Positions 1 to 64,000 of a DNA stretch of 64,000 nucleotides are shown in pieces. The DNA is from Pedobacter sp. HDW13. GTDB taxonomy: Bacteria > Bacteroidota > Bacteroidia > Sphingobacteriales > Sphingobacteriaceae. The stretch is taken from positions 5,270,001 to 5,334,000 of the forward strand of contig NZ_CP049868.1 in NCBI RefSeq assembly GCF_011303555.1. Direction: 5' to 3'. Position 1 is the stretch's first letter; the number at the start of each line of letters is the position of its first letter. A program made the translations under genes and the position numbers. The notes below the pieces were generated by a model. The model searched no databases and was not told where the DNA came from. It saw only the letters and a program-made list of their open reading frames with translations.

Positions 1-811
1 AGGTCGCATCAAACGAAAGTTGTCTTTCGCCTTTCATACTGTTACCTCTAATGCTGGTGTTGTAGCGATCGGCATTACCCACACCTGCTGAAGCACGGGC
101 AAAATAGCCCTTCTTTTTATCTTCCTGGATGGTTAGGTTCAGGATTTTCTCGGGTTCGCCGGTTTTAATGCCGGTTAATTTAGCCTGATCACCATAGTCA
201 TCAATAAATTGCAGGTTTTTAATAATATCAGCCGGCAGGTTTTTAATCGCAGTTGCCACATCCGTGCCGAAGAAATCCTTTCCATTAACCCGTATTTTGG
301 TTATGGGCGCACCCTGACTCGTTACATTACCATCTTTATCTACTTTTACGCCGGGCAGCTTTTTAAGTACTTCGTCTACAGCATCACCTTCTCTCACCGG
401 AAAGGCTTTGGCATTAAAACTCACCGTATCTTCTGTTACTTTTACTGGGGGAACACCCGATATCACTACGGCATCGAGCGTATTGGAAGATGGCTTTAGT
501 TTAATGTTTTCGATAGTAAGGCTATTTCCCTTTTCAATCAGATACTGTTTGGTAAAAGTATCATAACCAATAAAGGCAGCCGATAAGGTAAACTGTTTGG
601 ATTTAATTTTGGCAATGATAAAGGTGCCATCCGGATTGGCTGAGATGCCAACACTATCGGTTTTCGATTTAATTCTAACTACAGCTCCGGGTAAAGGCTG
701 GCCGGCGGTATCGAGCACGATGCCCTTAACAGAATAATTTTGGGCAAAGCTGTTTAAGCAAAATCCTGCAAGCAGGAGCAGCAGCCAGGCCGACTTAATA
801 AAAAACTTCAT
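1..811 (-). CDS. Outer membrane beta-barrel / TonB-receptor-like protein, N-terminal part (runs off window)
   Basis: The reading frame opens at the ATG complementary to 809-811 and stays open for 270 codons to the window edge, so only the N-terminal part is seen. It starts with a signal peptide (MKFFIKSAWLLLLLAGFCLN, cleavage probably after SFAQ). A carboxypeptidase-regulatory-like domain follows (about residues 28-100), then a plug-like domain with the sequence RVNGKDFFGTDVATAIKNLP. It belongs to the same family as the complete gene at 53098-55869, whose members resemble TonB-dependent receptors but are often annotated only as outer membrane beta-barrel proteins. The substrate is unknown. 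A near-consensus -7 element (TACCTTTA on the minus strand) lies close upstream, around 827-834. Family assignment is firm; function is open. Confidence 0.85.
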   Translation of the reverse strand, partial: MKFFIKSAWLLLLLAGFCLNSFAQNYSVKGIVLDTAGQPLPGAVVRIKSKTDSVGISANPDGTFIIAKIKSKQFTLSAAFIGYDTFTKQYLIEKGNSLTIENIKLKPSSNTLDAVVISGVPPVKVTEDTVSFNAKAFPVREGDAVDEVLKKLPGVKVDKDGNVTSQGAPITKIRVNGKDFFGTDVATAIKNLPADIIKNLQFIDDYGDQAKLTGIKTGEPEKILNLTIQEDKKKGYFARASAGVGNADRYNTSIRGNSMKGERQLSFDAT

Positions 812-938
812 AATACATTTGTGTGCTATAAAGGTACACTACAGGCTTTTAAAAGCTGTGGCGCGTAATCAACATGTTACCGATTGTTCTGTAAAGGATA
901 TGTGATAAAGTAAGATGTGATGCACAGGAGTAGAGGAT

Positions 939-984
939 CGTCATTGCGAGGTGCCTTTTTCAGCCGTTCCTCCTCGCAATGACG
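939..984. repeat. Dispersed palindrome, CGTCATTGCGAGG type
   Basis: A perfect 13-bp inverted repeat (CGTCATTGCGAGG at 939-951, CCTCGCAATGACG at 972-984) encloses a 20-bp loop. It sits between two minus-strand genes and is followed on the plus strand by a T-rich run. It resembles the short palindromic repeats scattered through Bacteroidota spacers and could also act as a terminator for the DUF4397 gene. Confidence 0.7.
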
Positions 985-1024
985 ATTTTCTTTTTTTAGG
1001 CTTTTCGAATAAGCTACACGCCCT

Positions 1025-1714
1025 TTATTTATTGGTTATAACGGTCATTTTAACATTGGCGCTATTTTCGCTTCTGTCGCCGGTTGCAATAATGGTGTAA
1101 ATCTTTCCGTTTTCGATTTTTACCTTTTCAAGGCTATTGATCACCTGGTTATTTCCGGTTTCGCGTAAGTCGAAGTCAACTTCGGCAGCTACCGCCATGT
1201 TTTCGAAATTGGTAGCGCTTTTATAAGCCAGATTACTAAATACAGGCTGTTTTCCACGCACGTTTAAATCAAGCCCCTTTGCGCCCTGACTTAAGTTAAC
1301 AAAACGGATTTTTCCACTGTCTTTTATGGGCACGTTAAGGTTATCTTCGGTTAAAACCAGCGTGGGCGCGCTTGCTGTACCGCAAATAAATACCGAATAA
1401 TTGCGACCTGCGGTAAGGGTAAAATCGGCACTGGCAAGCGTAGCCGACGAAACTGTGTTGCTTACCTTAACTGTTAATTTTCCTTCAGGTACTTCGCTGT
1501 AGTCGCTGTGGAGCAAGGCATCCAGGCTCGCTTTTTTAATCCCATTAACGTAGAAGTCGAATTTGCCAGTAAGATCGAGACCGTTGTTGAACGATAGGGT
1601 AGCGGTTGTAGCTACAGGTTGATCAGTTTTGCTGTCCTTTTTGCAGGCAACAAGACTAAGGGCTAGTAGGCTTATAGCCATGACGTACTTCAAATAATTT
1701 ACTGTTTTTTTCAT
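1025..1714 (-). CDS. DUF4397 domain-containing lipoprotein
   Basis: A 229-residue protein with a lipoprotein signal peptide; the lipobox is LSLVAC with Cys at residue 24, followed by KKDSK. The rest reads as two successive beta-rich modules of the DUF4397 type, with phrases such as IRFVNLSQGAKGLDLNV and FDFYVNG that are typical of the family. It is therefore probably anchored to the outer membrane or periplasmic face. No function is established for the family. It is transcribed alone on the minus strand, with the palindrome at 939-984 downstream. The start is set by the signal peptide. Identity is fairly sure; role unknown. Confidence 0.75.
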   Translation of the reverse strand: MKKTVNYLKYVMAISLLALSLVACKKDSKTDQPVATTATLSFNNGLDLTGKFDFYVNGIKKASLDALLHSDYSEVPEGKLTVKVSNTVSSATLASADFTLTAGRNYSVFICGTASAPTLVLTEDNLNVPIKDSGKIRFVNLSQGAKGLDLNVRGKQPVFSNLAYKSATNFENMAVAAEVDFDLRETGNNQVINSLEKVKIENGKIYTIIATGDRSENSANVKMTVITNK

Positions 1715-4328
<2,614 letters not shown>

Positions 4329-4354
4329 CAGTTTTTAATTAGTCGTAAATACCG

Positions 4355-4386
4355 AAGGATTGCTGCATGCGGCAATCCTTTTTTTA
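4355..4386 (+). terminator. Rho-independent terminator of katG
   Basis: A 9-bp stem (AAGGATTGC / GCAATCCTT) with an 8-base loop is followed by a run of T, starting 27 bp after the katG stop codon. Confidence 0.85.
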
Positions 4387-4415
4387 TGTATACGATTAGG
4401 TACTACTTACTTCAT

Positions 4416-4440
4416 TGTCATCCTGAGCCTGTCGAAGGAC
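4416..4440. repeat. Half copy of a dispersed repeat (GTCATCCTGAG...GTCGAAGGAC)
   Basis: The words GTCATCCTGAG and CTGTCGAAGGAC are one arm of a repeat common in Bacteroidota spacers. No matching second arm is found nearby. A further fragment, GTCATCCGGAG, lies near 4556. Together with the element at 4615-4715 it makes the 580-bp spacer after katG a repeat-rich, gene-free stretch. Confidence 0.55.
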
Positions 4441-4614
4441 TTTTTAAGCAGTATTAGTTTATTTTTCTTCACCATATAAGGCAGGTAAGTTTCATATAAG
4501 CCTAAATGCCCTTAAATGTCTTAGGTGGTAAAAAGTATATTTTTATGTGCCATTGTCATCCGGAGTGTTAATTTATTGTATAAAAATCAATTTGAGTGAC
4601 AGCCCCTCAGGGGT

Positions 4615-4715
4615 CGTCATTTCGAGAGTAGTGCAACGTAGCCGAGAAATCTGTCTCTATAGATTTCTCCATTCCGCTGCCAGTGAAAAACTGGCTTGCT
4701 CCAGTCGAAATGACG
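4615..4715. repeat. Dispersed palindromic element, CGTCATTTCGAG type
   Basis: Outer arms CGTCATTTCGA (4615-4625) and TCGAAATGACG (4705-4715) are exact reverse complements. A second perfect hairpin is nested inside (GAGAAATCT 4644-4652, AGATTTCTC 4661-4669). The element shares its left part with the copy at 48525-48625. It could form a long structured RNA but shows no coding capacity; the reading frame across it is an accident. Confidence 0.75.
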
Positions 4716-4908
4716 ATTCTTCTATTCTGGCGTCAATGGTAGGTAAGTGGAATAACTTCGTTAAACAATGCTAGCTCACTTTTCTTAACCATAAAAGCAG
4801 ATAGGCGTCCTGTAAATCTAAATGCTCTTAAATGCCTTACATGGTAAAAAACAACGTAATAATTAGCATTAAGATTCCCGCTTTCGCAAATGACGATCCC
4901 GAAAAAAC

Positions 4909-5882
4909 TTAAGCCAACAAATACAGCACAGCAAGCAAGGCCGGTACCGAAATCAATACCCATAAAACCAGTCCTTGCAAAATGGGTTTAAAACCAACTG
5001 AAATAAATACCTCTTTTGATAGCCCCGAGCCAATCAGAAACAAAGTAAGCGTTAAACCAACTTTAGAAAGTTGTAAGATTTGGCTTCCAATAATTTTTAC
5101 AAAAGGCAAATAGGTATTCAGCACTATAGCCAGTACAAACAAAGCAATAAAGTAAGGGATTTTGATTTTAGCCCCTTGTTCCTGAATAACAACGAACTAA
5201 GTATAGCAATCGGAATAATCCATAAGGCCCTGGTTAACTTAACCGTGGTGGCAATTTGCAATGCCTCTGCGCCGTATTTACTGGCTGCACCTACTACCGA
5301 GCTGGTATCCTGAATAGCAATGGCGCTCCAAATCCCAAACTGCTGTTGCGAGAGTTGCAGGCTTTGACCAATAAGCGGGAAAATAAATAAAGCAACGGCA
5401 TTGAGGATAAAAATGGTGCCTAATGCAACACTAATTTGTTTTTCCTGCGCTTTAATTACCGGAGAAATGGCAGCAATGGCGCTGCCGCCACAAATGGCTG
5501 TACCAACTGTAATCAGAAATGACGATTTGCGGTCTACCTTTAAAAGCCTGCCCAATAGATAGCCCATAACCAGTGTGGTTAAGATAGATAAGATGGTAAA
5601 GGTAAAACCACTTTTGCCGGCCTGCAATGCCGAATCTACATTCATGCCAAAACCAAGTCCAACTACTGAAAATTGCAGCAGGATATGTGTAGCCTTGTGG
5701 TTAAGGTGTAAAAAAGGGTGGCCGATAGATTGCGCCACAACAATTCCCATTAAAAGTGCAACAGGAGGAGAGATAAATGGCATCAGACACAATAAAAGAA
5801 AAGCAAAAAAGATGATTTCCCTAACTGTGACCGATTTATTCAATATTTTATTATCCATGATTTTGTTGTTTTTACACGACAA
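4909..5882 (-). pseudogene. YeiH-family (putative sulfate exporter) membrane protein, frameshifted
   Basis: The N-terminal 240 or so residues read from 5882 and the last 70 or so are in another frame ending at 4909. The break lies at the C run 5172-5175 (GGGG in the sense strand). Adding one G restores a continuous protein of about 324 residues, reading RNKGAKIKIPYFIALFVLAI across the junction. The restored protein is a many-spanning inner membrane protein of the YeiH family, with LLQFSVVGLGFGMN and TAICGGSAIAAISPV as family-like stretches; the sulfate-exporter name is by homology only. The gene follows a LysR regulator on the same strand after 46 bp. A sequencing error in the homopolymer is at least as likely as a true pseudogene. 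Confidence 0.8.
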
Positions 5883-5928
5883 AGATGGGTAAGCCAGTGA
5901 GAGTTTAGAAATGAATAATTGCTATCTG

Positions 5929-6825
5929 TTATAACTTAAGGTTATGAGAGGCGAGGTGTTTGATAAAGATTTCCTGCAAGTCGGGCGTATCGCCCTGCTG
6001 CGTAATGAAATAGAATACACGAGTAATATCGAGCCCTTTAACATCAACAACCTTTAGCTCGCCACTTTTAAGCTCTTTGAGTATGGCATGGATAGACAGG
6101 AAAGCGAAAGCATTCGTATTAAGGAGATAAGCCTTTATACTTTCGGCACTTTCCAGTTCCAGATCCCTGTTGAGTTGCGATAAACTTAAACCTACATTTT
6201 TCAGTGCAGCAGCCACTACTTCAAGCGAACCAGAACCCGGCTCGCGCAAAACCAGGGGTAGTTTCTGGAGATCACCTAGACTAATAGTGGTTTTTTTGAC
6301 CATCGGATTAGTATTGCTGGTACAGAGTACAATTTCATCCTGAACAAATGGCGTATATTTAATGTGCGGGCGTTTAGATTGCCCTTCAACCAATCCAAGG
6401 TCAATTTTATTTTCAATTAACAGGTTTTCTATCGCTTCGGTGTTGTTCGATTTAAGCGATACGGTGATATCAGGGAATTGCTGTCGGAAAGAAGCCAGAT
6501 ATTTAGGTAAAAAATATTGGGCAATGGTTGTACTTGCTCCCATGCGAAGCGTTCCCTTGATATTTTTAGCGAGAGTAGAAAGCTCAAAATCAATATTACG
6601 GTGGATGTTTATTAGCGCTTCGGCGTGTTTCAAAAGGATATTGCCAGCCTGGGTAATTTTAATTTTCGTTCCATTACGGTCGAAAAGCCTGGTTTTATAA
6701 AAAGCCTCTATCTCCTGTATATGCTTGGTAACTGCGGGTTGTGTAATAAATAATTCTTCAGCAGCCCTGGTAAAATTAAGCCGCTTGGCCACGATATAAA
6801 AAACCTTCAGTCTAAAGTCAAACAT
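5929..6825 (-). CDS. LysR-family transcriptional regulator
   Basis: A 298-residue regulator with the N-terminal winged helix-turn-helix of LysR proteins (NFTRAAEELFITQPAVTKHI, about residues 17-36) and a C-terminal periplasmic-binding-protein-like effector domain from about residue 90. Length and layout are normal. It lies directly upstream of the YeiH-type gene on the same strand, 46 bp apart, and probably controls it; in enterobacteria the LysR regulator YeiE is the neighbour of yeiH. The effector is unknown, and a sulfur compound is only a guess from the neighbour. Upstream lies a 182-bp divergent spacer shared with the AAA ATPase gene. Confidence 0.88.
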   Translation of the reverse strand: MFDFRLKVFYIVAKRLNFTRAAEELFITQPAVTKHIQEIEAFYKTRLFDRNGTKIKITQAGNILLKHAEALINIHRNIDFELSTLAKNIKGTLRMGASTTIAQYFLPKYLASFRQQFPDITVSLKSNNTEAIENLLIENKIDLGLVEGQSKRPHIKYTPFVQDEIVLCTSNTNPMVKKTTISLGDLQKLPLVLREPGSGSLEVVAAALKNVGLSLSQLNRDLELESAESIKAYLLNTNAFAFLSIHAILKELKSGELKVVDVKGLDITRVFYFITQQGDTPDLQEIFIKHLASHNLKL

Positions 6826-6976
6826 CTAAAATACGGATTATGCTTTTGCAGTCTGCTAAATTAACGAAATATGTGATTTAGTCATGTAAATTAACCCAAA
6901 GGCTGGCTGATATGCTAAAGATATGTAAATACTTAGCCTGTTTATTGCAGTTTACGATTAAATCCGTGCTTATTTT

Positions 6977-6984
6977 TATTTTTG
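6977..6984 (+). promoter_or_regulatory. Candidate -7 element upstream of AAA ATPase gene
   Basis: TATTTTTG fits the Bacteroidota -7 consensus TAnnTTTG and lies 23 bp before the start codon. I see no good -33 partner, so this is weak. Confidence 0.3.
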
Positions 6985-7007
6985 CAGCACAATAACACCT
7001 AAAAGGG

Positions 7008-7757
7008 ATGATGAACATAACCGACCTGATTATAAGCGATAAAGAACAGATCCAGTTAAACGATTTGTTTTTAGACGAATATAATCGAACCATGCTTAAC
7101 CAGCTGATCAGAGAGCATAGTTACATAGAACAGCTGCGCCAGTACGAATTGCCGGTTAATAATAAAGTGATGTTGCATGGTAGCTCGGGTTGTGGTAAAA
7201 CTACTACAGCTAAAGCCATTGCGGCTGCACTGGGTAAGAACCTGCTTGTGCTTAATCTCAGTAATGTAATCAGCGCCCGCTTAGGCGAAACCGCCCAGCA
7301 TGTTAAAATGGTTTTCGATAAGGCCAAAAGGGAGAAAGCGGTTCTTTTTCTGGATGAGTTTGATCAGATAGGTAAGGCAAGGAGCGAGGGCGACAAAGAT
7401 GTTGGCGAAATGCACAGGCTGGTTAATACCATGATCCAGATGATTGACTATTTCCCTGAAAATGCGCTGTTAATCTGTGCCACCAATTACGAATCATTCA
7501 TCGATCCGGCTTTGTTAAGGCGTTTTCAACTTAGGTTAAGCTTTACCATGCCTGGCAACGCAGTGCTGGATGCTTACTACGATAAACTGCTTTCGCGTTT
7601 TCCTGAGCATATCCGGATCATTGAGCGCAAATATGGTATATCCTTTGCCGAAGCCAAAGATCATGCTTATCGACTGGTTAAAGGTGTGCTAATCAGTGAA
7701 TTTGAGCTGCAAACAACTTTAAGCGAAGTAGAAGAAACCCAAATACTGGCCAATTAG
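7008..7757 (+). CDS. Small AAA-family ATPase
   Basis: A 249-residue protein with one AAA module. Walker A is GSSGCGKTT (58-66), Walker B is AVLFLDEFD (111-119), sensor 1 is Asn160 in ICATNYESF, and the likely arginine finger is in LLRRFQ (Arg171/172). The short region in front has no recognisable partner-binding domain, and there is no protease domain or zinc finger, so the substrate cannot be read. Its neighbour 15 bp downstream is a conserved CxxC protein, which may be co-transcribed. It looks like a stand-alone AAA protein of the kind often called an AAA family ATPase; a chaperone-like or remodelling role is a family-level inference. Confidence 0.8.
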   Translation: MMNITDLIISDKEQIQLNDLFLDEYNRTMLNQLIREHSYIEQLRQYELPVNNKVMLHGSSGCGKTTTAKAIAAALGKNLLVLNLSNVISARLGETAQHVKMVFDKAKREKAVLFLDEFDQIGKARSEGDKDVGEMHRLVNTMIQMIDYFPENALLICATNYESFIDPALLRRFQLRLSFTMPGNAVLDAYYDKLLSRFPEHIRIIERKYGISFAEAKDHAYRLVKGVLISEFELQTTLSEVEETQILAN

Positions 7758-7772
7758 CATTCAAACACAGGT

Positions 7773-8383
7773 ATGTTGCAAAACCGGGTAAATCCATTTG
7801 GTGAGATTATTAAAACCAGGCATAGAGGCAGCTGGCTGGGCAACCGTGGGGTAATCCACAACAATACTCAAGAAATCGTACGCCAGTTTAAGGTTAAAGC
7901 ATGGATAACCTGTGTGCTCGAATTTAGGGCAGGCACCGCGAGGTAATGCAACCCAATCGCTGGACTGAGCTTTTCTTTTTAGACGAGGCCACTGCTTTTG
8001 CAGCCGGACACAGGCCTTGCTTTCAATGCCGCTATGCAGATCACCAGCGTTTTAAATTGTTTTGGCTAAAAGGCAATCCCGGGTATCAGTTCAACATAAA
8101 AACTGCGGTAACGGAAATTGATAATATCCTCCATCAGGAAAGAATCACAGCCGATAAAACTAAAGTTTATTACCACGAAAGTTTGGATGCGTTGCCTGAC
8201 GGAACTTTTGTGTCCTATCAAAATAATCCTTACCTCGTTAAAGAAAAACAACTGCACCTGTGGACACCAGCAGGTTACGAGAAGGCTGTTACTTTTCCCG
8301 TTTTGGATAAAATAGCTGTATTAACGCCTAAATCCTTTGTAAATATGTTTGCTGTTGGCTATGCGCCGCAGATGATGGCTTAG
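7773..8383 (+). pseudogene. Conserved CxxC protein, frameshifted
   Basis: The first 52 or so codons run from ATG 7773 and hit a stop after the G run at 7927-7929; the remaining part is open to 8383 in the next frame. Adding one G gives VLEFRGRHREVMQPNRWTEL across the break and a protein of about 203 residues. It looks like a widespread uncharacterised family with a start of the type QNRVNPFGEI, then GSWLGNRG, then FLDEATAFAAGHRPCFQCR. The CxxC in HRPCFQCR may bind metal or be redox active. Function is unknown. Because both halves read like one conserved protein, a base-calling error in the homopolymer is plausible. Confidence 0.72.
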
Positions 8384-8505
8384 CTTTTTTACTGAATGCG
8401 GAGATTAGCTAAAGAATCTCAATCTTTCTTGGTTTTGTCTCTATTTGGAACGTTGCCGTTAAATTCATTCGATAAAATATTATCATTGTGGTTCAACACA
8501 ACACA

Positions 8506-9593
8506 ATGAACTTAAGTACTACACCAAATGGCCTGTTAAAAACCAAACAGCATTTCGAAATTTTAGATGGTCTCAGAGGACTGGCTGCGGTAGCAGTCGT
8601 CGTTTTTCATTTTATGGAGTTTGCTACTCCCGATTACAAAGACAACTTTATTGCACATGCTTACCTGGCAGTCGATTTCTTTTTCTGCCTTTCTGGTTTC
8701 GTTATTGCCTATGCTTACGATCACAAAATAGCAGATCTGGGTATTATTCCTTTCTTAAAACTCAGGTTCATCCGCCTGCATCCGCTCGTAATTATCGGTT
8801 CCGTTATTGGGGTGTTTGCCTTCATTTTCGATCCATTTAGTAATCTTCAGGCGGTTTATGGTTTTGGGCAAACCTTTATTATGTTTCTTTCTTCATGCTT
8901 TATGGTGCCTTATCCGCTGGTGCAGGAGCGTTATTTTAATCTCTTTCACCTCAATCCGCCAACCTGGTCGTTATTTTGGGAGTATATTGCCAACATTGCT
9001 TATGCGGTGCTGCTCATTAAATTGCCCAATAAGGTACTGTGGTTCCTAACCGCAATTGCTGCGGTAATGCTAGGGTTTGAGGCGCAAAAGGCAGGTTACC
9101 TCGGCGTAGGGTGGGGTGGCGATAATTTTTTAGGCGGGGGCATCAGGGTTTTGTATGCTTTCCTTGCCGGAATTTTAGTGTACCGTTCTAAATGGATTAT
9201 TCGTTCAAAACTGGGTTTCGTTTCAATGGGGATTTTACTTCTGGCGGTTTTTCTTGTCCCTTTTTCCAAAGCAAATTCCATTATCGATCCGCTTCTGATA
9301 ATAATTTATTTTCCTTTTCTAGTGGCCCTGGGGCAGGCGCTACACTGCAACCAAAGCTGGCCAAAATCTGCAAATCCTCAGGCGATATTTCTTATCCGCT
9401 TTATGTAATCCATTACCCTTTTCTTTGGCTCTTTTTAAGTTATATCGAAGTGAATAAGCCCACTATGGCAACTATGCAATGGCTCATTCCTACAGGCACA
9501 TTTGCACTGGTTTTGCTGGCTTATGGTATACTTGTTTTTGTCGATCTTCCTATACGGAAATACCTTAAAAGTATCATGTTTAAGAAAGCTTAA
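8506..9593 (+). pseudogene. Acyltransferase-3 family membrane protein (OafA/YrhL-like), frameshifted
   Basis: Opens with HFEILDGLRGLAAVAVVVFH, the typical start of acyltransferase-3 proteins that transfer acyl groups to exported polysaccharide or lipid. About ten membrane helices follow. The frame breaks at the G run 9330-9333; adding one G joins FLVALGAGATLQPKLAK to SSGDISYPLYVIHYPFLWL, and the repaired protein is about 362 residues, normal for the family. The conserved His and Arg of TM1-TM3 are seen (VVFHF, KLRFIRLHPL). I start at ATG 8506 rather than the GTG at 8488, since ATG lies just before the conserved region. No neighbouring glycan cluster indicates a substrate. Confidence 0.82.
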
Positions 9594-9905
9594 ATCACCA
9601 AATATTCACCTTTTTTTAATCATCATATCGATTTCTGACTGGTAATTATTCTCTTGTTTGTATTCATCTGGTATTTTAATTAAACTTTATAATATTTTGA
9701 TTATAAGAATTATAAATTGAATAGTTTTAAGCTTTTGTAATTTTAATAACGCGTTGATGCAATTAAGATAGTGACCAGTTAGATTCATTTTCTCAAACTA
9801 ACGATATTAGTATTTTTAGTGGTTTAAAATTCATGAATTGGATTTGAAAGGTGGTCGTTTTCGGGAGAAAAGATTCTGATAGAAATACTATTATTTTTAG
9901 TATTT
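9594..9905. other. AT-rich spacer
   Basis: Very AT-rich non-coding stretch after the acyltransferase gene. Apart from the inverted repeat that follows it (9906-9935), I see no hairpin with a T run, RNA gene or repeat. Confidence 0.4.
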
Positions 9906-9935
9906 ATTTTGTAGGTTTGTTTGTCCCTACAAAAT
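9906..9935. promoter_or_regulatory. 10-bp inverted repeat overlapping a candidate -7 element
   Basis: ATTTTGTAGG (9906-9915) and CCTACAAAAT (9926-9935) are exact reverse complements 10 bp apart, ending 4 bp before the ATG at 9940. The -7-like sequence TAGGTTTG (9912-9919) overlaps the left arm. This could be a repressor operator over the promoter, or a hairpin that hides the translation start. Confidence 0.5.
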
Positions 9936-9939
9936 AATT

Positions 9940-10422
9940 ATGATCGAGTTAGATTATTTCTTTACGCAAAATGATGAAAAATCAGGCCATTATCAGCTTA
10001 TTCAGTTTGCGCAGAACGAGCCATGGCGTTTGGTACAAGATGGAGAACTATTGGGGAGTTTAGAAAAGTGGAATGGTAAATGGCAGCAATTGAGTGGTAA
10101 TCCATTATCTGATGCCTTGTTGCAGGGTATCAGTAAAATGATCGAATCGCAGCACTATCATCAGCTGCCTGCAAAGCTCTTGTCGCGCTGGGGAAATGTA
10201 ATTGCCGAAGTGGTTACTAAATCAGATCATGAGTACCTGATCATTTGTAAAGAGGCGGTGAGTTTCAGAAGTTTTGTAACCATATTCTCAAAGTTTGTTT
10301 CTACTATGCTTAATGATGAATGGCCGGTAAGTTTTAAGCTTTTTAACGCTGATTTTAGCGAAGATTTCGAACTTACCGCCCATCCTGTTAAAGCTAGTTA
10401 TAGCTTCGGCTGGAAAGATTGA
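9940..10422 (+). CDS. Hypothetical protein, 160 residues
   Basis: I do not recognise this family. The protein is soluble-looking, with no signal peptide or membrane helix, acidic, and rich in aromatic residues (RWGNVIAEVV, FKLFNADFSEDFEL). The ATG follows the inverted repeat at 9906-9935 and the gene ends 2 bp before the end of the convergent gamma-glutamyltransferase-like gene. Base composition resembles the neighbours, so there is no sign of recent transfer. Confidence 0.6.
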   Translation: MIELDYFFTQNDEKSGHYQLIQFAQNEPWRLVQDGELLGSLEKWNGKWQQLSGNPLSDALLQGISKMIESQHYHQLPAKLLSRWGNVIAEVVTKSDHEYLIICKEAVSFRSFVTIFSKFVSTMLNDEWPVSFKLFNADFSEDFELTAHPVKASYSFGWKD

Positions 10423-10424
10423 AG

Positions 10425-12305
10425 CTACCAGCCAATGCCATAATCTTCGCCATGGTTACTCGAGCCACCCCATAAACTTCCGTGTTCACGGTCAAAATAA
10501 ATGGCATTAATTGGTCCACTGGTGCGATCGCCAAAACTGAGTATATACCCCATATTTTTTAAGGCCGTGCGTACTTCCTCTTTCGTATTGCTGTTGAGTA
10601 AAATTTGTCCTGCTTTTGGTGCCCTGTCTGCGGTTTTGCTTCCACCAAGCGAAAGCCACAATTGGTTAGTGTTAAAGTTAGCGGCTTCGGTCGCCTTTTG
10701 CACCGTCATGCCAAACTCTGCCATATTTAAAAAGAACTGCAACAGGTTTTGGTCTTGCGTATCGCCACCCTGTACAGCTGCCGAAACATAGGGCTTGCCG
10801 TCTTTTAAAAATAATGATGGCGATAGGGTTACCCTTGGTCGTTTGCCCGGCGCTACTACATTAAAAGGGTTTAGGGTAGAGTCTAGGACAAAGCTTTGCA
10901 TACGCTGACTCATGCCAATGCCCGTATTGCCGGCAATGCAGGCAGGTAACCAGCCACCACTTGGTGTAACCGAAACCACCCAACCTTCTTTATCAGCAGC
11001 CTCAATAGAAGTAGTTCCCCTCCATAAGCGGTCTTCATATACTTCCTTTGGCGTATAGTTCCCTAAATCATGTTTCGGGGCAAAGTTGCGTTTGGTTGTA
11101 TCAATTTCAAAACCACGGCTTTTTAACAGATTAAGGTAGGGGTTCTTTTGTCCCTGAAAAGGATAGGGATCTCCAGGACCAATTTTATCGTCGTTCTTTT
11201 CAAATTGAATTAACGACGCGCGCTGTTTGGCATAATCTTTACTCAATAAGCCTTTCATGGGTTCTGTAGGTGCCTGATTGGGATCACCATAGTAAAAATC
11301 ACGGTCGGCAAAGGCCATATTCATCGCCTGGTAAACCGTATGGATATATTTCGGACTGTTGTAACCCATTTCTTTCAGGTTAAAATTTTCGAGGATATTT
11401 AAGGCCTGCAAAAGCATGGGTCCTTGAGTCCATTGTTGTAATTTGTACACCTCAATACCTTTGTAATTGGTAGTTAAGGGCGCTTCTTCAACGGGTTTCC
11501 ATTTGGCCAGGTCTTCCATGGTAATTAAGCCGCCTTGTTCTTTGCTGCCTCTTACAAACTCACGGGCAATATCGCCTTTGTAAAAACGATCATACGCGGC
11601 CATTAAAGCTTCTTTACGGCTTTTTCCTTTTTTTAGGGCTTCTTTTTCGGCTTCAACCATTTTGGTTAAGGTGCTAAGCAGGTCTTTTTGAACAAAAATT
11701 TCTCCTCCTGCGGGTGCTTCACGTTTTTCGTCAGGATGGGTTAGAAATACTTTTTTGCTGTATGGCCAGGTTTTAATGCGTTCTTTATCGCGCTCAATGC
11801 TGTTGACTGCCTGTGCTTCAATAGCATAACCTGCCGCCATCTGCATGGATGGAGCCAATACCTGCCCTAGGCTCATGGTACCATATTGGCTCAGCATGTA
11901 AATTAATCCACCAGGTGTACCAGGTGTTGTAGCTGCCAGCGGACCATATTCAGGCGGGAAATTGTAACCTTTACTTTTGAAAAAATCGACTGTTGCACCT
12001 GTTGGCGCAATCCCCATAGCGTTAATGGCAATTACTTTACCCGTTTTAGGATTGTAGATGAGTGCTTGTGTTTCGCCTCCCCAGCTTAGCGTATCCCACA
12101 TGGTGCAGGTAGCGGCCAGCATGGCGCAGGCTGCATCTACAGCATTGCCCCCTTGCTGGAAAATCATCGATCCGGCAGTTGCCGCCATCGGTTTTCCGGT
12201 AATGGCCATCCAGTTACTGCCATACAACATGGGTTTTTGGGTTTGCTGGGCTATGGTGCGTGCAGTTACCATGCCGCATAAAAGAAACAGAACAAGCTTT
12301 TTCAT
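10425..12305 (-). CDS. Gamma-glutamyltransferase family protein, exported
   Basis: A 626-residue Ntn-hydrolase of the gamma-glutamyltranspeptidase family, which cleaves gamma-glutamyl bonds such as that in glutathione. The signal peptide is MKKLVLFLLCGMVTARTIAQ; I start here (ATG at 12303-12305) because the longer frame to 12356 would bury it. The expected self-cleavage site and nucleophile are Gly430-Thr431 in LWRGTTSIEA, giving subunits of about 430 and 195 residues. The N-terminal GNAVDAACAM is family-typical, and a Gly-Gly (AAVQGGDTQDQ) takes the place of the usual oxyanion-hole motif. The divergence from classical enzymes leaves open whether glutathione, another peptide or an acylase substrate is used. 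It is a single-gene unit. Confidence 0.88.
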   Translation of the reverse strand: MKKLVLFLLCGMVTARTIAQQTQKPMLYGSNWMAITGKPMAATAGSMIFQQGGNAVDAACAMLAATCTMWDTLSWGGETQALIYNPKTGKVIAINAMGIAPTGATVDFFKSKGYNFPPEYGPLAATTPGTPGGLIYMLSQYGTMSLGQVLAPSMQMAAGYAIEAQAVNSIERDKERIKTWPYSKKVFLTHPDEKREAPAGGEIFVQKDLLSTLTKMVEAEKEALKKGKSRKEALMAAYDRFYKGDIAREFVRGSKEQGGLITMEDLAKWKPVEEAPLTTNYKGIEVYKLQQWTQGPMLLQALNILENFNLKEMGYNSPKYIHTVYQAMNMAFADRDFYYGDPNQAPTEPMKGLLSKDYAKQRASLIQFEKNDDKIGPGDPYPFQGQKNPYLNLLKSRGFEIDTTKRNFAPKHDLGNYTPKEVYEDRLWRGTTSIEAADKEGWVVSVTPSGGWLPACIAGNTGIGMSQRMQSFVLDSTLNPFNVVAPGKRPRVTLSPSLFLKDGKPYVSAAVQGGDTQDQNLLQFFLNMAEFGMTVQKATEAANFNTNQLWLSLGGSKTADRAPKAGQILLNSNTKEEVRTALKNMGYILSFGDRTSGPINAIYFDREHGSLWGGSSNHGEDYGIGW

Positions 12306-12454
12306 AAAACTAAGGTAAAAAAAGACCGATTCAAGCCTGCAAGATAATGCAAACATGTTTGTTACAATATGTGGTCAGCAGGCTGTATATCACAGACCTA
12401 AGCCGTTTAGCCCAATCCCAACGCCAAAAGAGACTATAATTTTACAAATCTAGG

Positions 12455-12484
12455 TTTAAAAAACAGTGAGTTTAAATAACTTTG
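12455..12484 (+). promoter_or_regulatory. Candidate promoter of the TMEM220-ebo operon
   Basis: TAACTTTG (12477-12484) is an exact match to the Bacteroidota -7 consensus TAnnTTTG. A TTTA at 12455-12458, 18 bp upstream, is a possible -33 element. The start codon of the first gene is at 12541, which would give a leader of about 50 bases. Confidence 0.5.
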
Positions 12485-12540
12485 TCCTTTCAGTTGTATT
12501 AAAAAAACGATTTAACTAGATTTAAATTTTTAAAAATCAA

Positions 12541-12918
12541 ATGCTTTTAATAATTCTCAACAGTATCTTTTGTTTATCTTTTATAGGTTTTGCCTATGTT
12601 AACCTCAACGATGAAGATCCTTACCTGTGGGTATCTATTTACTTAAGCGCTGCAATTTGTTGTGGCTTAGCTGTTTTTGGTCTGTACTATCCATTGGTTT
12701 ACTTGTTCTTAATGGCTTTTTATCTTGTTTATGCAGCTATCCTGTTTTTTGCAAAAGATGGCGTGCGCGATTGGGTGATGAAATATAAAAGGCCTAGTTT
12801 GGTAGAGAGCATGCAGGCTACAAAACCTTATATCGAACAAACCAGAGAGTTTTTTGGCTTATTGATTATTACCGGGGCACTGCTGATTGATTATCTGGTA
12901 GCCACAGGCACCATCTAA
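12541..12918 (+). CDS. TMEM220-family small membrane protein, first gene of the ebo operon
   Basis: A 125-residue protein with about four membrane helices (roughly 1-18, 28-46, 50-70 and 106-122). The early FAYVNLNDEDPYLWV and late REFFGLLIITGALL stretches look like the TMEM220 family, whose function is unknown. It ends 27 bp before the likely eboA start and no terminator intervenes, so it is almost surely co-transcribed with the ebo genes. It could be a membrane partner of EboC or of the compound being moved; that is inference from position only. Confidence 0.75.
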   Translation: MLLIILNSIFCLSFIGFAYVNLNDEDPYLWVSIYLSAAICCGLAVFGLYYPLVYLFLMAFYLVYAAILFFAKDGVRDWVMKYKRPSLVESMQATKPYIEQTREFFGLLIITGALLIDYLVATGTI

Positions 12919-12945
12919 AAAGCATTGATCCTAAATTTCGTGAAG

Positions 12946-13803
12946 ATGAAAGCATGTGATGTGGTAACAGCCAATAAACTGTTACTTGATATTATTAAAA
13001 CCAACCTAACAGGCGAAGGACTGAACTGGCTTGAAGCATGGGAAACAACGCCTGATCAGATAAACGGTATTGGAAAGGCCTTTGTAATGGCCCCGCGCAA
13101 AACCGGGAAAGCTATTGTTCAGCTTTCAGCATTGCAGTTAGTGGCACTGGAAGATGCAGGATTAGCTTACTTAGCCCAATGGAGTATCGACAGGGTTTGC
13201 AGGGTTTGGTTATTGGGAAATTTACCAGCTACCGATCGGGATAAGTTATATGCTGCGATCGATCAGTTATTCTTATCTGCAGAAATGAACGAAGCTGTAG
13301 CTTTGTATTCGGCGCTTCCGTTTTTACCTTTTCCTGCAATTTGGGCAAAGCGTTGTGCCGAAGGCATCCGGAGTAATATCGGTTCGGTATTGGAGGCTAT
13401 TATGGAAAACAATCCTTATCCTGCGCAATATCTCGATGAAGCAGCCTGGAACCAGCTGGTATTAAAAGCATTCTTTACCGAGAAAAATATTAACCTCATT
13501 GTTGGCTTAGATGAGAGATCCAATCTCGAACTTGCTTTAACTTTAACCGATTATGCTAAAGAACGTTGGGCTGCCAGACGTAAAGTAAATCCGCAGTTGT
13601 GGCGCCTGGTAGGTAAGTTTACCAATGAGGAGATTTTTGAAGTATTAAAAACCGGTTTACAACATTACGATCAGGTAGAACAACGCGCTATTGCACTGGC
13701 AGTTGCTGCTTCTGATTATGAACCGGCAAAAGATTATATTGATACTTTTCCCGAGCTTAAAGCCGTTTTAGCAGAAGGCAGTTTAAACTGGGATAAATTT
13801 TAA
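12946..13803 (+). CDS. eboA: EboA domain-containing protein
   Basis: A soluble, mostly helical protein of 285 residues with no signal peptide or membrane helix. Sequence character (a GKAF...PRKTGK stretch near 40-55, and a HEAT-like helical C-terminal half) and above all position ahead of eboB-eboF identify it as EboA. The biochemical role is unknown; the ebo cluster as a whole has been linked in cyanobacteria to export of a scytonemin precursor to the periplasm. I place the start at ATG 12946; a TTG at 12925 would add seven residues. The next gene begins 27 bp after the stop. Confidence 0.8.
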   Translation: MKACDVVTANKLLLDIIKTNLTGEGLNWLEAWETTPDQINGIGKAFVMAPRKTGKAIVQLSALQLVALEDAGLAYLAQWSIDRVCRVWLLGNLPATDRDKLYAAIDQLFLSAEMNEAVALYSALPFLPFPAIWAKRCAEGIRSNIGSVLEAIMENNPYPAQYLDEAAWNQLVLKAFFTEKNINLIVGLDERSNLELALTLTDYAKERWAARRKVNPQLWRLVGKFTNEEIFEVLKTGLQHYDQVEQRAIALAVAASDYEPAKDYIDTFPELKAVLAEGSLNWDKF

Positions 13804-13830
13804 CATTAGAAAGAAAAATATAGATTACAT

Positions 13831-14817
13831 ATGTGTTGCAGTAATTCAATTGAAAGAGATAAAGCGATGATGGGAGAGCCGGAAGCGTTTGATATTAGTG
13901 TGGTAAGTGGCATGAAATTCTTCGATCCACATGTTCACATGACTTCCAGAACAACCGACGATTACCAGGCGATGGCCGATGCAGGAGTAGTTGCATTAAT
14001 AGAACCCGCATTTTGGCTGGGGCAGCCGCGTACGGGTCTGGATAGTTTCAGGGATTATTACAGCAGTTTAATCGGTTGGGAAAGATTTCGTTCATCGCAG
14101 TTTGGTATTAAACATTATTGCACCATTGGTTTAAACTCGAGAGAGGCCAACAACGAAAGTCTGTCGGAGCAGGTAATGGAAATTTTGCCACTGTTTATTT
14201 ATAAGGAAGGTGTGGTAGGTATTGGCGAAATAGGCTTTGATGACCAAACTGCTGCAGAAGAAAAATATTACCGATTACAGTTGGAACTGGCAAAAGAAGC
14301 CGGCCTTCCGGTGCAAATCCACACGCCTCACCGCGATAAGAAAAAAGGTACGCAACGCAGCATGGATATTGCTATTGAGCACGGATTAGATCCTTACAGC
14401 ATCATTATCGATCATAATAATGAAGAAACCGTAAAAGAAGTATTAGACAGAGGTTTTTTTGCTGCTTTTACAATTTATCCTTTTACCAAAATGGGTAACG
14501 AACGCATGGTCGAGATTGTAAAACAATATGGTCCTGAACGCATTATGGTTAACTCAGCTGCCGATTGGGGCATTAGCGATCCGCTGGCTGTGCCTAAAAC
14601 TGCAGCTTTAATGAAAATGCGTGGTTTAAGCAACGAAGCTATCGAAATGGTAACGTACCGCAATGCGATTACAGCCTTTGCCCAAAGCGGACAGATTGAT
14701 GAAGCTGATTTTAATGCGCCACAAAGTATCGATCAATCTGTAAAATTTGAAGGCAATACCATTTTACGTGGCGGACAACAACCGCGTACAGATAAATCGT
14801 CAATAATCATTAGTTAG
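13831..14817 (+). CDS. eboB: EboB, TatD-like metal-dependent hydrolase
   Basis: A 328-residue amidohydrolase-fold (TIM barrel) protein. The metal-ligand set can be read as His34 and His36 (FDPHVHM), Glu133 (GIGEIGFD), His164 (QIHTPH), His195 (IIDHNNEE) and Asp245 (SAADWG), as in TatD-type enzymes. Two cysteines directly after the start (MCCSN) are unusual, with no hydrophobic segment before them, so a lipoprotein is unlikely. Known TatD proteins are DNases or exonucleases, but the ebo member is expected to act on a small metabolite; that is inference from the cluster. It ends 4 bp before eboC. Confidence 0.85.
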   Translation: MCCSNSIERDKAMMGEPEAFDISVVSGMKFFDPHVHMTSRTTDDYQAMADAGVVALIEPAFWLGQPRTGLDSFRDYYSSLIGWERFRSSQFGIKHYCTIGLNSREANNESLSEQVMEILPLFIYKEGVVGIGEIGFDDQTAAEEKYYRLQLELAKEAGLPVQIHTPHRDKKKGTQRSMDIAIEHGLDPYSIIIDHNNEETVKEVLDRGFFAAFTIYPFTKMGNERMVEIVKQYGPERIMVNSAADWGISDPLAVPKTAALMKMRGLSNEAIEMVTYRNAITAFAQSGQIDEADFNAPQSIDQSVKFEGNTILRGGQQPRTDKSSIIIS

Positions 14818-14821
14818 TATC

Positions 14822-15706
14822 TTGGAAAAAATAATCGTTTACCTGCGCATCATGCGCCCGGCAAATGTGGTTACTTCTGTAGCCGATATTTTAGCTGGTA
14901 TTGCTATTTCTGGTATTTTAACTGCGGGTTTTGCCGTTCCATGGTTATCTGTTTTTTATTTATGCGCATCTACTGCCTGCCTTTACGCAGGAGGTATTGT
15001 TTTTAACGATGTTTTTGATGCCGAACTCGATAAAATAGAACGTCCGGAAAGGGCTATTCCAAGCGGAATCATTAGCCTGCAAAATGCCACGCTTTTAGGC
15101 AGCCTGTTATTATTGGCAGCTATTGGTCTGGCTTTTTTGAACAGTGTAGATTCAGGTACGTTAGCGATTTTAGTGGCTATATTTGCTTTGCTTTACAATA
15201 AATTTGGCAAGCATCATTCGTTTTTTGGCCCTTTAAACATGGGGCTATGCCGTGGTTTTAACCTCTTGTTAGGCTTAAGTATTGTACCCGAAATGCTTTA
15301 CAGTCACTATTACCTGGCCATTATTCCGGTAATTTATATTTTCTCGATCACGATGACCAGTCGTGGAGAGGTGCATGGCGGTACGGCTAAGAATTTATAC
15401 CTGGCTGCTTTGTTATATGGCATCGTAATCTGTGCCATTGCTTACTTTGCTTTTATTAACGACAGGTTATGGTGGTCGCTGCTGTTTTTATTGCCTTTTG
15501 CCTTTATGATTTTTAAACCATTGTTTAAAGCCATTAAGCAACCAATTGGTAAAAACATTGGTGCAGCGGTTAAAGCTGGGGTAATATCCTTAATTTTGAT
15601 GGATGCCGCCTGGGCGGTAACTTTCGATGCATTGATCCTCGCTTTTGTAATTGCGGCATTGCTACCCGTTTCGATGTGGCTCTCTAAATTATTTGCCGTA
15701 ACCTGA
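14822..15706 (+). CDS. eboC: EboC, UbiA-like prenyltransferase
   Basis: An integral membrane protein of 294 residues and about eight helices. The first aspartate-rich motif of UbiA enzymes, which binds the prenyl diphosphate through magnesium, is intact as NDxxDxxxD (Asn62 to Asp70). At the position expected for the second aspartate motif the sequence reads MTSRGEVHGG (178-187) with no Asp, so the active site is not standard. The start is TTG at 14822, 4 bp after eboB, because MEKIIVYLRIMRPANVV is the usual UbiA lead-in; the first ATG (14852) would clip it. Probably prenylates the cluster's product or an intermediate, or acts as a membrane anchor for it; substrate unknown. Confidence 0.85.
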   Translation: MEKIIVYLRIMRPANVVTSVADILAGIAISGILTAGFAVPWLSVFYLCASTACLYAGGIVFNDVFDAELDKIERPERAIPSGIISLQNATLLGSLLLLAAIGLAFLNSVDSGTLAILVAIFALLYNKFGKHHSFFGPLNMGLCRGFNLLLGLSIVPEMLYSHYYLAIIPVIYIFSITMTSRGEVHGGTAKNLYLAALLYGIVICAIAYFAFINDRLWWSLLFLLPFAFMIFKPLFKAIKQPIGKNIGAAVKAGVISLILMDAAWAVTFDALILAFVIAALLPVSMWLSKLFAVT

Positions 15707-15734
15707 TCCGATTTAACCTGATTATCCAATTATT

Positions 15735-16910
15735 ATGGAACATTTACAACAATCCTTTACTGTACAATACAATTATAATATTTTCTTTACCTCAGCACTT
15801 TTTGCTGTCGAAAATAAGTTATTCAGTGATTTTCTAAGCCAGCTTAATCCGGCTGTAACCATAAAAAAGATCCTTTTTGTAATTGATGAAGGGGTAGCTG
15901 AAGCGCATACAGCTTTAACTGCTGAAATAAAGCAATACTTTAATAAGTACAATCAAACGCAACTTGTTCAGGATATTATCGTAATTCCCGGTGGCGAACT
16001 GGTTAAAAATGATACCCAATATCTCGAACGGATTTTAGAAGCCATCAATACCCATGGTATCGACAGGCATTCTTTTGTAGCAGCTATTGGTGGTGGTGCC
16101 GTGCTGGATATGGTGGGTTATGCGGCAACCATTGCGCACAGGGGTATTAAACATATCCGCATTCCGAGTACAGTACTTTCTCAGAACGATTCGGGAGTTG
16201 GAGTTAAGAATGGTATCAATTATTTCAATAAGAAAAACTTTCTGGGTACTTTCTCTCCGCCTGTTGCAGTGTTTAACGACGAATTGTTTTTGAATACACT
16301 GTCTGATCGCGATTGGCGTTCGGGCATTGCCGAGGCGATTAAAGTGGCCCTGATAAAAGATTTGGAATTTTTTGAGTGGTTGGAAGCCAATGCCACAGCG
16401 CTGGCGCATCGCGATAGGGAAGCCATGAATTATCAGATCTGGAAATGTGCCAAACTACACCTGGAACACATCCGTAGTGCCGATCCTTTCGAAAACGGAT
16501 CAGCTCGTCCGCTTGATTTTGGTCATTGGAGTGCACATAAACTCGAGTATTTAACCAATTTCGAAATCAGGCATGGCGAAGCAGTGGCGATGGGTATTGC
16601 ATTAGATGCGGTATATTCAAACTTATCGGGTAGAATAAGTGCTGCAGATTCCCAAAGAGTTATTGCGGTAATTCAGGCTTTAGGCTTTGAATTAACGCAT
16701 CCATTACTTCAGGTAGAAGGCGATAATAGCCCTATTTTACAAGGTTTAGAAGAGTTTAGAGAACACCTGGGTGGACAACTTACCATCACCTTGCTTACTG
16801 CGCTAGGTAAAGGAGAAGAAGTTCACGAAATAGATGCTGTAATCTTAAAACAAGCGGCCGAATCGTTGCAAAATCAGGCTGCTGCACATTCAACTGCTAC
16901 TGCGTTATGA
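15735..16910 (+). CDS. eboD: EboD, dehydroquinate-synthase-like sugar phosphate cyclase
   Basis: A 391-residue NAD- and zinc-dependent cyclase of the AroB/C7-cyclitol synthase superfamily. The nucleotide-binding turn is AAIGGGAVLD (117-125). Zinc ligands are Glu200 (GIAEAIK), His264 (DFGHWSAH) and His280 (IRHGEAVAMG). Two places depart from true 3-dehydroquinate synthases: GVKNGIN around 156-161 replaces the usual GGKTGIN, and Asp261 stands where those enzymes carry Asn (LNFGH). As I recall, the Asn-to-Asp change is seen in 2-epi-5-epi-valiolone-type synthases, so a cyclitol-like product is plausible. It should not be taken as the shikimate-pathway aroB. The stop overlaps the eboE start by 4 bp (ATGA). 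Confidence 0.87.
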   Translation: MEHLQQSFTVQYNYNIFFTSALFAVENKLFSDFLSQLNPAVTIKKILFVIDEGVAEAHTALTAEIKQYFNKYNQTQLVQDIIVIPGGELVKNDTQYLERILEAINTHGIDRHSFVAAIGGGAVLDMVGYAATIAHRGIKHIRIPSTVLSQNDSGVGVKNGINYFNKKNFLGTFSPPVAVFNDELFLNTLSDRDWRSGIAEAIKVALIKDLEFFEWLEANATALAHRDREAMNYQIWKCAKLHLEHIRSADPFENGSARPLDFGHWSAHKLEYLTNFEIRHGEAVAMGIALDAVYSNLSGRISAADSQRVIAVIQALGFELTHPLLQVEGDNSPILQGLEEFREHLGGQLTITLLTALGKGEEVHEIDAVILKQAAESLQNQAAAHSTATAL

Positions 16911-18118
16911 AACTAAGTTCAGGTCATTTAACCTTTTGTACCAATATATATGCCGGCGAAAGCTGGTCAGCACATTTTGCAGTACTGAAAGATAGCTTTC
17001 CAAAGCTAAAGGCAGCTTTATCACCCGATGAACCCATGGGCATAGGCTTGCGTCTTTCTAATCTGGCCAGCATAGAATTACTTGAAGCAGCACAGCTAAC
17101 AGCATTTAAACAATGGCTGGATGCTGAGGGTGCTTATGTTTTTACCATGAACGGCTTCCCTTATGGAGGCTTTCACTATACCCGCGTTAAAGATCAGGTA
17201 CATGCACCCGACTGGACTACAACAGAACGATTGGATTATACCTTACGTTTAGCTGAAATACTGGCACAACTGGTTCCGGATAATATGGATGCGGGTATTT
17301 CTACCTCGCCATTGAGTTACAAACCCTGGTTTAAAGCGGATTCGGAAAGACAGGTAGCAACAGTTAAAGCAACAAGTCATGTTTTGGCTGTAGCCCAGGC
17401 GCTGAATAAAATATACCAAAATACCGGAAAACTAATTCACCTGGATATTGAACCAGAACCAGATGGTTTTCTTGAATCTGGTCCTGAATTTATCGACTGG
17501 TATGAAAACGAACTTTTACCAGCCGGAAAAACTGCATTTGCAGCACAGGCTGGTTTAACTGCCGAAAAGGCTGTAGAAATAATTAAAACGCACATTTGCC
17601 TGTGTTACGATGTTTGTCACTTTGCCATCGGCTACGAACCGCATGCTGCAATTGTACAGGAGCTACAGGAAAAAGGTATTCAAGTTGGTAAGATTCAGAT
17701 CAGTGCCGCTTTAAAGGCAAAATTGCCTGAAGCTGGTGCCGACAGAACAGCAGTATTAAATGCACTTGCTGGTTTTGATGAACCGGTTTACCTGCATCAG
17801 GTAATTGCACAAAAGAATGATGGAAGTTTAATTCGCTATCCTGATTTGTCAAATGCATTGGCCGATGCTGGCAGGCAAGAGGTACAAGAGTGGCGCGCGC
17901 ATTTCCATGTGCCAATCTTTGTGGAGGAGATGGGGTTAATTCAATCTACCCAGGCCGATATCAGTGCAGTGTTAACATTACAAAAGAACAATCCTTTTAC
18001 CAATCATCTCGAGGTAGAAACTTATACCTGGGAGGTACTGCCTGCACAATTGAAGGCACCTTTAAACGAATCTATTATCCGCGAACTCGATTGGGTAAAA
18101 AATACATTAGCACAGTAA
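16907..18118 (+). CDS. eboE: EboE, sugar-phosphate-isomerase-like TIM-barrel protein
   Basis: A 403-residue soluble protein of the ebo cluster, usually named metabolite traffic protein EboE and distantly like xylose isomerase/endonuclease IV TIM barrels. The opening SGHLTFCTNIYAGESW is characteristic. Possible metal-binding residues are seen in HLDIEPEPDG (near 181-190), YDVCHFAIGYEP (near 232-243) and FVEEMG (near 340). The reaction is unknown. It overlaps eboD by 4 bp and ends 4 bp before eboF, so translation is likely coupled along the operon. Confidence 0.82.
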   Translation: MKLSSGHLTFCTNIYAGESWSAHFAVLKDSFPKLKAALSPDEPMGIGLRLSNLASIELLEAAQLTAFKQWLDAEGAYVFTMNGFPYGGFHYTRVKDQVHAPDWTTTERLDYTLRLAEILAQLVPDNMDAGISTSPLSYKPWFKADSERQVATVKATSHVLAVAQALNKIYQNTGKLIHLDIEPEPDGFLESGPEFIDWYENELLPAGKTAFAAQAGLTAEKAVEIIKTHICLCYDVCHFAIGYEPHAAIVQELQEKGIQVGKIQISAALKAKLPEAGADRTAVLNALAGFDEPVYLHQVIAQKNDGSLIRYPDLSNALADAGRQEVQEWRAHFHVPIFVEEMGLIQSTQADISAVLTLQKNNPFTNHLEVETYTWEVLPAQLKAPLNESIIRELDWVKNTLAQ

Positions 18119-18122
18119 AAAC

Positions 18123-19472
18123 ATGCATAAAACAGTTGTAATCGATATTGTAGGCTTATCTAAGTCAGTTATTGGCGCAAATACACCTTTCTTACAGAAA
18201 TATATTGCTGAAAAACATTTAACCACAATAGCGCCTTTGCTGCCTGCGGTTACTACTGCTGCACAATCGGCTTATTTGACAGGGAAATACCCTGCAGATA
18301 ATGGTATTGTTGGCAATGGTTGGTACGACCATGCAGAAAGTGAAGTAAAGTTCTGGAAACAATCGAACAAACTTGTTCAGGGCGAAAAGATTTGGGATAA
18401 AGCCAAACAGGAAGATCCTAATTTTACCTGTGCCAATATGTTCTGGTGGTACAATATGTATTCGACTGTTGATTATTCGGTAACCCCGCGACCAAATTAC
18501 CTGGCCGATGGACGTAAACTTCCCGATTGTTATTCGCAACCTGCTGAACTACGCGATCACTTGCAAACGAAATTAGGGCAATTCCCCTTATTCCAGTTTT
18601 GGGGGCCAGGGGCTAATATTAAATCGACCCGATGGATTGCCGATGCAGCTATGGAAACCGAAAACCTGCACACCCCAACACTAACGCTGATCTATTTGCC
18701 GCATCTGGATTACTGCTTACAGAAGTTTGGTCCGGATGAAGCTAAAATCGGTACTGAATTGAAGGAGATAGATCAGGTGGTTGCCGATTTGGTTGCTTTT
18801 TACGAAAATAAAGGTGCACGCGTAATTTTACTTTCCGAGTATGGTATTGCACCGGTAAATAACCCCATTCACCTTAACCGTTTGTTCAGGGAGAATGGTT
18901 TGATTCAAATCCGTGAAGAACGTGGTTTGGAATTGCTCGATGCTGGTGCTTCAAAAGCATTTGTAGTAGCCGATCATCAGATTGCGCACGTATACATTAA
19001 TGATAAATCGGTTACCGAACAGGTAAAAGCTTTGCTTAAAAACGTTCCGGGTATAGAACTGGTTCTTGATAAAGCAGCACAACAAACGCACCACATTAAC
19101 CACGAACGCTCCGGCGACCTGGTACTCATGGCCGATGAAAACAGCTGGTTTACCTATTATTTCTGGTTAGATGATGCCAAAGCTCCTGACTATGCCAGGG
19201 TGGTTGATATTCATAAAAAACCAGGTTACGATCCGGTTGAAATGTTTATGACCTCAAAATTACGTGCAGGTTATAAATTACTGAGAAAAAAGGCAGGCTT
19301 CAGGTACGTGATGGATGTGATTCCGCTGGATGCTACCTTAATTAAAGGATCGCACGGAAGGATAAACACCAAAGAAGAATTCAAGCCCGTATTGGTTACG
19401 CCTAACAAGATCGATAAAGCTTTAACGCCGGTAGATGTTTACCAGGTGATATGGGATAGTTTGACTTTATAG
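18123..19472 (+). CDS. eboF: EboF, nucleotide-pyrophosphatase-like protein with altered metal site
   Basis: A 449-residue member of the alkaline phosphatase superfamily (NPP branch) and last gene of the operon. Asp8, the nucleophile Thr44 (PAVTTAAQS), Asp196 (LPHLD) and His411 (KGSHGR) are at the usual NPP positions. Three other metal ligands are changed: the His four residues after Asp196 is Gln200, and the Asp-His pair is Glu239-Tyr240 (LLSEYGIAP). A normal two-zinc centre therefore looks unlikely. There is no signal peptide, so it should be cytoplasmic, unlike the exported phosphatase encoded just downstream on the other strand. Its substrate is unknown. A strong hairpin follows the stop. 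Confidence 0.82.
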   Translation: MHKTVVIDIVGLSKSVIGANTPFLQKYIAEKHLTTIAPLLPAVTTAAQSAYLTGKYPADNGIVGNGWYDHAESEVKFWKQSNKLVQGEKIWDKAKQEDPNFTCANMFWWYNMYSTVDYSVTPRPNYLADGRKLPDCYSQPAELRDHLQTKLGQFPLFQFWGPGANIKSTRWIADAAMETENLHTPTLTLIYLPHLDYCLQKFGPDEAKIGTELKEIDQVVADLVAFYENKGARVILLSEYGIAPVNNPIHLNRLFRENGLIQIREERGLELLDAGASKAFVVADHQIAHVYINDKSVTEQVKALLKNVPGIELVLDKAAQQTHHINHERSGDLVLMADENSWFTYYFWLDDAKAPDYARVVDIHKKPGYDPVEMFMTSKLRAGYKLLRKKAGFRYVMDVIPLDATLIKGSHGRINTKEEFKPVLVTPNKIDKALTPVDVYQVIWDSLTL

Positions 19473-19496
19473 GGGAGTTATTAGTATCAGGTAGTA

Positions 19497-19555
19497 AGTA
19501 TCAAGTATTGAAGATCGATTAGACTTGCTTGAAACTCAATACTTGATACTTTTTT
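19497..19555. terminator. Bidirectional terminator between the ebo and sus operons
   Basis: A perfect 15-bp inverted repeat (AGTATCAAGTATTGA 19497-19511, TCAATACTTGATACT 19536-19550), then six T on the plus strand. It lies between convergent eboF and the phosphatase gene and can serve both. Confidence 0.75.
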
Positions 19556-19556
19556 C

Positions 19557-20795
19557 CTAATTAACCGTAATCCATTTGTTCAGGCTATTATTCGCGCCCT
19601 CTACAACAATTTTATAAAAGGTAGACGAATAATCTTTCAAATCGGCAAAATAGTGCTGTTGGTTGAGATCCACAGTCGCCAGTAAATGGTAATTGTCTTT
19701 CCCACCTGTTTTAAATTCGTTCGTGGTAGCCAGCCATATTTTTACCTTTCCATTCTTTTCGAGCGCCTTCCAGCTAATATCGAGGTGTTTCTGCATAGGA
19801 TTGACTTTAAGGTTAGCCAAAGAAACAGGACCGATAAATGGTATTCCATCAATTTCCTGTAAAACACTTTCGGGTAGCTGTACATGGAGGTAACGGGCTA
19901 TCGAAGGCATAATATCTACCACACCCAGATCAAAATACTGCGCATAGGTATTCAGGTTTTTGTAATTGCTAACCATCCAGGTAGATCTTTGCCTGTCTGA
20001 TTGCCCACCATGACCACGCCCGGTTTTCTCATCGCGTCCATGGTCGGTAGTGATGATAATTAACCAGTCTTCTTTAAATTTCTGCTGGCGATAGTTAATT
20101 GCATCCCAAATTTTTCCTATCTGTGCATCAAGCAGTGTAATGGCATTAGAAAACTCCGGACTATCTCCATAGCGGTGCCCCATATCGTCGGTATATTCCA
20201 GATAAATCCATGAAAGATCCGGAGCATTTTGTTGTAGGGTATGGGCAGCCTGTTTGATAACTTCTTCATCAATCTGATGCATATAAGCCGATTTTTTGTC
20301 GTGCTTAAAGCGTACAGTATCCAGTTCAAAGCCATCAAAAGCATAATCGGGCTTAAAGTTGCCGGTAGCAGCCAGTCCATCGCCAAGCAATTTCGTTCTG
20401 TTATCGGTCCAGCTCGAAAATATAGCTGTTTTTTTATTGGGATACTGGTTTTTGAACACCCTGAAAATATGCTGATAGTTGTAATTAGGTGCCTTAATGT
20501 CGTTATCAGGCACATTGTGTTTATTTACCCAGGTACCGGTAAGTAAACTGTTATAGCCTACAGCAGAGATGGTTGGCGTTTCGTTATAGGTGCCTTTGTC
20601 GCCTCCCACATGCATGCGTGAGTAGGCACCTGCCGTGATGATCTTCTTAAAATTAGGCAGGTTTTCTCGTTCTATCACATCTGCAGGAATGCCATCAGCG
20701 ATAATGTAAACCACTTTCTGCTGACGCTGTTGTGCATTTACAATGGTTGATAAACCCAAGCAGGTAGTAAAAATAACAATCTTCAAGCGCTTCAT
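19557..20795 (-). CDS. Exported alkaline phosphatase superfamily protein
   Basis: A 412-residue secreted enzyme (signal peptide [22 protein letters not shown]) of the nucleotide pyrophosphatase/phosphodiesterase-like group. Readable metal and active-site residues are Asp34 ([10 protein letters not shown]), a likely Ser77 nucleophile ([13 protein letters not shown]), DDMGHRYGD with Asp and His, and the TTDHGRD pair followed by GRGHGG. The C-terminal 80 or so residues look like a small beta domain. It is the last gene of the SusC-SusD-metallophosphoesterase operon, 17 bp after its neighbour, so it likely removes phosphate from, or cleaves a phosphodiester in, whatever the system binds. Confidence 0.82.
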
Positions 20796-20812
20796 TTTTT
20801 TTAGCTTAAATG

Positions 20813-21733
20813 TTAAAAGGAGTGAGGATAATAGGTGTTTTCTACAGTGCCATCAGTATATAGTTTTAACATGGCATATCCTGGAGGCGTTTCTAGATAA
20901 TAACCCGGGCCAGCTGATTCGGCATCGCCTTTACCCCACCAAAAGCCACTCATGGCACCATTACAACAATAAAGCACACCATTATATGCGGTATGATCAG
21001 AAAGGTGGTTGTGACCACTTAAACAGATTTTAACTTTATCGCGGTGTTTATAGAAAAGATCCTTTAGCTTTTTGGCATCCGAATGACCACCGCCTACCAA
21101 TACCTGTGTGGTACCCAAAATAGGATAATGCGACATGATTACCGTAGGTGTAGCCGCTGGTAATTTTTCCAGCTCCTGCTGCAACCAGTTGTACTGTTCA
21201 TCATCAAGTGATATTTTGCTGTTGTTACCATCCAGAATAATAAAATGCCAGTTCTTTTTCGAAAAGCTATAATAACGGTGTGGGATTTTTAAGCGTTTAA
21301 CAACATAGTCTTTACCGTACATTTCATCAGTCTTTGCCGGTGCTTTCCACCAGGGATCGTGATTGCCAATACAGCTGTAAACCTCATGTTTTTCCATACC
21401 TTTAAGGCAGTCATCCCATATCGCCCATTGTTCGGTAACCTGATCGCGTACTACATTATCATATGAGGCATCGTTTATTGAATCGCCTCCGTTTAAGAAA
21501 AAATCTGGCTTATGCTTGCCAATAATCTGTTTTAGGCAGCTCTTAAAACGCTCAGGTGCATTATCACCCGGACGGATGTGTACATCGGTAATATGTGCCA
21601 CGCTAAGTGCCAGTTTTTTATCCTTTCTGTTTTCGCTTTCATTAGCTGTAGCGAAGGCAGGAAGGCTGCCGGTTGCTAATGCACCGGCAGCCAAGCCTAC
21701 TGTTTTTAATAGTGTTCTTCTTTTTATTTCCAT
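20813..21733 (-). CDS. Metallophosphoesterase with Tat signal
   Basis: A 306-residue calcineurin-like phosphoesterase. The twin-arginine export signal is [18 protein letters not shown] (3-20). Two-metal ligands are Asp50 and His52 (ITDVHIRPG), Asp84 (NGGDSIND), Asn124 and His125 (IGNHDPWW), then SHYPILG and GHNHLSDH. It is therefore an exported phosphomonoesterase or phosphodiesterase. It begins 3 bp after the susD-like gene ends and is followed by an exported phosphatase, which makes a four-gene operon for a phosphorylated nutrient the best reading. Confidence 0.87.
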
Positions 21734-21736
21734 GGT

Positions 21737-23527
21737 TTACCAGCCAAAAATCTGTTTAAGTTTAGGGTTAAGGGTAACTTGTTGTTGCGGAATAGGGCGG
21801 TAGTAGAATTTAGGCTCTTCAAAATTCCTAATCACACTTTCGGTTACAATGTTGCCTCCGCTGTTGCCAGCTTTCAGGTACACAGTAGCATCAGTTCCAA
21901 TGGTTCCGGCACGGTAATATACCAGTTTTACACCTAACGAGTTTTTCTCTTTTTGTTCTTCTGCCGGAACGGTGGCCGTTCTGTCAATTAAGATAATGTC
22001 ATCAACACCATCGCCGGTAAGGTCGTATTTACCTAAGCCTGCAAAGTACATACCTTCTGGACCTTTGGTCAGTAATTTGCCCGCTTTCCAACGCATCAGA
22101 TCATCATATCTTAAGTTTTCGAAGGCAAATTCTACCCTGCGCTCGCGTCTGATTTCGAAGATTACACCCGCGTTTGCGACTACATTCGGATATTGCTGTT
22201 GCAACATCGCATCGGGATTGGCATTTGCAGAACCCAGATTAAGATCGGGCATGCCTGCTCTTTTCCTTAGTAAATTTACCGATTGGTCTAAGTCTGATTG
22301 TGTTAAAGTACCCAGTTCGGCAAGTGCCTCAGCATAGTTAAGCAAAATTTCTGCATAACGGTAAACCGGGAAATCGACACCATTTAAGATGTTATTATCG
22401 GTACTGTTTACATAACCTTTTAGCTGGTGGTAACCGGTAAAGTTTTTGTTTAAACGTTGGATGTAAGGCGTTGCATCAGGTACCCTGGTCCAACCCGGAT
22501 ATACCATGGTTTGCGACATGCGGGGATCGCGGTTTTTAAACTCATCAACAAAACTCTTTTGCGCATAACCCGCTATATCAGTAAAACGCGTACCATCTTT
22601 CATCAGGTAGGTAAGCAGCAGGTCTTTGGCCGGAGCCTGTTCGTAATCGCCAAATACTACACCGTTAACGTTTTGTCCTTTACTTTTGCTCAGGTCGAAA
22701 ATGTTGGCTAAAATCACTTCACTGTTACCGGTTAAATCCTGGCTCGCGAATAAAGTTGCATAATCCTGGTCAGGGCGGTTAGTGTTGTAAATGGTGAATT
22801 TTTTGGCTGTTATAATTTCGCCTGCAACCCTTGCTGCAGTTTGTAAGAAAGTATTTGCAGAACCGCTTAGGTTTAATTCACTGTGGTATTTGCGATAAGT
22901 ACCTTCGTATAAAGCCGCACGGGTGTATAAGGTAGCCACAGCCCATTTGCCTGGGGTACCAACGGGTACACTTTCCCTAACATTTTTATAGGCAAAATCT
23001 AAATCAGCCATAATGCTGTCGGCTATTAGCGCACGCGGATCACGAGGCTTGTAGAGTGCTTCATCCCCAGGCTCTAAAGTCCCCGAGTACCAGGGTACAT
23101 CCGAAAAGCGCTTTATTTTATCGAGATAGAACTCTGCACGATAATAACGGGCAAGACCGGCATAATGATTTTTAATCGCACCAGTAACCTGTGCTTTCTT
23201 AAAATTCTCTAAAAAGTAATTTATGTTACGCAATCTGCCCCAGCTCCAGCCGGTTGTAATGTTTTGGGCATTCGCACTTCCTAACATGATGTTTTTAACC
23301 TCAACAGCGGCTGTAGTGGCTACGTTATCGGTACTCTGATCGTTCAGGTAACTGTTGCGATCGGGTTGCGATAACAGACCGTTTACATACAAGGCCAAAT
23401 CCTCTTCTGTATTGAAGAAAAGATTGGGTGAAATAGAGGTTTGCGGATAGCGGTCTAAGTCACCTTTTTTACAGGCGGTAAATGTACCGGCAAGACCAAT
23501 AAACAATATATATATGTACTTTTTCAT
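21737..23527 (-). CDS. SusD/RagB-family nutrient-binding lipoprotein
   Basis: A 596-residue outer-surface lipoprotein with the lipobox TFTAC (Cys19) followed by KKGDLDRYPQ. The N-terminal TPR-like part of SusD proteins and the C-terminal RagB domain are both present; PVYRYAEILLNYAEALAELG and FEIRRERRVEFAFENLRYDDLMRW are strongly typical of the family. It caps the SusC channel that precedes it by 36 bp and gives ligand specificity. The neighbours are phosphoesterases rather than glycoside hydrolases, so the ligand may be a phosphorylated small molecule. Confidence 0.93.
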   Translation of the reverse strand: MKKYIYILFIGLAGTFTACKKGDLDRYPQTSISPNLFFNTEEDLALYVNGLLSQPDRNSYLNDQSTDNVATTAAVEVKNIMLGSANAQNITTGWSWGRLRNINYFLENFKKAQVTGAIKNHYAGLARYYRAEFYLDKIKRFSDVPWYSGTLEPGDEALYKPRDPRALIADSIMADLDFAYKNVRESVPVGTPGKWAVATLYTRAALYEGTYRKYHSELNLSGSANTFLQTAARVAGEIITAKKFTIYNTNRPDQDYATLFASQDLTGNSEVILANIFDLSKSKGQNVNGVVFGDYEQAPAKDLLLTYLMKDGTRFTDIAGYAQKSFVDEFKNRDPRMSQTMVYPGWTRVPDATPYIQRLNKNFTGYHQLKGYVNSTDNNILNGVDFPVYRYAEILLNYAEALAELGTLTQSDLDQSVNLLRKRAGMPDLNLGSANANPDAMLQQQYPNVVANAGVIFEIRRERRVEFAFENLRYDDLMRWKAGKLLTKGPEGMYFAGLGKYDLTGDGVDDIILIDRTATVPAEEQKEKNSLGVKLVYYRAGTIGTDATVYLKAGNSGGNIVTESVIRNFEEPKFYYRPIPQQQVTLNPKLKQIFGW

Positions 23528-23563
23528 TTAATTGTTTTTGAAATGTGATAAATCTTTGTTGGA

Positions 23564-26500
23564 TTAGAAATCAAGGTTTAAACCTATTGCATACCTACGT
23601 TGGTAAGGGTAAGCCCAGGCTGATGGGCCCTGGTTAACTGCTTCAGGATCGATAAATTTCTTGATTGTAGAAAACTCATAAAGATTATCGGCGGTTACAA
23701 ATAAGCGCAAACGGTTAATGCTCACTTTTTTAGTCCATTTAGCAGGGAAGGTGTAACCTAATGATACGTTTTTGATACGCAGGTAAGCACCGTTTAACAG
23801 GTATTTGGTTTGCGGGATATCCAATCCGGCACCGTAGTTGGCATCAGCAAGCCACGATTGTAATACAGGGTATTGCGAATCGGTATTGGCATCGGCCAGA
23901 CCAGCTGCCAGATAAGCAGCCGAATGTTTTGCACGTTGCTCGGGAGAATCTGCTGCGCCGCGGTAAAAATCAAGATTCCATGGGTATACGTTTGCGTAAG
24001 GCTGTTGGTACGGACCCCAGAAAAGATAATGGTGCGGATAAAAATCTCTTTTCAATACCCCTTGTAAGAATACCGAAATATCAAAACCGTTCCAGTCCAT
24101 ATTCAGGTTTGCGCCAATGGTATAGCGGTCGGCACTATTACCAATTATTTTTAAATCTTTCGGATCGTTTGCACTTAAGCCGCGTTCTATTTTCTTATTG
24201 CCATCCTGATCAACATATTTTGGCCAGCCTTCTACAATAGATAATGCACCCCATGGAATAATGGCCGATTCATCTAAAGCAGCAATTTCTGCTTTACTGC
24301 GGAAAACACCATCGTTTTCCAATCCCCATATTTCGCCAAGAGTTTGTCCTTCACGGAAAGCACTTGAAAACAAGTTCTGGTCGTTCTTATATTTAGTAAT
24401 TTTGGCCTTAGAATCGGCAAGGAATATTTTGGTTTCGAAATTGAAAGGTTTATCAGCTACTATAAACTTATCTCTGTACGATACCGAAAGTTCCCACCCT
24501 TTAGTACGCAGATCTGCAACATTTTGACGTGGTGGTGCGGTTCCCATTACACCCGGTAGCTCCTGTCCATTAGCTAACATTCCTTTTGTATCACGGATGT
24601 AGTAATCGAAAGTGAAGGAAAGTTTATCGTTTAGCAGCCCGATATCAGTACCCAGATTTAGAGTCGATACCCTCTCCCAGGTATAAGTTTTTGGATCTAT
24701 TTTTAAACCCGGTGCACCGTTAATGATCTGGTTTTGGCCGGCACCACCAATCAGGTAACCCGATGTACTTGTTTCCAACGATTGGATATAGCTAAAGTCA
24801 CCTACATTTTGGTTACCCAAATCGCCATAAGAGGCACGCAGTTTAAATGTATTGAAAGCTGGGGCCAATGGCTTAAAGAATTCTTCGTTACTGGCTATCC
24901 AGGCCACAGAAGCTGATGGGAAAAATCCCCACCGTCTCAGAACTGGAAAACGTGATGAACCATCGTACCGACCGGTAGCTTCTAATATATATCTGTTTTT
25001 ATAAGTGTAGTTTAAACGGCTGAAGGCACTGTTGGTGGCATAAGCAGTATAGCCTGCAGTTGCTGTAGCCGCACCACTGGTAAGCGAAAGATAAGGTGTT
25101 GATGAAGAAATAAGCACCTGTCTCGACGCATTTACTGCAGAATAATTGTAGTCTTCACTGTTAAAACCTGCCATGGCGCTAAAAAAATGATCGCCAATTG
25201 TTTTTTTATAGGTGGCGTATAAGTTAAAGGCATTATTGTACAGGTAACCATTGTTCTCGCTTACTGAGCCGGTTCCGCCTTCTTCACGAATATCGTTAGG
25301 GCCATAACCGATTTTATATTTTTTGGCATCCGCATGGCTTTTCCAAAGCTCGCGCTTAAAAGAGGCATCACCATTTACCTGTAAGTCGCCATTTAAAAAG
25401 AGGGCAGTGGCGCTTGTAATGTTCTGAAAGCCAAACATGTTTTGTAAGCTTTTTCCGCCATCTACCAATCTTGCAGCCAATCTCCCGGCTGATGTATTGG
25501 CCCAGGTACCATCGGGGTTTGTAGCCACATCGGTTGGCATCAGGTAATAAAGGTCAGTAATGCTTGAGTTTGGCAGCGCCCGCTTGGTTTCATAAATGTT
25601 CAGGTTATTATCAACCTTAAGCCACGAAATTGGCGAGAAACCTACTTTTGATCTTAAGCCATAACGGTCCCAGTAATCGGCCGTTAATTTGTTTAAACCA
25701 TTATCTTTAGCATAATCAGCCGATAGATAATAGGTTAGAGGCTTGTTATTTACAGTAGCACCGCCCGAAAAAGTAAGGGTATGGCTTTTAGATAAACTCT
25801 GATTGTTAAAAAAATAGTTGTACCAATCGTTACTACCCATATAAGCCCATTTTGTAGGGTCTTTCGGATCGAGGCGCGTATCAGCGATGGATGGGTTGTC
25901 TGATCTTTCTTTAGCCCACTTGTAGTATTCGTCAGAATAATTAACATAATCCCATGGGGTGTTATCTGTTGCTGTTTCCAGTACCCTCGAGAAAATGTAA
26001 GGGTCGGTTACAGGCTTAGGCAATAAAGTTGGTTTGGCCCATGACAGGTAAGTATTGTAGCTAATTACATTACGACCAGCAGCGCCTTGTTTGGTGGTGA
26101 TTAAAATTACACCGAAAGCTGCCCTGGCACCATAAATAGCAGACGAAGCTGCATCGCGCAATACGGTAAACGACGTAATATCAGAAGGGGTTAAGCGTAA
26201 CATATCGTCGTTGCTTGTAGCCGGAATACCATCAATTACAATTAATGGAGAACCACCGTTAATTGAAGTATATCCCCTGATATTGATATTGGGTAGCGAG
26301 CCTGGCGCACCACCGGCATAGGTAATGTTTAAACCCGGGCTAATTCCCTGCAAACCTTGCAGTACGTTAGTTACCGGCCTTGACTCGAGTTGCTTGCCCG
26401 AAATCTGATCGATTGCACCGGCAATGTTGATTTTTTTCTTTGTGCCAAAACCAACTACTACAACTTCATCCAGGTTAGCGTAATCGGGCATTAGGGCTAC

Positions 26501-26776
26501 ATCTATTTTTGTTTGTCCGTTTAATGCAATTTCTTGCTGTTTATAGCCAATGTAAGTGAAAACCAGAATAGCATTTGCCTTCAGGTCGTTAATTGTATAA
26601 GCACCATTGCCATTAGTAGCGAGGTGCTGATTTGTTCCTCTTACCGAAATGTTTACGGCAGGGAGGGTTTCTTTAGTCTTTGCATCAGAGACTACCCCTT
26701 TTACGGTAATACCCTGGGCAAAGGCGCTGGCCGATAAAATCAGCAGCGCAAAAATCCATAATAGTTTTTTTTTCAT
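23564..26776 (-). CDS. SusC/RagA-family TonB-linked outer membrane transporter
   Basis: A 1070-residue TonB-dependent importer. Signal peptide MKKKLLWIFALLILSASAFA, then a carboxypeptidase-regulatory-like domain (about 22-100), the family phrase LDEVVVVGFGTKKKINIAGA (103-122), a plug domain with the SusC signature IRGYTSINGGSPLIVIDGIP, and a 22-strand barrel ending in Phe. It forms the channel for the SusD-like lipoprotein encoded next. It is the first gene of the operon and is divergent from a TetR regulator 190 bp away, which may control it. No anti-sigma factor pair of the usual SusC type is seen nearby. Confidence 0.95.
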   Translation of the reverse strand: MKKKLLWIFALLILSASAFAQGITVKGVVSDAKTKETLPAVNISVRGTNQHLATNGNGAYTINDLKANAILVFTYIGYKQQEIALNGQTKIDVALMPDYANLDEVVVVGFGTKKKINIAGAIDQISGKQLESRPVTNVLQGLQGISPGLNITYAGGAPGSLPNINIRGYTSINGGSPLIVIDGIPATSNDDMLRLTPSDITSFTVLRDAASSAIYGARAAFGVILITTKQGAAGRNVISYNTYLSWAKPTLLPKPVTDPYIFSRVLETATDNTPWDYVNYSDEYYKWAKERSDNPSIADTRLDPKDPTKWAYMGSNDWYNYFFNNQSLSKSHTLTFSGGATVNNKPLTYYLSADYAKDNGLNKLTADYWDRYGLRSKVGFSPISWLKVDNNLNIYETKRALPNSSITDLYYLMPTDVATNPDGTWANTSAGRLAARLVDGGKSLQNMFGFQNITSATALFLNGDLQVNGDASFKRELWKSHADAKKYKIGYGPNDIREEGGTGSVSENNGYLYNNAFNLYATYKKTIGDHFFSAMAGFNSEDYNYSAVNASRQVLISSSTPYLSLTSGAATATAGYTAYATNSAFSRLNYTYKNRYILEATGRYDGSSRFPVLRRWGFFPSASVAWIASNEEFFKPLAPAFNTFKLRASYGDLGNQNVGDFSYIQSLETSTSGYLIGGAGQNQIINGAPGLKIDPKTYTWERVSTLNLGTDIGLLNDKLSFTFDYYIRDTKGMLANGQELPGVMGTAPPRQNVADLRTKGWELSVSYRDKFIVADKPFNFETKIFLADSKAKITKYKNDQNLFSSAFREGQTLGEIWGLENDGVFRSKAEIAALDESAIIPWGALSIVEGWPKYVDQDGNKKIERGLSANDPKDLKIIGNSADRYTIGANLNMDWNGFDISVFLQGVLKRDFYPHHYLFWGPYQQPYANVYPWNLDFYRGAADSPEQRAKHSAAYLAAGLADANTDSQYPVLQSWLADANYGAGLDIPQTKYLLNGAYLRIKNVSLGYTFPAKWTKKVSINRLRLFVTADNLYEFSTIKKFIDPEAVNQGPSAWAYPYQRRYAIGLNLDF

Positions 26777-26966
26777 TTTGCTTGATAATTGTTTGGTTTA
26801 AATGTGATAGTTGTTTTTTGGCGGCCGCTAAATTGAACATATCATATTAAGGTTAAGTTAAAACTAAATTAATATATTGATTGAACATTCATTTAATTTA
26901 TTTGAAAAAATAAATTTGTGGAATTCTACTACTTTGGTTAGTTTGCCCCATTAAATTAACAGCAGT

Positions 26967-27593
26967 ATGGGAAGGAAAAGCCTAAAAGAGACAAGGCAAC
27001 TGGAAATCATCAAAGTATTTTATCAAGTTGCCAAAAAGGAAGGCTACGAAAATAGCTCTATAGCCAAAATTGCCAAAGTAATGGATATTAACCCAAGTTT
27101 AATTATTCATTATTTTAAAACTAAAGAAGACCTCAGTTATGCGCTGATCGACTATATTTTGGAACGATATTTACTTATTTACACCATTAAAGATAAAGGC
27201 GAACCGAAACTGGAAGACCTCCAGAAAACGGTAGAAATGTTGTTTTCTAAAAAATGGAACCTGCTTTTTGATGATGGGTTGTTTTATACTTTTTACGCGC
27301 TGGCTTTTAGGGAGAAAAAGATCAAAGCGAAATATAAATTAATACTGGACTCGTTGCGCAAAGGATTGGCAGATATGATTGAGGTTTGTAATGCAAAAGG
27401 ATTAACCTCAATTAAAAATCCGCAAACTACGGCAGATCTGATTTTCGTACTGGTAGATGGGGCATACTTTTACCTCTCGTTGGAAAGCGATAAGAAAGCC
27501 TATACCGAAAGGCTTGGCTATTATAAACATAAGGCTTATCAGATTTTGGGGATAGAACAGTTAAGCCTCGTTGGTGCGCTTTCTGCTGGTTAA
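26967..27593 (+). CDS. TetR-family transcriptional regulator
   Basis: A 208-residue repressor-type protein. The N-terminal helix-turn-helix is in NSSIAKIAKVMDINPSLIIH (about 31-50), followed by YFKTKEDL, the classic end of the TetR DNA-binding domain; the C-terminal part is the ligand-binding helical domain. It is divergent from the SusC gene, with 190 bp between, and is the best candidate regulator of that operon. I found no clear palindrome in the shared spacer. Its 3' end overlaps the convergent small membrane gene by 33 bp. Confidence 0.87.
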   Translation: MGRKSLKETRQLEIIKVFYQVAKKEGYENSSIAKIAKVMDINPSLIIHYFKTKEDLSYALIDYILERYLLIYTIKDKGEPKLEDLQKTVEMLFSKKWNLLFDDGLFYTFYALAFREKKIKAKYKLILDSLRKGLADMIEVCNAKGLTSIKNPQTTADLIFVLVDGAYFYLSLESDKKAYTERLGYYKHKAYQILGIEQLSLVGALSAG

Positions 27594-27824
27594 CTGTCGG
27601 CCAAGCGCATAAACGCCAATGGTCATCCACAACAGGTTGGCCGCTGCATTAGGCAGGTCGCTCGTATCAAGTGCAGTTAGTGCCAGGCACAGGCCGCCCA
27701 CAACATTAAGTAACTGAAAGGTCCACGATTCTGCTTTTATTACTTTTAAACTTAATAAGAGGTAGCCTAAAGTACAAAATAGTACACCCAGCCAGCCTAT
27801 ACAGGTCATGATTAATTTTGTCAT
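27561..27824 (-). CDS. CBU_0592-like small membrane protein
   Basis: An 87-residue protein with three membrane helices and a short basic tail (GRQLTSRKRTNEA). MTCIGWLGVLFCTLGYLLL followed by LLNVVGGLCLALTAL resembles the CBU_0592 family, whose function is unknown. I start at ATG 27822-27824; the longer form would need a TTG. It overlaps the end of the tetR gene by 33 bp in convergent orientation. Confidence 0.65.
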   Translation of the reverse strand: MTKLIMTCIGWLGVLFCTLGYLLLSLKVIKAESWTFQLLNVVGGLCLALTALDTSDLPNAAANLLWMTIGVYALGRQLTSRKRTNEA

Positions 27825-27884
27825 ATCGCTAAAAATTGCGGCCAATATAACAAATTACCCTTAGCAGTGCAGGCTATTTAAATA

Positions 27885-27902
27885 CATTATTGGAGAATAA
27901 TG
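27885..27902. repeat. Short perfect inverted repeat
   Basis: CATTATT (27885-27891) and AATAATG (27896-27902) are exact reverse complements around GGAG. It lies about 190 bp before the efflux operon and might be a protein site; support is only the symmetry. Confidence 0.3.
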
Positions 27903-27950
27903 ATTGTATGTTAAAATGCAGTATTCTTAAAAAACTCATCCAACTCTTTT

Positions 27951-27991
27951 TGCCCGATATGAAACAAAATGTTCGATATCGGGCATTTTTT
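27951..27991 (+). promoter_or_regulatory. Hairpin or upstream activator site before the efflux operon
   Basis: TGCCCGATAT (27951-27960) and ATATCGGGCA (27976-27985) are exact reverse complements 15 bp apart, followed by six T. It has the form of a rho-independent terminator, yet no plus-strand gene ends nearby (the tetR stop is about 360 bp upstream). Its centre is about 90 bp upstream of the predicted sigma-54 start, the usual place for an activator-binding site. Confidence 0.45.
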
Positions 27992-28036
27992 GTTTTTGAA
28001 TAATTTTCAAATAATTGTTTTTCAGTATTTTAACTT

Positions 28037-28051
28037 TGGTATTGTGCTTGT
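28037..28051 (+). promoter_or_regulatory. Candidate sigma-54 (-24/-12) promoter of the efflux operon
   Basis: TGG at 28037-28039 and TTG at 28048-28050 have exactly the spacing of the consensus TGGCAC-N5-TTGC; the intervening bases match only in part (TGGTAT...CTTGT). The operon it precedes ends with a sigma-54-dependent activator, which supports the call. The predicted transcript start would be about 14 bases before the ATG. Confidence 0.45.
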
Positions 28052-28075
28052 AATGGATGTGCTAAAAATATTTAG

Positions 28076-29323
28076 ATGGACACACTCATTGCCGAAGAAG
28101 TTTTAGCGAAAAAGAAGCAGAAAAAATACCTGATTGCCGGTATCATCCTGCTGGTAATTATAGCTTGCATTTGGTGGGTTAGGTTTTATTTTAAACCTGC
28201 TTTAACCCTTGCCGATATTACTACAGCAAAGGTAGAAGTTGGTATCATCGAAAATACCATTAACGCTACCGGTGAGGTACTGCCCGAATTTGAAGAAGTT
28301 TTAACCAGTCCGATTAATGCATCGATTAAAAAAGTTTTAATGGATGCCGGTAATAAGGTTACCAAAGGCCAGTCGATTTTAACCCTCGATAAATCTGTGA
28401 GTCAGACAGATTATGATAAACTTCAGTTCCAGATGGAATCGAAACAAAACGAGATCCGCAAGCTGAAACTCGATCTCGAGAAAAGTTTTTACGATATCAA
28501 ATCCAATAATAGCATCAAGCGATTGCGGATCAGCAATCTTACCGATGGAGTTTCTTCGGCCAAAAGATTGCTTAAAGCAGGAGGTGGTACAAAAGAAGAT
28601 GTAGAACGTGCCGAACTGGAACTTAAAGTTGCCGAACTCGAAAAGTTACAGCTCGAAAATGAAATCAGGAGCAAACAGCAAACGATGAAAATTGAGATCA
28701 GGGAGGCAGAAATCGCTTTGGCTATTCAACGAAATGACCTCGATGCGTTGAAACGCAGGCTCGATCTGGCCGATTTAATTGCCACAAGACCGGGTGTAAT
28801 TACCTGGGTAAATAAAAATATTGGATCAGCAGTGCACGAAGGCGATGCATTGGTTCGCATTGCCGATTTAAGTGGTTTTAAGGTTGCTGGTAGTATGTCT
28901 GATAATTTATTGGATAAAATCCACAACAACATGACGGCTATTATTCGCATAGGCGATACGCAGTTAAGGGGCTCAATTGTCAATATTTCACCTGCAGTAA
29001 ACAATGCAATTGTTTCGTTCGATATCCAGCTGAACCAAAAAGATAGCAAGGTGTTAAGACCAAACCAAAAAGTAGATGTTTTTTTGGTTACAGCTACACG
29101 TAATGGTGTTTTGAGGATGGCCAATGGTCCGGCATTTAACGGCACCGACCTGCAGGAAATTTTTGTGCTCAAAAATGGTATTGCCGAACGCAGAACCGTT
29201 AAAACAGGACTGAGTAACTTCGATTATGTAGAAATTTTAAGTGGTTTAAAAGCTGGTGACGAAGTAATTACTTCAGATATGGGCGAGTACAAAAATGTTA
29301 AAACAGTAACCATTAGCAATTAA
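28076..29323 (+). CDS. HlyD/MacA-type periplasmic adaptor of an ABC efflux system
   Basis: A 415-residue membrane-fusion protein. One N-terminal membrane helix (about 19-39) anchors it in the inner membrane. GEVLPEFEEVLTSPINASI begins the split lipoyl/barrel-sandwich domain. A long charged coiled coil runs from about 100 to 235, then ATRPGVITWVNKNIGSAVHEGD closes the lipoyl half and beta-barrel domains follow. It would bridge the ABC permeases and the TolC-like channel encoded downstream. It is the first gene of a seven-gene unit, 3 bp ahead of the TolC-like gene. Confidence 0.9.
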   Translation: MDTLIAEEVLAKKKQKKYLIAGIILLVIIACIWWVRFYFKPALTLADITTAKVEVGIIENTINATGEVLPEFEEVLTSPINASIKKVLMDAGNKVTKGQSILTLDKSVSQTDYDKLQFQMESKQNEIRKLKLDLEKSFYDIKSNNSIKRLRISNLTDGVSSAKRLLKAGGGTKEDVERAELELKVAELEKLQLENEIRSKQQTMKIEIREAEIALAIQRNDLDALKRRLDLADLIATRPGVITWVNKNIGSAVHEGDALVRIADLSGFKVAGSMSDNLLDKIHNNMTAIIRIGDTQLRGSIVNISPAVNNAIVSFDIQLNQKDSKVLRPNQKVDVFLVTATRNGVLRMANGPAFNGTDLQEIFVLKNGIAERRTVKTGLSNFDYVEILSGLKAGDEVITSDMGEYKNVKTVTISN

Positions 29324-29326
29324 GTT

Positions 29327-30787
29327 ATGACAAAGAAGTTTTTAATGATGCCTTTGTTGTGGTGGATCGGTTTCGGGGTTTTTGCCTTCCCTAAAAACGA
29401 TACGCTAAGGTTAACCTTGCCCCAGGTGGTAGCGATGGCTAAAGCCAATTCCATTGCTGCCAAGCAGGCCATTACGGTTAAAGAAACCAAATATTGGGAG
29501 TGGCGCACATTTAAATCCAATTACCAGCCTCAGCTAGCCTTAGAAGGTGTATTGCCTGGCTATACCAAAACCTATACCCAGGTGCAGCAGCCCAACGGAA
29601 GCATTCTTTTTCAGCCTGTACACTACGATAATTCATCGCTTACTTTAAATTTTAGCCAAAGTATTGCAGCAACCGGTGGTACCATTTACGGCACTACACA
29701 ATTGCAGCGTTTCGATGATTTCGACCGTAAAAACGTGCTTTACAATGGTATTCCGTACGGTTTGGGCTATACGCAACCCTTGTTGCAGTTTAATGCTTTA
29801 AGGTGGGACAAAAAAATTGAACCCCTGAAGTTTAACGAAAGCAAGCAGGCTTTTATAGAAACCCAGGAGAAAATATCGGTTACCGTAACCGAATACTTTT
29901 TCGATTTGCTTTTGGGGCAGGTTAACCTCGATATTGCCGAACTGAATTACGCCAATACCCAGAGAATTTTAACCATTGCAGATACCAAATTTGAACTGGG
30001 TAAAATTTCTAAAAATGAAATCTTACAGCTGCAATTAGAAGTTTTGAATGCCCAAAAGGCGGTAGGTACAGCCAAGCGCGATGTAGAAATTGCAACATTG
30101 AACCTAAGAAGTTACACCGGCATTGAGGGCGATGACCGGATCAAACTGAATATGCCGGCCGTGGTTGCGCAAATGAGTGTAGCTTCAGAAAAGGTACTGA
30201 GCGAGGCTTACGAAAACCGCTCGGATGCCATTGCATTTGTACGCAGGTTGGCCGAAGCCAGGAGGGATGTAGCTAGGGCCAAAGGCGAAAATGGCTTGAA
30301 AGCCACTTTGAGAGCTAATTTGGGTTATTCAAATGCGGCAACAAATGCCTTTGATGTGTATCGTTCGCCCAAAAACCAGCAATCTGTAGAGTTGCAGCTT
30401 TCTATTCCGGTAATGGATTGGGGCAGGTCTAAATCGCGCACCAAAACTGCACAGGCCAATGAGCAATTTACCATTTATGCCGTTGAGCAGGATAAGCAAA
30501 CCTTTAAGCAGCAGATTGTTACACAGGTTACCCTTTTTAATATGATGAAAGAGCAAATACAACTGACGGATAAAGCCGAAAAAATTGCTGCAGAAAAATA
30601 CAAAATAGCCGGTGAGCGCTACGTATTGGGAAATTTGAGTATTACCGATCTCAGCATTGCTTTCCAGGAAAACGACCGTGCCAAACGCGATTACGTTTCT
30701 TCTCTGCGCGATTTCTGGGCCGCATATTACCAACTGCGCTATTTATCCCTTTACGATTTTGAGCAAAATAAAAAAATCACCTATTAA
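29327..30787 (+). CDS. TolC-family outer membrane efflux protein
   Basis: A 486-residue exported protein (signal peptide in the first 20 or so residues, ending near VFAFP) with the two long helical repeats of TolC channels. Family-typical stretches include LDIAELNYANTQRILTIADT, ELGKISKNEILQLQLEV and YVLGNLSITDLSIAFQENDR. It forms the outer membrane exit for the adaptor and ABC permeases of the same operon. The next gene follows after 51 bp of AT-rich spacer without a hairpin. Confidence 0.92.
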   Translation: MTKKFLMMPLLWWIGFGVFAFPKNDTLRLTLPQVVAMAKANSIAAKQAITVKETKYWEWRTFKSNYQPQLALEGVLPGYTKTYTQVQQPNGSILFQPVHYDNSSLTLNFSQSIAATGGTIYGTTQLQRFDDFDRKNVLYNGIPYGLGYTQPLLQFNALRWDKKIEPLKFNESKQAFIETQEKISVTVTEYFFDLLLGQVNLDIAELNYANTQRILTIADTKFELGKISKNEILQLQLEVLNAQKAVGTAKRDVEIATLNLRSYTGIEGDDRIKLNMPAVVAQMSVASEKVLSEAYENRSDAIAFVRRLAEARRDVARAKGENGLKATLRANLGYSNAATNAFDVYRSPKNQQSVELQLSIPVMDWGRSKSRTKTAQANEQFTIYAVEQDKQTFKQQIVTQVTLFNMMKEQIQLTDKAEKIAAEKYKIAGERYVLGNLSITDLSIAFQENDRAKRDYVSSLRDFWAAYYQLRYLSLYDFEQNKKITY

Positions 30788-30838
30788 ATAAATATTTAAA
30801 ACCTTACATTTTACATCATCCATTTTATATCAAACATT

Positions 30839-31504
30839 ATGATACGCTTAAAGAACATCGAAAAAGTTTACCGCACTGATACGGTAGAAACGCTGGCCAT
30901 AAATGGCATTAACCTCGACATTGCCAGGGGCGAGTTTCTATCCATTATGGGGCCTTCTGGTTGTGGTAAAAGTACTTTGCTCAATATTATGGGCTTGCTT
31001 GATGAACCTTCAAAAGGCAATATACAGATCGATAGTCAGGATATCAGCAGTTATTCAGATCAGAAACTGGCCCGGTTCCGTAACGAAAAACTGGGTTTCA
31101 TTTTTCAAAGCTACCACCTCATTAACGATTTACAAGTGCTTGATAATGTAGAATTACCCTTGTTGTACCGCAACTCATCAGCTAAAGAGCGGAAAAAACT
31201 GGCTACTGCAGCTTTAGAAAAGGTAGGGTTGAGCAATCGTTTAAAACATTTTCCTACGCAGCTTTCCGGTGGTCAGCGGCAGCGTGTTGCCATTGCCAGA
31301 GCAATTGTAGGTAATCCGCAAATTATTTTGGCCGATGAGCCTACAGGTAACTTAGATAGTGCTATGGGGAATGAGATTATGGATATCCTGATTAACCTCA
31401 ATCAGAACGAGGGTACTACCATTGTGATGGTTACGCATGATGAAAATATGGCACACAAAACACATCGTTTGGTTCGCCTTTTCGATGGTTCTCAGGTTCA
31501 ATAA
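30839..31504 (+). CDS. ABC transporter ATP-binding protein (MacB/LolD type)
   Basis: A 221-residue ATPase with Walker A GPSGCGKST (about 38-46), Q-loop region FIFQSYHLI, signature LSGGQRQR, Walker [13 protein letters not shown] and switch His in VMVTHDE. Length and sequence are those of the LolD/MacB/FtsE group, which power FtsX-like permeases by mechanotransmission rather than by carrying a solute across the membrane. Two such permeases follow at 9 bp and 18 bp spacing. Confidence 0.94.
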   Translation: MIRLKNIEKVYRTDTVETLAINGINLDIARGEFLSIMGPSGCGKSTLLNIMGLLDEPSKGNIQIDSQDISSYSDQKLARFRNEKLGFIFQSYHLINDLQVLDNVELPLLYRNSSAKERKKLATAALEKVGLSNRLKHFPTQLSGGQRQRVAIARAIVGNPQIILADEPTGNLDSAMGNEIMDILINLNQNEGTTIVMVTHDENMAHKTHRLVRLFDGSQVQ

Positions 31505-31513
31505 AATACCGCT

Positions 31514-32749
31514 ATGTTAAAAAACTACTTTAAAATCGCCATAGCTGTACTCAAAAGGAGGAAATTTTTCACCTTCATCAGCTTATTCGGAATCAGTTTT
31601 ACGCTAACTATTTTAATGGTTACTACTGCATTTATGGATAAAGTTTTAAGTCCCGATTATCCCGATTTGAAACGCGAACGCTCGCTCTATGTGGGTAGCA
31701 TGGAATATAAAAATACCAAAGAAGGCTGGATGAACCGTAGCGACGTATCTTTTTACTTTTTCAAACATTATGTTTCAACCTTGAAAACAGTAGATAAAAT
31801 GGCGATTTCATCTAATCCCAAAGCATCAAACGCTTACGTAAACAATAAAAAGATAGTTATTGCCTATAAATACACCAATGCCGATTACTGGAATGTACTC
31901 GAATATCGCTTTTTGGAAGGTAAACCCTTTTCACAAAAGGAAATCGATAATGCTGATAAGGTAGCCGTTATTTCGGAAGAAACCCGAAAGGACTATTTTG
32001 GCGATGTAACCCATGTGGTGGGACAGTATATATCGGCTGATAACATTAATTATCGAGTAATTGGCGTAGTGGCCAATGTATCTAAAACGGTGAACAGCTT
32101 AAGCGGCGATATGTATCTGCCATACACCGTATCGACTGAAAATTACAATAAACCCGATTTAATGGGACCATATAACGCGGTATTGCTCGCCAAAAGCAAA
32201 GCTGATGTGCCTAAAATGCAAAAGGAATTTCAACAAATGATGCGCAGGGTACCAGTACCCAAAGATTTTGATAAGGTGTACAGCAACGCAGATCCCTTTT
32301 TTGCTTCAATGACCCGGAGGATAGCAGGCGATGGTGCAAATAACGGTACGACCAGGGTGGTTTCCATCATGAGTATTTTTGTATTGCTCTTTTTGTTGTT
32401 GCCAACCATTAACCTGGTAAACATTAACGTTACCCGCATTATGGAACGTTCATCAGAAATTGGTGTGCGTAAGGCTTTTGGGGCTTCTTCTAAAACCCTT
32501 GTTTACCAGTTTATCGTCGAAAATATGATCCTGACTTTTTTAGGTGGCCTGATTGGTTTTGTACTTTCATTGCTGGCTATTTACCTCATCAACGGTGCAA
32601 ATATCATTTCAAACATGCGCCTCAGCATGAATTTTACCGTATTGTTTTACAGTTTTATTGCCTGCATATTTTTTGGTTTAATTTCTGGCGTTTACCCTGC
32701 CTGGAGAATGTCGAAACTTAATGTAGTTAAAGCACTTAAAGCGCAATAA
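31514..32749 (+). CDS. FtsX/MacB-type ABC permease, first of two
   Basis: A 411-residue permease with one N-terminal helix (about 17-40), a large periplasmic MacB-type domain (about 45-275) and three C-terminal helices. SEIGVRKAFGASSKTLVYQFIVE is the FtsX-domain signature, and YPAWRMSKLNVVKALK is the usual C-terminal ending. It pairs with the next gene product to form the heterodimeric membrane part. Confidence 0.92.
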   Translation: MLKNYFKIAIAVLKRRKFFTFISLFGISFTLTILMVTTAFMDKVLSPDYPDLKRERSLYVGSMEYKNTKEGWMNRSDVSFYFFKHYVSTLKTVDKMAISSNPKASNAYVNNKKIVIAYKYTNADYWNVLEYRFLEGKPFSQKEIDNADKVAVISEETRKDYFGDVTHVVGQYISADNINYRVIGVVANVSKTVNSLSGDMYLPYTVSTENYNKPDLMGPYNAVLLAKSKADVPKMQKEFQQMMRRVPVPKDFDKVYSNADPFFASMTRRIAGDGANNGTTRVVSIMSIFVLLFLLLPTINLVNINVTRIMERSSEIGVRKAFGASSKTLVYQFIVENMILTFLGGLIGFVLSLLAIYLINGANIISNMRLSMNFTVLFYSFIACIFFGLISGVYPAWRMSKLNVVKALKAQ

Positions 32750-32767
32750 TCCCAAATAGAAGCTATT

Positions 32768-33952
32768 ATGATGTTCAGACATTTATTTAAATTAATATGG
32801 AACAAACGGAAACAGAATTTCCTGTTCCTCTCCGAAATACTCGTTTCCTTTATTGTGATATTCGCGGTATTTTCTTTCCTTACCTATTATTACCAGAATT
32901 ACAGCAAACCACTGGGCTTTGCCTATAAAAAAGTATGGTCAATCAGTTACGATAACGGCTTGTTAACTAAAGACCGCGATTCGCTCAGCATCTTTTACGA
33001 TAATTTGTATAACTCGCTAAAGGCTATGCCCCAGATTGAAGAGGTAAGCTATTCTGGTTCAAATTTTCCATACGCTAACAGTACCATGACTACTGGATTG
33101 CATTTAAACGGGAAGCGTTTCGGTTATGTAAACAATTATGTAATAGGAGCAGATTATAAAAAGGTATGGAACATTACCCTGATTGCAGGCAGATGGTTTT
33201 TACCAGAAGATGCCGTAACCAAAAACAAAAACCTCATCATTAACGAAACACTGAAGAAGCAGATGTTTGGCGAGGGGAATGCCATAGGTAAACTCATTGG
33301 CGATTACGAAGATAAAGAGAAAATGAAAGTGATTGGTGTGGTACAGGATATCAAAGCAAACGGCGATTTCTGGCCAGCTGGCAATGCTATGTTTAGCCGC
33401 TTAGATACCGGATACTTACGAAATAACCACAACATCCTCGTTAAAGTGCGCGATGGTGCCGATGCTACTTTCGAAAGCCAACTGTATAAAATCATGACCA
33501 ACACCATGAAAAATTCGGTTGAAATACAGCACCTGAGCGAAATGCGCGATGCTAAAAATGAAGTTACCATTATTCCGATGGTCATTTTTATCATCATTGC
33601 TGGTTTTCTCATTATCAATGTGGCATTGGGCTTATTCGGTGTGCTATGGTACAATATCAATAAGCGAAAAAGCGAAATCGGCCTGAGACGTGCCATAGGG
33701 GCTAGTGGCAGTTCCGTATCGTATCAATTGGTGATGGAGGCCATGATTTTGGCTACCATGTCGTTGATAATAGGCTGCTTTTTTGCCATTCAGTTTCCTT
33801 TGCTCAGCGTTTTCAATATTCCGGCAAGTGTGTATATCGTGGCCATGCTGCTGTCCATTTTGTTTATTTATCTGCTGGTTTTTGCCTGCTCATTGTATCC
33901 CGGCAAACAAGCTGCAGGTATTCATCCTGCTATTGCATTGCATGAAGAATAA
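32768..33952 (+). CDS. FtsX/MacB-type ABC permease, second of two
   Basis: A 394-residue permease with the same layout as its neighbour: an N-terminal helix (about 18-40), a periplasmic domain and three C-terminal helices with KRKSEIGLRRAIGASGSS and LYPGKQAAGIHPAIALHEE. The two permeases are clearly related but diverged, which suggests a fixed heterodimer. It ends 20 bp before the response regulator gene, with no terminator between, so transporter and regulators are probably one transcript. Confidence 0.92.
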   Translation: MMFRHLFKLIWNKRKQNFLFLSEILVSFIVIFAVFSFLTYYYQNYSKPLGFAYKKVWSISYDNGLLTKDRDSLSIFYDNLYNSLKAMPQIEEVSYSGSNFPYANSTMTTGLHLNGKRFGYVNNYVIGADYKKVWNITLIAGRWFLPEDAVTKNKNLIINETLKKQMFGEGNAIGKLIGDYEDKEKMKVIGVVQDIKANGDFWPAGNAMFSRLDTGYLRNNHNILVKVRDGADATFESQLYKIMTNTMKNSVEIQHLSEMRDAKNEVTIIPMVIFIIIAGFLIINVALGLFGVLWYNINKRKSEIGLRRAIGASGSSVSYQLVMEAMILATMSLIIGCFFAIQFPLLSVFNIPASVYIVAMLLSILFIYLLVFACSLYPGKQAAGIHPAIALHEE

Positions 33953-33972
33953 TACTTATCTTAACTTCGTAT

Positions 33973-35346
33973 ATGATATTAATTGTTGATGATGATATTG
34001 CGGTAAGAACTTCGCTTTCGTTGCTGTTAAAAAGTGCAGGAAATGAAGTGCTTATCGCAGATGAAGTGGTTAAGGCTTTTGAAATTATTAGAACGCAAAG
34101 TCCCGAACTCATTATCCTTGACCTGAACTTTTCGATCGATACCTCTGGAAAAGAAGGGATGGAACTGCTTAAAAAAATCAGAAATTTTGATGCAGCGGTT
34201 CCAATCATCCTGATTACGGGCTGGGCAAGCATCGAACTGGCAGTACAGGGAATGAAGCTTGGCGCAAACGATTTTATCAATAAGCCCTGGGATAACGATT
34301 ATGTGCTCCAGTCGGTAAAAACCCTGCTTCAGCTCAACCAGCAACAGCCACTATCGCGTACACGCAAGGAGCTGGATAAAAAATACAATTTTAAACAAAT
34401 TATTGGCGAAGATACAGGCCTGCTGAATATTTTAGAAACCATTGGTCGTGTAGCCGGAACCAACGCTTCGGTTTTGATTACCGGCGAGAGCGGTACCGGA
34501 AAGGAATTGATTGCAGAGGCCATACACGAAAATAGTATGCGTGCTGCAAAGCCTTTTGTTAAGGTAAATCTGGGTGGTATTTCTGCCTCATTATTCGAAA
34601 GTGAAATGTTTGGTCATGTGCGAGGAGCTTTTACTGATGCCCGCTTTGATAGGGTAGGCCGCTTTGAAATGGCCAATAAAGGAACCATTTTCTTAGATGA
34701 AATCGGCGATCTGGAAACGGCAAGTCAGGTAAAGTTATTACGCGTACTGCAAGATAGAACTTACGAGGTTTTAGGTAGCAGCCGTACCAAAACCGTTGAT
34801 GCCCGTGTAGTTTGCGCCACCAATAAAAACCTGAACGAAATGGTGAACGCAGGCTTTTTCAGGGAAGACCTTTTGTACCGTATTAATTTAATTACCATTC
34901 ATTTGCCTGCGCTTAGGGAACGCGCTACAGATATCCCCTTGCTGGTAAATTTCTTTATCAATAACATGAAAGAAATTTATAACCGCCCCGATTTAACGGT
35001 TTCAGGGGCGGCCATGCGCTGGCTGCAGCGGTTGCCTTTGCCTGGCAATATCCGCCAGTTAAAAAACCTGGTCGAAAGAACGGTTTTAATTAGCAGAAAC
35101 GAAGAATTGGGCCCAGAGGATTTCAAAGCCCAGTTAAATTTATCGCCATTAAAAAACGAACAGGTAAAACTTCCGGGGGTGGGCACCATGACTCTCGACC
35201 AAATGGAGGCAGAAATGGTTAAACAAGCCATGAATTTCCATAAAAACAGGATTACCAAAGCCGCTGCATCGCTGGGCATTACCCGAAATGCACTTTATCG
35301 TCGCCTGGAAAAATATCAAATTCCGTTTAATGAAACTGAAGACTAA
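33973..35346 (+). CDS. Sigma-54-dependent response regulator (NtrC type)
   Basis: A 457-residue activator. Receiver domain 1-120 with phosphoacceptor Asp50 (LIILDLNFS) and Lys104; AAA+ domain about 140-370 with Walker A GESGTGKE (171-178) and the sigma-54 contact loop GAFTDA (218-223); C-terminal Fis-type helix-turn-helix (ITKAAASLGITRNALYRRLE). The contact loop has Asp in place of the second Gly of GAFTGA. It is encoded after the transporter it probably activates and overlaps its kinase gene by 17 bp. A candidate -24/-12 promoter is seen before the adaptor gene. Confidence 0.92.
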   Translation: MILIVDDDIAVRTSLSLLLKSAGNEVLIADEVVKAFEIIRTQSPELIILDLNFSIDTSGKEGMELLKKIRNFDAAVPIILITGWASIELAVQGMKLGANDFINKPWDNDYVLQSVKTLLQLNQQQPLSRTRKELDKKYNFKQIIGEDTGLLNILETIGRVAGTNASVLITGESGTGKELIAEAIHENSMRAAKPFVKVNLGGISASLFESEMFGHVRGAFTDARFDRVGRFEMANKGTIFLDEIGDLETASQVKLLRVLQDRTYEVLGSSRTKTVDARVVCATNKNLNEMVNAGFFREDLLYRINLITIHLPALRERATDIPLLVNFFINNMKEIYNRPDLTVSGAAMRWLQRLPLPGNIRQLKNLVERTVLISRNEELGPEDFKAQLNLSPLKNEQVKLPGVGTMTLDQMEAEMVKQAMNFHKNRITKAAASLGITRNALYRRLEKYQIPFNETED

Positions 35347-36595
35347 ATACATCCTGTTTCTGGTTATCCTGCACCTAATTTGCCTGGTCATGAGCTTTTT
35401 TATCTTTCAGGATAATAAGGTTGTTTTCATGCTTACAGAGGTTTTTATCATCATTTCGGTATTAATTTCGCTCAATCTCTACAAGCAGCTTATCCTGCCG
35501 CTTACTTATTTAAGACAGGGTATTTCAGCCATAAAAGACCAGGATTTTAACGTCAAATTTTTATTTACAGGCAAAAAAGAGGTAGATGAACTGGTGGATG
35601 TGTATAACCGCATGATAGATGAATTGCGGAAAGAACGCACTAGACAACAGGAACAGCATTTTTTTCTTGAAAAACTTATCCAGACTTCACCAACAGGCAT
35701 TATTGTGCTTGATTTTGATGGACAGATTAAGCAGATTAACCCCAAAGCCACAGCGGTGTTGCAGGTTAATCCAGGCTTGTTATCGAATCATATTCAGGAT
35801 ATGGACACCGGAACTGCCAGAACGATCCGTATGGATGGTTTACATACCTTTAAGATTCAAAAATCGAGGTTTATGGACCGGGGTTTTGAGCGTATTTTTG
35901 TAATGATGGAGGAAGTTACCGCTGAAATTTTTGAGGCCGAAAAAAATGTTTACAGTAAGGTTATCCGCATGATGGCGCACGAAGTAAACAACACCGTTGG
36001 TCCGGTAAATTCCATCATGAACACTGCTTTGGCTCAACAGCATTTATGGCTAAACGAAGCCGACGACCAGTTGAAGAGCGCACTTAAAATTGCAGTCGAC
36101 AGGAACCAGAACCTGAATATGTTTATGCGCAATTTTGCCGATCTGGTTAAAATACCCATGGCCAAAAAAGCACAGATTGATATCGTAGGCCTACTTAAAT
36201 CGGTTTCCGAACTCATGTTTTTTCAGGCAAATGAAAAACAGGTCAGCTTTAAATTCAACCTCCCTGATCAACCATACCTGATCATGGCCGATGTAGAACA
36301 AATGGAGCAAGCGTTGATTAACATTATAAAAAATGCAATTGAAGCAATTGAAAACGGTGGATTTATTTTGTTTACTATCGATGTAAATAAGAAGACACTT
36401 GAAATTACGGATTCGGGCAAGGGCGTAGCCAAGGAAAATATCGGACAATTGTTTAGCCCGTTTTTTAGCACCAAAAAAGACGGACAGGGCATAGGTTTAA
36501 CCCTCGTAAGGGAAATTCTGCTAAACCACGGCTTCGAATTCTCATTAAAAACCTTCGGCGAAAAAGATACCCGCTTTACCATCAGGTTGATGTAG
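35330..36595 (+). CDS. Sensor histidine kinase, partner of the sigma-54 activator
   Basis: A 421-residue membrane kinase. Two helices at about 7-25 and 33-50 are separated by only a few residues, so almost no periplasmic sensor exists. HAMP-like (about 51-105) and PAS-like (about 108-200) segments follow, then the phosphoacceptor His217 (RMMAHEVNNTVGP) and an ATPase domain with NIIKNAIEAIENG, DSGKGV and GQGIGLTL. I start at ATG 35330, inside the end of the regulator gene, because the signal-like first helix begins there. It probably senses a membrane or cytoplasmic cue and phosphorylates the neighbour. Confidence 0.9.
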   Translation: MKLKTKYILFLVILHLICLVMSFFIFQDNKVVFMLTEVFIIISVLISLNLYKQLILPLTYLRQGISAIKDQDFNVKFLFTGKKEVDELVDVYNRMIDELRKERTRQQEQHFFLEKLIQTSPTGIIVLDFDGQIKQINPKATAVLQVNPGLLSNHIQDMDTGTARTIRMDGLHTFKIQKSRFMDRGFERIFVMMEEVTAEIFEAEKNVYSKVIRMMAHEVNNTVGPVNSIMNTALAQQHLWLNEADDQLKSALKIAVDRNQNLNMFMRNFADLVKIPMAKKAQIDIVGLLKSVSELMFFQANEKQVSFKFNLPDQPYLIMADVEQMEQALINIIKNAIEAIENGGFILFTIDVNKKTLEITDSGKGVAKENIGQLFSPFFSTKKDGQGIGLTLVREILLNHGFEFSLKTFGEKDTRFTIRLM

Positions 36596-36636
36596 TAGTG
36601 GTTTAAAAAAATAAGAAAATCAAAGTTTTTCCTCGC

Positions 36637-36644
36637 TATATTTG
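36637..36644 (+). promoter_or_regulatory. Candidate -7 element before the DUF2461 gene
   Basis: TATATTTG is an exact TAnnTTTG match 22 bp ahead of the start codon. No clear -33 element is seen. Confidence 0.35.
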
Positions 36645-36666
36645 ATTCAATTTCTAACCCTGAAAA

Positions 36667-37368
36667 ATGAAGAATAAGAGCGCTGAAGTAACTACGATAC
36701 CGGCATCAAGTATCGAATTTCTTACTCAATTAAAGGCAAATAATACCAGAGAATGGTTTAACGACCATAAAGAAGAGTTTATAGCACAACAAACTTATAT
36801 TGAAGAATTTGCATCTGCACTTTTGGGTGTACTGAATTTAACTGATGTAATTGAAACCCAAAGCGGCAAAAAGAGCTTGTACCGGATTTACCGCGATACC
36901 CGTTTCTCTAAAGACAAAACCCCCTACAAATCGCATTGGAGTGGCAGTTTTAAACGTGCATCGAAACAGAGGAGAGGTGGCTATTATTTTCATATCGAGG
37001 CAGGCAACAGTTTTGTGGCAGGCGGATTCTGGGCACCCTCGCCGGCAGATATCAAGCTGATTAGAGAAGATATTGCCTTTGACGGGACGCCTTTGAGGAA
37101 AATTATAGGCAGCAAAGAATTTGTAGCTAATTTTGGTACACTAAAAGGCGAGCAATTGGCTACAGCGCCAAAAGGTTTTGCTAAAAATGATCCCGAAATT
37201 GATTTGTTACGCTACAAACAGTTTTTGCTGGTCCGGAAATTTGATGATGAGGAAGTGCTTGATCCAGGTTTTTTGCAGCATGCAGGACAAACCTTCGCAG
37301 CCATGCGACCGTTTTTTGATTACATGAGCGCAGTACTAACGGGCGATGCCAATGGCGAAACGGAATAA
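36667..37368 (+). CDS. DUF2461 (TIGR02453) family protein
   Basis: A 233-residue soluble protein. EFLTQLKANNTREWFNDHKE at the start, YRDTRFSKDKTPYKSHWSG in the middle and YYFHIEAGNSFVAGGFWAP are the conserved blocks of the TIGR02453/DUF2461 family. No function is established. It is a single gene with its own candidate promoter, between the kinase gene and a TetR regulator. Confidence 0.85.
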   Translation: MKNKSAEVTTIPASSIEFLTQLKANNTREWFNDHKEEFIAQQTYIEEFASALLGVLNLTDVIETQSGKKSLYRIYRDTRFSKDKTPYKSHWSGSFKRASKQRRGGYYFHIEAGNSFVAGGFWAPSPADIKLIREDIAFDGTPLRKIIGSKEFVANFGTLKGEQLATAPKGFAKNDPEIDLLRYKQFLLVRKFDDEEVLDPGFLQHAGQTFAAMRPFFDYMSAVLTGDANGETE

Positions 37369-37417
37369 AAAGCATAAGTAATTTAAAAGTCTTTTTTTGA
37401 AATGCATTCTTTAAAAT

Positions 37418-37431
37418 ATACCAAATGGTTT
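37418..37431. promoter_or_regulatory. Operator-like site before tetR (ATACC-N4-GGTTT)
   Basis: ATACC-AAAT-GGTTT is an imperfect palindrome 25 bp before the tetR start codon. The reverse complement of the site at 38057-38070 is ATACC-TATC-GGTTT, identical at all ten outer positions. The pair is a good candidate for a TetR operator. Confidence 0.5.
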
Positions 37432-37456
37432 AATTTTAAGCCTTGAATCTACGATC

Positions 37457-38038
37457 ATGAATAAAGCAGAGCGCACCAGAAGATTTATTATAGAAAAATC
37501 AGCCACCATTATCAACAAGAAGGGAATGGCTGCAACTTCGCTAAGCGATATTATGGAGGCGACTAAATTAACTAAAGGTGGCATTTACGGAAACTTCGAA
37601 AACAAGGACGAGATTTGTAAAGAATCTTTCTTTTATTTAACCACCACGCTGGCCAATTCGCTGGATAGGGCCGTGGCGCAGGGAAGAACGGCAAAAGAGA
37701 AACTTTTTAACCTGATTGAAGCCTATAAAAGTATTAAAAGTGATGAGGGAGGATGTCCCTTGCTAAATTTTGGCACCGAAGCCGATGACACCAACGACAG
37801 CATTAAAGAATACGTAAAAAAAGGAATCCGTTCAGCGCAAAAAAGGATTTTCAATATTGTGAGCGATGGTGTAGAAGATGGAGAACTAAGTACAGATATG
37901 AACGCCAAAAACTTTAGTATCAAAACATTCGCCATGATTGAAGGTGCCATTTTATGTAGTAAAGTACTGGAAACCAATGAGCAAATGAACATCATTATGG
38001 ATAGCATCAAAGCTGATTTTGAATCATACCTAGTTTAA
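37457..38038 (+). CDS. TetR/AcrR-family transcriptional regulator
   Basis: A 193-residue regulator with helix-turn-helix TSLSDIMEATKLTKGGIYGN (about 27-46) followed by FENKDEI; the C-terminal domain has the GCPLLNFGTEADD motif often seen in repressors of oxidoreductase genes. It lies 151 bp before an SDR gene on the same strand and likely represses both itself and that gene, because matching operator-like sites precede each. Confidence 0.88.
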   Translation: MNKAERTRRFIIEKSATIINKKGMAATSLSDIMEATKLTKGGIYGNFENKDEICKESFFYLTTTLANSLDRAVAQGRTAKEKLFNLIEAYKSIKSDEGGCPLLNFGTEADDTNDSIKEYVKKGIRSAQKRIFNIVSDGVEDGELSTDMNAKNFSIKTFAMIEGAILCSKVLETNEQMNIIMDSIKADFESYLV

Positions 38039-38056
38039 TTTTTTTTGATCTAAAAT

Positions 38057-38070
38057 AAACCGATAGGTAT
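38057..38070. promoter_or_regulatory. Operator-like site before the SDR gene (AAACC-N4-GGTAT)
   Basis: The reverse-oriented partner of the site at 37418-37431. It lies about 120 bp before the SDR start and directly ahead of TATATTTTG, which is close to a -7 element. The rest of the spacer, 38071-38189, is low-complexity AACCAATAACC-like sequence. Confidence 0.5.
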
Positions 38071-38189
38071 ATTTTGTGTAATAACCAATAACCAAAATAC
38101 AAATAACCAACAGTTCATGGATAGGACAGTGTTAAGTGCTTGGCTATAGACTATTAACCAATGAACTATTGAACTAACAAATAAATAAA

Positions 38190-39011
38190 ATGTCAAAAGT
38201 AATCTTAATCACAGGAGCTTCACGCGGGTTTGGAAAAATCTGGACTGAAGCATTTTTAAAACGTGGCGATAAAGTAGCCGCAACAGTAAGAAATTTAGAA
38301 TCGCTTACGGAGTTGAAAGCGCAATATGGCGACCAGTTATTGCCCGTGCAGCTTGATGTAAACAACAGGGATGCAAGTTTTGGAGCAGTAAAGGCCGTTG
38401 CCGATCATTTTGGACGGATCGACGTGCTGATTAATAACGCAGGTTATGGCTTGTTTGGTGCAGTAGAAGAAACGAGCGAAGCAGAAGCCCGCAACCAAAT
38501 GGAGACGAATTTCTTTGGCGTACTTTGGTTATCGCAGGCTGTATTGCCAGTAATGCGTGCGCAACAGAGCGGTCATATCATTCAGGTATCGAGCTTTTTA
38601 GGCTTGGTTACCTTGCCGGTATTGGGTATATACAACGCTTCGAAATTTGCAGTTGAAGGGTTGAGTGAAACACTCGCCTCTGAGGTAAAAGATTTCGGGA
38701 TACACGTTACCCTGATTGAACCAAATGGTTATACTACTGATTGGGCAGGAGCTTCAGCAGTGCAAACTACAGCTATTGAAGCTTATCATCCGGTAAAACA
38801 AGGCTTTCAGGAAGCTGCCTCAGCTCCGGGTATTTTTGGCGATCCGCAGGCAACTGCTGCACCTATACTCGATTTGGTTGATGACAGCAATCCACCTTTG
38901 CGTGTACTGTTCGGTAAATTTGCCTATGCTGCTGTAACAGAAATTTATCGAGAGCGTTTAAACACTTTCGAAGCCTGGAAATCCGTATCTGAGGCTGCTC
39001 ACGGAAACTAA
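38190..39011 (+). CDS. Short-chain dehydrogenase/reductase
   Basis: A 273-residue classical SDR oxidoreductase. The NAD(P)-binding turn is TGASRGFGK (8-16), NNAG is at 82-85, and the catalytic residues are Ser134 or Ser135, Tyr148 and Lys152 (YNASK). An Arg at the end of strand 2 (TVRNLES) suggests NADP preference. The substrate cannot be read. It is probably controlled by the TetR protein encoded just upstream. Confidence 0.9.
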   Translation: MSKVILITGASRGFGKIWTEAFLKRGDKVAATVRNLESLTELKAQYGDQLLPVQLDVNNRDASFGAVKAVADHFGRIDVLINNAGYGLFGAVEETSEAEARNQMETNFFGVLWLSQAVLPVMRAQQSGHIIQVSSFLGLVTLPVLGIYNASKFAVEGLSETLASEVKDFGIHVTLIEPNGYTTDWAGASAVQTTAIEAYHPVKQGFQEAASAPGIFGDPQATAAPILDLVDDSNPPLRVLFGKFAYAAVTEIYRERLNTFEAWKSVSEAAHGN

Positions 39012-39022
39012 TCCCTTTTTTT

Positions 39023-39058
39023 TGCCCCACAAAAGACCGATCGGTCTTTTGTGGGGCA
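39023..39058. terminator. 36-bp perfect palindrome after the SDR gene
   Basis: TGCCCCACAAAAGACCGA (39023-39040) is followed directly by its exact reverse complement (39041-39058). It lies between convergent genes and is probably a terminator, although the T run after it is short. Its centre, AGACCGATCGGTCT, contains the same ACC-N4-GGT core as the two operator-like sites upstream, so it may also bind the TetR protein. Confidence 0.6.
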
Positions 39059-39077
39059 TTTATTGTAATTAATGTTT

Positions 39078-39932
39078 TTACGCATTAATATCTGCCAGCT
39101 TAATTTTATAGGTATTTTCGATCCTGTTAACGCTTTGCTGGTTTTCTGCAGCGTACTGCTTTAAGTGGTTTAGTTGTGCTTTCAGATAGCCTGAGGCCAG
39201 GTAAACAGAAACCTTTTTCCGGATTTTATCGGCTAAAAATATTTCAATCAAAATTAAAACGATTAGAAAAATAAAGTGCCCTGTTATAAGCGAATGTGTA
39301 GACTGAGTACTTAACAATCCAAAATTCTTAGTCAGGTAATCGAACAACAAGGGAATGCCTAGAATAGGCAAGAGGGCAATTAAGTTTGCCTTAAGTTTTG
39401 TTTTTTGCTCTGCCGTACGCAGCTCTTCCAGTTTTTCGGTAATATTGGTTAAGCTTTCCGTTTTAGGCTGTAAACGTTGCTGGTTCAGTTTTTCCTGTTG
39501 CTTTCCATATTCGATATCGATCTCGCGCACATGACTGATTAATGCTGCTTCGGCTTGGTTTAGTTTTTCCTGGTCGGCTACAATGAGTTCCTGTTCGGCA
39601 ATCATTTTTTCCATAATCAGCAGGTCGTCTGGTATACCCCGCGACATTTTTTGCTCTGCAGCGGTAATCCGGTTATCAAGTAATTTGAATTGCTTTTTTA
39701 ATTCAACCAATTCGCCGTCCCAATGTGTTTTCTTTAACTCATAATCGCTTTTAATCCGCGTAGCCGAAGCCATATGCTCAAACTTATTCAGCGATTGCTC
39801 ATTTAATTCAAAGCGCTGGTATAGCTGAATCAGTTTTGTGAAATTTTCGTGAACTGACTTTTCCTGGTCAGTAAGTTGATCTTCAAACTGCAACAAATCT
39901 GCTTCGGAAAGCGGGGTTAAAGACATCGGCAT
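39078..39932 (-). CDS. Coiled-coil membrane protein of unknown function
   Basis: A protein of about 284 residues that I do not recognise. The first 180 or so residues are highly charged heptad-like coiled coil (repeated Glu, Gln, Lys, Leu), followed by two membrane helices (roughly 186-200 and 220-240) and a second short coiled coil to the C-terminus. I start at ATG 39930-39932 (MPMSLTPLS); the longer frame would need a GTG. No neighbours suggest a pathway. Confidence 0.6.
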   Translation of the reverse strand: MPMSLTPLSEADLLQFEDQLTDQEKSVHENFTKLIQLYQRFELNEQSLNKFEHMASATRIKSDYELKKTHWDGELVELKKQFKLLDNRITAAEQKMSRGIPDDLLIMEKMIAEQELIVADQEKLNQAEAALISHVREIDIEYGKQQEKLNQQRLQPKTESLTNITEKLEELRTAEQKTKLKANLIALLPILGIPLLFDYLTKNFGLLSTQSTHSLITGHFIFLIVLILIEIFLADKIRKKVSVYLASGYLKAQLNHLKQYAAENQQSVNRIENTYKIKLADINA

Positions 39933-40109
39933 ATTGCCGTTAAAATTATAAAAATTATGCCATTTGTAGACACCCAAATCACGATAGTGTAAGTTTTAGA
40001 TACGAATACCTGAAAGTGTCTGTATGCTAGTGAGTTTGGTTTTAAGGATTATTGTTTCGCTGTAATTGTCTATAGAAATTATACCGATTTAACAGTCCAA
40101 AAATGTCAG

Positions 40110-40313
40110 TTAATTGCCGGCTGGTTGGCTAACTACCACATTTTTTCCAAGGGTTTTAAAACGTACCGTATTTTCCTGCACCACAGTAATGGTAATGTGA
40201 CCAGTTTTGCTGGTATTAATATCACGTACCGTACCCGATTTCCCTTTATGTGTACCGGCAACTACCAGGCACTGGTCGCCATCTTTTAATAGCGCTGGGT
40301 TTTGATTGTCCAT
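40110..40313 (-). CDS. Small KOW-domain protein
   Basis: A 67-residue protein with a KOW motif of the type found in ribosomal protein L24 and NusG (LLKDGDQCLVVAGTHKGKSG, then VRDINTSKTG). Such a domain binds RNA or protein, but the gene is far from any ribosomal operon. Role unknown. It stands alone, with 187 bp to the next gene. Confidence 0.65.
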   Translation of the reverse strand: MDNQNPALLKDGDQCLVVAGTHKGKSGTVRDINTSKTGHITITVVQENTVRFKTLGKNVVVSQPAGN

Positions 40314-40459
40314 ATTCTATATGTTGATTTCTAGTTTTCTGGGATAAGCTTAATTGGAATAAATCCCTCACTAAGATATATATAATAAAGATTAAGCAGC
40401 AAAAAAAATAGGATTATAAATAATATCTAAATATTTTATTTGATAAGTATAAATTTAAA

Positions 40460-40492
40460 TTTAGATTTGTCTAAAATTATATTTAGACAAAT
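40460..40492. promoter_or_regulatory. Overlapping palindromes before the TonB receptor gene
   Basis: ATTTGTCTAAA (40465-40475) and TTTAGACAAAT (40482-40492) form a perfect 11-bp inverted repeat with a 6-bp spacer, ending 8 bp before the ATG. A second palindrome, TTTAGA-TTTG-TCTAAA (40460-40475), shares its right arm. This looks like a metal-regulator operator or a structured leader. Confidence 0.55.
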
Positions 40493-40500
40493 AAAGATTG

Positions 40501-42956
40501 ATGAAAGCTTTTATACTCCTTAGTACTTTTCTTTTTATTGGCCTCGTTTCCAGGGGGCAGCAAACCGTATTGCAAGGTCTGGTTACTTCTCAAAATAGTC
40601 CGACAGAAAATATTACCGTTAAAATTCTTAGTTTAAATAAAGCTACCAAATCAAATCAATCTGGTGCATATCACTTTAATGATATCCCTTCGGGTAGCTA
40701 CGATGTTTTATTCTCTGGTGTTGGGCATCAGAACAAAAAAATTAAAATCACAGTAAATAACGATACTACTTTCCTTAATGTCGATCTGATTTCGATGGAA
40801 GCTAATTTAAAGGATGTGGTTATTACCGGCGTAAATCGGGCTACTGAGTTACGTAAAAGCCCTGTACCTATTGCTGTACTTGCTAAAAAAGCGATGGATC
40901 AGAACGTTAATACCAACCTGATTGAAGCTATTGTAAAAGGAGTACCAGGGGTTACAGCGGTAACTACAGGCCCGAATGTTTCAAAGCCGTTTATTCGGGG
41001 ATTGGGCTATAACCGGGTTTTAACGCTTTACGATGGATTGAGGCAGGAAGGGCAGCAATGGGGCGATGAGCATGGTATTGAGGTAGATGAGTATGGAATT
41101 GCAAGAGCTGAAGTGGTAAAAGGACCAGCCAGTTTAACTTACGGCTCTGATGCATTGGCTGGTGTTATCAATATGATTCCCTATAGTCCGAATTTCGCAA
41201 ATGGAAAGTTGAAAGGCGATTTTACAACCAATTACCAAACCAATAACGGTATGATCGGTTCCTCGCTGGGATTAGCCTTCATTAAAAACGATTGGAAATT
41301 TACCGTCAGGGGAACTGGAAAAACAGCACACAACTATGAAAATAAAATAGATGGTTTGGTTTATGGAACAGCTTTCAGAGAATATAATTTCTCGGCATCA
41401 GCCCGTGTAGATAAACACTGGGGTTTTTCGAAAACTGCTGTAACCTATTACGATAATTTAATGGAAATACCCGATGGGAGCAGGGATTCACTTTCGAGGA
41501 AATTTACGCGCCAGATACTGGATGATGGCGATGATATCAAAAAAAGGCCCATTGTGCCCGATAATGAACTGAATACCTATGGCATAAACCCTTTACATCA
41601 GCACATTCAGCATTATAGGTTTTACAATACCAGCCAGTTTAAATTTGGCAACAGCGACCTGAACATCCTTTTAGGCGGTCAACAAAGCGTGCGCCGTGAA
41701 TATAATCACCCAACTGTACCTCAGCAAGCCGGACTTTATGTAGTATTAAATACTTTTAATTACGACCTTAAATACAACTTGCCTGATTTCTCGGGATTGA
41801 AAGTACAATTGGTGTGAATGGTATGTACCAGGCCAACAGGAGCAAGGCAGCTACCGATTTTCCTATCCCGGATTACGATCTCTTTGATATTGGTGCTTTC
41901 TATTTTGCCAAGAAAACCTTTGGTAAGGTTGATATTTCGGGCGGAATCAGACTGGACAGGAGAAACATTAACTGGGCCGATTTTTACGTAGGTACTGATG
42001 CACAAACCGGTTTCGGTAAGCAGGTAAATGCAGCTGTTTCAGGTGCAAACTTGCAATTCCCATCGTTTAGCAAAAACTATTACGGTGTATCAGGGAGTTT
42101 AGGCTTAACCTATAATATTTCTGAGCAGTTATTAATTAAAGCCAATATTGCCCGGGGCTACCGTGCACCAAATATTACCGAAATTGGCTCAAACGGTTTA
42201 GATCCGGGTGCGCACATTGTTTATTTGGGTAACAGGACTTTTAAACCGGAATTTAACCTGCAGGAAGATATTGGTTTAATTGCTTACTTAAAGGATGCTG
42301 ATATCAGTCTGGAGCTTTTTAACAACAATATTCAGAATTACATTTATCAATCGCGCTTAACCGATGCAAATGGCAATCCGGTGGTTATTGTACCGGGTAA
42401 TTTAACCTACCAGTATCAGCAATCAAAAGCGCGATTGTATGGTGCTGAAGTAGCTGCTAACCTTCATCCGGCAGCAATTAAATGGTTAACTTTTAACAAT
42501 AGCATGGCTTATGTAGTTGGCTTAAACCAAAATAAAGAACTTTTGGCTAAGCAGGGCAATAAAGCAAAATACCTGCCGTTTATCCCGCCATTGCAAATCA
42601 GGTCAGAGCTTAAAGCAACGGCACAGCATGCCATTGGCTTTTTAAGCAAACCTTATGTTAAAATTGATGCGGCTATTTTTGCCGATCAAAATAAGTTTTA
42701 TGGTTTAGATGATACCGAAACCTTTACCAAAGGCTATACTTTAATTAATGGTGGCATCGGATCAACGATTGTAAACCGGAAAGACAAAACTTTATTCGAT
42801 GTTTTTATCCAGGTTGATAATATTTTTAACAAAGCTTATCAATCCAATTTAAATCGTTTAAAGTATTTCGAGTATTATACTGCTTCACCAAATGGCCGCT
42901 CCGGGATTTACAATATGGGCAGAAATATGAGCTTTAAAGTGATTATCCCGATTTAA
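40501..42956 (+). pseudogene. TonB-dependent receptor, frameshifted
   Basis: The first part reads from ATG 40501 to a stop at 41815-41817; the rest is open in another frame to 42956. Adding one A near 41805 joins SGLKVTIGVNGMYQANRSKA and gives about 818 residues, a normal receptor. It has a signal peptide, a carboxypeptidase-regulatory-like domain (about 25-100), a plug with KPFIRGLGYNRVLTLYDGLR and WGDEHGIEVDEYGI, and a barrel with YRAPNITEIG. The plug resembles metal-type receptors more than SusC proteins, and the palindromic leader fits metal control, but the ligand is not known. A sequencing error is a real possibility. It ends before a terminator-like hairpin. Confidence 0.82.
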
Positions 42957-43059
42957 TAGTAGTAAAATTAGGTGGGCAATAGAGATTATGGTTAATTGCT
43001 GTGACAATTACTTCTGAACGGCTTACAGCTACGTGCTGAGGTTTAATGTTTCGTTTAGT

Positions 43060-43095
43060 AAGCGGGAGGTATCAAATATCTTCCGCTTGCTTTTT
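43060..43095 (+). terminator. Terminator of the TonB receptor gene
   Basis: An 11-pair stem (AAGCGGGAGGT with ATCTTCCGCTT, two G-U pairs) with a 7-base loop is followed by a T run. Confidence 0.65.
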
Positions 43096-43169
43096 ATCAA
43101 ACCCTTCTGTTTTTCATCTCATTGCCTATTTTCATATATTTAAATCCGTATTACATTAAATTATACCTC

Positions 43170-43610
43170 ATGGAAGAATCTTTAAGCGAAAAAAGACTAA
43201 ATTTCTTAAGGCAATCAATAGGCAAAGTCATTACTTCGTCGCCTTCTAATTTTATGAATTGGCTCGCCCCGGTTTTGGTAAAGGCCGAGTTTGGTATTTT
43301 AGTTTGCCAGTATACGGTGCGCAAAGAAATGACCAATCCATACCAGATTTTACATGGAGGCGTAACGGCAGGTATTATCGACGATCTGATTGGTGCCACC
43401 GTTTATACCATGGGTTTGAATGACAGATATACCACGGTGAACAACTACATTGATTATTTTGCTACTGCAAGTGAAGGAGATGAAATTATAGCCGAAACAG
43501 CGATTGTAAAAAGAGGCAGGACCATTTTAAATTTGCAATGCGAGATATTTTTACCTTCGAAAAAGCGTTTAATAGCTAAAGGCTATTCCAACATGTTAAA
43601 CATAGGTTAA
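43170..43610 (+). CDS. PaaI-family hotdog thioesterase
   Basis: A 146-residue hotdog-fold acyl-CoA thioesterase. The conserved block HGGVTAGIIDDLIGATVYTM holds the catalytic-type Asp on the central helix, and TTVNNYIDYFATASEGDEI is also typical. I start at ATG 43170; the upstream extension would need a TTG. The acyl-CoA substrate cannot be told. It is a single-gene unit. Confidence 0.85.
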   Translation: MEESLSEKRLNFLRQSIGKVITSSPSNFMNWLAPVLVKAEFGILVCQYTVRKEMTNPYQILHGGVTAGIIDDLIGATVYTMGLNDRYTTVNNYIDYFATASEGDEIIAETAIVKRGRTILNLQCEIFLPSKKRLIAKGYSNMLNIG

Positions 43611-43710
43611 GTCTTTTTTAACGATAACGAAAAAAATTATTAATTCCTTAAAATTAACAAAACATTCTCGTTAACAAAGTGTTATAAATTAACCAAAAAT
43701 ATAATGAGCC

Positions 43711-43953
43711 ATGTTAGAAAATTATTCAACCTTGCAATTCATTGTTAGAGGCAAAATTTTTAAAGGATTTTGCATGCGTATTCAAGATGATTTTCATGAA
43801 ACTTACGCTGTTGTTTTAGATGGTTACCATTCTTTTTGTATCTGGTTAGATAACAAGAGCGAAAAATGGTGTGCTTCTAAAAACGCAGCCATAGATCCTG
43901 ATGCCATTGATGAAATTATCAGCAGAATTTGTTTGCCGGCTTCGGTTTCTTAA
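43711..43953 (+). CDS. Hypothetical protein, 80 residues
   Basis: Not recognised. A small soluble protein with four cysteines and a compact beta-rich start (TLQFIVRGKIFKGFCMRIQD). It is followed by a strong terminator, which supports it as a real gene. Confidence 0.55.
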   Translation: MLENYSTLQFIVRGKIFKGFCMRIQDDFHETYAVVLDGYHSFCIWLDNKSEKWCASKNAAIDPDAIDEIISRICLPASVS

Positions 43954-43983
43954 AAGATTTTTATAAAAATAAAGCTCATAAGG

Positions 43984-44020
43984 AAAAATCCTTGTTTGGT
44001 TTAATCAAACAAGGATTTTT
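43984..44020. terminator. Bidirectional terminator
   Basis: A perfect 15-bp stem (AAAAATCCTTGTTTG / CAAACAAGGATTTTT) with a 7-base loop lies between the 80-residue gene and the convergent SpmA/SpmB-like gene, with T runs on both strands. Confidence 0.85.
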
Positions 44021-44027
44021 TATGCTT

Positions 44028-45308
44028 TTATTTTAACGTTGGCCAGAACAGGTAGGCCATGGTAATGGCTGTAATTACACCTATTAAATCGGCCAGGAGC
44101 ATTGAACCAATGGCGTAACGTGTATTTCTGATGCTCACTGAACCAAAATAAACAGCTACTACGTAAAAAGTAGTGTCAGAGGCACCTTGAAATACGCCTG
44201 ATAATCGGCTTGCAAACGAATCCGGGCCATTGGTGATCATGGTACTCACCATCATACCGCGTGCAGCGCCACCGCTCAAAGGTCTGATTAAGGCAGTTGG
44301 CAGGGCATCAACAAAGCGGGTATCGGCGCCAAAAAATAGAAATATGTGTTTAATGCCGTTCATCACTACGTCGAAAGTTCCGCTGGTTCTAAGCATACAA
44401 ACGGCAACCAGAATACCAACAAGGTACGGGATAATTTTTATAGCCGTTTCGAAGCCGCCTTTTGCACCGGCCACAAAAGAATCGAATATATCTATCTTTT
44501 TATAGAGTGCACCCAGTACAATAAGCAGGAAAATTAATAAGATCAATCCACCGCTAAGCAGGCCCGAAAAAGAGGTTACTCCTGCGGCGTTTAAGCTGCT
44601 TACATACCATACTATAGCCGCAATTACTATAGAAATACCTAAAACCCAGGTTAATATTACCGGCTGTAGTAGATTGATTTTCTGTTTGAAGGAAACAATC
44701 AGCATAGCTGCCATTGTACCAACAAAGGTAACAATCATGCAGGGAATAAATATATCGGTAGGATCGGAGGCATTTTGGGTAGAACGGATGGCGATTACAC
44801 TCACCGGAATTAAACATAATCCTGCAGCATGCAAACACAAAAACATAATTTGTGGGTTGCTGGCTACGTCTTTATTGGGGTTTAACTCCTGAAGGCTTTC
44901 CATAGCCTTTATACCAAATGGGGTGGCAGCATTATCTAAACCCAATAAATTGGCAGAGAAATTCATAATCATGTGCCCCATAGATGGATGTCCTTTTGGT
45001 ACTTCAGGGAAAAGTTTTGAGAAAAACGGACTAATAATTTTAGATAATAAACGGATACCGCCAGCTTTTTCGGCAATACTCATAAAACCCATAAATAAGG
45101 CCAGGGTACCAACCAGTTCAATACATAATTTTACGGCGATTGAACAGGTTTCAATTATACCATCAAGCTTTAAAGGGTTTAACGGATCGGATGATTTACC
45201 AATCACCATCCAGTTAAAAATATCGCTTTGCCCAAAGAAAATACATTTAATACCCGCTACAACGATAGCTACAATAATAAATGCCGACCAGATTCTGCTT
45301 AATGCCAT
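44028..45308 (-). CDS. SpmA/SpmB-like fusion (nucleoside recognition domain membrane protein)
   Basis: A 426-residue inner membrane protein with ten or so helices. Two nucleoside-recognition (Gate) domains follow each other: the first half (MIMNFSANLLGLDNAATPFG) resembles spore maturation protein SpmA, and the second (TALIRPLSGGAARGMM, GASDTTFYVVAVYFGSV) resembles SpmB. In Bacteroidota, which do not sporulate, this fused form is common and of unknown function, perhaps transport. It is a single gene. Confidence 0.87.
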   Translation of the reverse strand: MALSRIWSAFIIVAIVVAGIKCIFFGQSDIFNWMVIGKSSDPLNPLKLDGIIETCSIAVKLCIELVGTLALFMGFMSIAEKAGGIRLLSKIISPFFSKLFPEVPKGHPSMGHMIMNFSANLLGLDNAATPFGIKAMESLQELNPNKDVASNPQIMFLCLHAAGLCLIPVSVIAIRSTQNASDPTDIFIPCMIVTFVGTMAAMLIVSFKQKINLLQPVILTWVLGISIVIAAIVWYVSSLNAAGVTSFSGLLSGGLILLIFLLIVLGALYKKIDIFDSFVAGAKGGFETAIKIIPYLVGILVAVCMLRTSGTFDVVMNGIKHIFLFFGADTRFVDALPTALIRPLSGGAARGMMVSTMITNGPDSFASRLSGVFQGASDTTFYVVAVYFGSVSIRNTRYAIGSMLLADLIGVITAITMAYLFWPTLK

Positions 45309-45454
45309 TGAATGTGTTTAGTTTTTTGTTGCGTGAAAATAGCTTTTTTAACCCATAGTGCCAAGTTAGGGGTAAAGTTGGTTCGTGATGGTTAATGGCC
45401 GATAACTGATAGTTGTTTTGACGATAAGCCATTAACTATACACTATTAACCTAA

Positions 45455-45497
45455 AAAGCCCATAGCCAATAGTGCGTTACTATTGAATATGGGCTTT
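45455..45497 (-). terminator. Terminator of the S9 peptidase gene
   Basis: A two-part stem: AAAGCCCATA (45455-45464) pairs with TATGGGCTTT (45488-45497), with CAATAGT/ACTATTG nested inside. On the minus strand it is followed by a T run, 29 bp after the peptidase stop. Confidence 0.65.
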
Positions 45498-45525
45498 AGA
45501 CTAAGGACTTAAGACCCCTGATTAG

Positions 45526-48378
45526 TTATGGCTTATCGTCGGTTAACTCAAAGCCCCATGTTTTTCCTTTCTCAGTTGCCGGAATTCCGGTAGTCATCCA
45601 AATTGGTGCTTTCGTTCCTTTTAAATAATAATCGAAAAATTGTTGCTCGCGGATTTGAATATCCTTACGGTTTTGACGTTGAACCAGGTTGTGCGCTTCA
45701 CCGTTGTAGTTTAACATCCAAACTGGCTTACCTAAACGACGCAGACCCGTAAACATTTCAATCCCCTGATACCAGGGCACAGCTCCGTCAGCGTCGTTTG
45801 CCATAATTACTACAGGTGTATTTACTTTAGGGAACATAAATAAAGGTGAGTTTTCGATGTATAACTCAGGTTTTTCCCAAAGGGTAGCACCAATGCGGCT
45901 CTGTGTTTTTTCGTATTGGAACTGACGGTTCATACCGGTTTCCCAACGAATACCACCGTAAGCTGAAGTCATATTGGCTACTGGTGCACCAGCCCAGGCA
46001 GCTGCATACATATTGTTTTGCGTAATTAAATAAGCAACCTGATAACCGCCCCAGCTTTGACCTTGGATACCAATTTTGCTGCCATCAACCCAGCTGTTTT
46101 TTTTTAAGCTTTCTACACCTGAATTGATGTATTCAACAGCTGATTTACCCGGATGACCAGTTTCATAATTAATATCGGGAGCAAAAACCAGGTAACCGTT
46201 ACTTACAAAATATGAAATGTTTAAACGCGATGGAGTAGGTGCAGGCGCCTGGTAACCATACAAACCATCTGTAAGTTTCTCGTAGAAATAAGCAATCATT
46301 GGGTATTTTTTGTTCGGATCGAAATTTTCGGGTTTGTACAAAATACCTTCTGCTTTGTAACCTTTAGGCGTAGTCCATTTTACAAGCTCAGCTGTTCCCC
46401 AGTTATAGTTTTGTTGTTGTGGATTGGTGTTGCTTAATTTAGTTTCCGTTTTAAAATCTGCGGTTAGGTAAACATTTGGCGATTCTACATAGCTGGCTTT
46501 ATCATAAATATATAAATCGGCATCTTTGGCTTTAGTCAGGGTCGAATATTTTGCTTTAGCCATTATCATCAGTTCGGGGGCTTTAGCTGAACCTACATTG
46601 GTGCGATAGAAACCGTTTTCTTTGGTAGTATTGTTAAAAGCATCTAGCCAAACCAGTTCATTTGCTTTAACAAATTTATCGGCGTTTCTTTCTGATCTAT
46701 CTTGCTGTACTTTTTGGTAACGGAAAGTCAGATTGTTTGCTCTTCCAAAACCTGCGGTGATATTTTTTGCAGCCGATTTACCATCCGGAGAGAATGACCA
46801 GATATCGTATTTGTCGTAAATTAAAATAGCTTTATCGCCCTCAGTCCAGGTGGCTAAACCATATGCCGAAGGAAGATCAGGCACATCATTCTCTTCATCT
46901 ACAAACTTTACATTTAAGCCTGTGGTTAATGTAGTTACCTTTCCGGTAGCTACAGCATAGGTGTTCCAGCTGCCTGCTTTTCTATCAAAGTATAACACGT
47001 AATTTCCACCAGGAGAAGCTATGGCGTAACCATTTAAACCTTCTATAATCTTTTTGCGCTGACCATTTTTGGCATTTACCAGATAATAATCTTTGCTGGT
47101 TGAACCGCTCCATTGCGATTCAATTCTGCGGCCGTAATCAGTTGATGCTAAAACCAGATCAGCATCGCCATCAGCCATTATACTGGCGTCTGGCAGGGTT
47201 AAATCGGTTAAAGGAATTACCTTAGGATCGCTGCTGTAGACATCAATTACTGATAAATAGCTTTTCTTACTGTCTCTATCTACATTTTTTAGTTGCATAG
47301 GCTGCAGATAATCATCCTTATAATTCCAAACATCTACTTTGGCAACTTCAAAATCTACAATGGTGGTATCTTTTGCTTTTTTAATAGGAGAGATGCCGAA
47401 AAACAATTTCTTGCCATCTTTGCTAAAAGTAATTTTACCATCGCCATTAACTGTCCATTTTGCAGGTAGGCCTGGCATATCAAAGTCAACCAGTATTTGG
47501 GCCGTATCTAATGTTAAAGAGTTATAGTAAACATTATAATCTTTAATTTCTTTCTTTTCCGGACTTTGTTCTCCAACAAAGGCTACGTGTTCATTTTCCT
47601 CATCAAAAGTGAAGTTTTTGAAGCTTCCTTTGCCTTTTATAAGCGTTTTAAGCATGCCTTTTTCAGTATTTAGTAAAAATACACCCTGAGGGGCAGTCTT
47701 GTCCTTTTTAGATCCGCTACAGGTAAACACCAATTGCTTACCATCTTTGCTGAAATAATAATCAGTAACGAATTTATAGGTTTTATCTGTTCCGGTAATA
47801 AGGTTTTTTACCACTAAATCAGTTCCTTCATCAGTTTTACCTTTTCCGGCAGGTTCATCATCTGCAAAATCGGTTTCACCATCTTTTTTCTCAACAGGTT
47901 TAACTGTTTTTTTTGCAGTATCTGGTTTTTCGCTTAAATAAGCTAAAATACCTGCGCCCTCTTCAGGGAATTTGAACGATTTTACCCTTGCGACCTTTGT
48001 AATGGCATTGGTTGTTAAGTTGGCTATACCCAATGAATCTTTTGGCAGCTCATCTGCTTTCGTTTTTTTGATTTTAGCCTGGCGCAGATCTTTATTGAAA
48101 GGACGGATATTGAACACCGCAAATTTCGAATCGTTGCTAAACTGAGCATTAAGACCGCGGGCAATATTTAATTTAGAATTGGTTTTAAGGTTATTGAGGT
48201 AAAGTTGTGTATCGCCTTCTTGTTGCAAAATACTATACATAGCCCAATTACCATTGTTAGATAACTGCTTTGAACCTACCGATTCCCAGGTATCATAAAC
48301 GCTATGGTTTAATGGCTTCTTTTGCGCGTAGGTTAAGCTGACAACGAAAGACAGAATAAGTGTTAGTCTCTTATGCAT
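45526..48378 (-). CDS. Exported S9-family (prolyl oligopeptidase-like) peptidase
   Basis: A 950-residue secreted serine peptidase. Signal peptide MHKRLTLILSFVVSLTYAQ, a long beta-propeller-like region to about residue 650, then the alpha/beta-hydrolase domain. The catalytic triad reads as Ser775 (GIQGQSWGGYQ), Asp864 (ANDADGAVPW) and His896 (YNGEAHNL), with the spacing usual in the family. A Lys/Asp/Glu-rich insert lies near residues 160-185. It probably degrades peptides in the periplasm or outside. Single gene with its own terminator. Confidence 0.92.
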   Translation of the reverse strand: MHKRLTLILSFVVSLTYAQKKPLNHSVYDTWESVGSKQLSNNGNWAMYSILQQEGDTQLYLNNLKTNSKLNIARGLNAQFSNDSKFAVFNIRPFNKDLRQAKIKKTKADELPKDSLGIANLTTNAITKVARVKSFKFPEEGAGILAYLSEKPDTAKKTVKPVEKKDGETDFADDEPAGKGKTDEGTDLVVKNLITGTDKTYKFVTDYYFSKDGKQLVFTCSGSKKDKTAPQGVFLLNTEKGMLKTLIKGKGSFKNFTFDEENEHVAFVGEQSPEKKEIKDYNVYYNSLTLDTAQILVDFDMPGLPAKWTVNGDGKITFSKDGKKLFFGISPIKKAKDTTIVDFEVAKVDVWNYKDDYLQPMQLKNVDRDSKKSYLSVIDVYSSDPKVIPLTDLTLPDASIMADGDADLVLASTDYGRRIESQWSGSTSKDYYLVNAKNGQRKKIIEGLNGYAIASPGGNYVLYFDRKAGSWNTYAVATGKVTTLTTGLNVKFVDEENDVPDLPSAYGLATWTEGDKAILIYDKYDIWSFSPDGKSAAKNITAGFGRANNLTFRYQKVQQDRSERNADKFVKANELVWLDAFNNTTKENGFYRTNVGSAKAPELMIMAKAKYSTLTKAKDADLYIYDKASYVESPNVYLTADFKTETKLSNTNPQQQNYNWGTAELVKWTTPKGYKAEGILYKPENFDPNKKYPMIAYFYEKLTDGLYGYQAPAPTPSRLNISYFVSNGYLVFAPDINYETGHPGKSAVEYINSGVESLKKNSWVDGSKIGIQGQSWGGYQVAYLITQNNMYAAAWAGAPVANMTSAYGGIRWETGMNRQFQYEKTQSRIGATLWEKPELYIENSPLFMFPKVNTPVVIMANDADGAVPWYQGIEMFTGLRRLGKPVWMLNYNGEAHNLVQRQNRKDIQIREQQFFDYYLKGTKAPIWMTTGIPATEKGKTWGFELTDDKP

Positions 48379-48524
48379 TTTAATAAGTTAATTAATTTGT
48401 TGGTTGAGATTTAATCTTCTAAAATTGGAAAATTTTAGCTTAATAGGAAACTTGTATGCCAAATATTACAATTGTAAGGGTTTTATTGTGATTGTCTGAA
48501 AAACATATAACCCTCTCAACATAC

Positions 48525-48625
48525 CATCATTTCGAGCGGAGTGCAACCAAGTCAGAAATCTATTAAACGGATCTCTCCCCGCCTGTCCGGGCAGGCATTC
48601 CGCTGAGCTTTAGTCGAGATGACGA
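48525..48625. repeat. Dispersed palindromic element, second CATTTCGAG copy
   Basis: Left part CATCATTTCGAGCGGAGTGC pairs imperfectly with the right part CGCTGAGC...GTCGAGATGACG. A GC-rich hairpin (GCCTG 48581-48585, CAGGC 48592-48596) is nested in the middle. The left arm shares TCATTTCGAG and GTGCAAC with the element at 4615-4715, but the inner parts differ. The surrounding 353-bp spacer holds nothing else but the yidC terminator. Confidence 0.7.
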
Positions 48626-48680
48626 TTTTCTATTTTAATGCTATGCTCTACGCACATTGCTCCATGCTCCTTTAAACTAA

Positions 48681-48713
48681 AAACCCTCAATTACTTAAAG
48701 CAATTGAGGGTTT
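48681..48713 (-). terminator. Terminator of the pyrG-yidC operon
   Basis: A 12-bp stem (AAACCCTCAATT / AATTGAGGGTTT) with a 9-base loop lies 19 bp after the yidC stop. Confidence 0.7.
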
Positions 48714-48731
48714 TCGTATAGAGACGAGAAA

Positions 48732-50531
48732 CTATTTTTTAGTTTGTTGTTGCTGTTGTTGTTGACGCATGTAATCGTCTAAACGCTGCTGGAATTTAGA
48801 TTTTTTCTTTTTCTCATCAGCTGGTCTCGCTTTGTTCTGTTGAATTAAAGCGTGGATTTTATCATCATCAACCATTTTACGGATTAGGAACTGCTGACCG
48901 AAAGTCATTAAGTTGGCTAAGAAGTAGTAATAGTTTAATCCAGCAGGATAGCTATTTAATACCCCTAAGAAAATGATTGGCATAATGTAACCGATATATT
49001 TCATCTGACCGGTAGCACCCGAAACCTGGTTGTTGAAATAAGTCATAATCAATGTAGAGATGGTCATCAATACACACATTAAACTTAAGTGATCGCCAAT
49101 GAAAGGTAGCTTAACACCGAAACGGATAAACTCATCATAAGTTGATAAATCTTTCATCCACAAGAAACTCTCGCCACGTAACTCGAACAAGTTAGGGAAG
49201 AAGAAGAAGAAAGCCATAACCAGTGGTAACTGTAGTACCATTGGTAAACAACCACCTAATGGATTTACACCAGCCTTTTTGTAAAGCTTTAAATATTCCT
49301 GCTGAACCAATGTTGGGTTATCTTCACCTACTTTAGCTTTAATCTCATCCATTTCTGGTTTCAATACACGCATTTTAGCCATTGATAGGTATGACTTGTA
49401 GGTAAGTGGCGATAAAGCTACTTTTAACAAAATGGTTAGTACCAGGATGATTAAACCGTAGTTCCAGCCAAAGCTGTTTAAGAAATTAAATACAGGTAAT
49501 ACAATGAAACGGTTAATATATTTCAATGGCCAGTAGCCCATATCAACTTGTTGTTCTAAATCGTATCCCTGTGCTTTTAAAGCAGAGAATTTGTTGGTAC
49601 CAAAGTAGAACTCCATTTCGTAAGCCTGATTTGCAGTATGCGCATAAGGCAATTGCATGTTGGCATCGTAAAACTTAACCTGACCAGGTGCTGTTGGGAT
49701 TTTAACTTCTAAACTTCCTTTTTCGAAAGCTTGTTTAGCAATTAAAGAAGCCGAGAAAAAGTGTTGTTTGAAAGAGAACCACTGGATTTTTCCTTTAGCA
49801 AGTTCTTCTTTTTCATCTTTTGAAACACTTAAATGGTTTACATCGCCATCTAAATATTTGTAGTAAGGTGCAGAATAACGGTGCTCGCTCTCAATTGATT
49901 TTTCTTGTTGCAATAGGGTTGTTTGCCAATTTAAACCAATATTGTTACCCGCAATTACCTGCTGTAAACCAACCAGATTAATATTGAACGCAACTTTGTT
50001 ACTTGATGCTTTTAAGTCGTAAACATACTCTACATAAGCATTGGCGCCATAGTTTGCACGCATGGTAACCGTATTACCCGTTTTAGTTGGTGTAAAGTAT
50101 AAATCGTTGGTGTTAATTACTTTACCAGCTGCATTTAAGCTTAAACCAAATTTATTCTGGTTGCCAGAAAATAAAACCAAAGGTTCACCTGCAAATGTTT
50201 TTTGTCCTTTAATTTCAACTGATGAAATTTTACCACCTTTATTGCTTAGGGTGATCAACAAATTCTCATTTTCTAAAACAGTGCTCGATTCAGTTCCGGT
50301 TATCGCAGTACCAAAAGGGCCTTTTAAAGCTAAAGAATCTACAGCTGGGTTAATAACTGCAGTTTTTGTTGTATCTTTTTGTATAGGCGAAACGCCAGCT
50401 TTTTTCAAAGAATCTAAACGTTCTGTTTCTTTGGCTTTTTTCATTTCAGCCTCATTCGGCTTCAAAAAGTAGAATGATCCTGCCAAAATGATCATAATCA
50501 GGAACAATCCTGTAAAGGTATTTCTATCCAT
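48732..50531 (-). CDS. yidC: Membrane protein insertase YidC
   Basis: A 599-residue inner membrane insertase that places proteins in the membrane alone or with the Sec translocon. N-terminal helix (about 5-23), a large periplasmic beta-sandwich domain (about 60-340) and the conserved core of five helices with YGLIILVLTILLKVALSPLT and AGVNPLGGCLPMVLQLPLVM. A Lys/Gln-rich basic tail ends the protein (QQQQQQ), as is usual for ribosome contact. It lies 20 bp after pyrG, a pairing frequent in this phylum. Confidence 0.96.
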   Translation of the reverse strand: MDRNTFTGLFLIMIILAGSFYFLKPNEAEMKKAKETERLDSLKKAGVSPIQKDTTKTAVINPAVDSLALKGPFGTAITGTESSTVLENENLLITLSNKGGKISSVEIKGQKTFAGEPLVLFSGNQNKFGLSLNAAGKVINTNDLYFTPTKTGNTVTMRANYGANAYVEYVYDLKASSNKVAFNINLVGLQQVIAGNNIGLNWQTTLLQQEKSIESEHRYSAPYYKYLDGDVNHLSVSKDEKEELAKGKIQWFSFKQHFFSASLIAKQAFEKGSLEVKIPTAPGQVKFYDANMQLPYAHTANQAYEMEFYFGTNKFSALKAQGYDLEQQVDMGYWPLKYINRFIVLPVFNFLNSFGWNYGLIILVLTILLKVALSPLTYKSYLSMAKMRVLKPEMDEIKAKVGEDNPTLVQQEYLKLYKKAGVNPLGGCLPMVLQLPLVMAFFFFFPNLFELRGESFLWMKDLSTYDEFIRFGVKLPFIGDHLSLMCVLMTISTLIMTYFNNQVSGATGQMKYIGYIMPIIFLGVLNSYPAGLNYYYFLANLMTFGQQFLIRKMVDDDKIHALIQQNKARPADEKKKKSKFQQRLDDYMRQQQQQQQTKK

Positions 50532-50551
50532 TATTTGTGTCTGTACTGCTT

Positions 50552-52186
<1,635 letters not shown>

Positions 52187-52188
52187 TC

Positions 52189-52210
52189 AACCAGTTTTTA
52201 ATCACTGGTT
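52189..52210 (-). promoter_or_regulatory. Small hairpin in the pyrG leader
   Basis: AACCAGT and ACTGGTT form a perfect 7-bp stem with an 8-base loop 20 bp before the pyrG start. It may be a leader structure; no T run follows it. Confidence 0.35.
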
Positions 52211-52230
52211 AATTGCTTTTGTACGGGATA

Positions 52231-52238
52231 CAAAGGTA
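52231..52238 (-). promoter_or_regulatory. Candidate -7 element of the pyrG promoter
   Basis: TACCTTTG on the minus strand is an exact TAnnTTTG match, about 63 bp before the pyrG start codon. A -33 partner is unclear. Confidence 0.45.
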
Positions 52239-52329
52239 CGAAAAATTATCGCCGGTTTTAAGTTGTAACCAGAATATTTTTTGAGGGTTTTATATGGTTG
52301 ATATTGACTGATTTATCGGATGAATAAAA

Positions 52330-53091
52330 TTACAATAGCAGATTATAGATCTCTTTTTTGATGTCTTCTGTTTTTCTGGGCTTCTTTTTATCGTCGTAAC
52401 GGGTGTAAAGATCGATCAGTTTTTTAAAATCTTTTTCGTTGTCGGTCTTTTTCCCTTTGGTTGGCGCAGCAATGGCTAATATCTGTACATTTTTTGCCTC
52501 TATTTTGGTGGCAAACCAGGTAGTATTGTATCTTGGTATGGCAAGGCCTAAAATCATGCCCGGTAAACCGGTAAAACCTTCGGGACCGCCGTGTAGCAGT
52601 ATTTCGTCTGTGTAAAAAGCAACCACCGAAACGGTATCATTTATAATGGCAATAGCTTTACGACATTCATAACCTGCAATTTTGCGCACATCGTGCATAA
52701 TTTTCCATTTTAAATGGGGGATGGTATCTTTAAGTATGAAATCTTCGCCATTTATAGGTTTTCTCAGTACCCGGCTTTTCTTACTGAAATCAGTAAAGAT
52801 CTCGCTGGTATTTTCACCCGAAAAGAAAAAGAATTGACTATCGTTTAACGTTTCTTTAGGTTTCGAACGGTAAATAGAGGTGCTGTCGTTAAAATGATAT
52901 TCCCAGTTCGACGTGCGGTATTTGCTCATTTTATCCTTTGCATCATCCGATATCCAGTCGTTGTCTGCAAGTTGTTGTTTCTGGTTTATTTTCTTTTCAA
53001 AAGTTATTTTTGCGCTTTGTATAAAAACCGTCTGAGCTTTAACCAGCACAACAGTTAAAATCATTATAAGCGTTAAGAATGCGTTTTTCAT
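52330..53091 (-). CDS. GLPGLI family protein
   Basis: A 253-residue exported protein (signal peptide ending near VLVKAQ) with the family's name motif in the form TGLPGMILGLAI and the AGYECRKAIAI block. GLPGLI proteins are confined mainly to Bacteroidota and have no known function. It follows an outer membrane receptor-like gene by 6 bp, a pairing often seen for this family, so the two probably work together. Confidence 0.87.
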   Translation of the reverse strand: MKNAFLTLIMILTVVLVKAQTVFIQSAKITFEKKINQKQQLADNDWISDDAKDKMSKYRTSNWEYHFNDSTSIYRSKPKETLNDSQFFFFSGENTSEIFTDFSKKSRVLRKPINGEDFILKDTIPHLKWKIMHDVRKIAGYECRKAIAIINDTVSVVAFYTDEILLHGGPEGFTGLPGMILGLAIPRYNTTWFATKIEAKNVQILAIAAPTKGKKTDNEKDFKKLIDLYTRYDDKKKPRKTEDIKKEIYNLLL

Positions 53092-53097
53092 GCCTGA

Positions 53098-55869
53098 TTA
53101 TTTTTTATCTTCTTTAATGAAATTACCAGTTAAGTTGTAGGTTACACCAATTAATACATATCGTGGAATAAAGCTGTAGGTATTTTCGCTGATGTTGTTA
53201 CCGCCAACATTACGGCTATAACCTATTTTTTCGGCTAAAATATCCGATACAGATATTTTAAATTCCAGCTCTTCCGCCTTCATCATTTTTTTTGATAAGT
53301 AGGCATTCCAGATCGCAACATTTACCGGAGTACTAAACGAACTGTTTGCTGGTTGATATGACAGGTTGATGCTAGTACTAAATTCAGTACTGTAGGGTAA
53401 GTTTATGGTACCCTGTATATCGTGATTATGGCTATAGCTTTTACCATTGTTTATGGCGCCGATAGATGAACTGCTGTTTGAAAAAGTAATTGAAGGACCG
53501 TATTCAAGCTGTACAATCTGGCTATGATAACCAATACGCGGACGGATGCTGATGTTGTTACTCACATTTTTGTTAAGCTTGTTGTTAAGGATGGAAAGTG
53601 AGCTGTTACGACTATAACTCACATTTAAATTGGTGTTTAAATGCAATTTGCTAAAGCCCTTATGCAAACTGGCACTGCCATACAAGCTATTTACACCATT
53701 TAAGTTGGTATAGCTGGTAACTGTTTTGTTAAACTCATCGACTGTGCTGGTACTTACAATTGCATTTTTGGTAAAATTGTAACTTACATACGCATACATG
53801 TACATCTGCGATTTTTGCTGAAAACTGTTAATGTTAAAGCTTACCCCATTGTTAAACGATGGTTTTAAATTAGGATTACCCAGCACCTGGTAAAGCGGGT
53901 TGTTTACCTGCCTGATAGGCTGAAGTTGCTCCAGATCAGGTTGATCTGTGTTGCCATAATAACTTACTGAGAAATTGGCGTTTTTACCCAGCCTGTAATC
54001 GAAACTAGTATGAGGTGCCCAGTTAATATAGTTACGGTTGAATTGATTTTTTCTGTCGAGGTCGTTTAACTTAAATGTGGTTTCTGTTGCTTCCATGCCG
54101 CCAGAAATTGAAAACTTTTTAGCGCGGTATTGCAACAGGGCCTTACCAATATTAGAAAAGTTATTGAAATTGAAATTATTACTCAAAGAATCGATACGGG
54201 TATTGTTCAGGTCTTTATCTAAAACCATTTTATGACTGTTAGAAGCTATCGTTTTAAAACTATAGGCAGTTTGTAGCGATAATCTTTTACTTAATGGTTC
54301 GGTGTACGATATCCGGGTAGCAAAAGAATGCTGTTTGCCTGAATTATCGTTCAGATAATTTCGGTTGTCGGGTCTTACTACTCCGGCTTCATAATAGTTT
54401 GTGGTGCTCAGGTTTTCGCCTGTGTCGCTGTTTCTTTTGGTTTCCGGCTGTACATCAACAGAAAGGGTACGACCTTTCTTTGCAAATTTTTTAGCGTAGT
54501 TAATATTGCCGTTAAACTGGTTGTTATTGCCTTCGCTTGTGTTTTGCTGCTTGCTGTTGTTTACTAAATCACCTGCATCATTTCTGGTTTCGTTTGTATT
54601 AATATCTTCGCTGCTATTTCTCGACTTGCTACCTGAAAACGATATTTTGAGGGTAGCAGATGAGTCTAATTTAACCTCTACATTTCCTCTTAAGCTTTGG
54701 CCACTGCTTTTATTATCGCTATTTGAGGCGCTCTCGCTAAAGAAATTTGTTCCATTGGGCAATAGCGATTGGTTTTTAGAGGTGTTCCGGTCTAAAACAT
54801 TGCGGTTATTACCTTTATAGTTTAATTTAAGACTCAGTTTGTTTTCATTCCATTTATCAGAAAAATGAGCACCATAGCTTGTTACGTCAGGTAGGCCATT
54901 TGTGGGCGAAAAATAATCATCGTCGTCACTACCGCCGTAACTAATCATCACTGAACTGCCATCATCACCAACTTCAATCACATCATAATCGTTACCTTTT
55001 ATTTTGCTCATGGCCTGACTCGCCTTCGAATCCTGGTTCAGGTTTGTTGTCGAACCAAATACTGCCGTTTTTAACTTGCCTTTATAAATGCCGGCCATAC
55101 CGCCCAGGTTTTTAAAATGACTGAGGTCGCTATTGGCATCGAGGGTACTGAGGTAACCATTTTTTGCATTTTCTTTCAGCTTAATATTCATCACTTTTTC
55201 TTTCGCATCGCCTTCTTTAATGCCGGTAAGTTCTTCGTCTTTTGTTTTTTTATCGTAAACCTGTACTTCGCTAACGGCGTTGGCTTTTAGGTATTTAGCG
55301 GCAAGTAGCGGATCATCGCCAAAAAATTCTTCCCCATCAACCAAAAGGGTATTTACATCTTTACCGCCAGCTTTTATGGCTCCGTTTCTATCTACCTCAA
55401 TTCCGGGCAGGCGCCTCAACAGTTCCTGTACATTGGCATGGGGTTTAACTGCGAAACTATCGGCCTGGTAGGTAATGGTGTCGCCTTTCATACTAATGGC
55501 TTGTTTTTGCGCTTTAATTACTACCTCGTTTAAGAGCGTGGCTTTGCTGTCCATTGCAATTTTACCCAGGTTAAATTTCGCCGTATCGGATAGCTGGATA
55601 TCGCGGATATAATCTGCCATTTTAGGGTAGGTGATAACCAAGGTGTAATTGCCTTTTTTTAAGTTGGTCAGTTCAAATTCGCCATTGGCTTTAGCCCTGA
55701 CATCTTTAACCAGGATAGAATCTTTGCTGCTAATAAGCAGTATTGAGCTGTTTGAAAGATTTTTTTTCTCGACGGTATCAACCACAATACCTTTAATAGT
55801 GGCCTTTTGGGCGAACACAGGAAGAAACAATACCGAAAAAATAAAAACGGCGAGGAGATTTTTGAGCAT
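53098..55869 (-). CDS. Outer membrane beta-barrel protein with regulatory and plug domains
   Basis: A 923-residue protein with a signal peptide ending FLPVFAQ, a carboxypeptidase-regulatory-like domain (about 23-105), a plug-like domain (MKGDTITYQADSFAVKPHAN, LLVDGEEFFGDDPLLAAKYL) and a long barrel. The extracellular parts are very rich in Asn and Ser. It is the full-length version of the family seen at the left end of the window. It probably moves or binds an unknown ligand, with the GLPGLI partner encoded after it. Confidence 0.87.
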   Translation of the reverse strand: MLKNLLAVFIFSVLFLPVFAQKATIKGIVVDTVEKKNLSNSSILLISSKDSILVKDVRAKANGEFELTNLKKGNYTLVITYPKMADYIRDIQLSDTAKFNLGKIAMDSKATLLNEVVIKAQKQAISMKGDTITYQADSFAVKPHANVQELLRRLPGIEVDRNGAIKAGGKDVNTLLVDGEEFFGDDPLLAAKYLKANAVSEVQVYDKKTKDEELTGIKEGDAKEKVMNIKLKENAKNGYLSTLDANSDLSHFKNLGGMAGIYKGKLKTAVFGSTTNLNQDSKASQAMSKIKGNDYDVIEVGDDGSSVMISYGGSDDDDYFSPTNGLPDVTSYGAHFSDKWNENKLSLKLNYKGNNRNVLDRNTSKNQSLLPNGTNFFSESASNSDNKSSGQSLRGNVEVKLDSSATLKISFSGSKSRNSSEDINTNETRNDAGDLVNNSKQQNTSEGNNNQFNGNINYAKKFAKKGRTLSVDVQPETKRNSDTGENLSTTNYYEAGVVRPDNRNYLNDNSGKQHSFATRISYTEPLSKRLSLQTAYSFKTIASNSHKMVLDKDLNNTRIDSLSNNFNFNNFSNIGKALLQYRAKKFSISGGMEATETTFKLNDLDRKNQFNRNYINWAPHTSFDYRLGKNANFSVSYYGNTDQPDLEQLQPIRQVNNPLYQVLGNPNLKPSFNNGVSFNINSFQQKSQMYMYAYVSYNFTKNAIVSTSTVDEFNKTVTSYTNLNGVNSLYGSASLHKGFSKLHLNTNLNVSYSRNSSLSILNNKLNKNVSNNISIRPRIGYHSQIVQLEYGPSITFSNSSSSIGAINNGKSYSHNHDIQGTINLPYSTEFSTSINLSYQPANSSFSTPVNVAIWNAYLSKKMMKAEELEFKISVSDILAEKIGYSRNVGGNNISENTYSFIPRYVLIGVTYNLTGNFIKEDKK

Positions 55870-56008
55870 GTACAGAGAAAACGTTGGTAAATAGTTGTTT
55901 GGCTATAAGGCGTGAAAATACAACTATTCGATTAGTTTAGCTAAAATACTTGCAATATTTTTTTGAATAGGAAAGAGGCTTATTTTGTGCTAATTTTTTT
56001 GCATCTGG

Positions 56009-56551
56009 TTAGCAACAATTATAATAAATCTTAACTTTCCGTTCTTTCTCACTCCAGGCTATATAAATGTTGTTTTCTTTACCTAAACGATATTTGAAAC
56101 CATTTAAACCTGTTTTTTTCAATTCTTCGTACAGCGGTTTGTCCGGAACATAATTATCGGCTTTATCTTCGGGCATTACTGCTGGTTCAAGAAAGTTTTC
56201 ATCGCTAAAAAAATCATCGGCAATGGTTTTGATGAAAACAATCTGATCTTTCTCTTTTGTTAAATCAATATTCGGGTCGGTACTACCCAATAACTCTGTC
56301 CCTTTTATTTTGGTGTTATAAATCTCTTTTCCATCGGCTCTTTTAATGGTAAAAGTCAATACCATATCCTCGGGTTTTCTGCCCGTAAGCTCAATTTTAA
56401 AAGTATCGAGTGTTTTTAAATCTGAGAAAGATTTGGCCATACTTTGGTTAACGTTTTTGAATTCAACAGATCCGGCTTTCTTCTCCTGTTTCGATTGGCA
56501 GGCAGAAAATACAATTAAACAGCTGATAATGAAGATTGATAGTTTTCTCAT
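56009..56551 (-). CDS. Hypothetical lipoprotein
   Basis: A 180-residue protein with a lipoprotein signal (IVFSACQSK, Cys19). The mature part is acidic and ends YYNCC. I do not recognise the family. It lies between an outer membrane receptor-like gene and a small beta-barrel-like gene on the same strand but with over 40 bp on either side, so co-transcription is uncertain. Confidence 0.6.
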   Translation of the reverse strand: MRKLSIFIISCLIVFSACQSKQEKKAGSVEFKNVNQSMAKSFSDLKTLDTFKIELTGRKPEDMVLTFTIKRADGKEIYNTKIKGTELLGSTDPNIDLTKEKDQIVFIKTIADDFFSDENFLEPAVMPEDKADNYVPDKPLYEELKKTGLNGFKYRLGKENNIYIAWSEKERKVKIYYNCC

Positions 56552-56593
56552 GTTCCGAAATTACAAATTTTAGGTTTATTAAGGTCCTGGCTA

Positions 56594-57154
56594 TTAAAAA
56601 TAATATCCGGCAGATAGCCACAATTGAAAATCGAGATATCCTTTTGGAGCAGGCTTGGAGATGTAATTTTTTACATTAAAATATTTACCATAACCGAGGG
56701 CAGTAGTTCCTTCGAGGATAAAACGTTTTTGGGGAATGAATAAAAAACCAATATTTATACCGCTCCGGAAAGAATTGGCTTCGAAATTTCTATTTCTACC
56801 TATAGAAACAAAACCAGTATTATCTACTGATGCACTAGAAAAAATCCGCTTTTCTAAATTTCCAACGTATAAACCATAAAAGGGAATTAAGGTATTAGCT
56901 TCGATCTTGTCAGCATAGATTTTTGCACGCAGCACGAAACCATTAAACTTATAATTTCTGCCCCAGTTTAATTCTCCGCTTGTATAAGAAAGCTCTAAAC
57001 CATATTTATCATCGAAAGTTTTCTCAACCGATATTGCCGGACGTTTAGCTAAAACATTAAGTGCATTGGTTTTAATTAATAATCCGATCCGTTCCTGAGA
57101 CTTGACAACGAGTGTGAAAGTGCCAAATATCATCATGAGGATAACTTTTTTCAT
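56594..57154 (-). CDS. Small exported outer membrane-like protein (DUF3575-like)
   Basis: A 186-residue protein with a signal peptide (MKKVILMMIFGTFTLVVKSQ) and alternating beta-strand pattern ending YLDFQLWLSAGYYF, the terminal aromatic residue typical of outer membrane barrels. It resembles DUF3575-type proteins. Function unknown. It is divergent from the MarR-GNAT gene; 88 bp separate the two. Confidence 0.6.
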   Translation of the reverse strand: MKKVILMMIFGTFTLVVKSQERIGLLIKTNALNVLAKRPAISVEKTFDDKYGLELSYTSGELNWGRNYKFNGFVLRAKIYADKIEANTLIPFYGLYVGNLEKRIFSSASVDNTGFVSIGRNRNFEANSFRSGINIGFLFIPQKRFILEGTTALGYGKYFNVKNYISKPAPKGYLDFQLWLSAGYYF

Positions 57155-57185
57155 AGTGTAATGAGTTGAGGTAGCGCATTAATTT

Positions 57186-57215
57186 TTTGAATATAGCAAT
57201 ATTTAGTTATATTTG
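57186..57215 (+). promoter_or_regulatory. Promoter of the MarR-GNAT gene
   Basis: TTTG at 57186-57189 and TATATTTG at 57208-57215 match the Bacteroidota -33 and -7 elements with an 18-bp spacer. This is the best promoter match in the window. Confidence 0.65.
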
Positions 57216-57229
57216 CGTAACTGATTACG
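57216..57229. promoter_or_regulatory. Candidate MarR operator (CGTAA-N4-TTACG)
   Basis: A perfect 5-bp palindrome around CTGA directly after the -7 element, over the expected transcript start and 14 bp before the ATG. It is well placed for self-repression by the MarR-type protein it precedes. Confidence 0.55.
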
Positions 57230-57242
57230 TAATTAATTATTT

Positions 57243-58196
57243 ATGGATTTTTTCGAACAAACAGGAAAAGTGGCAATAGGCAGCAGGTTGCGCATGCTAA
57301 CAGATAAGGTAACAGAAGATGCTGCTAATATTTATCAGCTTTATAATATAGATATGCAACCCAAGTGGTTCCCGGTTTTTTATTCCTTATCGCAGGGAGA
57401 GGAGAAAACCATAACCGAACTGGCTAAAGCAATTGGCCACTCGCATCCCTCGGTGAGTAAAATTATAGGCGAAATGCTAAAAAAGGGGTACGTAAAAGAG
57501 AGCAAGGATAAAGAGGATGGTAGAAGAAATGTAATCAGCTTGTCTGAAATCGGTATGCAGGTTGCTTATAAAATTAAAGACCAGCTGATTGATGTGGATG
57601 CGGCAATTGAAGAGCTTTCTGCACAAACACAAAATAAACTATGGGAAGCAATAGGCGAGTGGGAGTTTTTGTTGGAATCGAAAACATTATTAAGACGGGT
57701 GATGGAAAAGAAAAAGGAACGCGACAGTTCGAAAGTTGAAATTGTAGCCTATACACCGCAATATCAAGAAGTATTCAGGACTTTAAATGTGGAGTGGATT
57801 TCTACTTATTTTGAAATGGAAGAATCTGATTATAAGGCACTGGATAATCCGCAGAGTTATATTTTAGATCAGGGAGGTTATATTTTGGTTGCTTTATTTG
57901 ATGGTGAACCGCTGGGTGTTTGCGCTTTAATTAAAATGAACGATGGCGAATATGATTTCGAACTGGCTAAAATGGCTGTTTCGCCAAAAGCTCAAGGTAA
58001 GAATATTGGGTTTTTACTGGCCTCGGCTATTGTAGAAAAAGCCCGGTCATTTGGTGCAGCTAAAATCTATTTAGAAAGCAATACCATATTAAAACCAGCC
58101 ATTAACCTGTATCATAAACTTGGTTTTAAAAAAGTGGCCGGAAAACCAACTCCTTATACGAGGTGCAATATTCAGATGGAATTAGTTATAAAATAG
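57243..58196 (+). CDS. MarR-type regulator fused to a GNAT acetyltransferase
   Basis: A 317-residue two-domain protein. The MarR winged helix (about 35-110) contains TITELAKAIGHSHPSVSKII and the wing DGRRNVISLSEIG. From about 165 to 317 it is a GNAT domain with the acetyl-CoA loop KMAVSPKAQGKNIG and LYHKLGFKKV. The combination suggests a regulator that also modifies a small molecule or protein; neither ligand nor acceptor is known. It stands alone, with a strong promoter and a palindrome in front that suggest autoregulation. Confidence 0.92.
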   Translation: MDFFEQTGKVAIGSRLRMLTDKVTEDAANIYQLYNIDMQPKWFPVFYSLSQGEEKTITELAKAIGHSHPSVSKIIGEMLKKGYVKESKDKEDGRRNVISLSEIGMQVAYKIKDQLIDVDAAIEELSAQTQNKLWEAIGEWEFLLESKTLLRRVMEKKKERDSSKVEIVAYTPQYQEVFRTLNVEWISTYFEMEESDYKALDNPQSYILDQGGYILVALFDGEPLGVCALIKMNDGEYDFELAKMAVSPKAQGKNIGFLLASAIVEKARSFGAAKIYLESNTILKPAINLYHKLGFKKVAGKPTPYTRCNIQMELVIK

Positions 58197-58228
58197 TTTG
58201 GAGTCTGGAGTAGTAAGTTTGGAGCCGA

Positions 58229-58259
58229 TTAACCGATTTAAACAGTTAACCGTTTAAAC
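58229..58259. repeat. Short direct repeat between convergent genes
   Basis: TTAACCGATTTAAAC is followed after 2-3 bp by TTAACCGTTTAAAC. Two near-identical words in a 69-bp spacer; no T run, function unknown. Confidence 0.4.
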
Positions 58260-58265
58260 CAAATA

Positions 58266-59021
58266 TTACTCCAGCTTCAGTGCCTTCAGCAACTTATTCA
58301 ACTTCAATAAATCCTCTGGTGTATCAATGGCAACAGTTTCTAGATCAGTAACTTTTGTCTGAATGTAAAAGCCGTTTTCAATCCAGCGCAGCTGCTCTAA
58401 ACTTTCGGCAATTTCTAATGAAGATGGAGCCAGTTTAGTAATGGCTTTTAGTGCTTCTGTTCTATAGCCATAAATGCCAATGTGTTTGTAAAACTGATGC
58501 TTTTCTGCCCAAACACCCGGCTCGCCATTTCTGATAAAAGGAATAGGGCTACGGCTAAAGTACATCGCCCTGCCATTTACATCAATTACCACTTTGGGGC
58601 TGTTTGGGTTGTAAATACTTTCCTGACTTTGTATTGGTTTAATTAAGGTTGCCAACTCTACTTTTTCTTCGGTAAAGCAGCTGGCCAGTAAATCAATTTG
58701 TGCAGGTTCTATAAAAGGTTCATCGCCCTGAATGTTGATTACAATATCAAACCCGGGTAATTGCTCACTTACTTCTGCGCATCTATCGGTTCCGCTTTGA
58801 TGGTGCGCTGCTGTGAATACAAATTCACCACCAAATCTTTTTACTTCATCGGCAATCCGTTCATCATCGGTAGCAATAACCACTTTCGATAAACTTTCAG
58901 CTTTTGAAGCCTGTTCATACACCCGTTGTATCATCGTTTTTCCGGCAATATCAACCAAAGGTTTTCCCGGAAAGCGGGTAGAGGCGTAACGTGCAGGAAT
59001 AATTCCGATAATTTTAGACAT
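58266..59021 (-). CDS. kdsB: 3-deoxy-manno-octulosonate cytidylyltransferase
   Basis: A 251-residue enzyme that activates Kdo as CMP-Kdo for lipopolysaccharide inner core synthesis. IIPARYASTRFPGKPLVDIA at the start is the nucleotide-binding signature, and INIQGDEPFI and HIGIYGYR are family-typical. It lies 1 bp after a small membrane gene in a minus-strand housekeeping cluster (trpS, kinase, DUF5808, kdsB). It confirms an LPS-bearing cell. Confidence 0.96.
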   Translation of the reverse strand: MSKIIGIIPARYASTRFPGKPLVDIAGKTMIQRVYEQASKAESLSKVVIATDDERIADEVKRFGGEFVFTAAHHQSGTDRCAEVSEQLPGFDIVINIQGDEPFIEPAQIDLLASCFTEEKVELATLIKPIQSQESIYNPNSPKVVIDVNGRAMYFSRSPIPFIRNGEPGVWAEKHQFYKHIGIYGYRTEALKAITKLAPSSLEIAESLEQLRWIENGFYIQTKVTDLETVAIDTPEDLLKLNKLLKALKLE

Positions 59022-59022
59022 A

Positions 59023-59223
59023 CTATTTATTTAAGGTTCTTAATAAGATAACTGCACCGAAAATAAGTAACAAAACTACATAAGAAACAGGATGGGCAAA
59101 GTTGAGTGTCCAGCCCAGTATTTTATGGCGCTTCGGAACAATTATGCGTGAATCTGATTTATTGAAATAAATGATTCCCCACTTCCAGTTAACTGGGTTT
59201 TCGTGTTGAAAATCTTTGCCCAT
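59023..59223 (-). CDS. DUF5808-like small membrane protein
   Basis: A 66-residue protein with a cytoplasmic-looking start that contains NWKWGIIYFNKSDSRIIVPK and GWTLNFAHP, which resembles DUF5808, and one C-terminal helix (about 46-62). Function unknown. It lies 1 bp before kdsB. Confidence 0.65.
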   Translation of the reverse strand: MGKDFQHENPVNWKWGIIYFNKSDSRIIVPKRHKILGWTLNFAHPVSYVVLLLIFGAVILLRTLNK

Positions 59224-59263
59224 CTTATGTGTTAATTATTTTTAAGCAAAATATTTATTCAGG

Positions 59264-59878
59264 CTAAAATAAACCGTTAATTTCGGCCTCGATAGATTGA
59301 ATTACCGTTCCTAAATCTTCAGGGTTATTGGTGAAATCCAATTTGTCCTTATCTAAAATCAATAATTTACCCAGGTTATAACCTTTTATCCAGGCTTCGT
59401 ATTTTTCGTTCAGTTTAGACAAGTAATCAATTCTGATTCCTGCTTCATATTCGCGACCACGGCGTTGGATATTGTTAACCAAAGTAGGCACCGACGCACG
59501 CAGGTAAACCAATAAATCAGGTGGTTTAATAAACGAGGTAATGTTATCAAAAATTGCACGGTAATTGTCGTGATCGCGAGTAGTCATTAGAGCCATATCG
59601 TGCAGGTTTTCTGCAAAAATATGGGCATCTTCGTAAATAGTCCGGTCTTGTATTACGTTGCGTTTGTTAACTTCAATATCTGTAATCTGCTGAAAACGGC
59701 TGTTCAGGAAATAAATCTGAAGGTTAAAACTCCAGCGCTTCATGTCGCTATAAAAATCTTCCAGATAAGGATTATTGTCTACAGCTTCATACAAAGCTTC
59801 CCATCCGTAATTTTTTGCCAAAAGGCCAGTTAAAGTAGTTTTACCAGCACCAATATTCCCTACAATTGCTATATGCAT
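59264..59878 (-). CDS. Deoxynucleoside kinase
   Basis: A 204-residue enzyme of the deoxyadenosine/deoxyguanosine kinase family, which phosphorylates salvaged deoxynucleosides. The P-loop is VGNIGAGKTT, then the substrate-lid phrases VDNNPYLEDFY, VIQDRTIYEDAHIFAENLH and the Arg-rich NNIQRRGREYE. I start at ATG 59876-59878 (MHIAIVG), the usual start of this family; the longer form needs TTG and reads through GCGTTTTGCG-like repeat text. Confidence 0.9.
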   Translation of the reverse strand: MHIAIVGNIGAGKTTLTGLLAKNYGWEALYEAVDNNPYLEDFYSDMKRWSFNLQIYFLNSRFQQITDIEVNKRNVIQDRTIYEDAHIFAENLHDMALMTTRDHDNYRAIFDNITSFIKPPDLLVYLRASVPTLVNNIQRRGREYEAGIRIDYLSKLNEKYEAWIKGYNLGKLLILDKDKLDFTNNPEDLGTVIQSIEAEINGLF

Positions 59879-59955
59879 ATGTTCTTGCGTTTTGCGTTCG
59901 GCGTTTTGCGGGAGGCGTTGTTTCGCCAAACGCTAAGCGCTTATCGCAATATTAA

Positions 59956-60954
59956 TTAAAAACTTTTAAACCCAATTAAACTACGAACTTCCCTAATGGT
60001 TTTTTGTGCGCTTTCGCGAGCTTTTAATGCTCCGTGTTTGGCTACCTGACGTAAATAAGAATCGTCTTTGGCAATGTCCTGTATACGCTCACGCATCGGG
60101 GCAGTGGCAATAATCATATCTTCGGCCAGTTGTTTTTTAAAATCACCGTAGCGGATTTGCATTTTGTTGTATAACTCATCGAAATGCTGGTGCGTGTCTG
60201 CACTCGAAACCACTTTCATTAAATCGAACAGATTTTGAATAGGTTCTGGCTTTGGCTGGTTTTCTTCAGTCGGGCCGCCATCGCTAACCGCACGCATTAC
60301 TTTTTTACGGATGGTTTCAGGATCGTCAGATAGGTAAACCGCATTGGCTTCACCTTCCGATTTGCCCATTTTACCCTTGCCATCTAAACCTGGTACTTTA
60401 ACCAGTTTATCCGAATAGCTAAACGCATAAGGCTCAGGGAAATATTCGGTATTGTACAAGCGGTTAAAACGGTTACCAAATGTACGGGCCATTTCTAAAT
60501 GTTGCTCCTGGTCTTTACCAACAGGTACTTTGGTGGCTTTATGGATCAAAATATCGGCTGCCATTAAAACCGGGTAGGTTAATAGGCCTGCATTTACGTT
60601 ATCAGGGTTGGCACGCACTTTATCTTTAAATGAAGTACTGCGCTCCAGTTCGCCCATATAAGCATTCATATTCAGATATAAATAAAGCTCTGCAATTTCA
60701 GGTACATCGCTCTGTATATAAATGGTGCTGTTTTCCGGATCTATACCGCTGGCTAAATATTCAACCAGCACATGTTTAATGTTGCCATGCAAATCGGCCG
60801 GGGTAGGATGTGTTGTTAAAGAGTGTAAATCGGCAATAAAAAAGTAGCAATTGTAATCATTTTGCATTTGCACAAAGTTTTTTACTGCACCATAATAATT
60901 ACCTAAATGTAATTTTCCTGTTGAGCGGATGCCACTCACCACTGTTTCTTTCAT
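59956..60954 (-). CDS. trpS: Tryptophanyl-tRNA synthetase
   Basis: A 332-residue class I synthetase that loads tryptophan onto its tRNA. The HIGH-type motif is TGKLHLGNYYG (12-22) and the KMSKS-type motif is KMGKS (195-199). Length and sequence are standard for bacterial TrpS. It starts the minus-strand cluster toward kdsB. Confidence 0.97.
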   Translation of the reverse strand: MKETVVSGIRSTGKLHLGNYYGAVKNFVQMQNDYNCYFFIADLHSLTTHPTPADLHGNIKHVLVEYLASGIDPENSTIYIQSDVPEIAELYLYLNMNAYMGELERSTSFKDKVRANPDNVNAGLLTYPVLMAADILIHKATKVPVGKDQEQHLEMARTFGNRFNRLYNTEYFPEPYAFSYSDKLVKVPGLDGKGKMGKSEGEANAVYLSDDPETIRKKVMRAVSDGGPTEENQPKPEPIQNLFDLMKVVSSADTHQHFDELYNKMQIRYGDFKKQLAEDMIIATAPMRERIQDIAKDDSYLRQVAKHGALKARESAQKTIREVRSLIGFKSF

Positions 60955-61124
60955 AATGCCACGAAATTAAAAATAAAATACAAGCATTGTATAACATGTG
61001 ATCAATTTTATATCAATTTAGGTTCAACAATATAGTGTCTATGTTTTCCACTCCTTATAGTATTGAAAAAATACCGTAAACTAAACTTAAATATGTCAAC
61101 CTATTTTATATTTTTGGTGCATCT

Positions 61125-61850
61125 ATGATTAAATTTCTTCGTCAGCTGCACCGCGTATGGTTTCTGTTCTGCATCATATTCTTTTTTGCGCTTTTTTATC
61201 CTTTTTACTATTTAACTTCCCGCAACGAAAAGTATTATGGCGTATTAAACTTTTTCAGAAAAGCCAACAGTTTTCTATGCAGTTTCTTTGCAGGCGTATT
61301 TTTCTCTTATCATTATGAAGAGAAATTAGATAGGAATCAAACTTATATTTATTGTGCCAACCATAGCTCTAATCTCGATATCATGATTTTTTGCATCATG
61401 GGGCATGGCAGGTATCATTTTATGGGAAAAGATGAGCTCTTGAATAATCCGGTGCTGGGCATTTTTTTTAAAACAATTGATATAGCTGTAAAGCGCGATA
61501 GTAAAATTTCTGCTTTCAGGGCTTTTAAAAAGGCAGGCGAGAATTTAGAAAAAGGAATGAGTCTGATCATTTTTCCCGAAGGAAAGATCGATGATCATTA
61601 TCCGCCAAAACTTGGTGAATTTAAAAACGGTCCTTTTCGTTTAGCCATCGATAAAAATATCCCACTGGTACCAGTAAGTTTAGCCAATATTTGGCAAATT
61701 AACTGGGATGATGGAGCAAAGTATGGAAGTAAGCCGGGAATTTGCGATATTTACGTCCACAAACCCATAAATACTGCTGCAATGAGTGCCGACGATTCGG
61801 ACGCATTAAAAGAGCAGGTTTACCAATTGATTGATAGTAAATTAGTATAA
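61125..61850 (+). CDS. 1-acyl-sn-glycerol-3-phosphate acyltransferase (PlsC type)
   Basis: A 241-residue membrane acyltransferase making phosphatidic acid. The catalytic HxxxxD is NHSSNLD with His80 and Asp85, and the substrate-binding motif is FPEGKID (150-156). One or two helices span about 11-30. It ends 1 bp before gatC, so the two are likely on one transcript. Confidence 0.92.
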   Translation: MIKFLRQLHRVWFLFCIIFFFALFYPFYYLTSRNEKYYGVLNFFRKANSFLCSFFAGVFFSYHYEEKLDRNQTYIYCANHSSNLDIMIFCIMGHGRYHFMGKDELLNNPVLGIFFKTIDIAVKRDSKISAFRAFKKAGENLEKGMSLIIFPEGKIDDHYPPKLGEFKNGPFRLAIDKNIPLVPVSLANIWQINWDDGAKYGSKPGICDIYVHKPINTAAMSADDSDALKEQVYQLIDSKLV

Positions 61851-61851
61851 T

Positions 61852-62142
61852 ATGAATTTAGACGCAAAAACCATCCATAAAATAGCCGACCTGGCCAGAA
61901 TTCATATTGATGAAAAACAAGTGAATGTACTCATTCCGGAAATGAATAAAGTTTTATCATTCATGGAAAAATTAAACGAGTTAGATACCGCTAATGTAAA
62001 ACCTTTGGTTTATATGAACGAATCTGTTAATGTTTGGCGCGAAGATGTGGTGAAACAGGAAATTACTACTGAAGAGGGTTTAAAAAACGCAGCTAAACAT
62101 AGCGACGAATTTTTTATGGTACCTAAAATAATCGAGAAATAG
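61852..62142 (+). CDS. gatC: Aspartyl/glutamyl-tRNA amidotransferase subunit C
   Basis: A 96-residue protein with the typical GatC sequence (IADLARIHIDEKQ, MNKVLSFMEKLNELDT, FFMVPKIIEK). GatC holds together the GatCAB complex, which converts Glu-tRNA(Gln) or Asp-tRNA(Asn) to the amide. GatA and GatB are not in this window. It follows the PlsC-type gene by 1 bp. Confidence 0.93.
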   Translation: MNLDAKTIHKIADLARIHIDEKQVNVLIPEMNKVLSFMEKLNELDTANVKPLVYMNESVNVWREDVVKQEITTEEGLKNAAKHSDEFFMVPKIIEK

Positions 62143-62247
62143 CCGTTATTGATATAACCATAGGTATGAATTTAAGCAATGTTTATAATGAAATTTTTAA
62201 ACTCTTGTAACATACCTGCCATTGCCCTTGTCTAAAAAAGAAAAAAC

Positions 62248-63006
62248 ATGGAGAAACCACTCATTACTATAAAGGAAATTGGCCGTAAATATGTTATTGG
62301 ATCTGAAGTGATTCACGCTTTAAAATCAGTTTCTTTAGATATCAATAAAGGCGAATTTGTAGCACTGATGGGACCATCTGGTTCGGGTAAATCAACCTTG
62401 ATGAATATTTTAGGCTGTTTAGATACTCCTACAAGCGGCACTTACGTACTAAACGGTACAAACGTGAGCCACATGAGTGATGATGCGCTTGCCGAAGTAC
62501 GCAACAAGGAGATTGGTTTCGTGTTTCAAACCTTTAACTTATTGCCGCGTTCAACTTCACTTGATAATGTGGCTTTACCTTTAATTTATGCAGGAAGCAG
62601 TAAAAAAGATCGTCAGGCTAGGGCTGCCAAAGCTTTAGAAAATGTTGGTTTGGGTAACCGTATGGATCATAAACCTAACGAACTTTCGGGTGGTCAGCGC
62701 CAGCGTGTAGCTGTTGCAAGAGCACTCATTAACGATCCCTCTATCATTCTTGCCGATGAGCCAACCGGTAACTTAGATACCAAAACCTCAATCGAAATTA
62801 TGGGTTTGTTAGAAGAGATTCACAGCAAAGGCAACACCATTATTCTGGTAACGCACGAAGAAGATATTGCCCAACATGCCCATCGGATTGTGCGTATGCG
62901 TGACGGATTGATCGAAAACGATTATTTAAACACCGAAGTGAAGAACGTTTCGCCGCGCTTACAGGCTTTAAAAGAGAGTGGCAGCGACTGGGAGAAAATT
63001 AACTAA
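62248..63006 (+). CDS. ABC transporter ATP-binding protein (MacB/LolD type)
   Basis: A 252-residue ATPase with Walker [19 protein letters not shown], signature LSGGQRQR, Walker [13 protein letters not shown] and switch His in ILVTHEE. A C-terminal extension of about 25 residues ([19 protein letters not shown]) follows the usual end. It has no permease next to it, unlike the ATPase at 30839-31504, so its partner must lie elsewhere. Confidence 0.93.
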
Positions 63007-63074
63007 GGTTGATGCTGTAAGGCATAGGGGATAAGGCTTTAAAACCTTAAATCTCCCGCCTTTAACCTTTTCAT

Positions 63075-63623
63075 ATGAAAATCTACACTAAAACCGGCGA
63101 CAAGGGGCAAACATCACTTATTGGTGGTACCCGTGTGCCTAAATTTCATCACCGTATCGAAACCTACGGAACCGTTGATGAACTCAATTCTTACATCGGT
63201 TTAATTATGTGCCAGGATATTAATTCGCATTATAAACAGTTGTTAAAAGAGATTCAGGATCGTTTATTTACAGTAGGTGCATCATTAGCGGCCGACCCTG
63301 AGAAATCGAAAATGAAAATCCCTGATTTACATGATACAGATATTGTACTGCTCGAAAATGAGATGGATGAGATGAATGAAGCCTTGCCAGCTTTAAAACA
63401 CTTTGTATTACCTGGAGGAAATACTGTCGTTTCTTACTGCCATCTGGCCAGATGTGTATGCAGAAGGGCAGAACGGCTTGCAGTGGAGCTTGCAGAAAAT
63501 AGCTTTGTAGATGAGCACGTAACGATTTATCTGAACCGTTTAAGTGATTATTTGTTTGTTTTGGCACGAAAACTGACGATGGATTTCAAGGCGGAAGAAA
63601 ATATTTGGATCCCGCGGGTTTAA
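63075..63623 (+). CDS. PduO-type cob(I)alamin adenosyltransferase
   Basis: A 182-residue enzyme that transfers adenosyl from ATP to corrinoid to make adenosylcobalamin. The start, TKTGDKGQTSLIGG (5-18), is the ATP-binding motif of PduO enzymes; later RCVCRRAERLAVELAE and LNRLSDYLFVLARK are typical. No other cobalamin genes are in the window. Confidence 0.93.
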   Translation: MKIYTKTGDKGQTSLIGGTRVPKFHHRIETYGTVDELNSYIGLIMCQDINSHYKQLLKEIQDRLFTVGASLAADPEKSKMKIPDLHDTDIVLLENEMDEMNEALPALKHFVLPGGNTVVSYCHLARCVCRRAERLAVELAENSFVDEHVTIYLNRLSDYLFVLARKLTMDFKAEENIWIPRV

Positions 63624-63709
63624 TAGTTGAAAAATAAGTTTGTTTTGCTCAAAAATTTTAATATACTTTGCGCATAATAAAGGAATACGAATTTAATTGA
63701 ATTGATGAT

Positions 63710-63931
63710 ATGTATTGGACATTAGAATTAGCATCGCACCTGGAAGACGCACCATGGCCTGCAACTAAAGATGAATTAATTGATTACGGTATCCGCTCTG
63801 GTGCCCCGGTAGAAGTTATTGAAAACTTACAGGCATTAGAAGATGATGGCGAGCCTTATGAAACTATTGAGGAGATCTGGCCAGATTATCCAACTAAAGA
63901 AGATTTCTTCTTTAACGAGGACGAATACTAA
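63710..63931 (+). CDS. DUF2795 family small acidic protein
   Basis: A 73-residue acidic protein; WPATKDELIDYGIRSGAPVE fits DUF2795, and the C-terminus is very rich in Glu and Asp. Function unknown. It is followed 13 bp later by a terminator. Confidence 0.75.
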   Translation: MYWTLELASHLEDAPWPATKDELIDYGIRSGAPVEVIENLQALEDDGEPYETIEEIWPDYPTKEDFFFNEDEY

Positions 63932-63944
63932 GAATAAGATAAGG

Positions 63945-63974
63945 AACCTTCCGGTATAAACGGGAGGTTTTTTT
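63945..63974 (+). terminator. Terminator of the DUF2795 gene
   Basis: AACCTTCCG pairs with CGGGAGGTT (one G-U pair) over a 7-base loop and is followed by a T run. Confidence 0.8.
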
Positions 63975-64000
63975 ATGCCCTTCTCATACTTAAGAACAGC

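Follow-up and report, generated by a model that had tools for sequence, protein, structure and literature searches.

Conserved replacement of canonical metal-ligand positions in EboF, the final gene product of the ebo operon of Pedobacter sp. HDW13

The eboABCDEF operon of Pedobacter sp. HDW13 ends with eboF, the product of which resembles enzymes of the NPP and PhnA type. Does EboF have the two-metal active site of those enzymes? If the site has changed, what chemistry might remain? The answers matter in several ways. In the published pathway schemes EboF is taken to act by hydrolysis on a substrate that contains phosphate. A rebuilt site would call that step into question and would make an automatic label such as 'nucleotide pyrophosphatase/phosphodiesterase family protein' misleading. 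EboF also offers a naturally occurring test of the extent to which superfamily chemistry relies on the buried metal.

The stretch of DNA analysed, referred to as the window, comprises 64,000 nucleotides of the 6.38 Mb host genome (contig NZ_CP049868.1, positions 5,270,001 to 5,334,000). All six ebo genes are on the + strand. The operon starts with eboA (12925-13803), the product of which carries the EboA domain NF035938 (E 5.8e-50, 169.2 bits, above the cut-off of 50) and matches NF035937 with an E-value of 3.2e-63 but with 213.5 bits, below the cut-off of 320. There follow eboB (13831-14817; TatD-like, PF01026, 3e-17), eboC (14822-15706; UbiA-like, NF035940, 4.4e-117, above the cut-off), eboD (15735-16910; a sugar phosphate cyclase similar to DHQ synthase, PF01761, 1.2e-33) and eboE (16907-18118; a TIM barrel, NF035939, 4.9e-149, above the cut-off). 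The open reading frame of eboF (18123-19472) encodes 449 amino acids and was assigned by Pfam to PF01663, of the alkaline-phosphatase superfamily. Directly upstream of eboA is a gene for a TMEM220-family membrane protein (12541-12918, + strand; PF15071, 9.8e-25).

EboF matches the whole of the PF01663 profile (positions 1-342 of 342) with an E-value of 4.5e-63 and 214.4 bits against a cut-off of 23, and is a member of that family. The score against the PhnA equivalog TIGR02335 is 37.9 bits, the cut-off is 407.55, and EboF is not assigned to PhnA. It is identified as EboF by its close relatives inside ebo clusters. A tblastn survey of eboF with the window's proteins covered 89 loci, of which 69 have genes A to F in order and three have all six reordered; 16 others carry eboF with some of the ebo genes and one carries eboF alone, contig ends explaining some of the absences. 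Among the best 80 of at least 577 confirmed loci, mostly from Bacteroidota, the nearest are from Pedobacter with a best identity of 94%.

An AlphaFold2 model calculated with a 75-row alignment has a pLDDT of 94.9 and a pTM of 0.93. It superposes on 5veo_A with a Z-score of 33.3 and an rmsd of 2.8 over 331 aligned residues, and an NPP/PhnA fold can be predicted with confidence. The best Foldseek match is to PhnA (1ei6_C, E 5.2e-20). VIA-align places NPP5, NPP4 and Xac NPP nearest, with Z up to 33.3, and gives PhnA 1ei6_A a Z of 31.1, rows within 1 Z counting as tied. A midpoint-rooted tree sets the EboF, haloarchaeal and orphan sequences apart from six NPP rows with support of 98/94; the NPP branches are long, the fork around the orphan is open and little beyond the EboF/NPP split is supported. 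The family, the fold and the catalytic Thr and Asn are shared with the NPPs (Xac NPP, ENPP1-7), in which, unlike EboF, the two-zinc ligands are conserved.

The preliminary description of this DNA remarked that EboF lacks a signal peptide. None is visible by eye and the first strand of the model begins at residue 4. As evidence of a changed function the observation is weak, since three PhnA proteins (L125, L165 and L166) likewise show, by eye, a short N-terminal lead alone and no obvious hydrophobic stretch, and eukaryotic EboF is described as having no apparent targeting sequence (Yurchenko et al., PMC5133447).

Where do the metal ligands fall? In PhnA the buried metal is bound by D29, T68, D250 and H251, and the outer metal by D211, H215 and H377, as listed in a review (PMC7916636). 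A phmmer alignment to PhnA 3szy places T44, N65, D196, Q200, E239 and Y240 of EboF on T68, N89, D211, H215, D250 and H251. The match is weak, with a whole-sequence E of 0.00022, and T44 and N65 lie in a stretch scoring just 4.6 bits. The 3szy numbers are our reading of the chain index minus 3, an offset that is constant over all six positions. The same columns are obtained for EboF by hhalign and by MAFFT with three PhnA sequences, and both align H411 with the His of SHGG in PhnA, which we take as H377. An hhalign comparison with a set of NPPs placed the last canonical His near KPGYDP. This candidate was rejected because hhalign and MAFFT with PhnA, and also the profile alignment to Xac NPP (in a third domain with a negative score), put the residue on KGSHG and match the segment downstream of it.

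The first ligand needs particular care. The preliminary description listed Asp8 among the retained ligands, and here it was mistaken. The canonical Asp aligns with Val10 (codon 18150-18152, + strand; PhnA D29, SPAP D49) in the profile alignment to Xac NPP 2gsn and in hhalign alignments both to the NPPs of the same genome and to PhnA. With MAFFT this column holds Asp in six of seven canonical relatives, the seventh, which is without that stretch, having a gap. A further alignment is less informative at this point: L124 is meaningless there as its longest ORF is not the PF01663 ORF, L121 is out of alignment at its N-terminal end and L026 starts past the first strand, which leaves the first Asp visible in four of the seven canonical rows.

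The superpositions point to the same register. Residue 1 of the model meets residue 20 of 3szy, and nine residues on Val10 meets D29. Residue 1 also meets residue 45 in Xac NPP, 27 in NPP5, 23 in ENPP6, 30 in ENPP7, 162 in most autotaxin rows and 191 in mouse NPP1. In each of these proteins the starting residue plus nine is what we take to be the known first Asp. The argument presumes that the first ten residues are gapless, and there are exceptions, since some autotaxin rows start at 163 rather than 162 and 3t02 starts at 20 in one superposition and at 18, a misfit, in another.

Asp8 itself (codon 18144-18146, + strand) is variable, with 84 Asp, 38 Asn, one Ser and one Leu among 124 EboF sequences. 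It is Asp in all four haloarchaeal relatives and Cys, Ser, Gly or Ile in canonical relatives. Being variable and two residues out of register, it was rejected as a metal ligand. It aligns with Ser47 of SPAP, two residues before the ligand D49, and Ser47 contacts His93, four residues after the nucleophile (PMC3145672). The position of His93 is taken in EboF by Gln48 (codon 18264-18266, + strand), which is fixed in 124 of 124 EboFs and in four of four haloarchaeal proteins. We read Asp8 as a second-shell residue.

The counts derive from 132 bacterial EboF rows from Bacteroidota, Cyanobacteria, Deinococcus, Alpha- and Betaproteobacteria and Streptomyces. Merging of six identical pairs gave 126 distinct sequences, with 124 at less than 99.5% identity and 107 at less than 90%. 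The sample as a whole is bacterial and haloarchaeal. The distant lineages are represented by six plasmid-borne bacterial EboFs (12 of 70 matched plasmid records were used), four haloarchaeal loci, L106, L107 and the cyanobacteria. An orphan, L025, and a canonical NPP, L026, were set aside from all EboF counts, as were the orphans L149-L151 from the count of 124.

The nucleophile position, Thr44 (codon 18252-18254, + strand), is retained in all 124 EboFs and in four of four haloarchaeal relatives. So are the outer-metal His411 (19353-19355, + strand) and the outer-metal Asp196, which with Gln200 spans 18708-18722 (+ strand; PhnA D211 and H215). Gln200 replaces the second outer His in 124 of 124 EboFs; the haloarchaeal proteins have Gln once and Leu three times. 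Asn65 (18315-18317, + strand), at the position of the Asn that contacts phosphate oxygen (NPP N111, SPAP N110, PhnA N89), is likewise invariant in the 124 and is Asn in one and Ser in three of the haloarchaeal proteins. The buried-site Asp-His pair is replaced by Glu239-Tyr240 (18837-18842, + strand), and the first buried-site Asp by Val10, in every EboF and every haloarchaeal relative. At the places of VG and EYG in EboF, two NPPs of the same genome (L122 and L123) carry DG and DHG.

The preliminary description was accurate in the letters that it named (D8, T44, D196, Q200, E239, Y240 and H411), in the retention of Thr44, Asp196 and His411, and in placing Q200, E239 and Y240 at ligand positions, on which phmmer to 3szy, hhalign and MAFFT agree. 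The check that it set beforehand, conservation of Gln and Glu-Tyr, gave 124 of 124, with Glu-Tyr in all four haloarchaeal proteins and Gln in one. In stating that half of the ligands are lost it counted three replacements and missed the fourth. As the canonical Asp falls on Val10 rather than on Asp8, four of the seven canonical positions are replaced (V10, Q200, E239 and Y240) with T44, D196 and H411 remaining. The loss of the canonical two-metal site is therefore more pronounced than was claimed: the Thr nucleophile of the two-zinc NPP/PhnA arrangement is present, the buried Asp, Asp, His are Val, Glu, Tyr, and the outer Asp, His, His keeps D196 and H411 with Gln200 for one His. The roles offered in the preliminary description, namely a one-metal enzyme, a transferase and a non-catalytic protein, are all still plausible.

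Sixteen positions are fixed in 124 of 124 sequences: V10, T44, Q48, N65, H194, D196, Q200, E239, Y240, D284, H285, H289, K366, D370, E373 and H411. V10, Q200, E239 and Y240 are fixed also in the 107 sequences at less than 90% identity. The four haloarchaeal relatives (33-36% identity) share all fixed residues except those at 200 and 65. Over 119 EboF rows, five of them duplicates of others in the set, and the four haloarchaeal rows, 48 of 449 columns are fixed. H194 is not specific to EboF, there being a His at the same column in Xac NPP.

Could the pattern be an artefact of alignment or annotation, or the mark of a decaying gene? Some observations would fit an artefact, namely the two-residue error in the earlier register of the first ligand, the misalignment of the canonical L121 at its N-terminus and the single hhalign result that put the last His elsewhere. 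Against them, hmmsearch, hhalign, MAFFT and the superposition offsets share one register, and none of the sites varies among the 124 near-distinct EboFs. An artefact or pseudogene is rejected on this conservation and we regard either as extremely improbable. Simple decay is also at odds with the fixed Thr44, Asn65, Asp196 and His411 and with an insert that is both new and invariant.

The insert is a feature of the EboF clade. It occupies approximately residues 340-405 (19140-19337, + strand) and is absent from PhnA by comparison of lengths. From Gly331 to His411 there are 80 residues in EboF and 62 in each of the four haloarchaeal proteins (L140-L143); the equivalent spacing in the PhnA proteins L165, L166 and L125 is 31, 32 and 31. 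Within the insert is the motif KPG[YF]DPxE (residues 366-373; 19218-19241, + strand), in which K366, P367, G368, D370, P371 and E373 are invariant in 123 of 123 EboF and haloarchaeal rows. The insert is ordered in the model from the 75-row alignment, with block means of 79 to 91 for residues 351-400; with a 19-row alignment pLDDT is below 50 at residues 358-378 and 388-399. A second invariant segment, DHQxAH (284-289; 18972-18989, + strand), lies in the region of the PhnA motif TDPYVxHHG. D284, H285 and H289 are fixed in the 124 sequences, and MAFFT and hhalign disagree on the register with PhnA His294 and His295.

EboF thus resembles PhnA (1ei6, 3szy; TIGR02335) in its aligned Thr, Asn, outer Asp and last His, its short N-terminal lead and a His-bearing segment in the same region. 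It differs in having no equivalents of D29, D250, H251 and H215 and in the longer stretch before the last His. The alignments show that the canonical buried metal site is missing, that the outer site is altered, that the nucleophile position is kept and that a new, equally fixed set of residues is present. With the canonical ligands of the buried metal lost and new residues equally fixed, the phosphodiesterase function given in catalogues is doubtful.

One might propose that EboF still holds two metals, perhaps iron or manganese, with E239, Y240, H285, H289, D370 and E373 as ligands. Metal binding by Glu and Tyr is known from other enzymes, and several of the new invariant residues are His, Asp or Glu. 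PhnA is reported to be most active with Fe2+ and Mn2+ (PMC7916636). We nevertheless judge a two-metal EboF improbable, given that the first buried-site Asp is an invariant Val, that Asp-His has become the bulkier Glu-Tyr and that the outer site is the better kept of the two.

The reading that we prefer, with a probability of roughly 55%, places EboF in the cytosol, as a protein of the NPP/PhnA fold whose site has been rebuilt. Thr44 would carry out phosphoryl chemistry without the buried metal and with at most one, outer, metal. The change would have arisen once, before the split of haloarchaeal and bacterial EboFs. With the buried (Zn2, alpha) metal absent, any metal would sit at the outer (Zn1, beta) site on Asp196 and His411. 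Thr44 would be activated by Glu239 or by the D284/H285/H289 cluster, and the phosphate would be held with the help of Asn65, or Ser in three haloarchaea, and of the insert. The substrate would probably come from the ebo pathway, as a phosphorylated cyclitol or a prenyl phosphate, and transfer is at least as likely as hydrolysis. We propose more tentatively, from the sequence comparisons, that EboF represents a lineage of the alkaline-phosphatase superfamily without a buried metal, a phosphotransferase acting on a cyclitol or prenyl phosphate by means of Thr44 and a protein base (Glu239 or DHQxAH) and aided by KPG[YF]DPxE. Q200 is conserved in just one of the four haloarchaeal proteins, as is N65, which counts against the preferred reading. 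In addition, Glu and Tyr may bind metals here, other ligands may have been recruited, and invariance of the site is also to be expected of a pseudoenzyme that binds a ligand.

Such a protein is the main rival to the preferred reading. EboF would then be non-catalytic, binding a phosphorylated pathway intermediate or acting as a scaffold for Ebo proteins, and the fixed residues would line a ligand pocket. The buried site and the second outer His are gone in 124 of 124 EboFs, as such a role would allow. The genetics of Nostoc punctiforme are compatible with it too. Each ebo deletion tested (A, B, C, E and F) is described as giving no scytonemin, the monomer staying in the cytoplasm (PMC6282210), and this uniform phenotype would fit a complex. 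The eboF deletion also shows that EboF matters in this organism, in keeping with the preferred reading. As the phenotype is the same for all tested deletions, the genetics cannot separate catalysis from binding. We consider a non-catalytic EboF rather unlikely, in that a pure binder need not keep T44, D196 and H411, which are fixed in 124 of 124 EboFs and in four of four haloarchaeal proteins. A pure scaffold is in addition hard to reconcile with eukaryotes, some of which reportedly carry eboF as their sole ebo gene (PMC5133447).

Orphan proteins from one genus, g5, bear on both readings. Among 147 genomes of one family 16 have an EboF-like gene, which is an ordinary EboF in 13 and an orphan in three, all of that genus. 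The orphans are approximately 30% identical to EboF and keep open reading frames without the site, as a non-catalytic protein might. All three have lost H194, D196, Q200, E239 (Asp in three of three), Y240 and H411, position 44 is Ser, Ser and Ile, and the insert motif is reduced to scattered letters. N65, D284 and H289 are kept in three of three and H285 in two of three. EboE is absent from g5 and EboC is over its cut-off in none of the three genomes; both are present in five of five comparison genomes, in one of which, G296, the EboC match passes when joined with an in-frame neighbour. In favour of the preferred reading, this suggests that the fold can do without the majority of the residues and that their loss accompanies that of the pathway. 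The evidence amounts to a single event in one genus, the T44S and E239D changes are mild and L151 is poorly aligned at its ends. Stand-alone EboF-like genes in one Bacteroidota genus, with frames open in three species, are found at L146:8842-10218 and in L150 and L151.

In the ebo clusters the pathway itself is not decaying, since EboB, EboC, EboD and EboE (76, 74, 79 and 84 of the 89 loci counted) retain many fixed His, Asp and Glu residues. The cluster, or a relative of it, is found across several phyla of bacteria and also in haloarchaea, and ebo genes are also reported from algal plastids (PMC5133447). According to a review, the EDB cluster in E. coli leads to indoles that repel C. elegans (PMC9655573). 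Ubi-297, a homologue of EboC produced in E. coli, is described as farnesylating 8-hydroxyquinoline-2-carboxylic acid (PMC9235831).

Four ebo-like clusters, one from Streptomyces (L028:2232-3362) and three of the four haloarchaeal loci (L140:6727-7914, L142:6794-7990 and L143:6743-7942), contain a homologue of inositol-1-phosphate synthase (PF07994/PF01658). EboD was not found in these loci by tblastn with the window's proteins, which supports the published cyclitol idea; a swap of cyclitol synthases is possible in these clusters. The fourth haloarchaeal locus, L141, has no inositol-1-phosphate synthase homologue within the 17 kb annotated. Xylose-isomerase-like TIM barrels are also present in L028 and L140.

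EboF was previously considered a putative hydrolase of a phosphate-containing substrate in a separate PF01663 lineage (PMC5133447). The main text of that paper has no occurrence of 'active site' or 'residues' and does not mention metal ligands. In the open-licence PubMed Central literature we found no description of metal-ligand changes in EboF, no report of its enzymatic role and no work on pseudoenzymes that bears on it. A partial parallel is YejM/PbgA, also alkaline-phosphatase-like and of disputed enzyme status, in which Thr302 and Asp268 are at a bound metal (PMC7576196). Unlike EboF it is the periplasmic domain of a membrane protein and is nearer LtaS and EptA.

Some further observations concern individual loci. 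A cyanobacterial eboF (L147:7708-9141) is on a different contig from eboE and adjoins, by eye, trp/aro-like genes and glycosyltransferases, as in the scytonemin region. The record of a second Streptomyces locus, L145, begins just ahead of eboF. An ebo cluster of Bacteroidota type (L058), with an EboF that is 70% identical, is found in a metagenome-assembled genome under the actinobacterial name Williamsia. The same EboF sequence occurs in a genome assigned to the class of the window, so the record is probably mislabelled. In the window, eboF is followed directly, in convergent orientation, by a gene for another PF01663 protein, which has the motifs DG and DHG (19557-20795, - strand). Beyond it lie a gene for a calcineurin-like phosphoesterase (20813-21733, - strand) and, by eye, a SusD/SusC-like pair (21737-26776).
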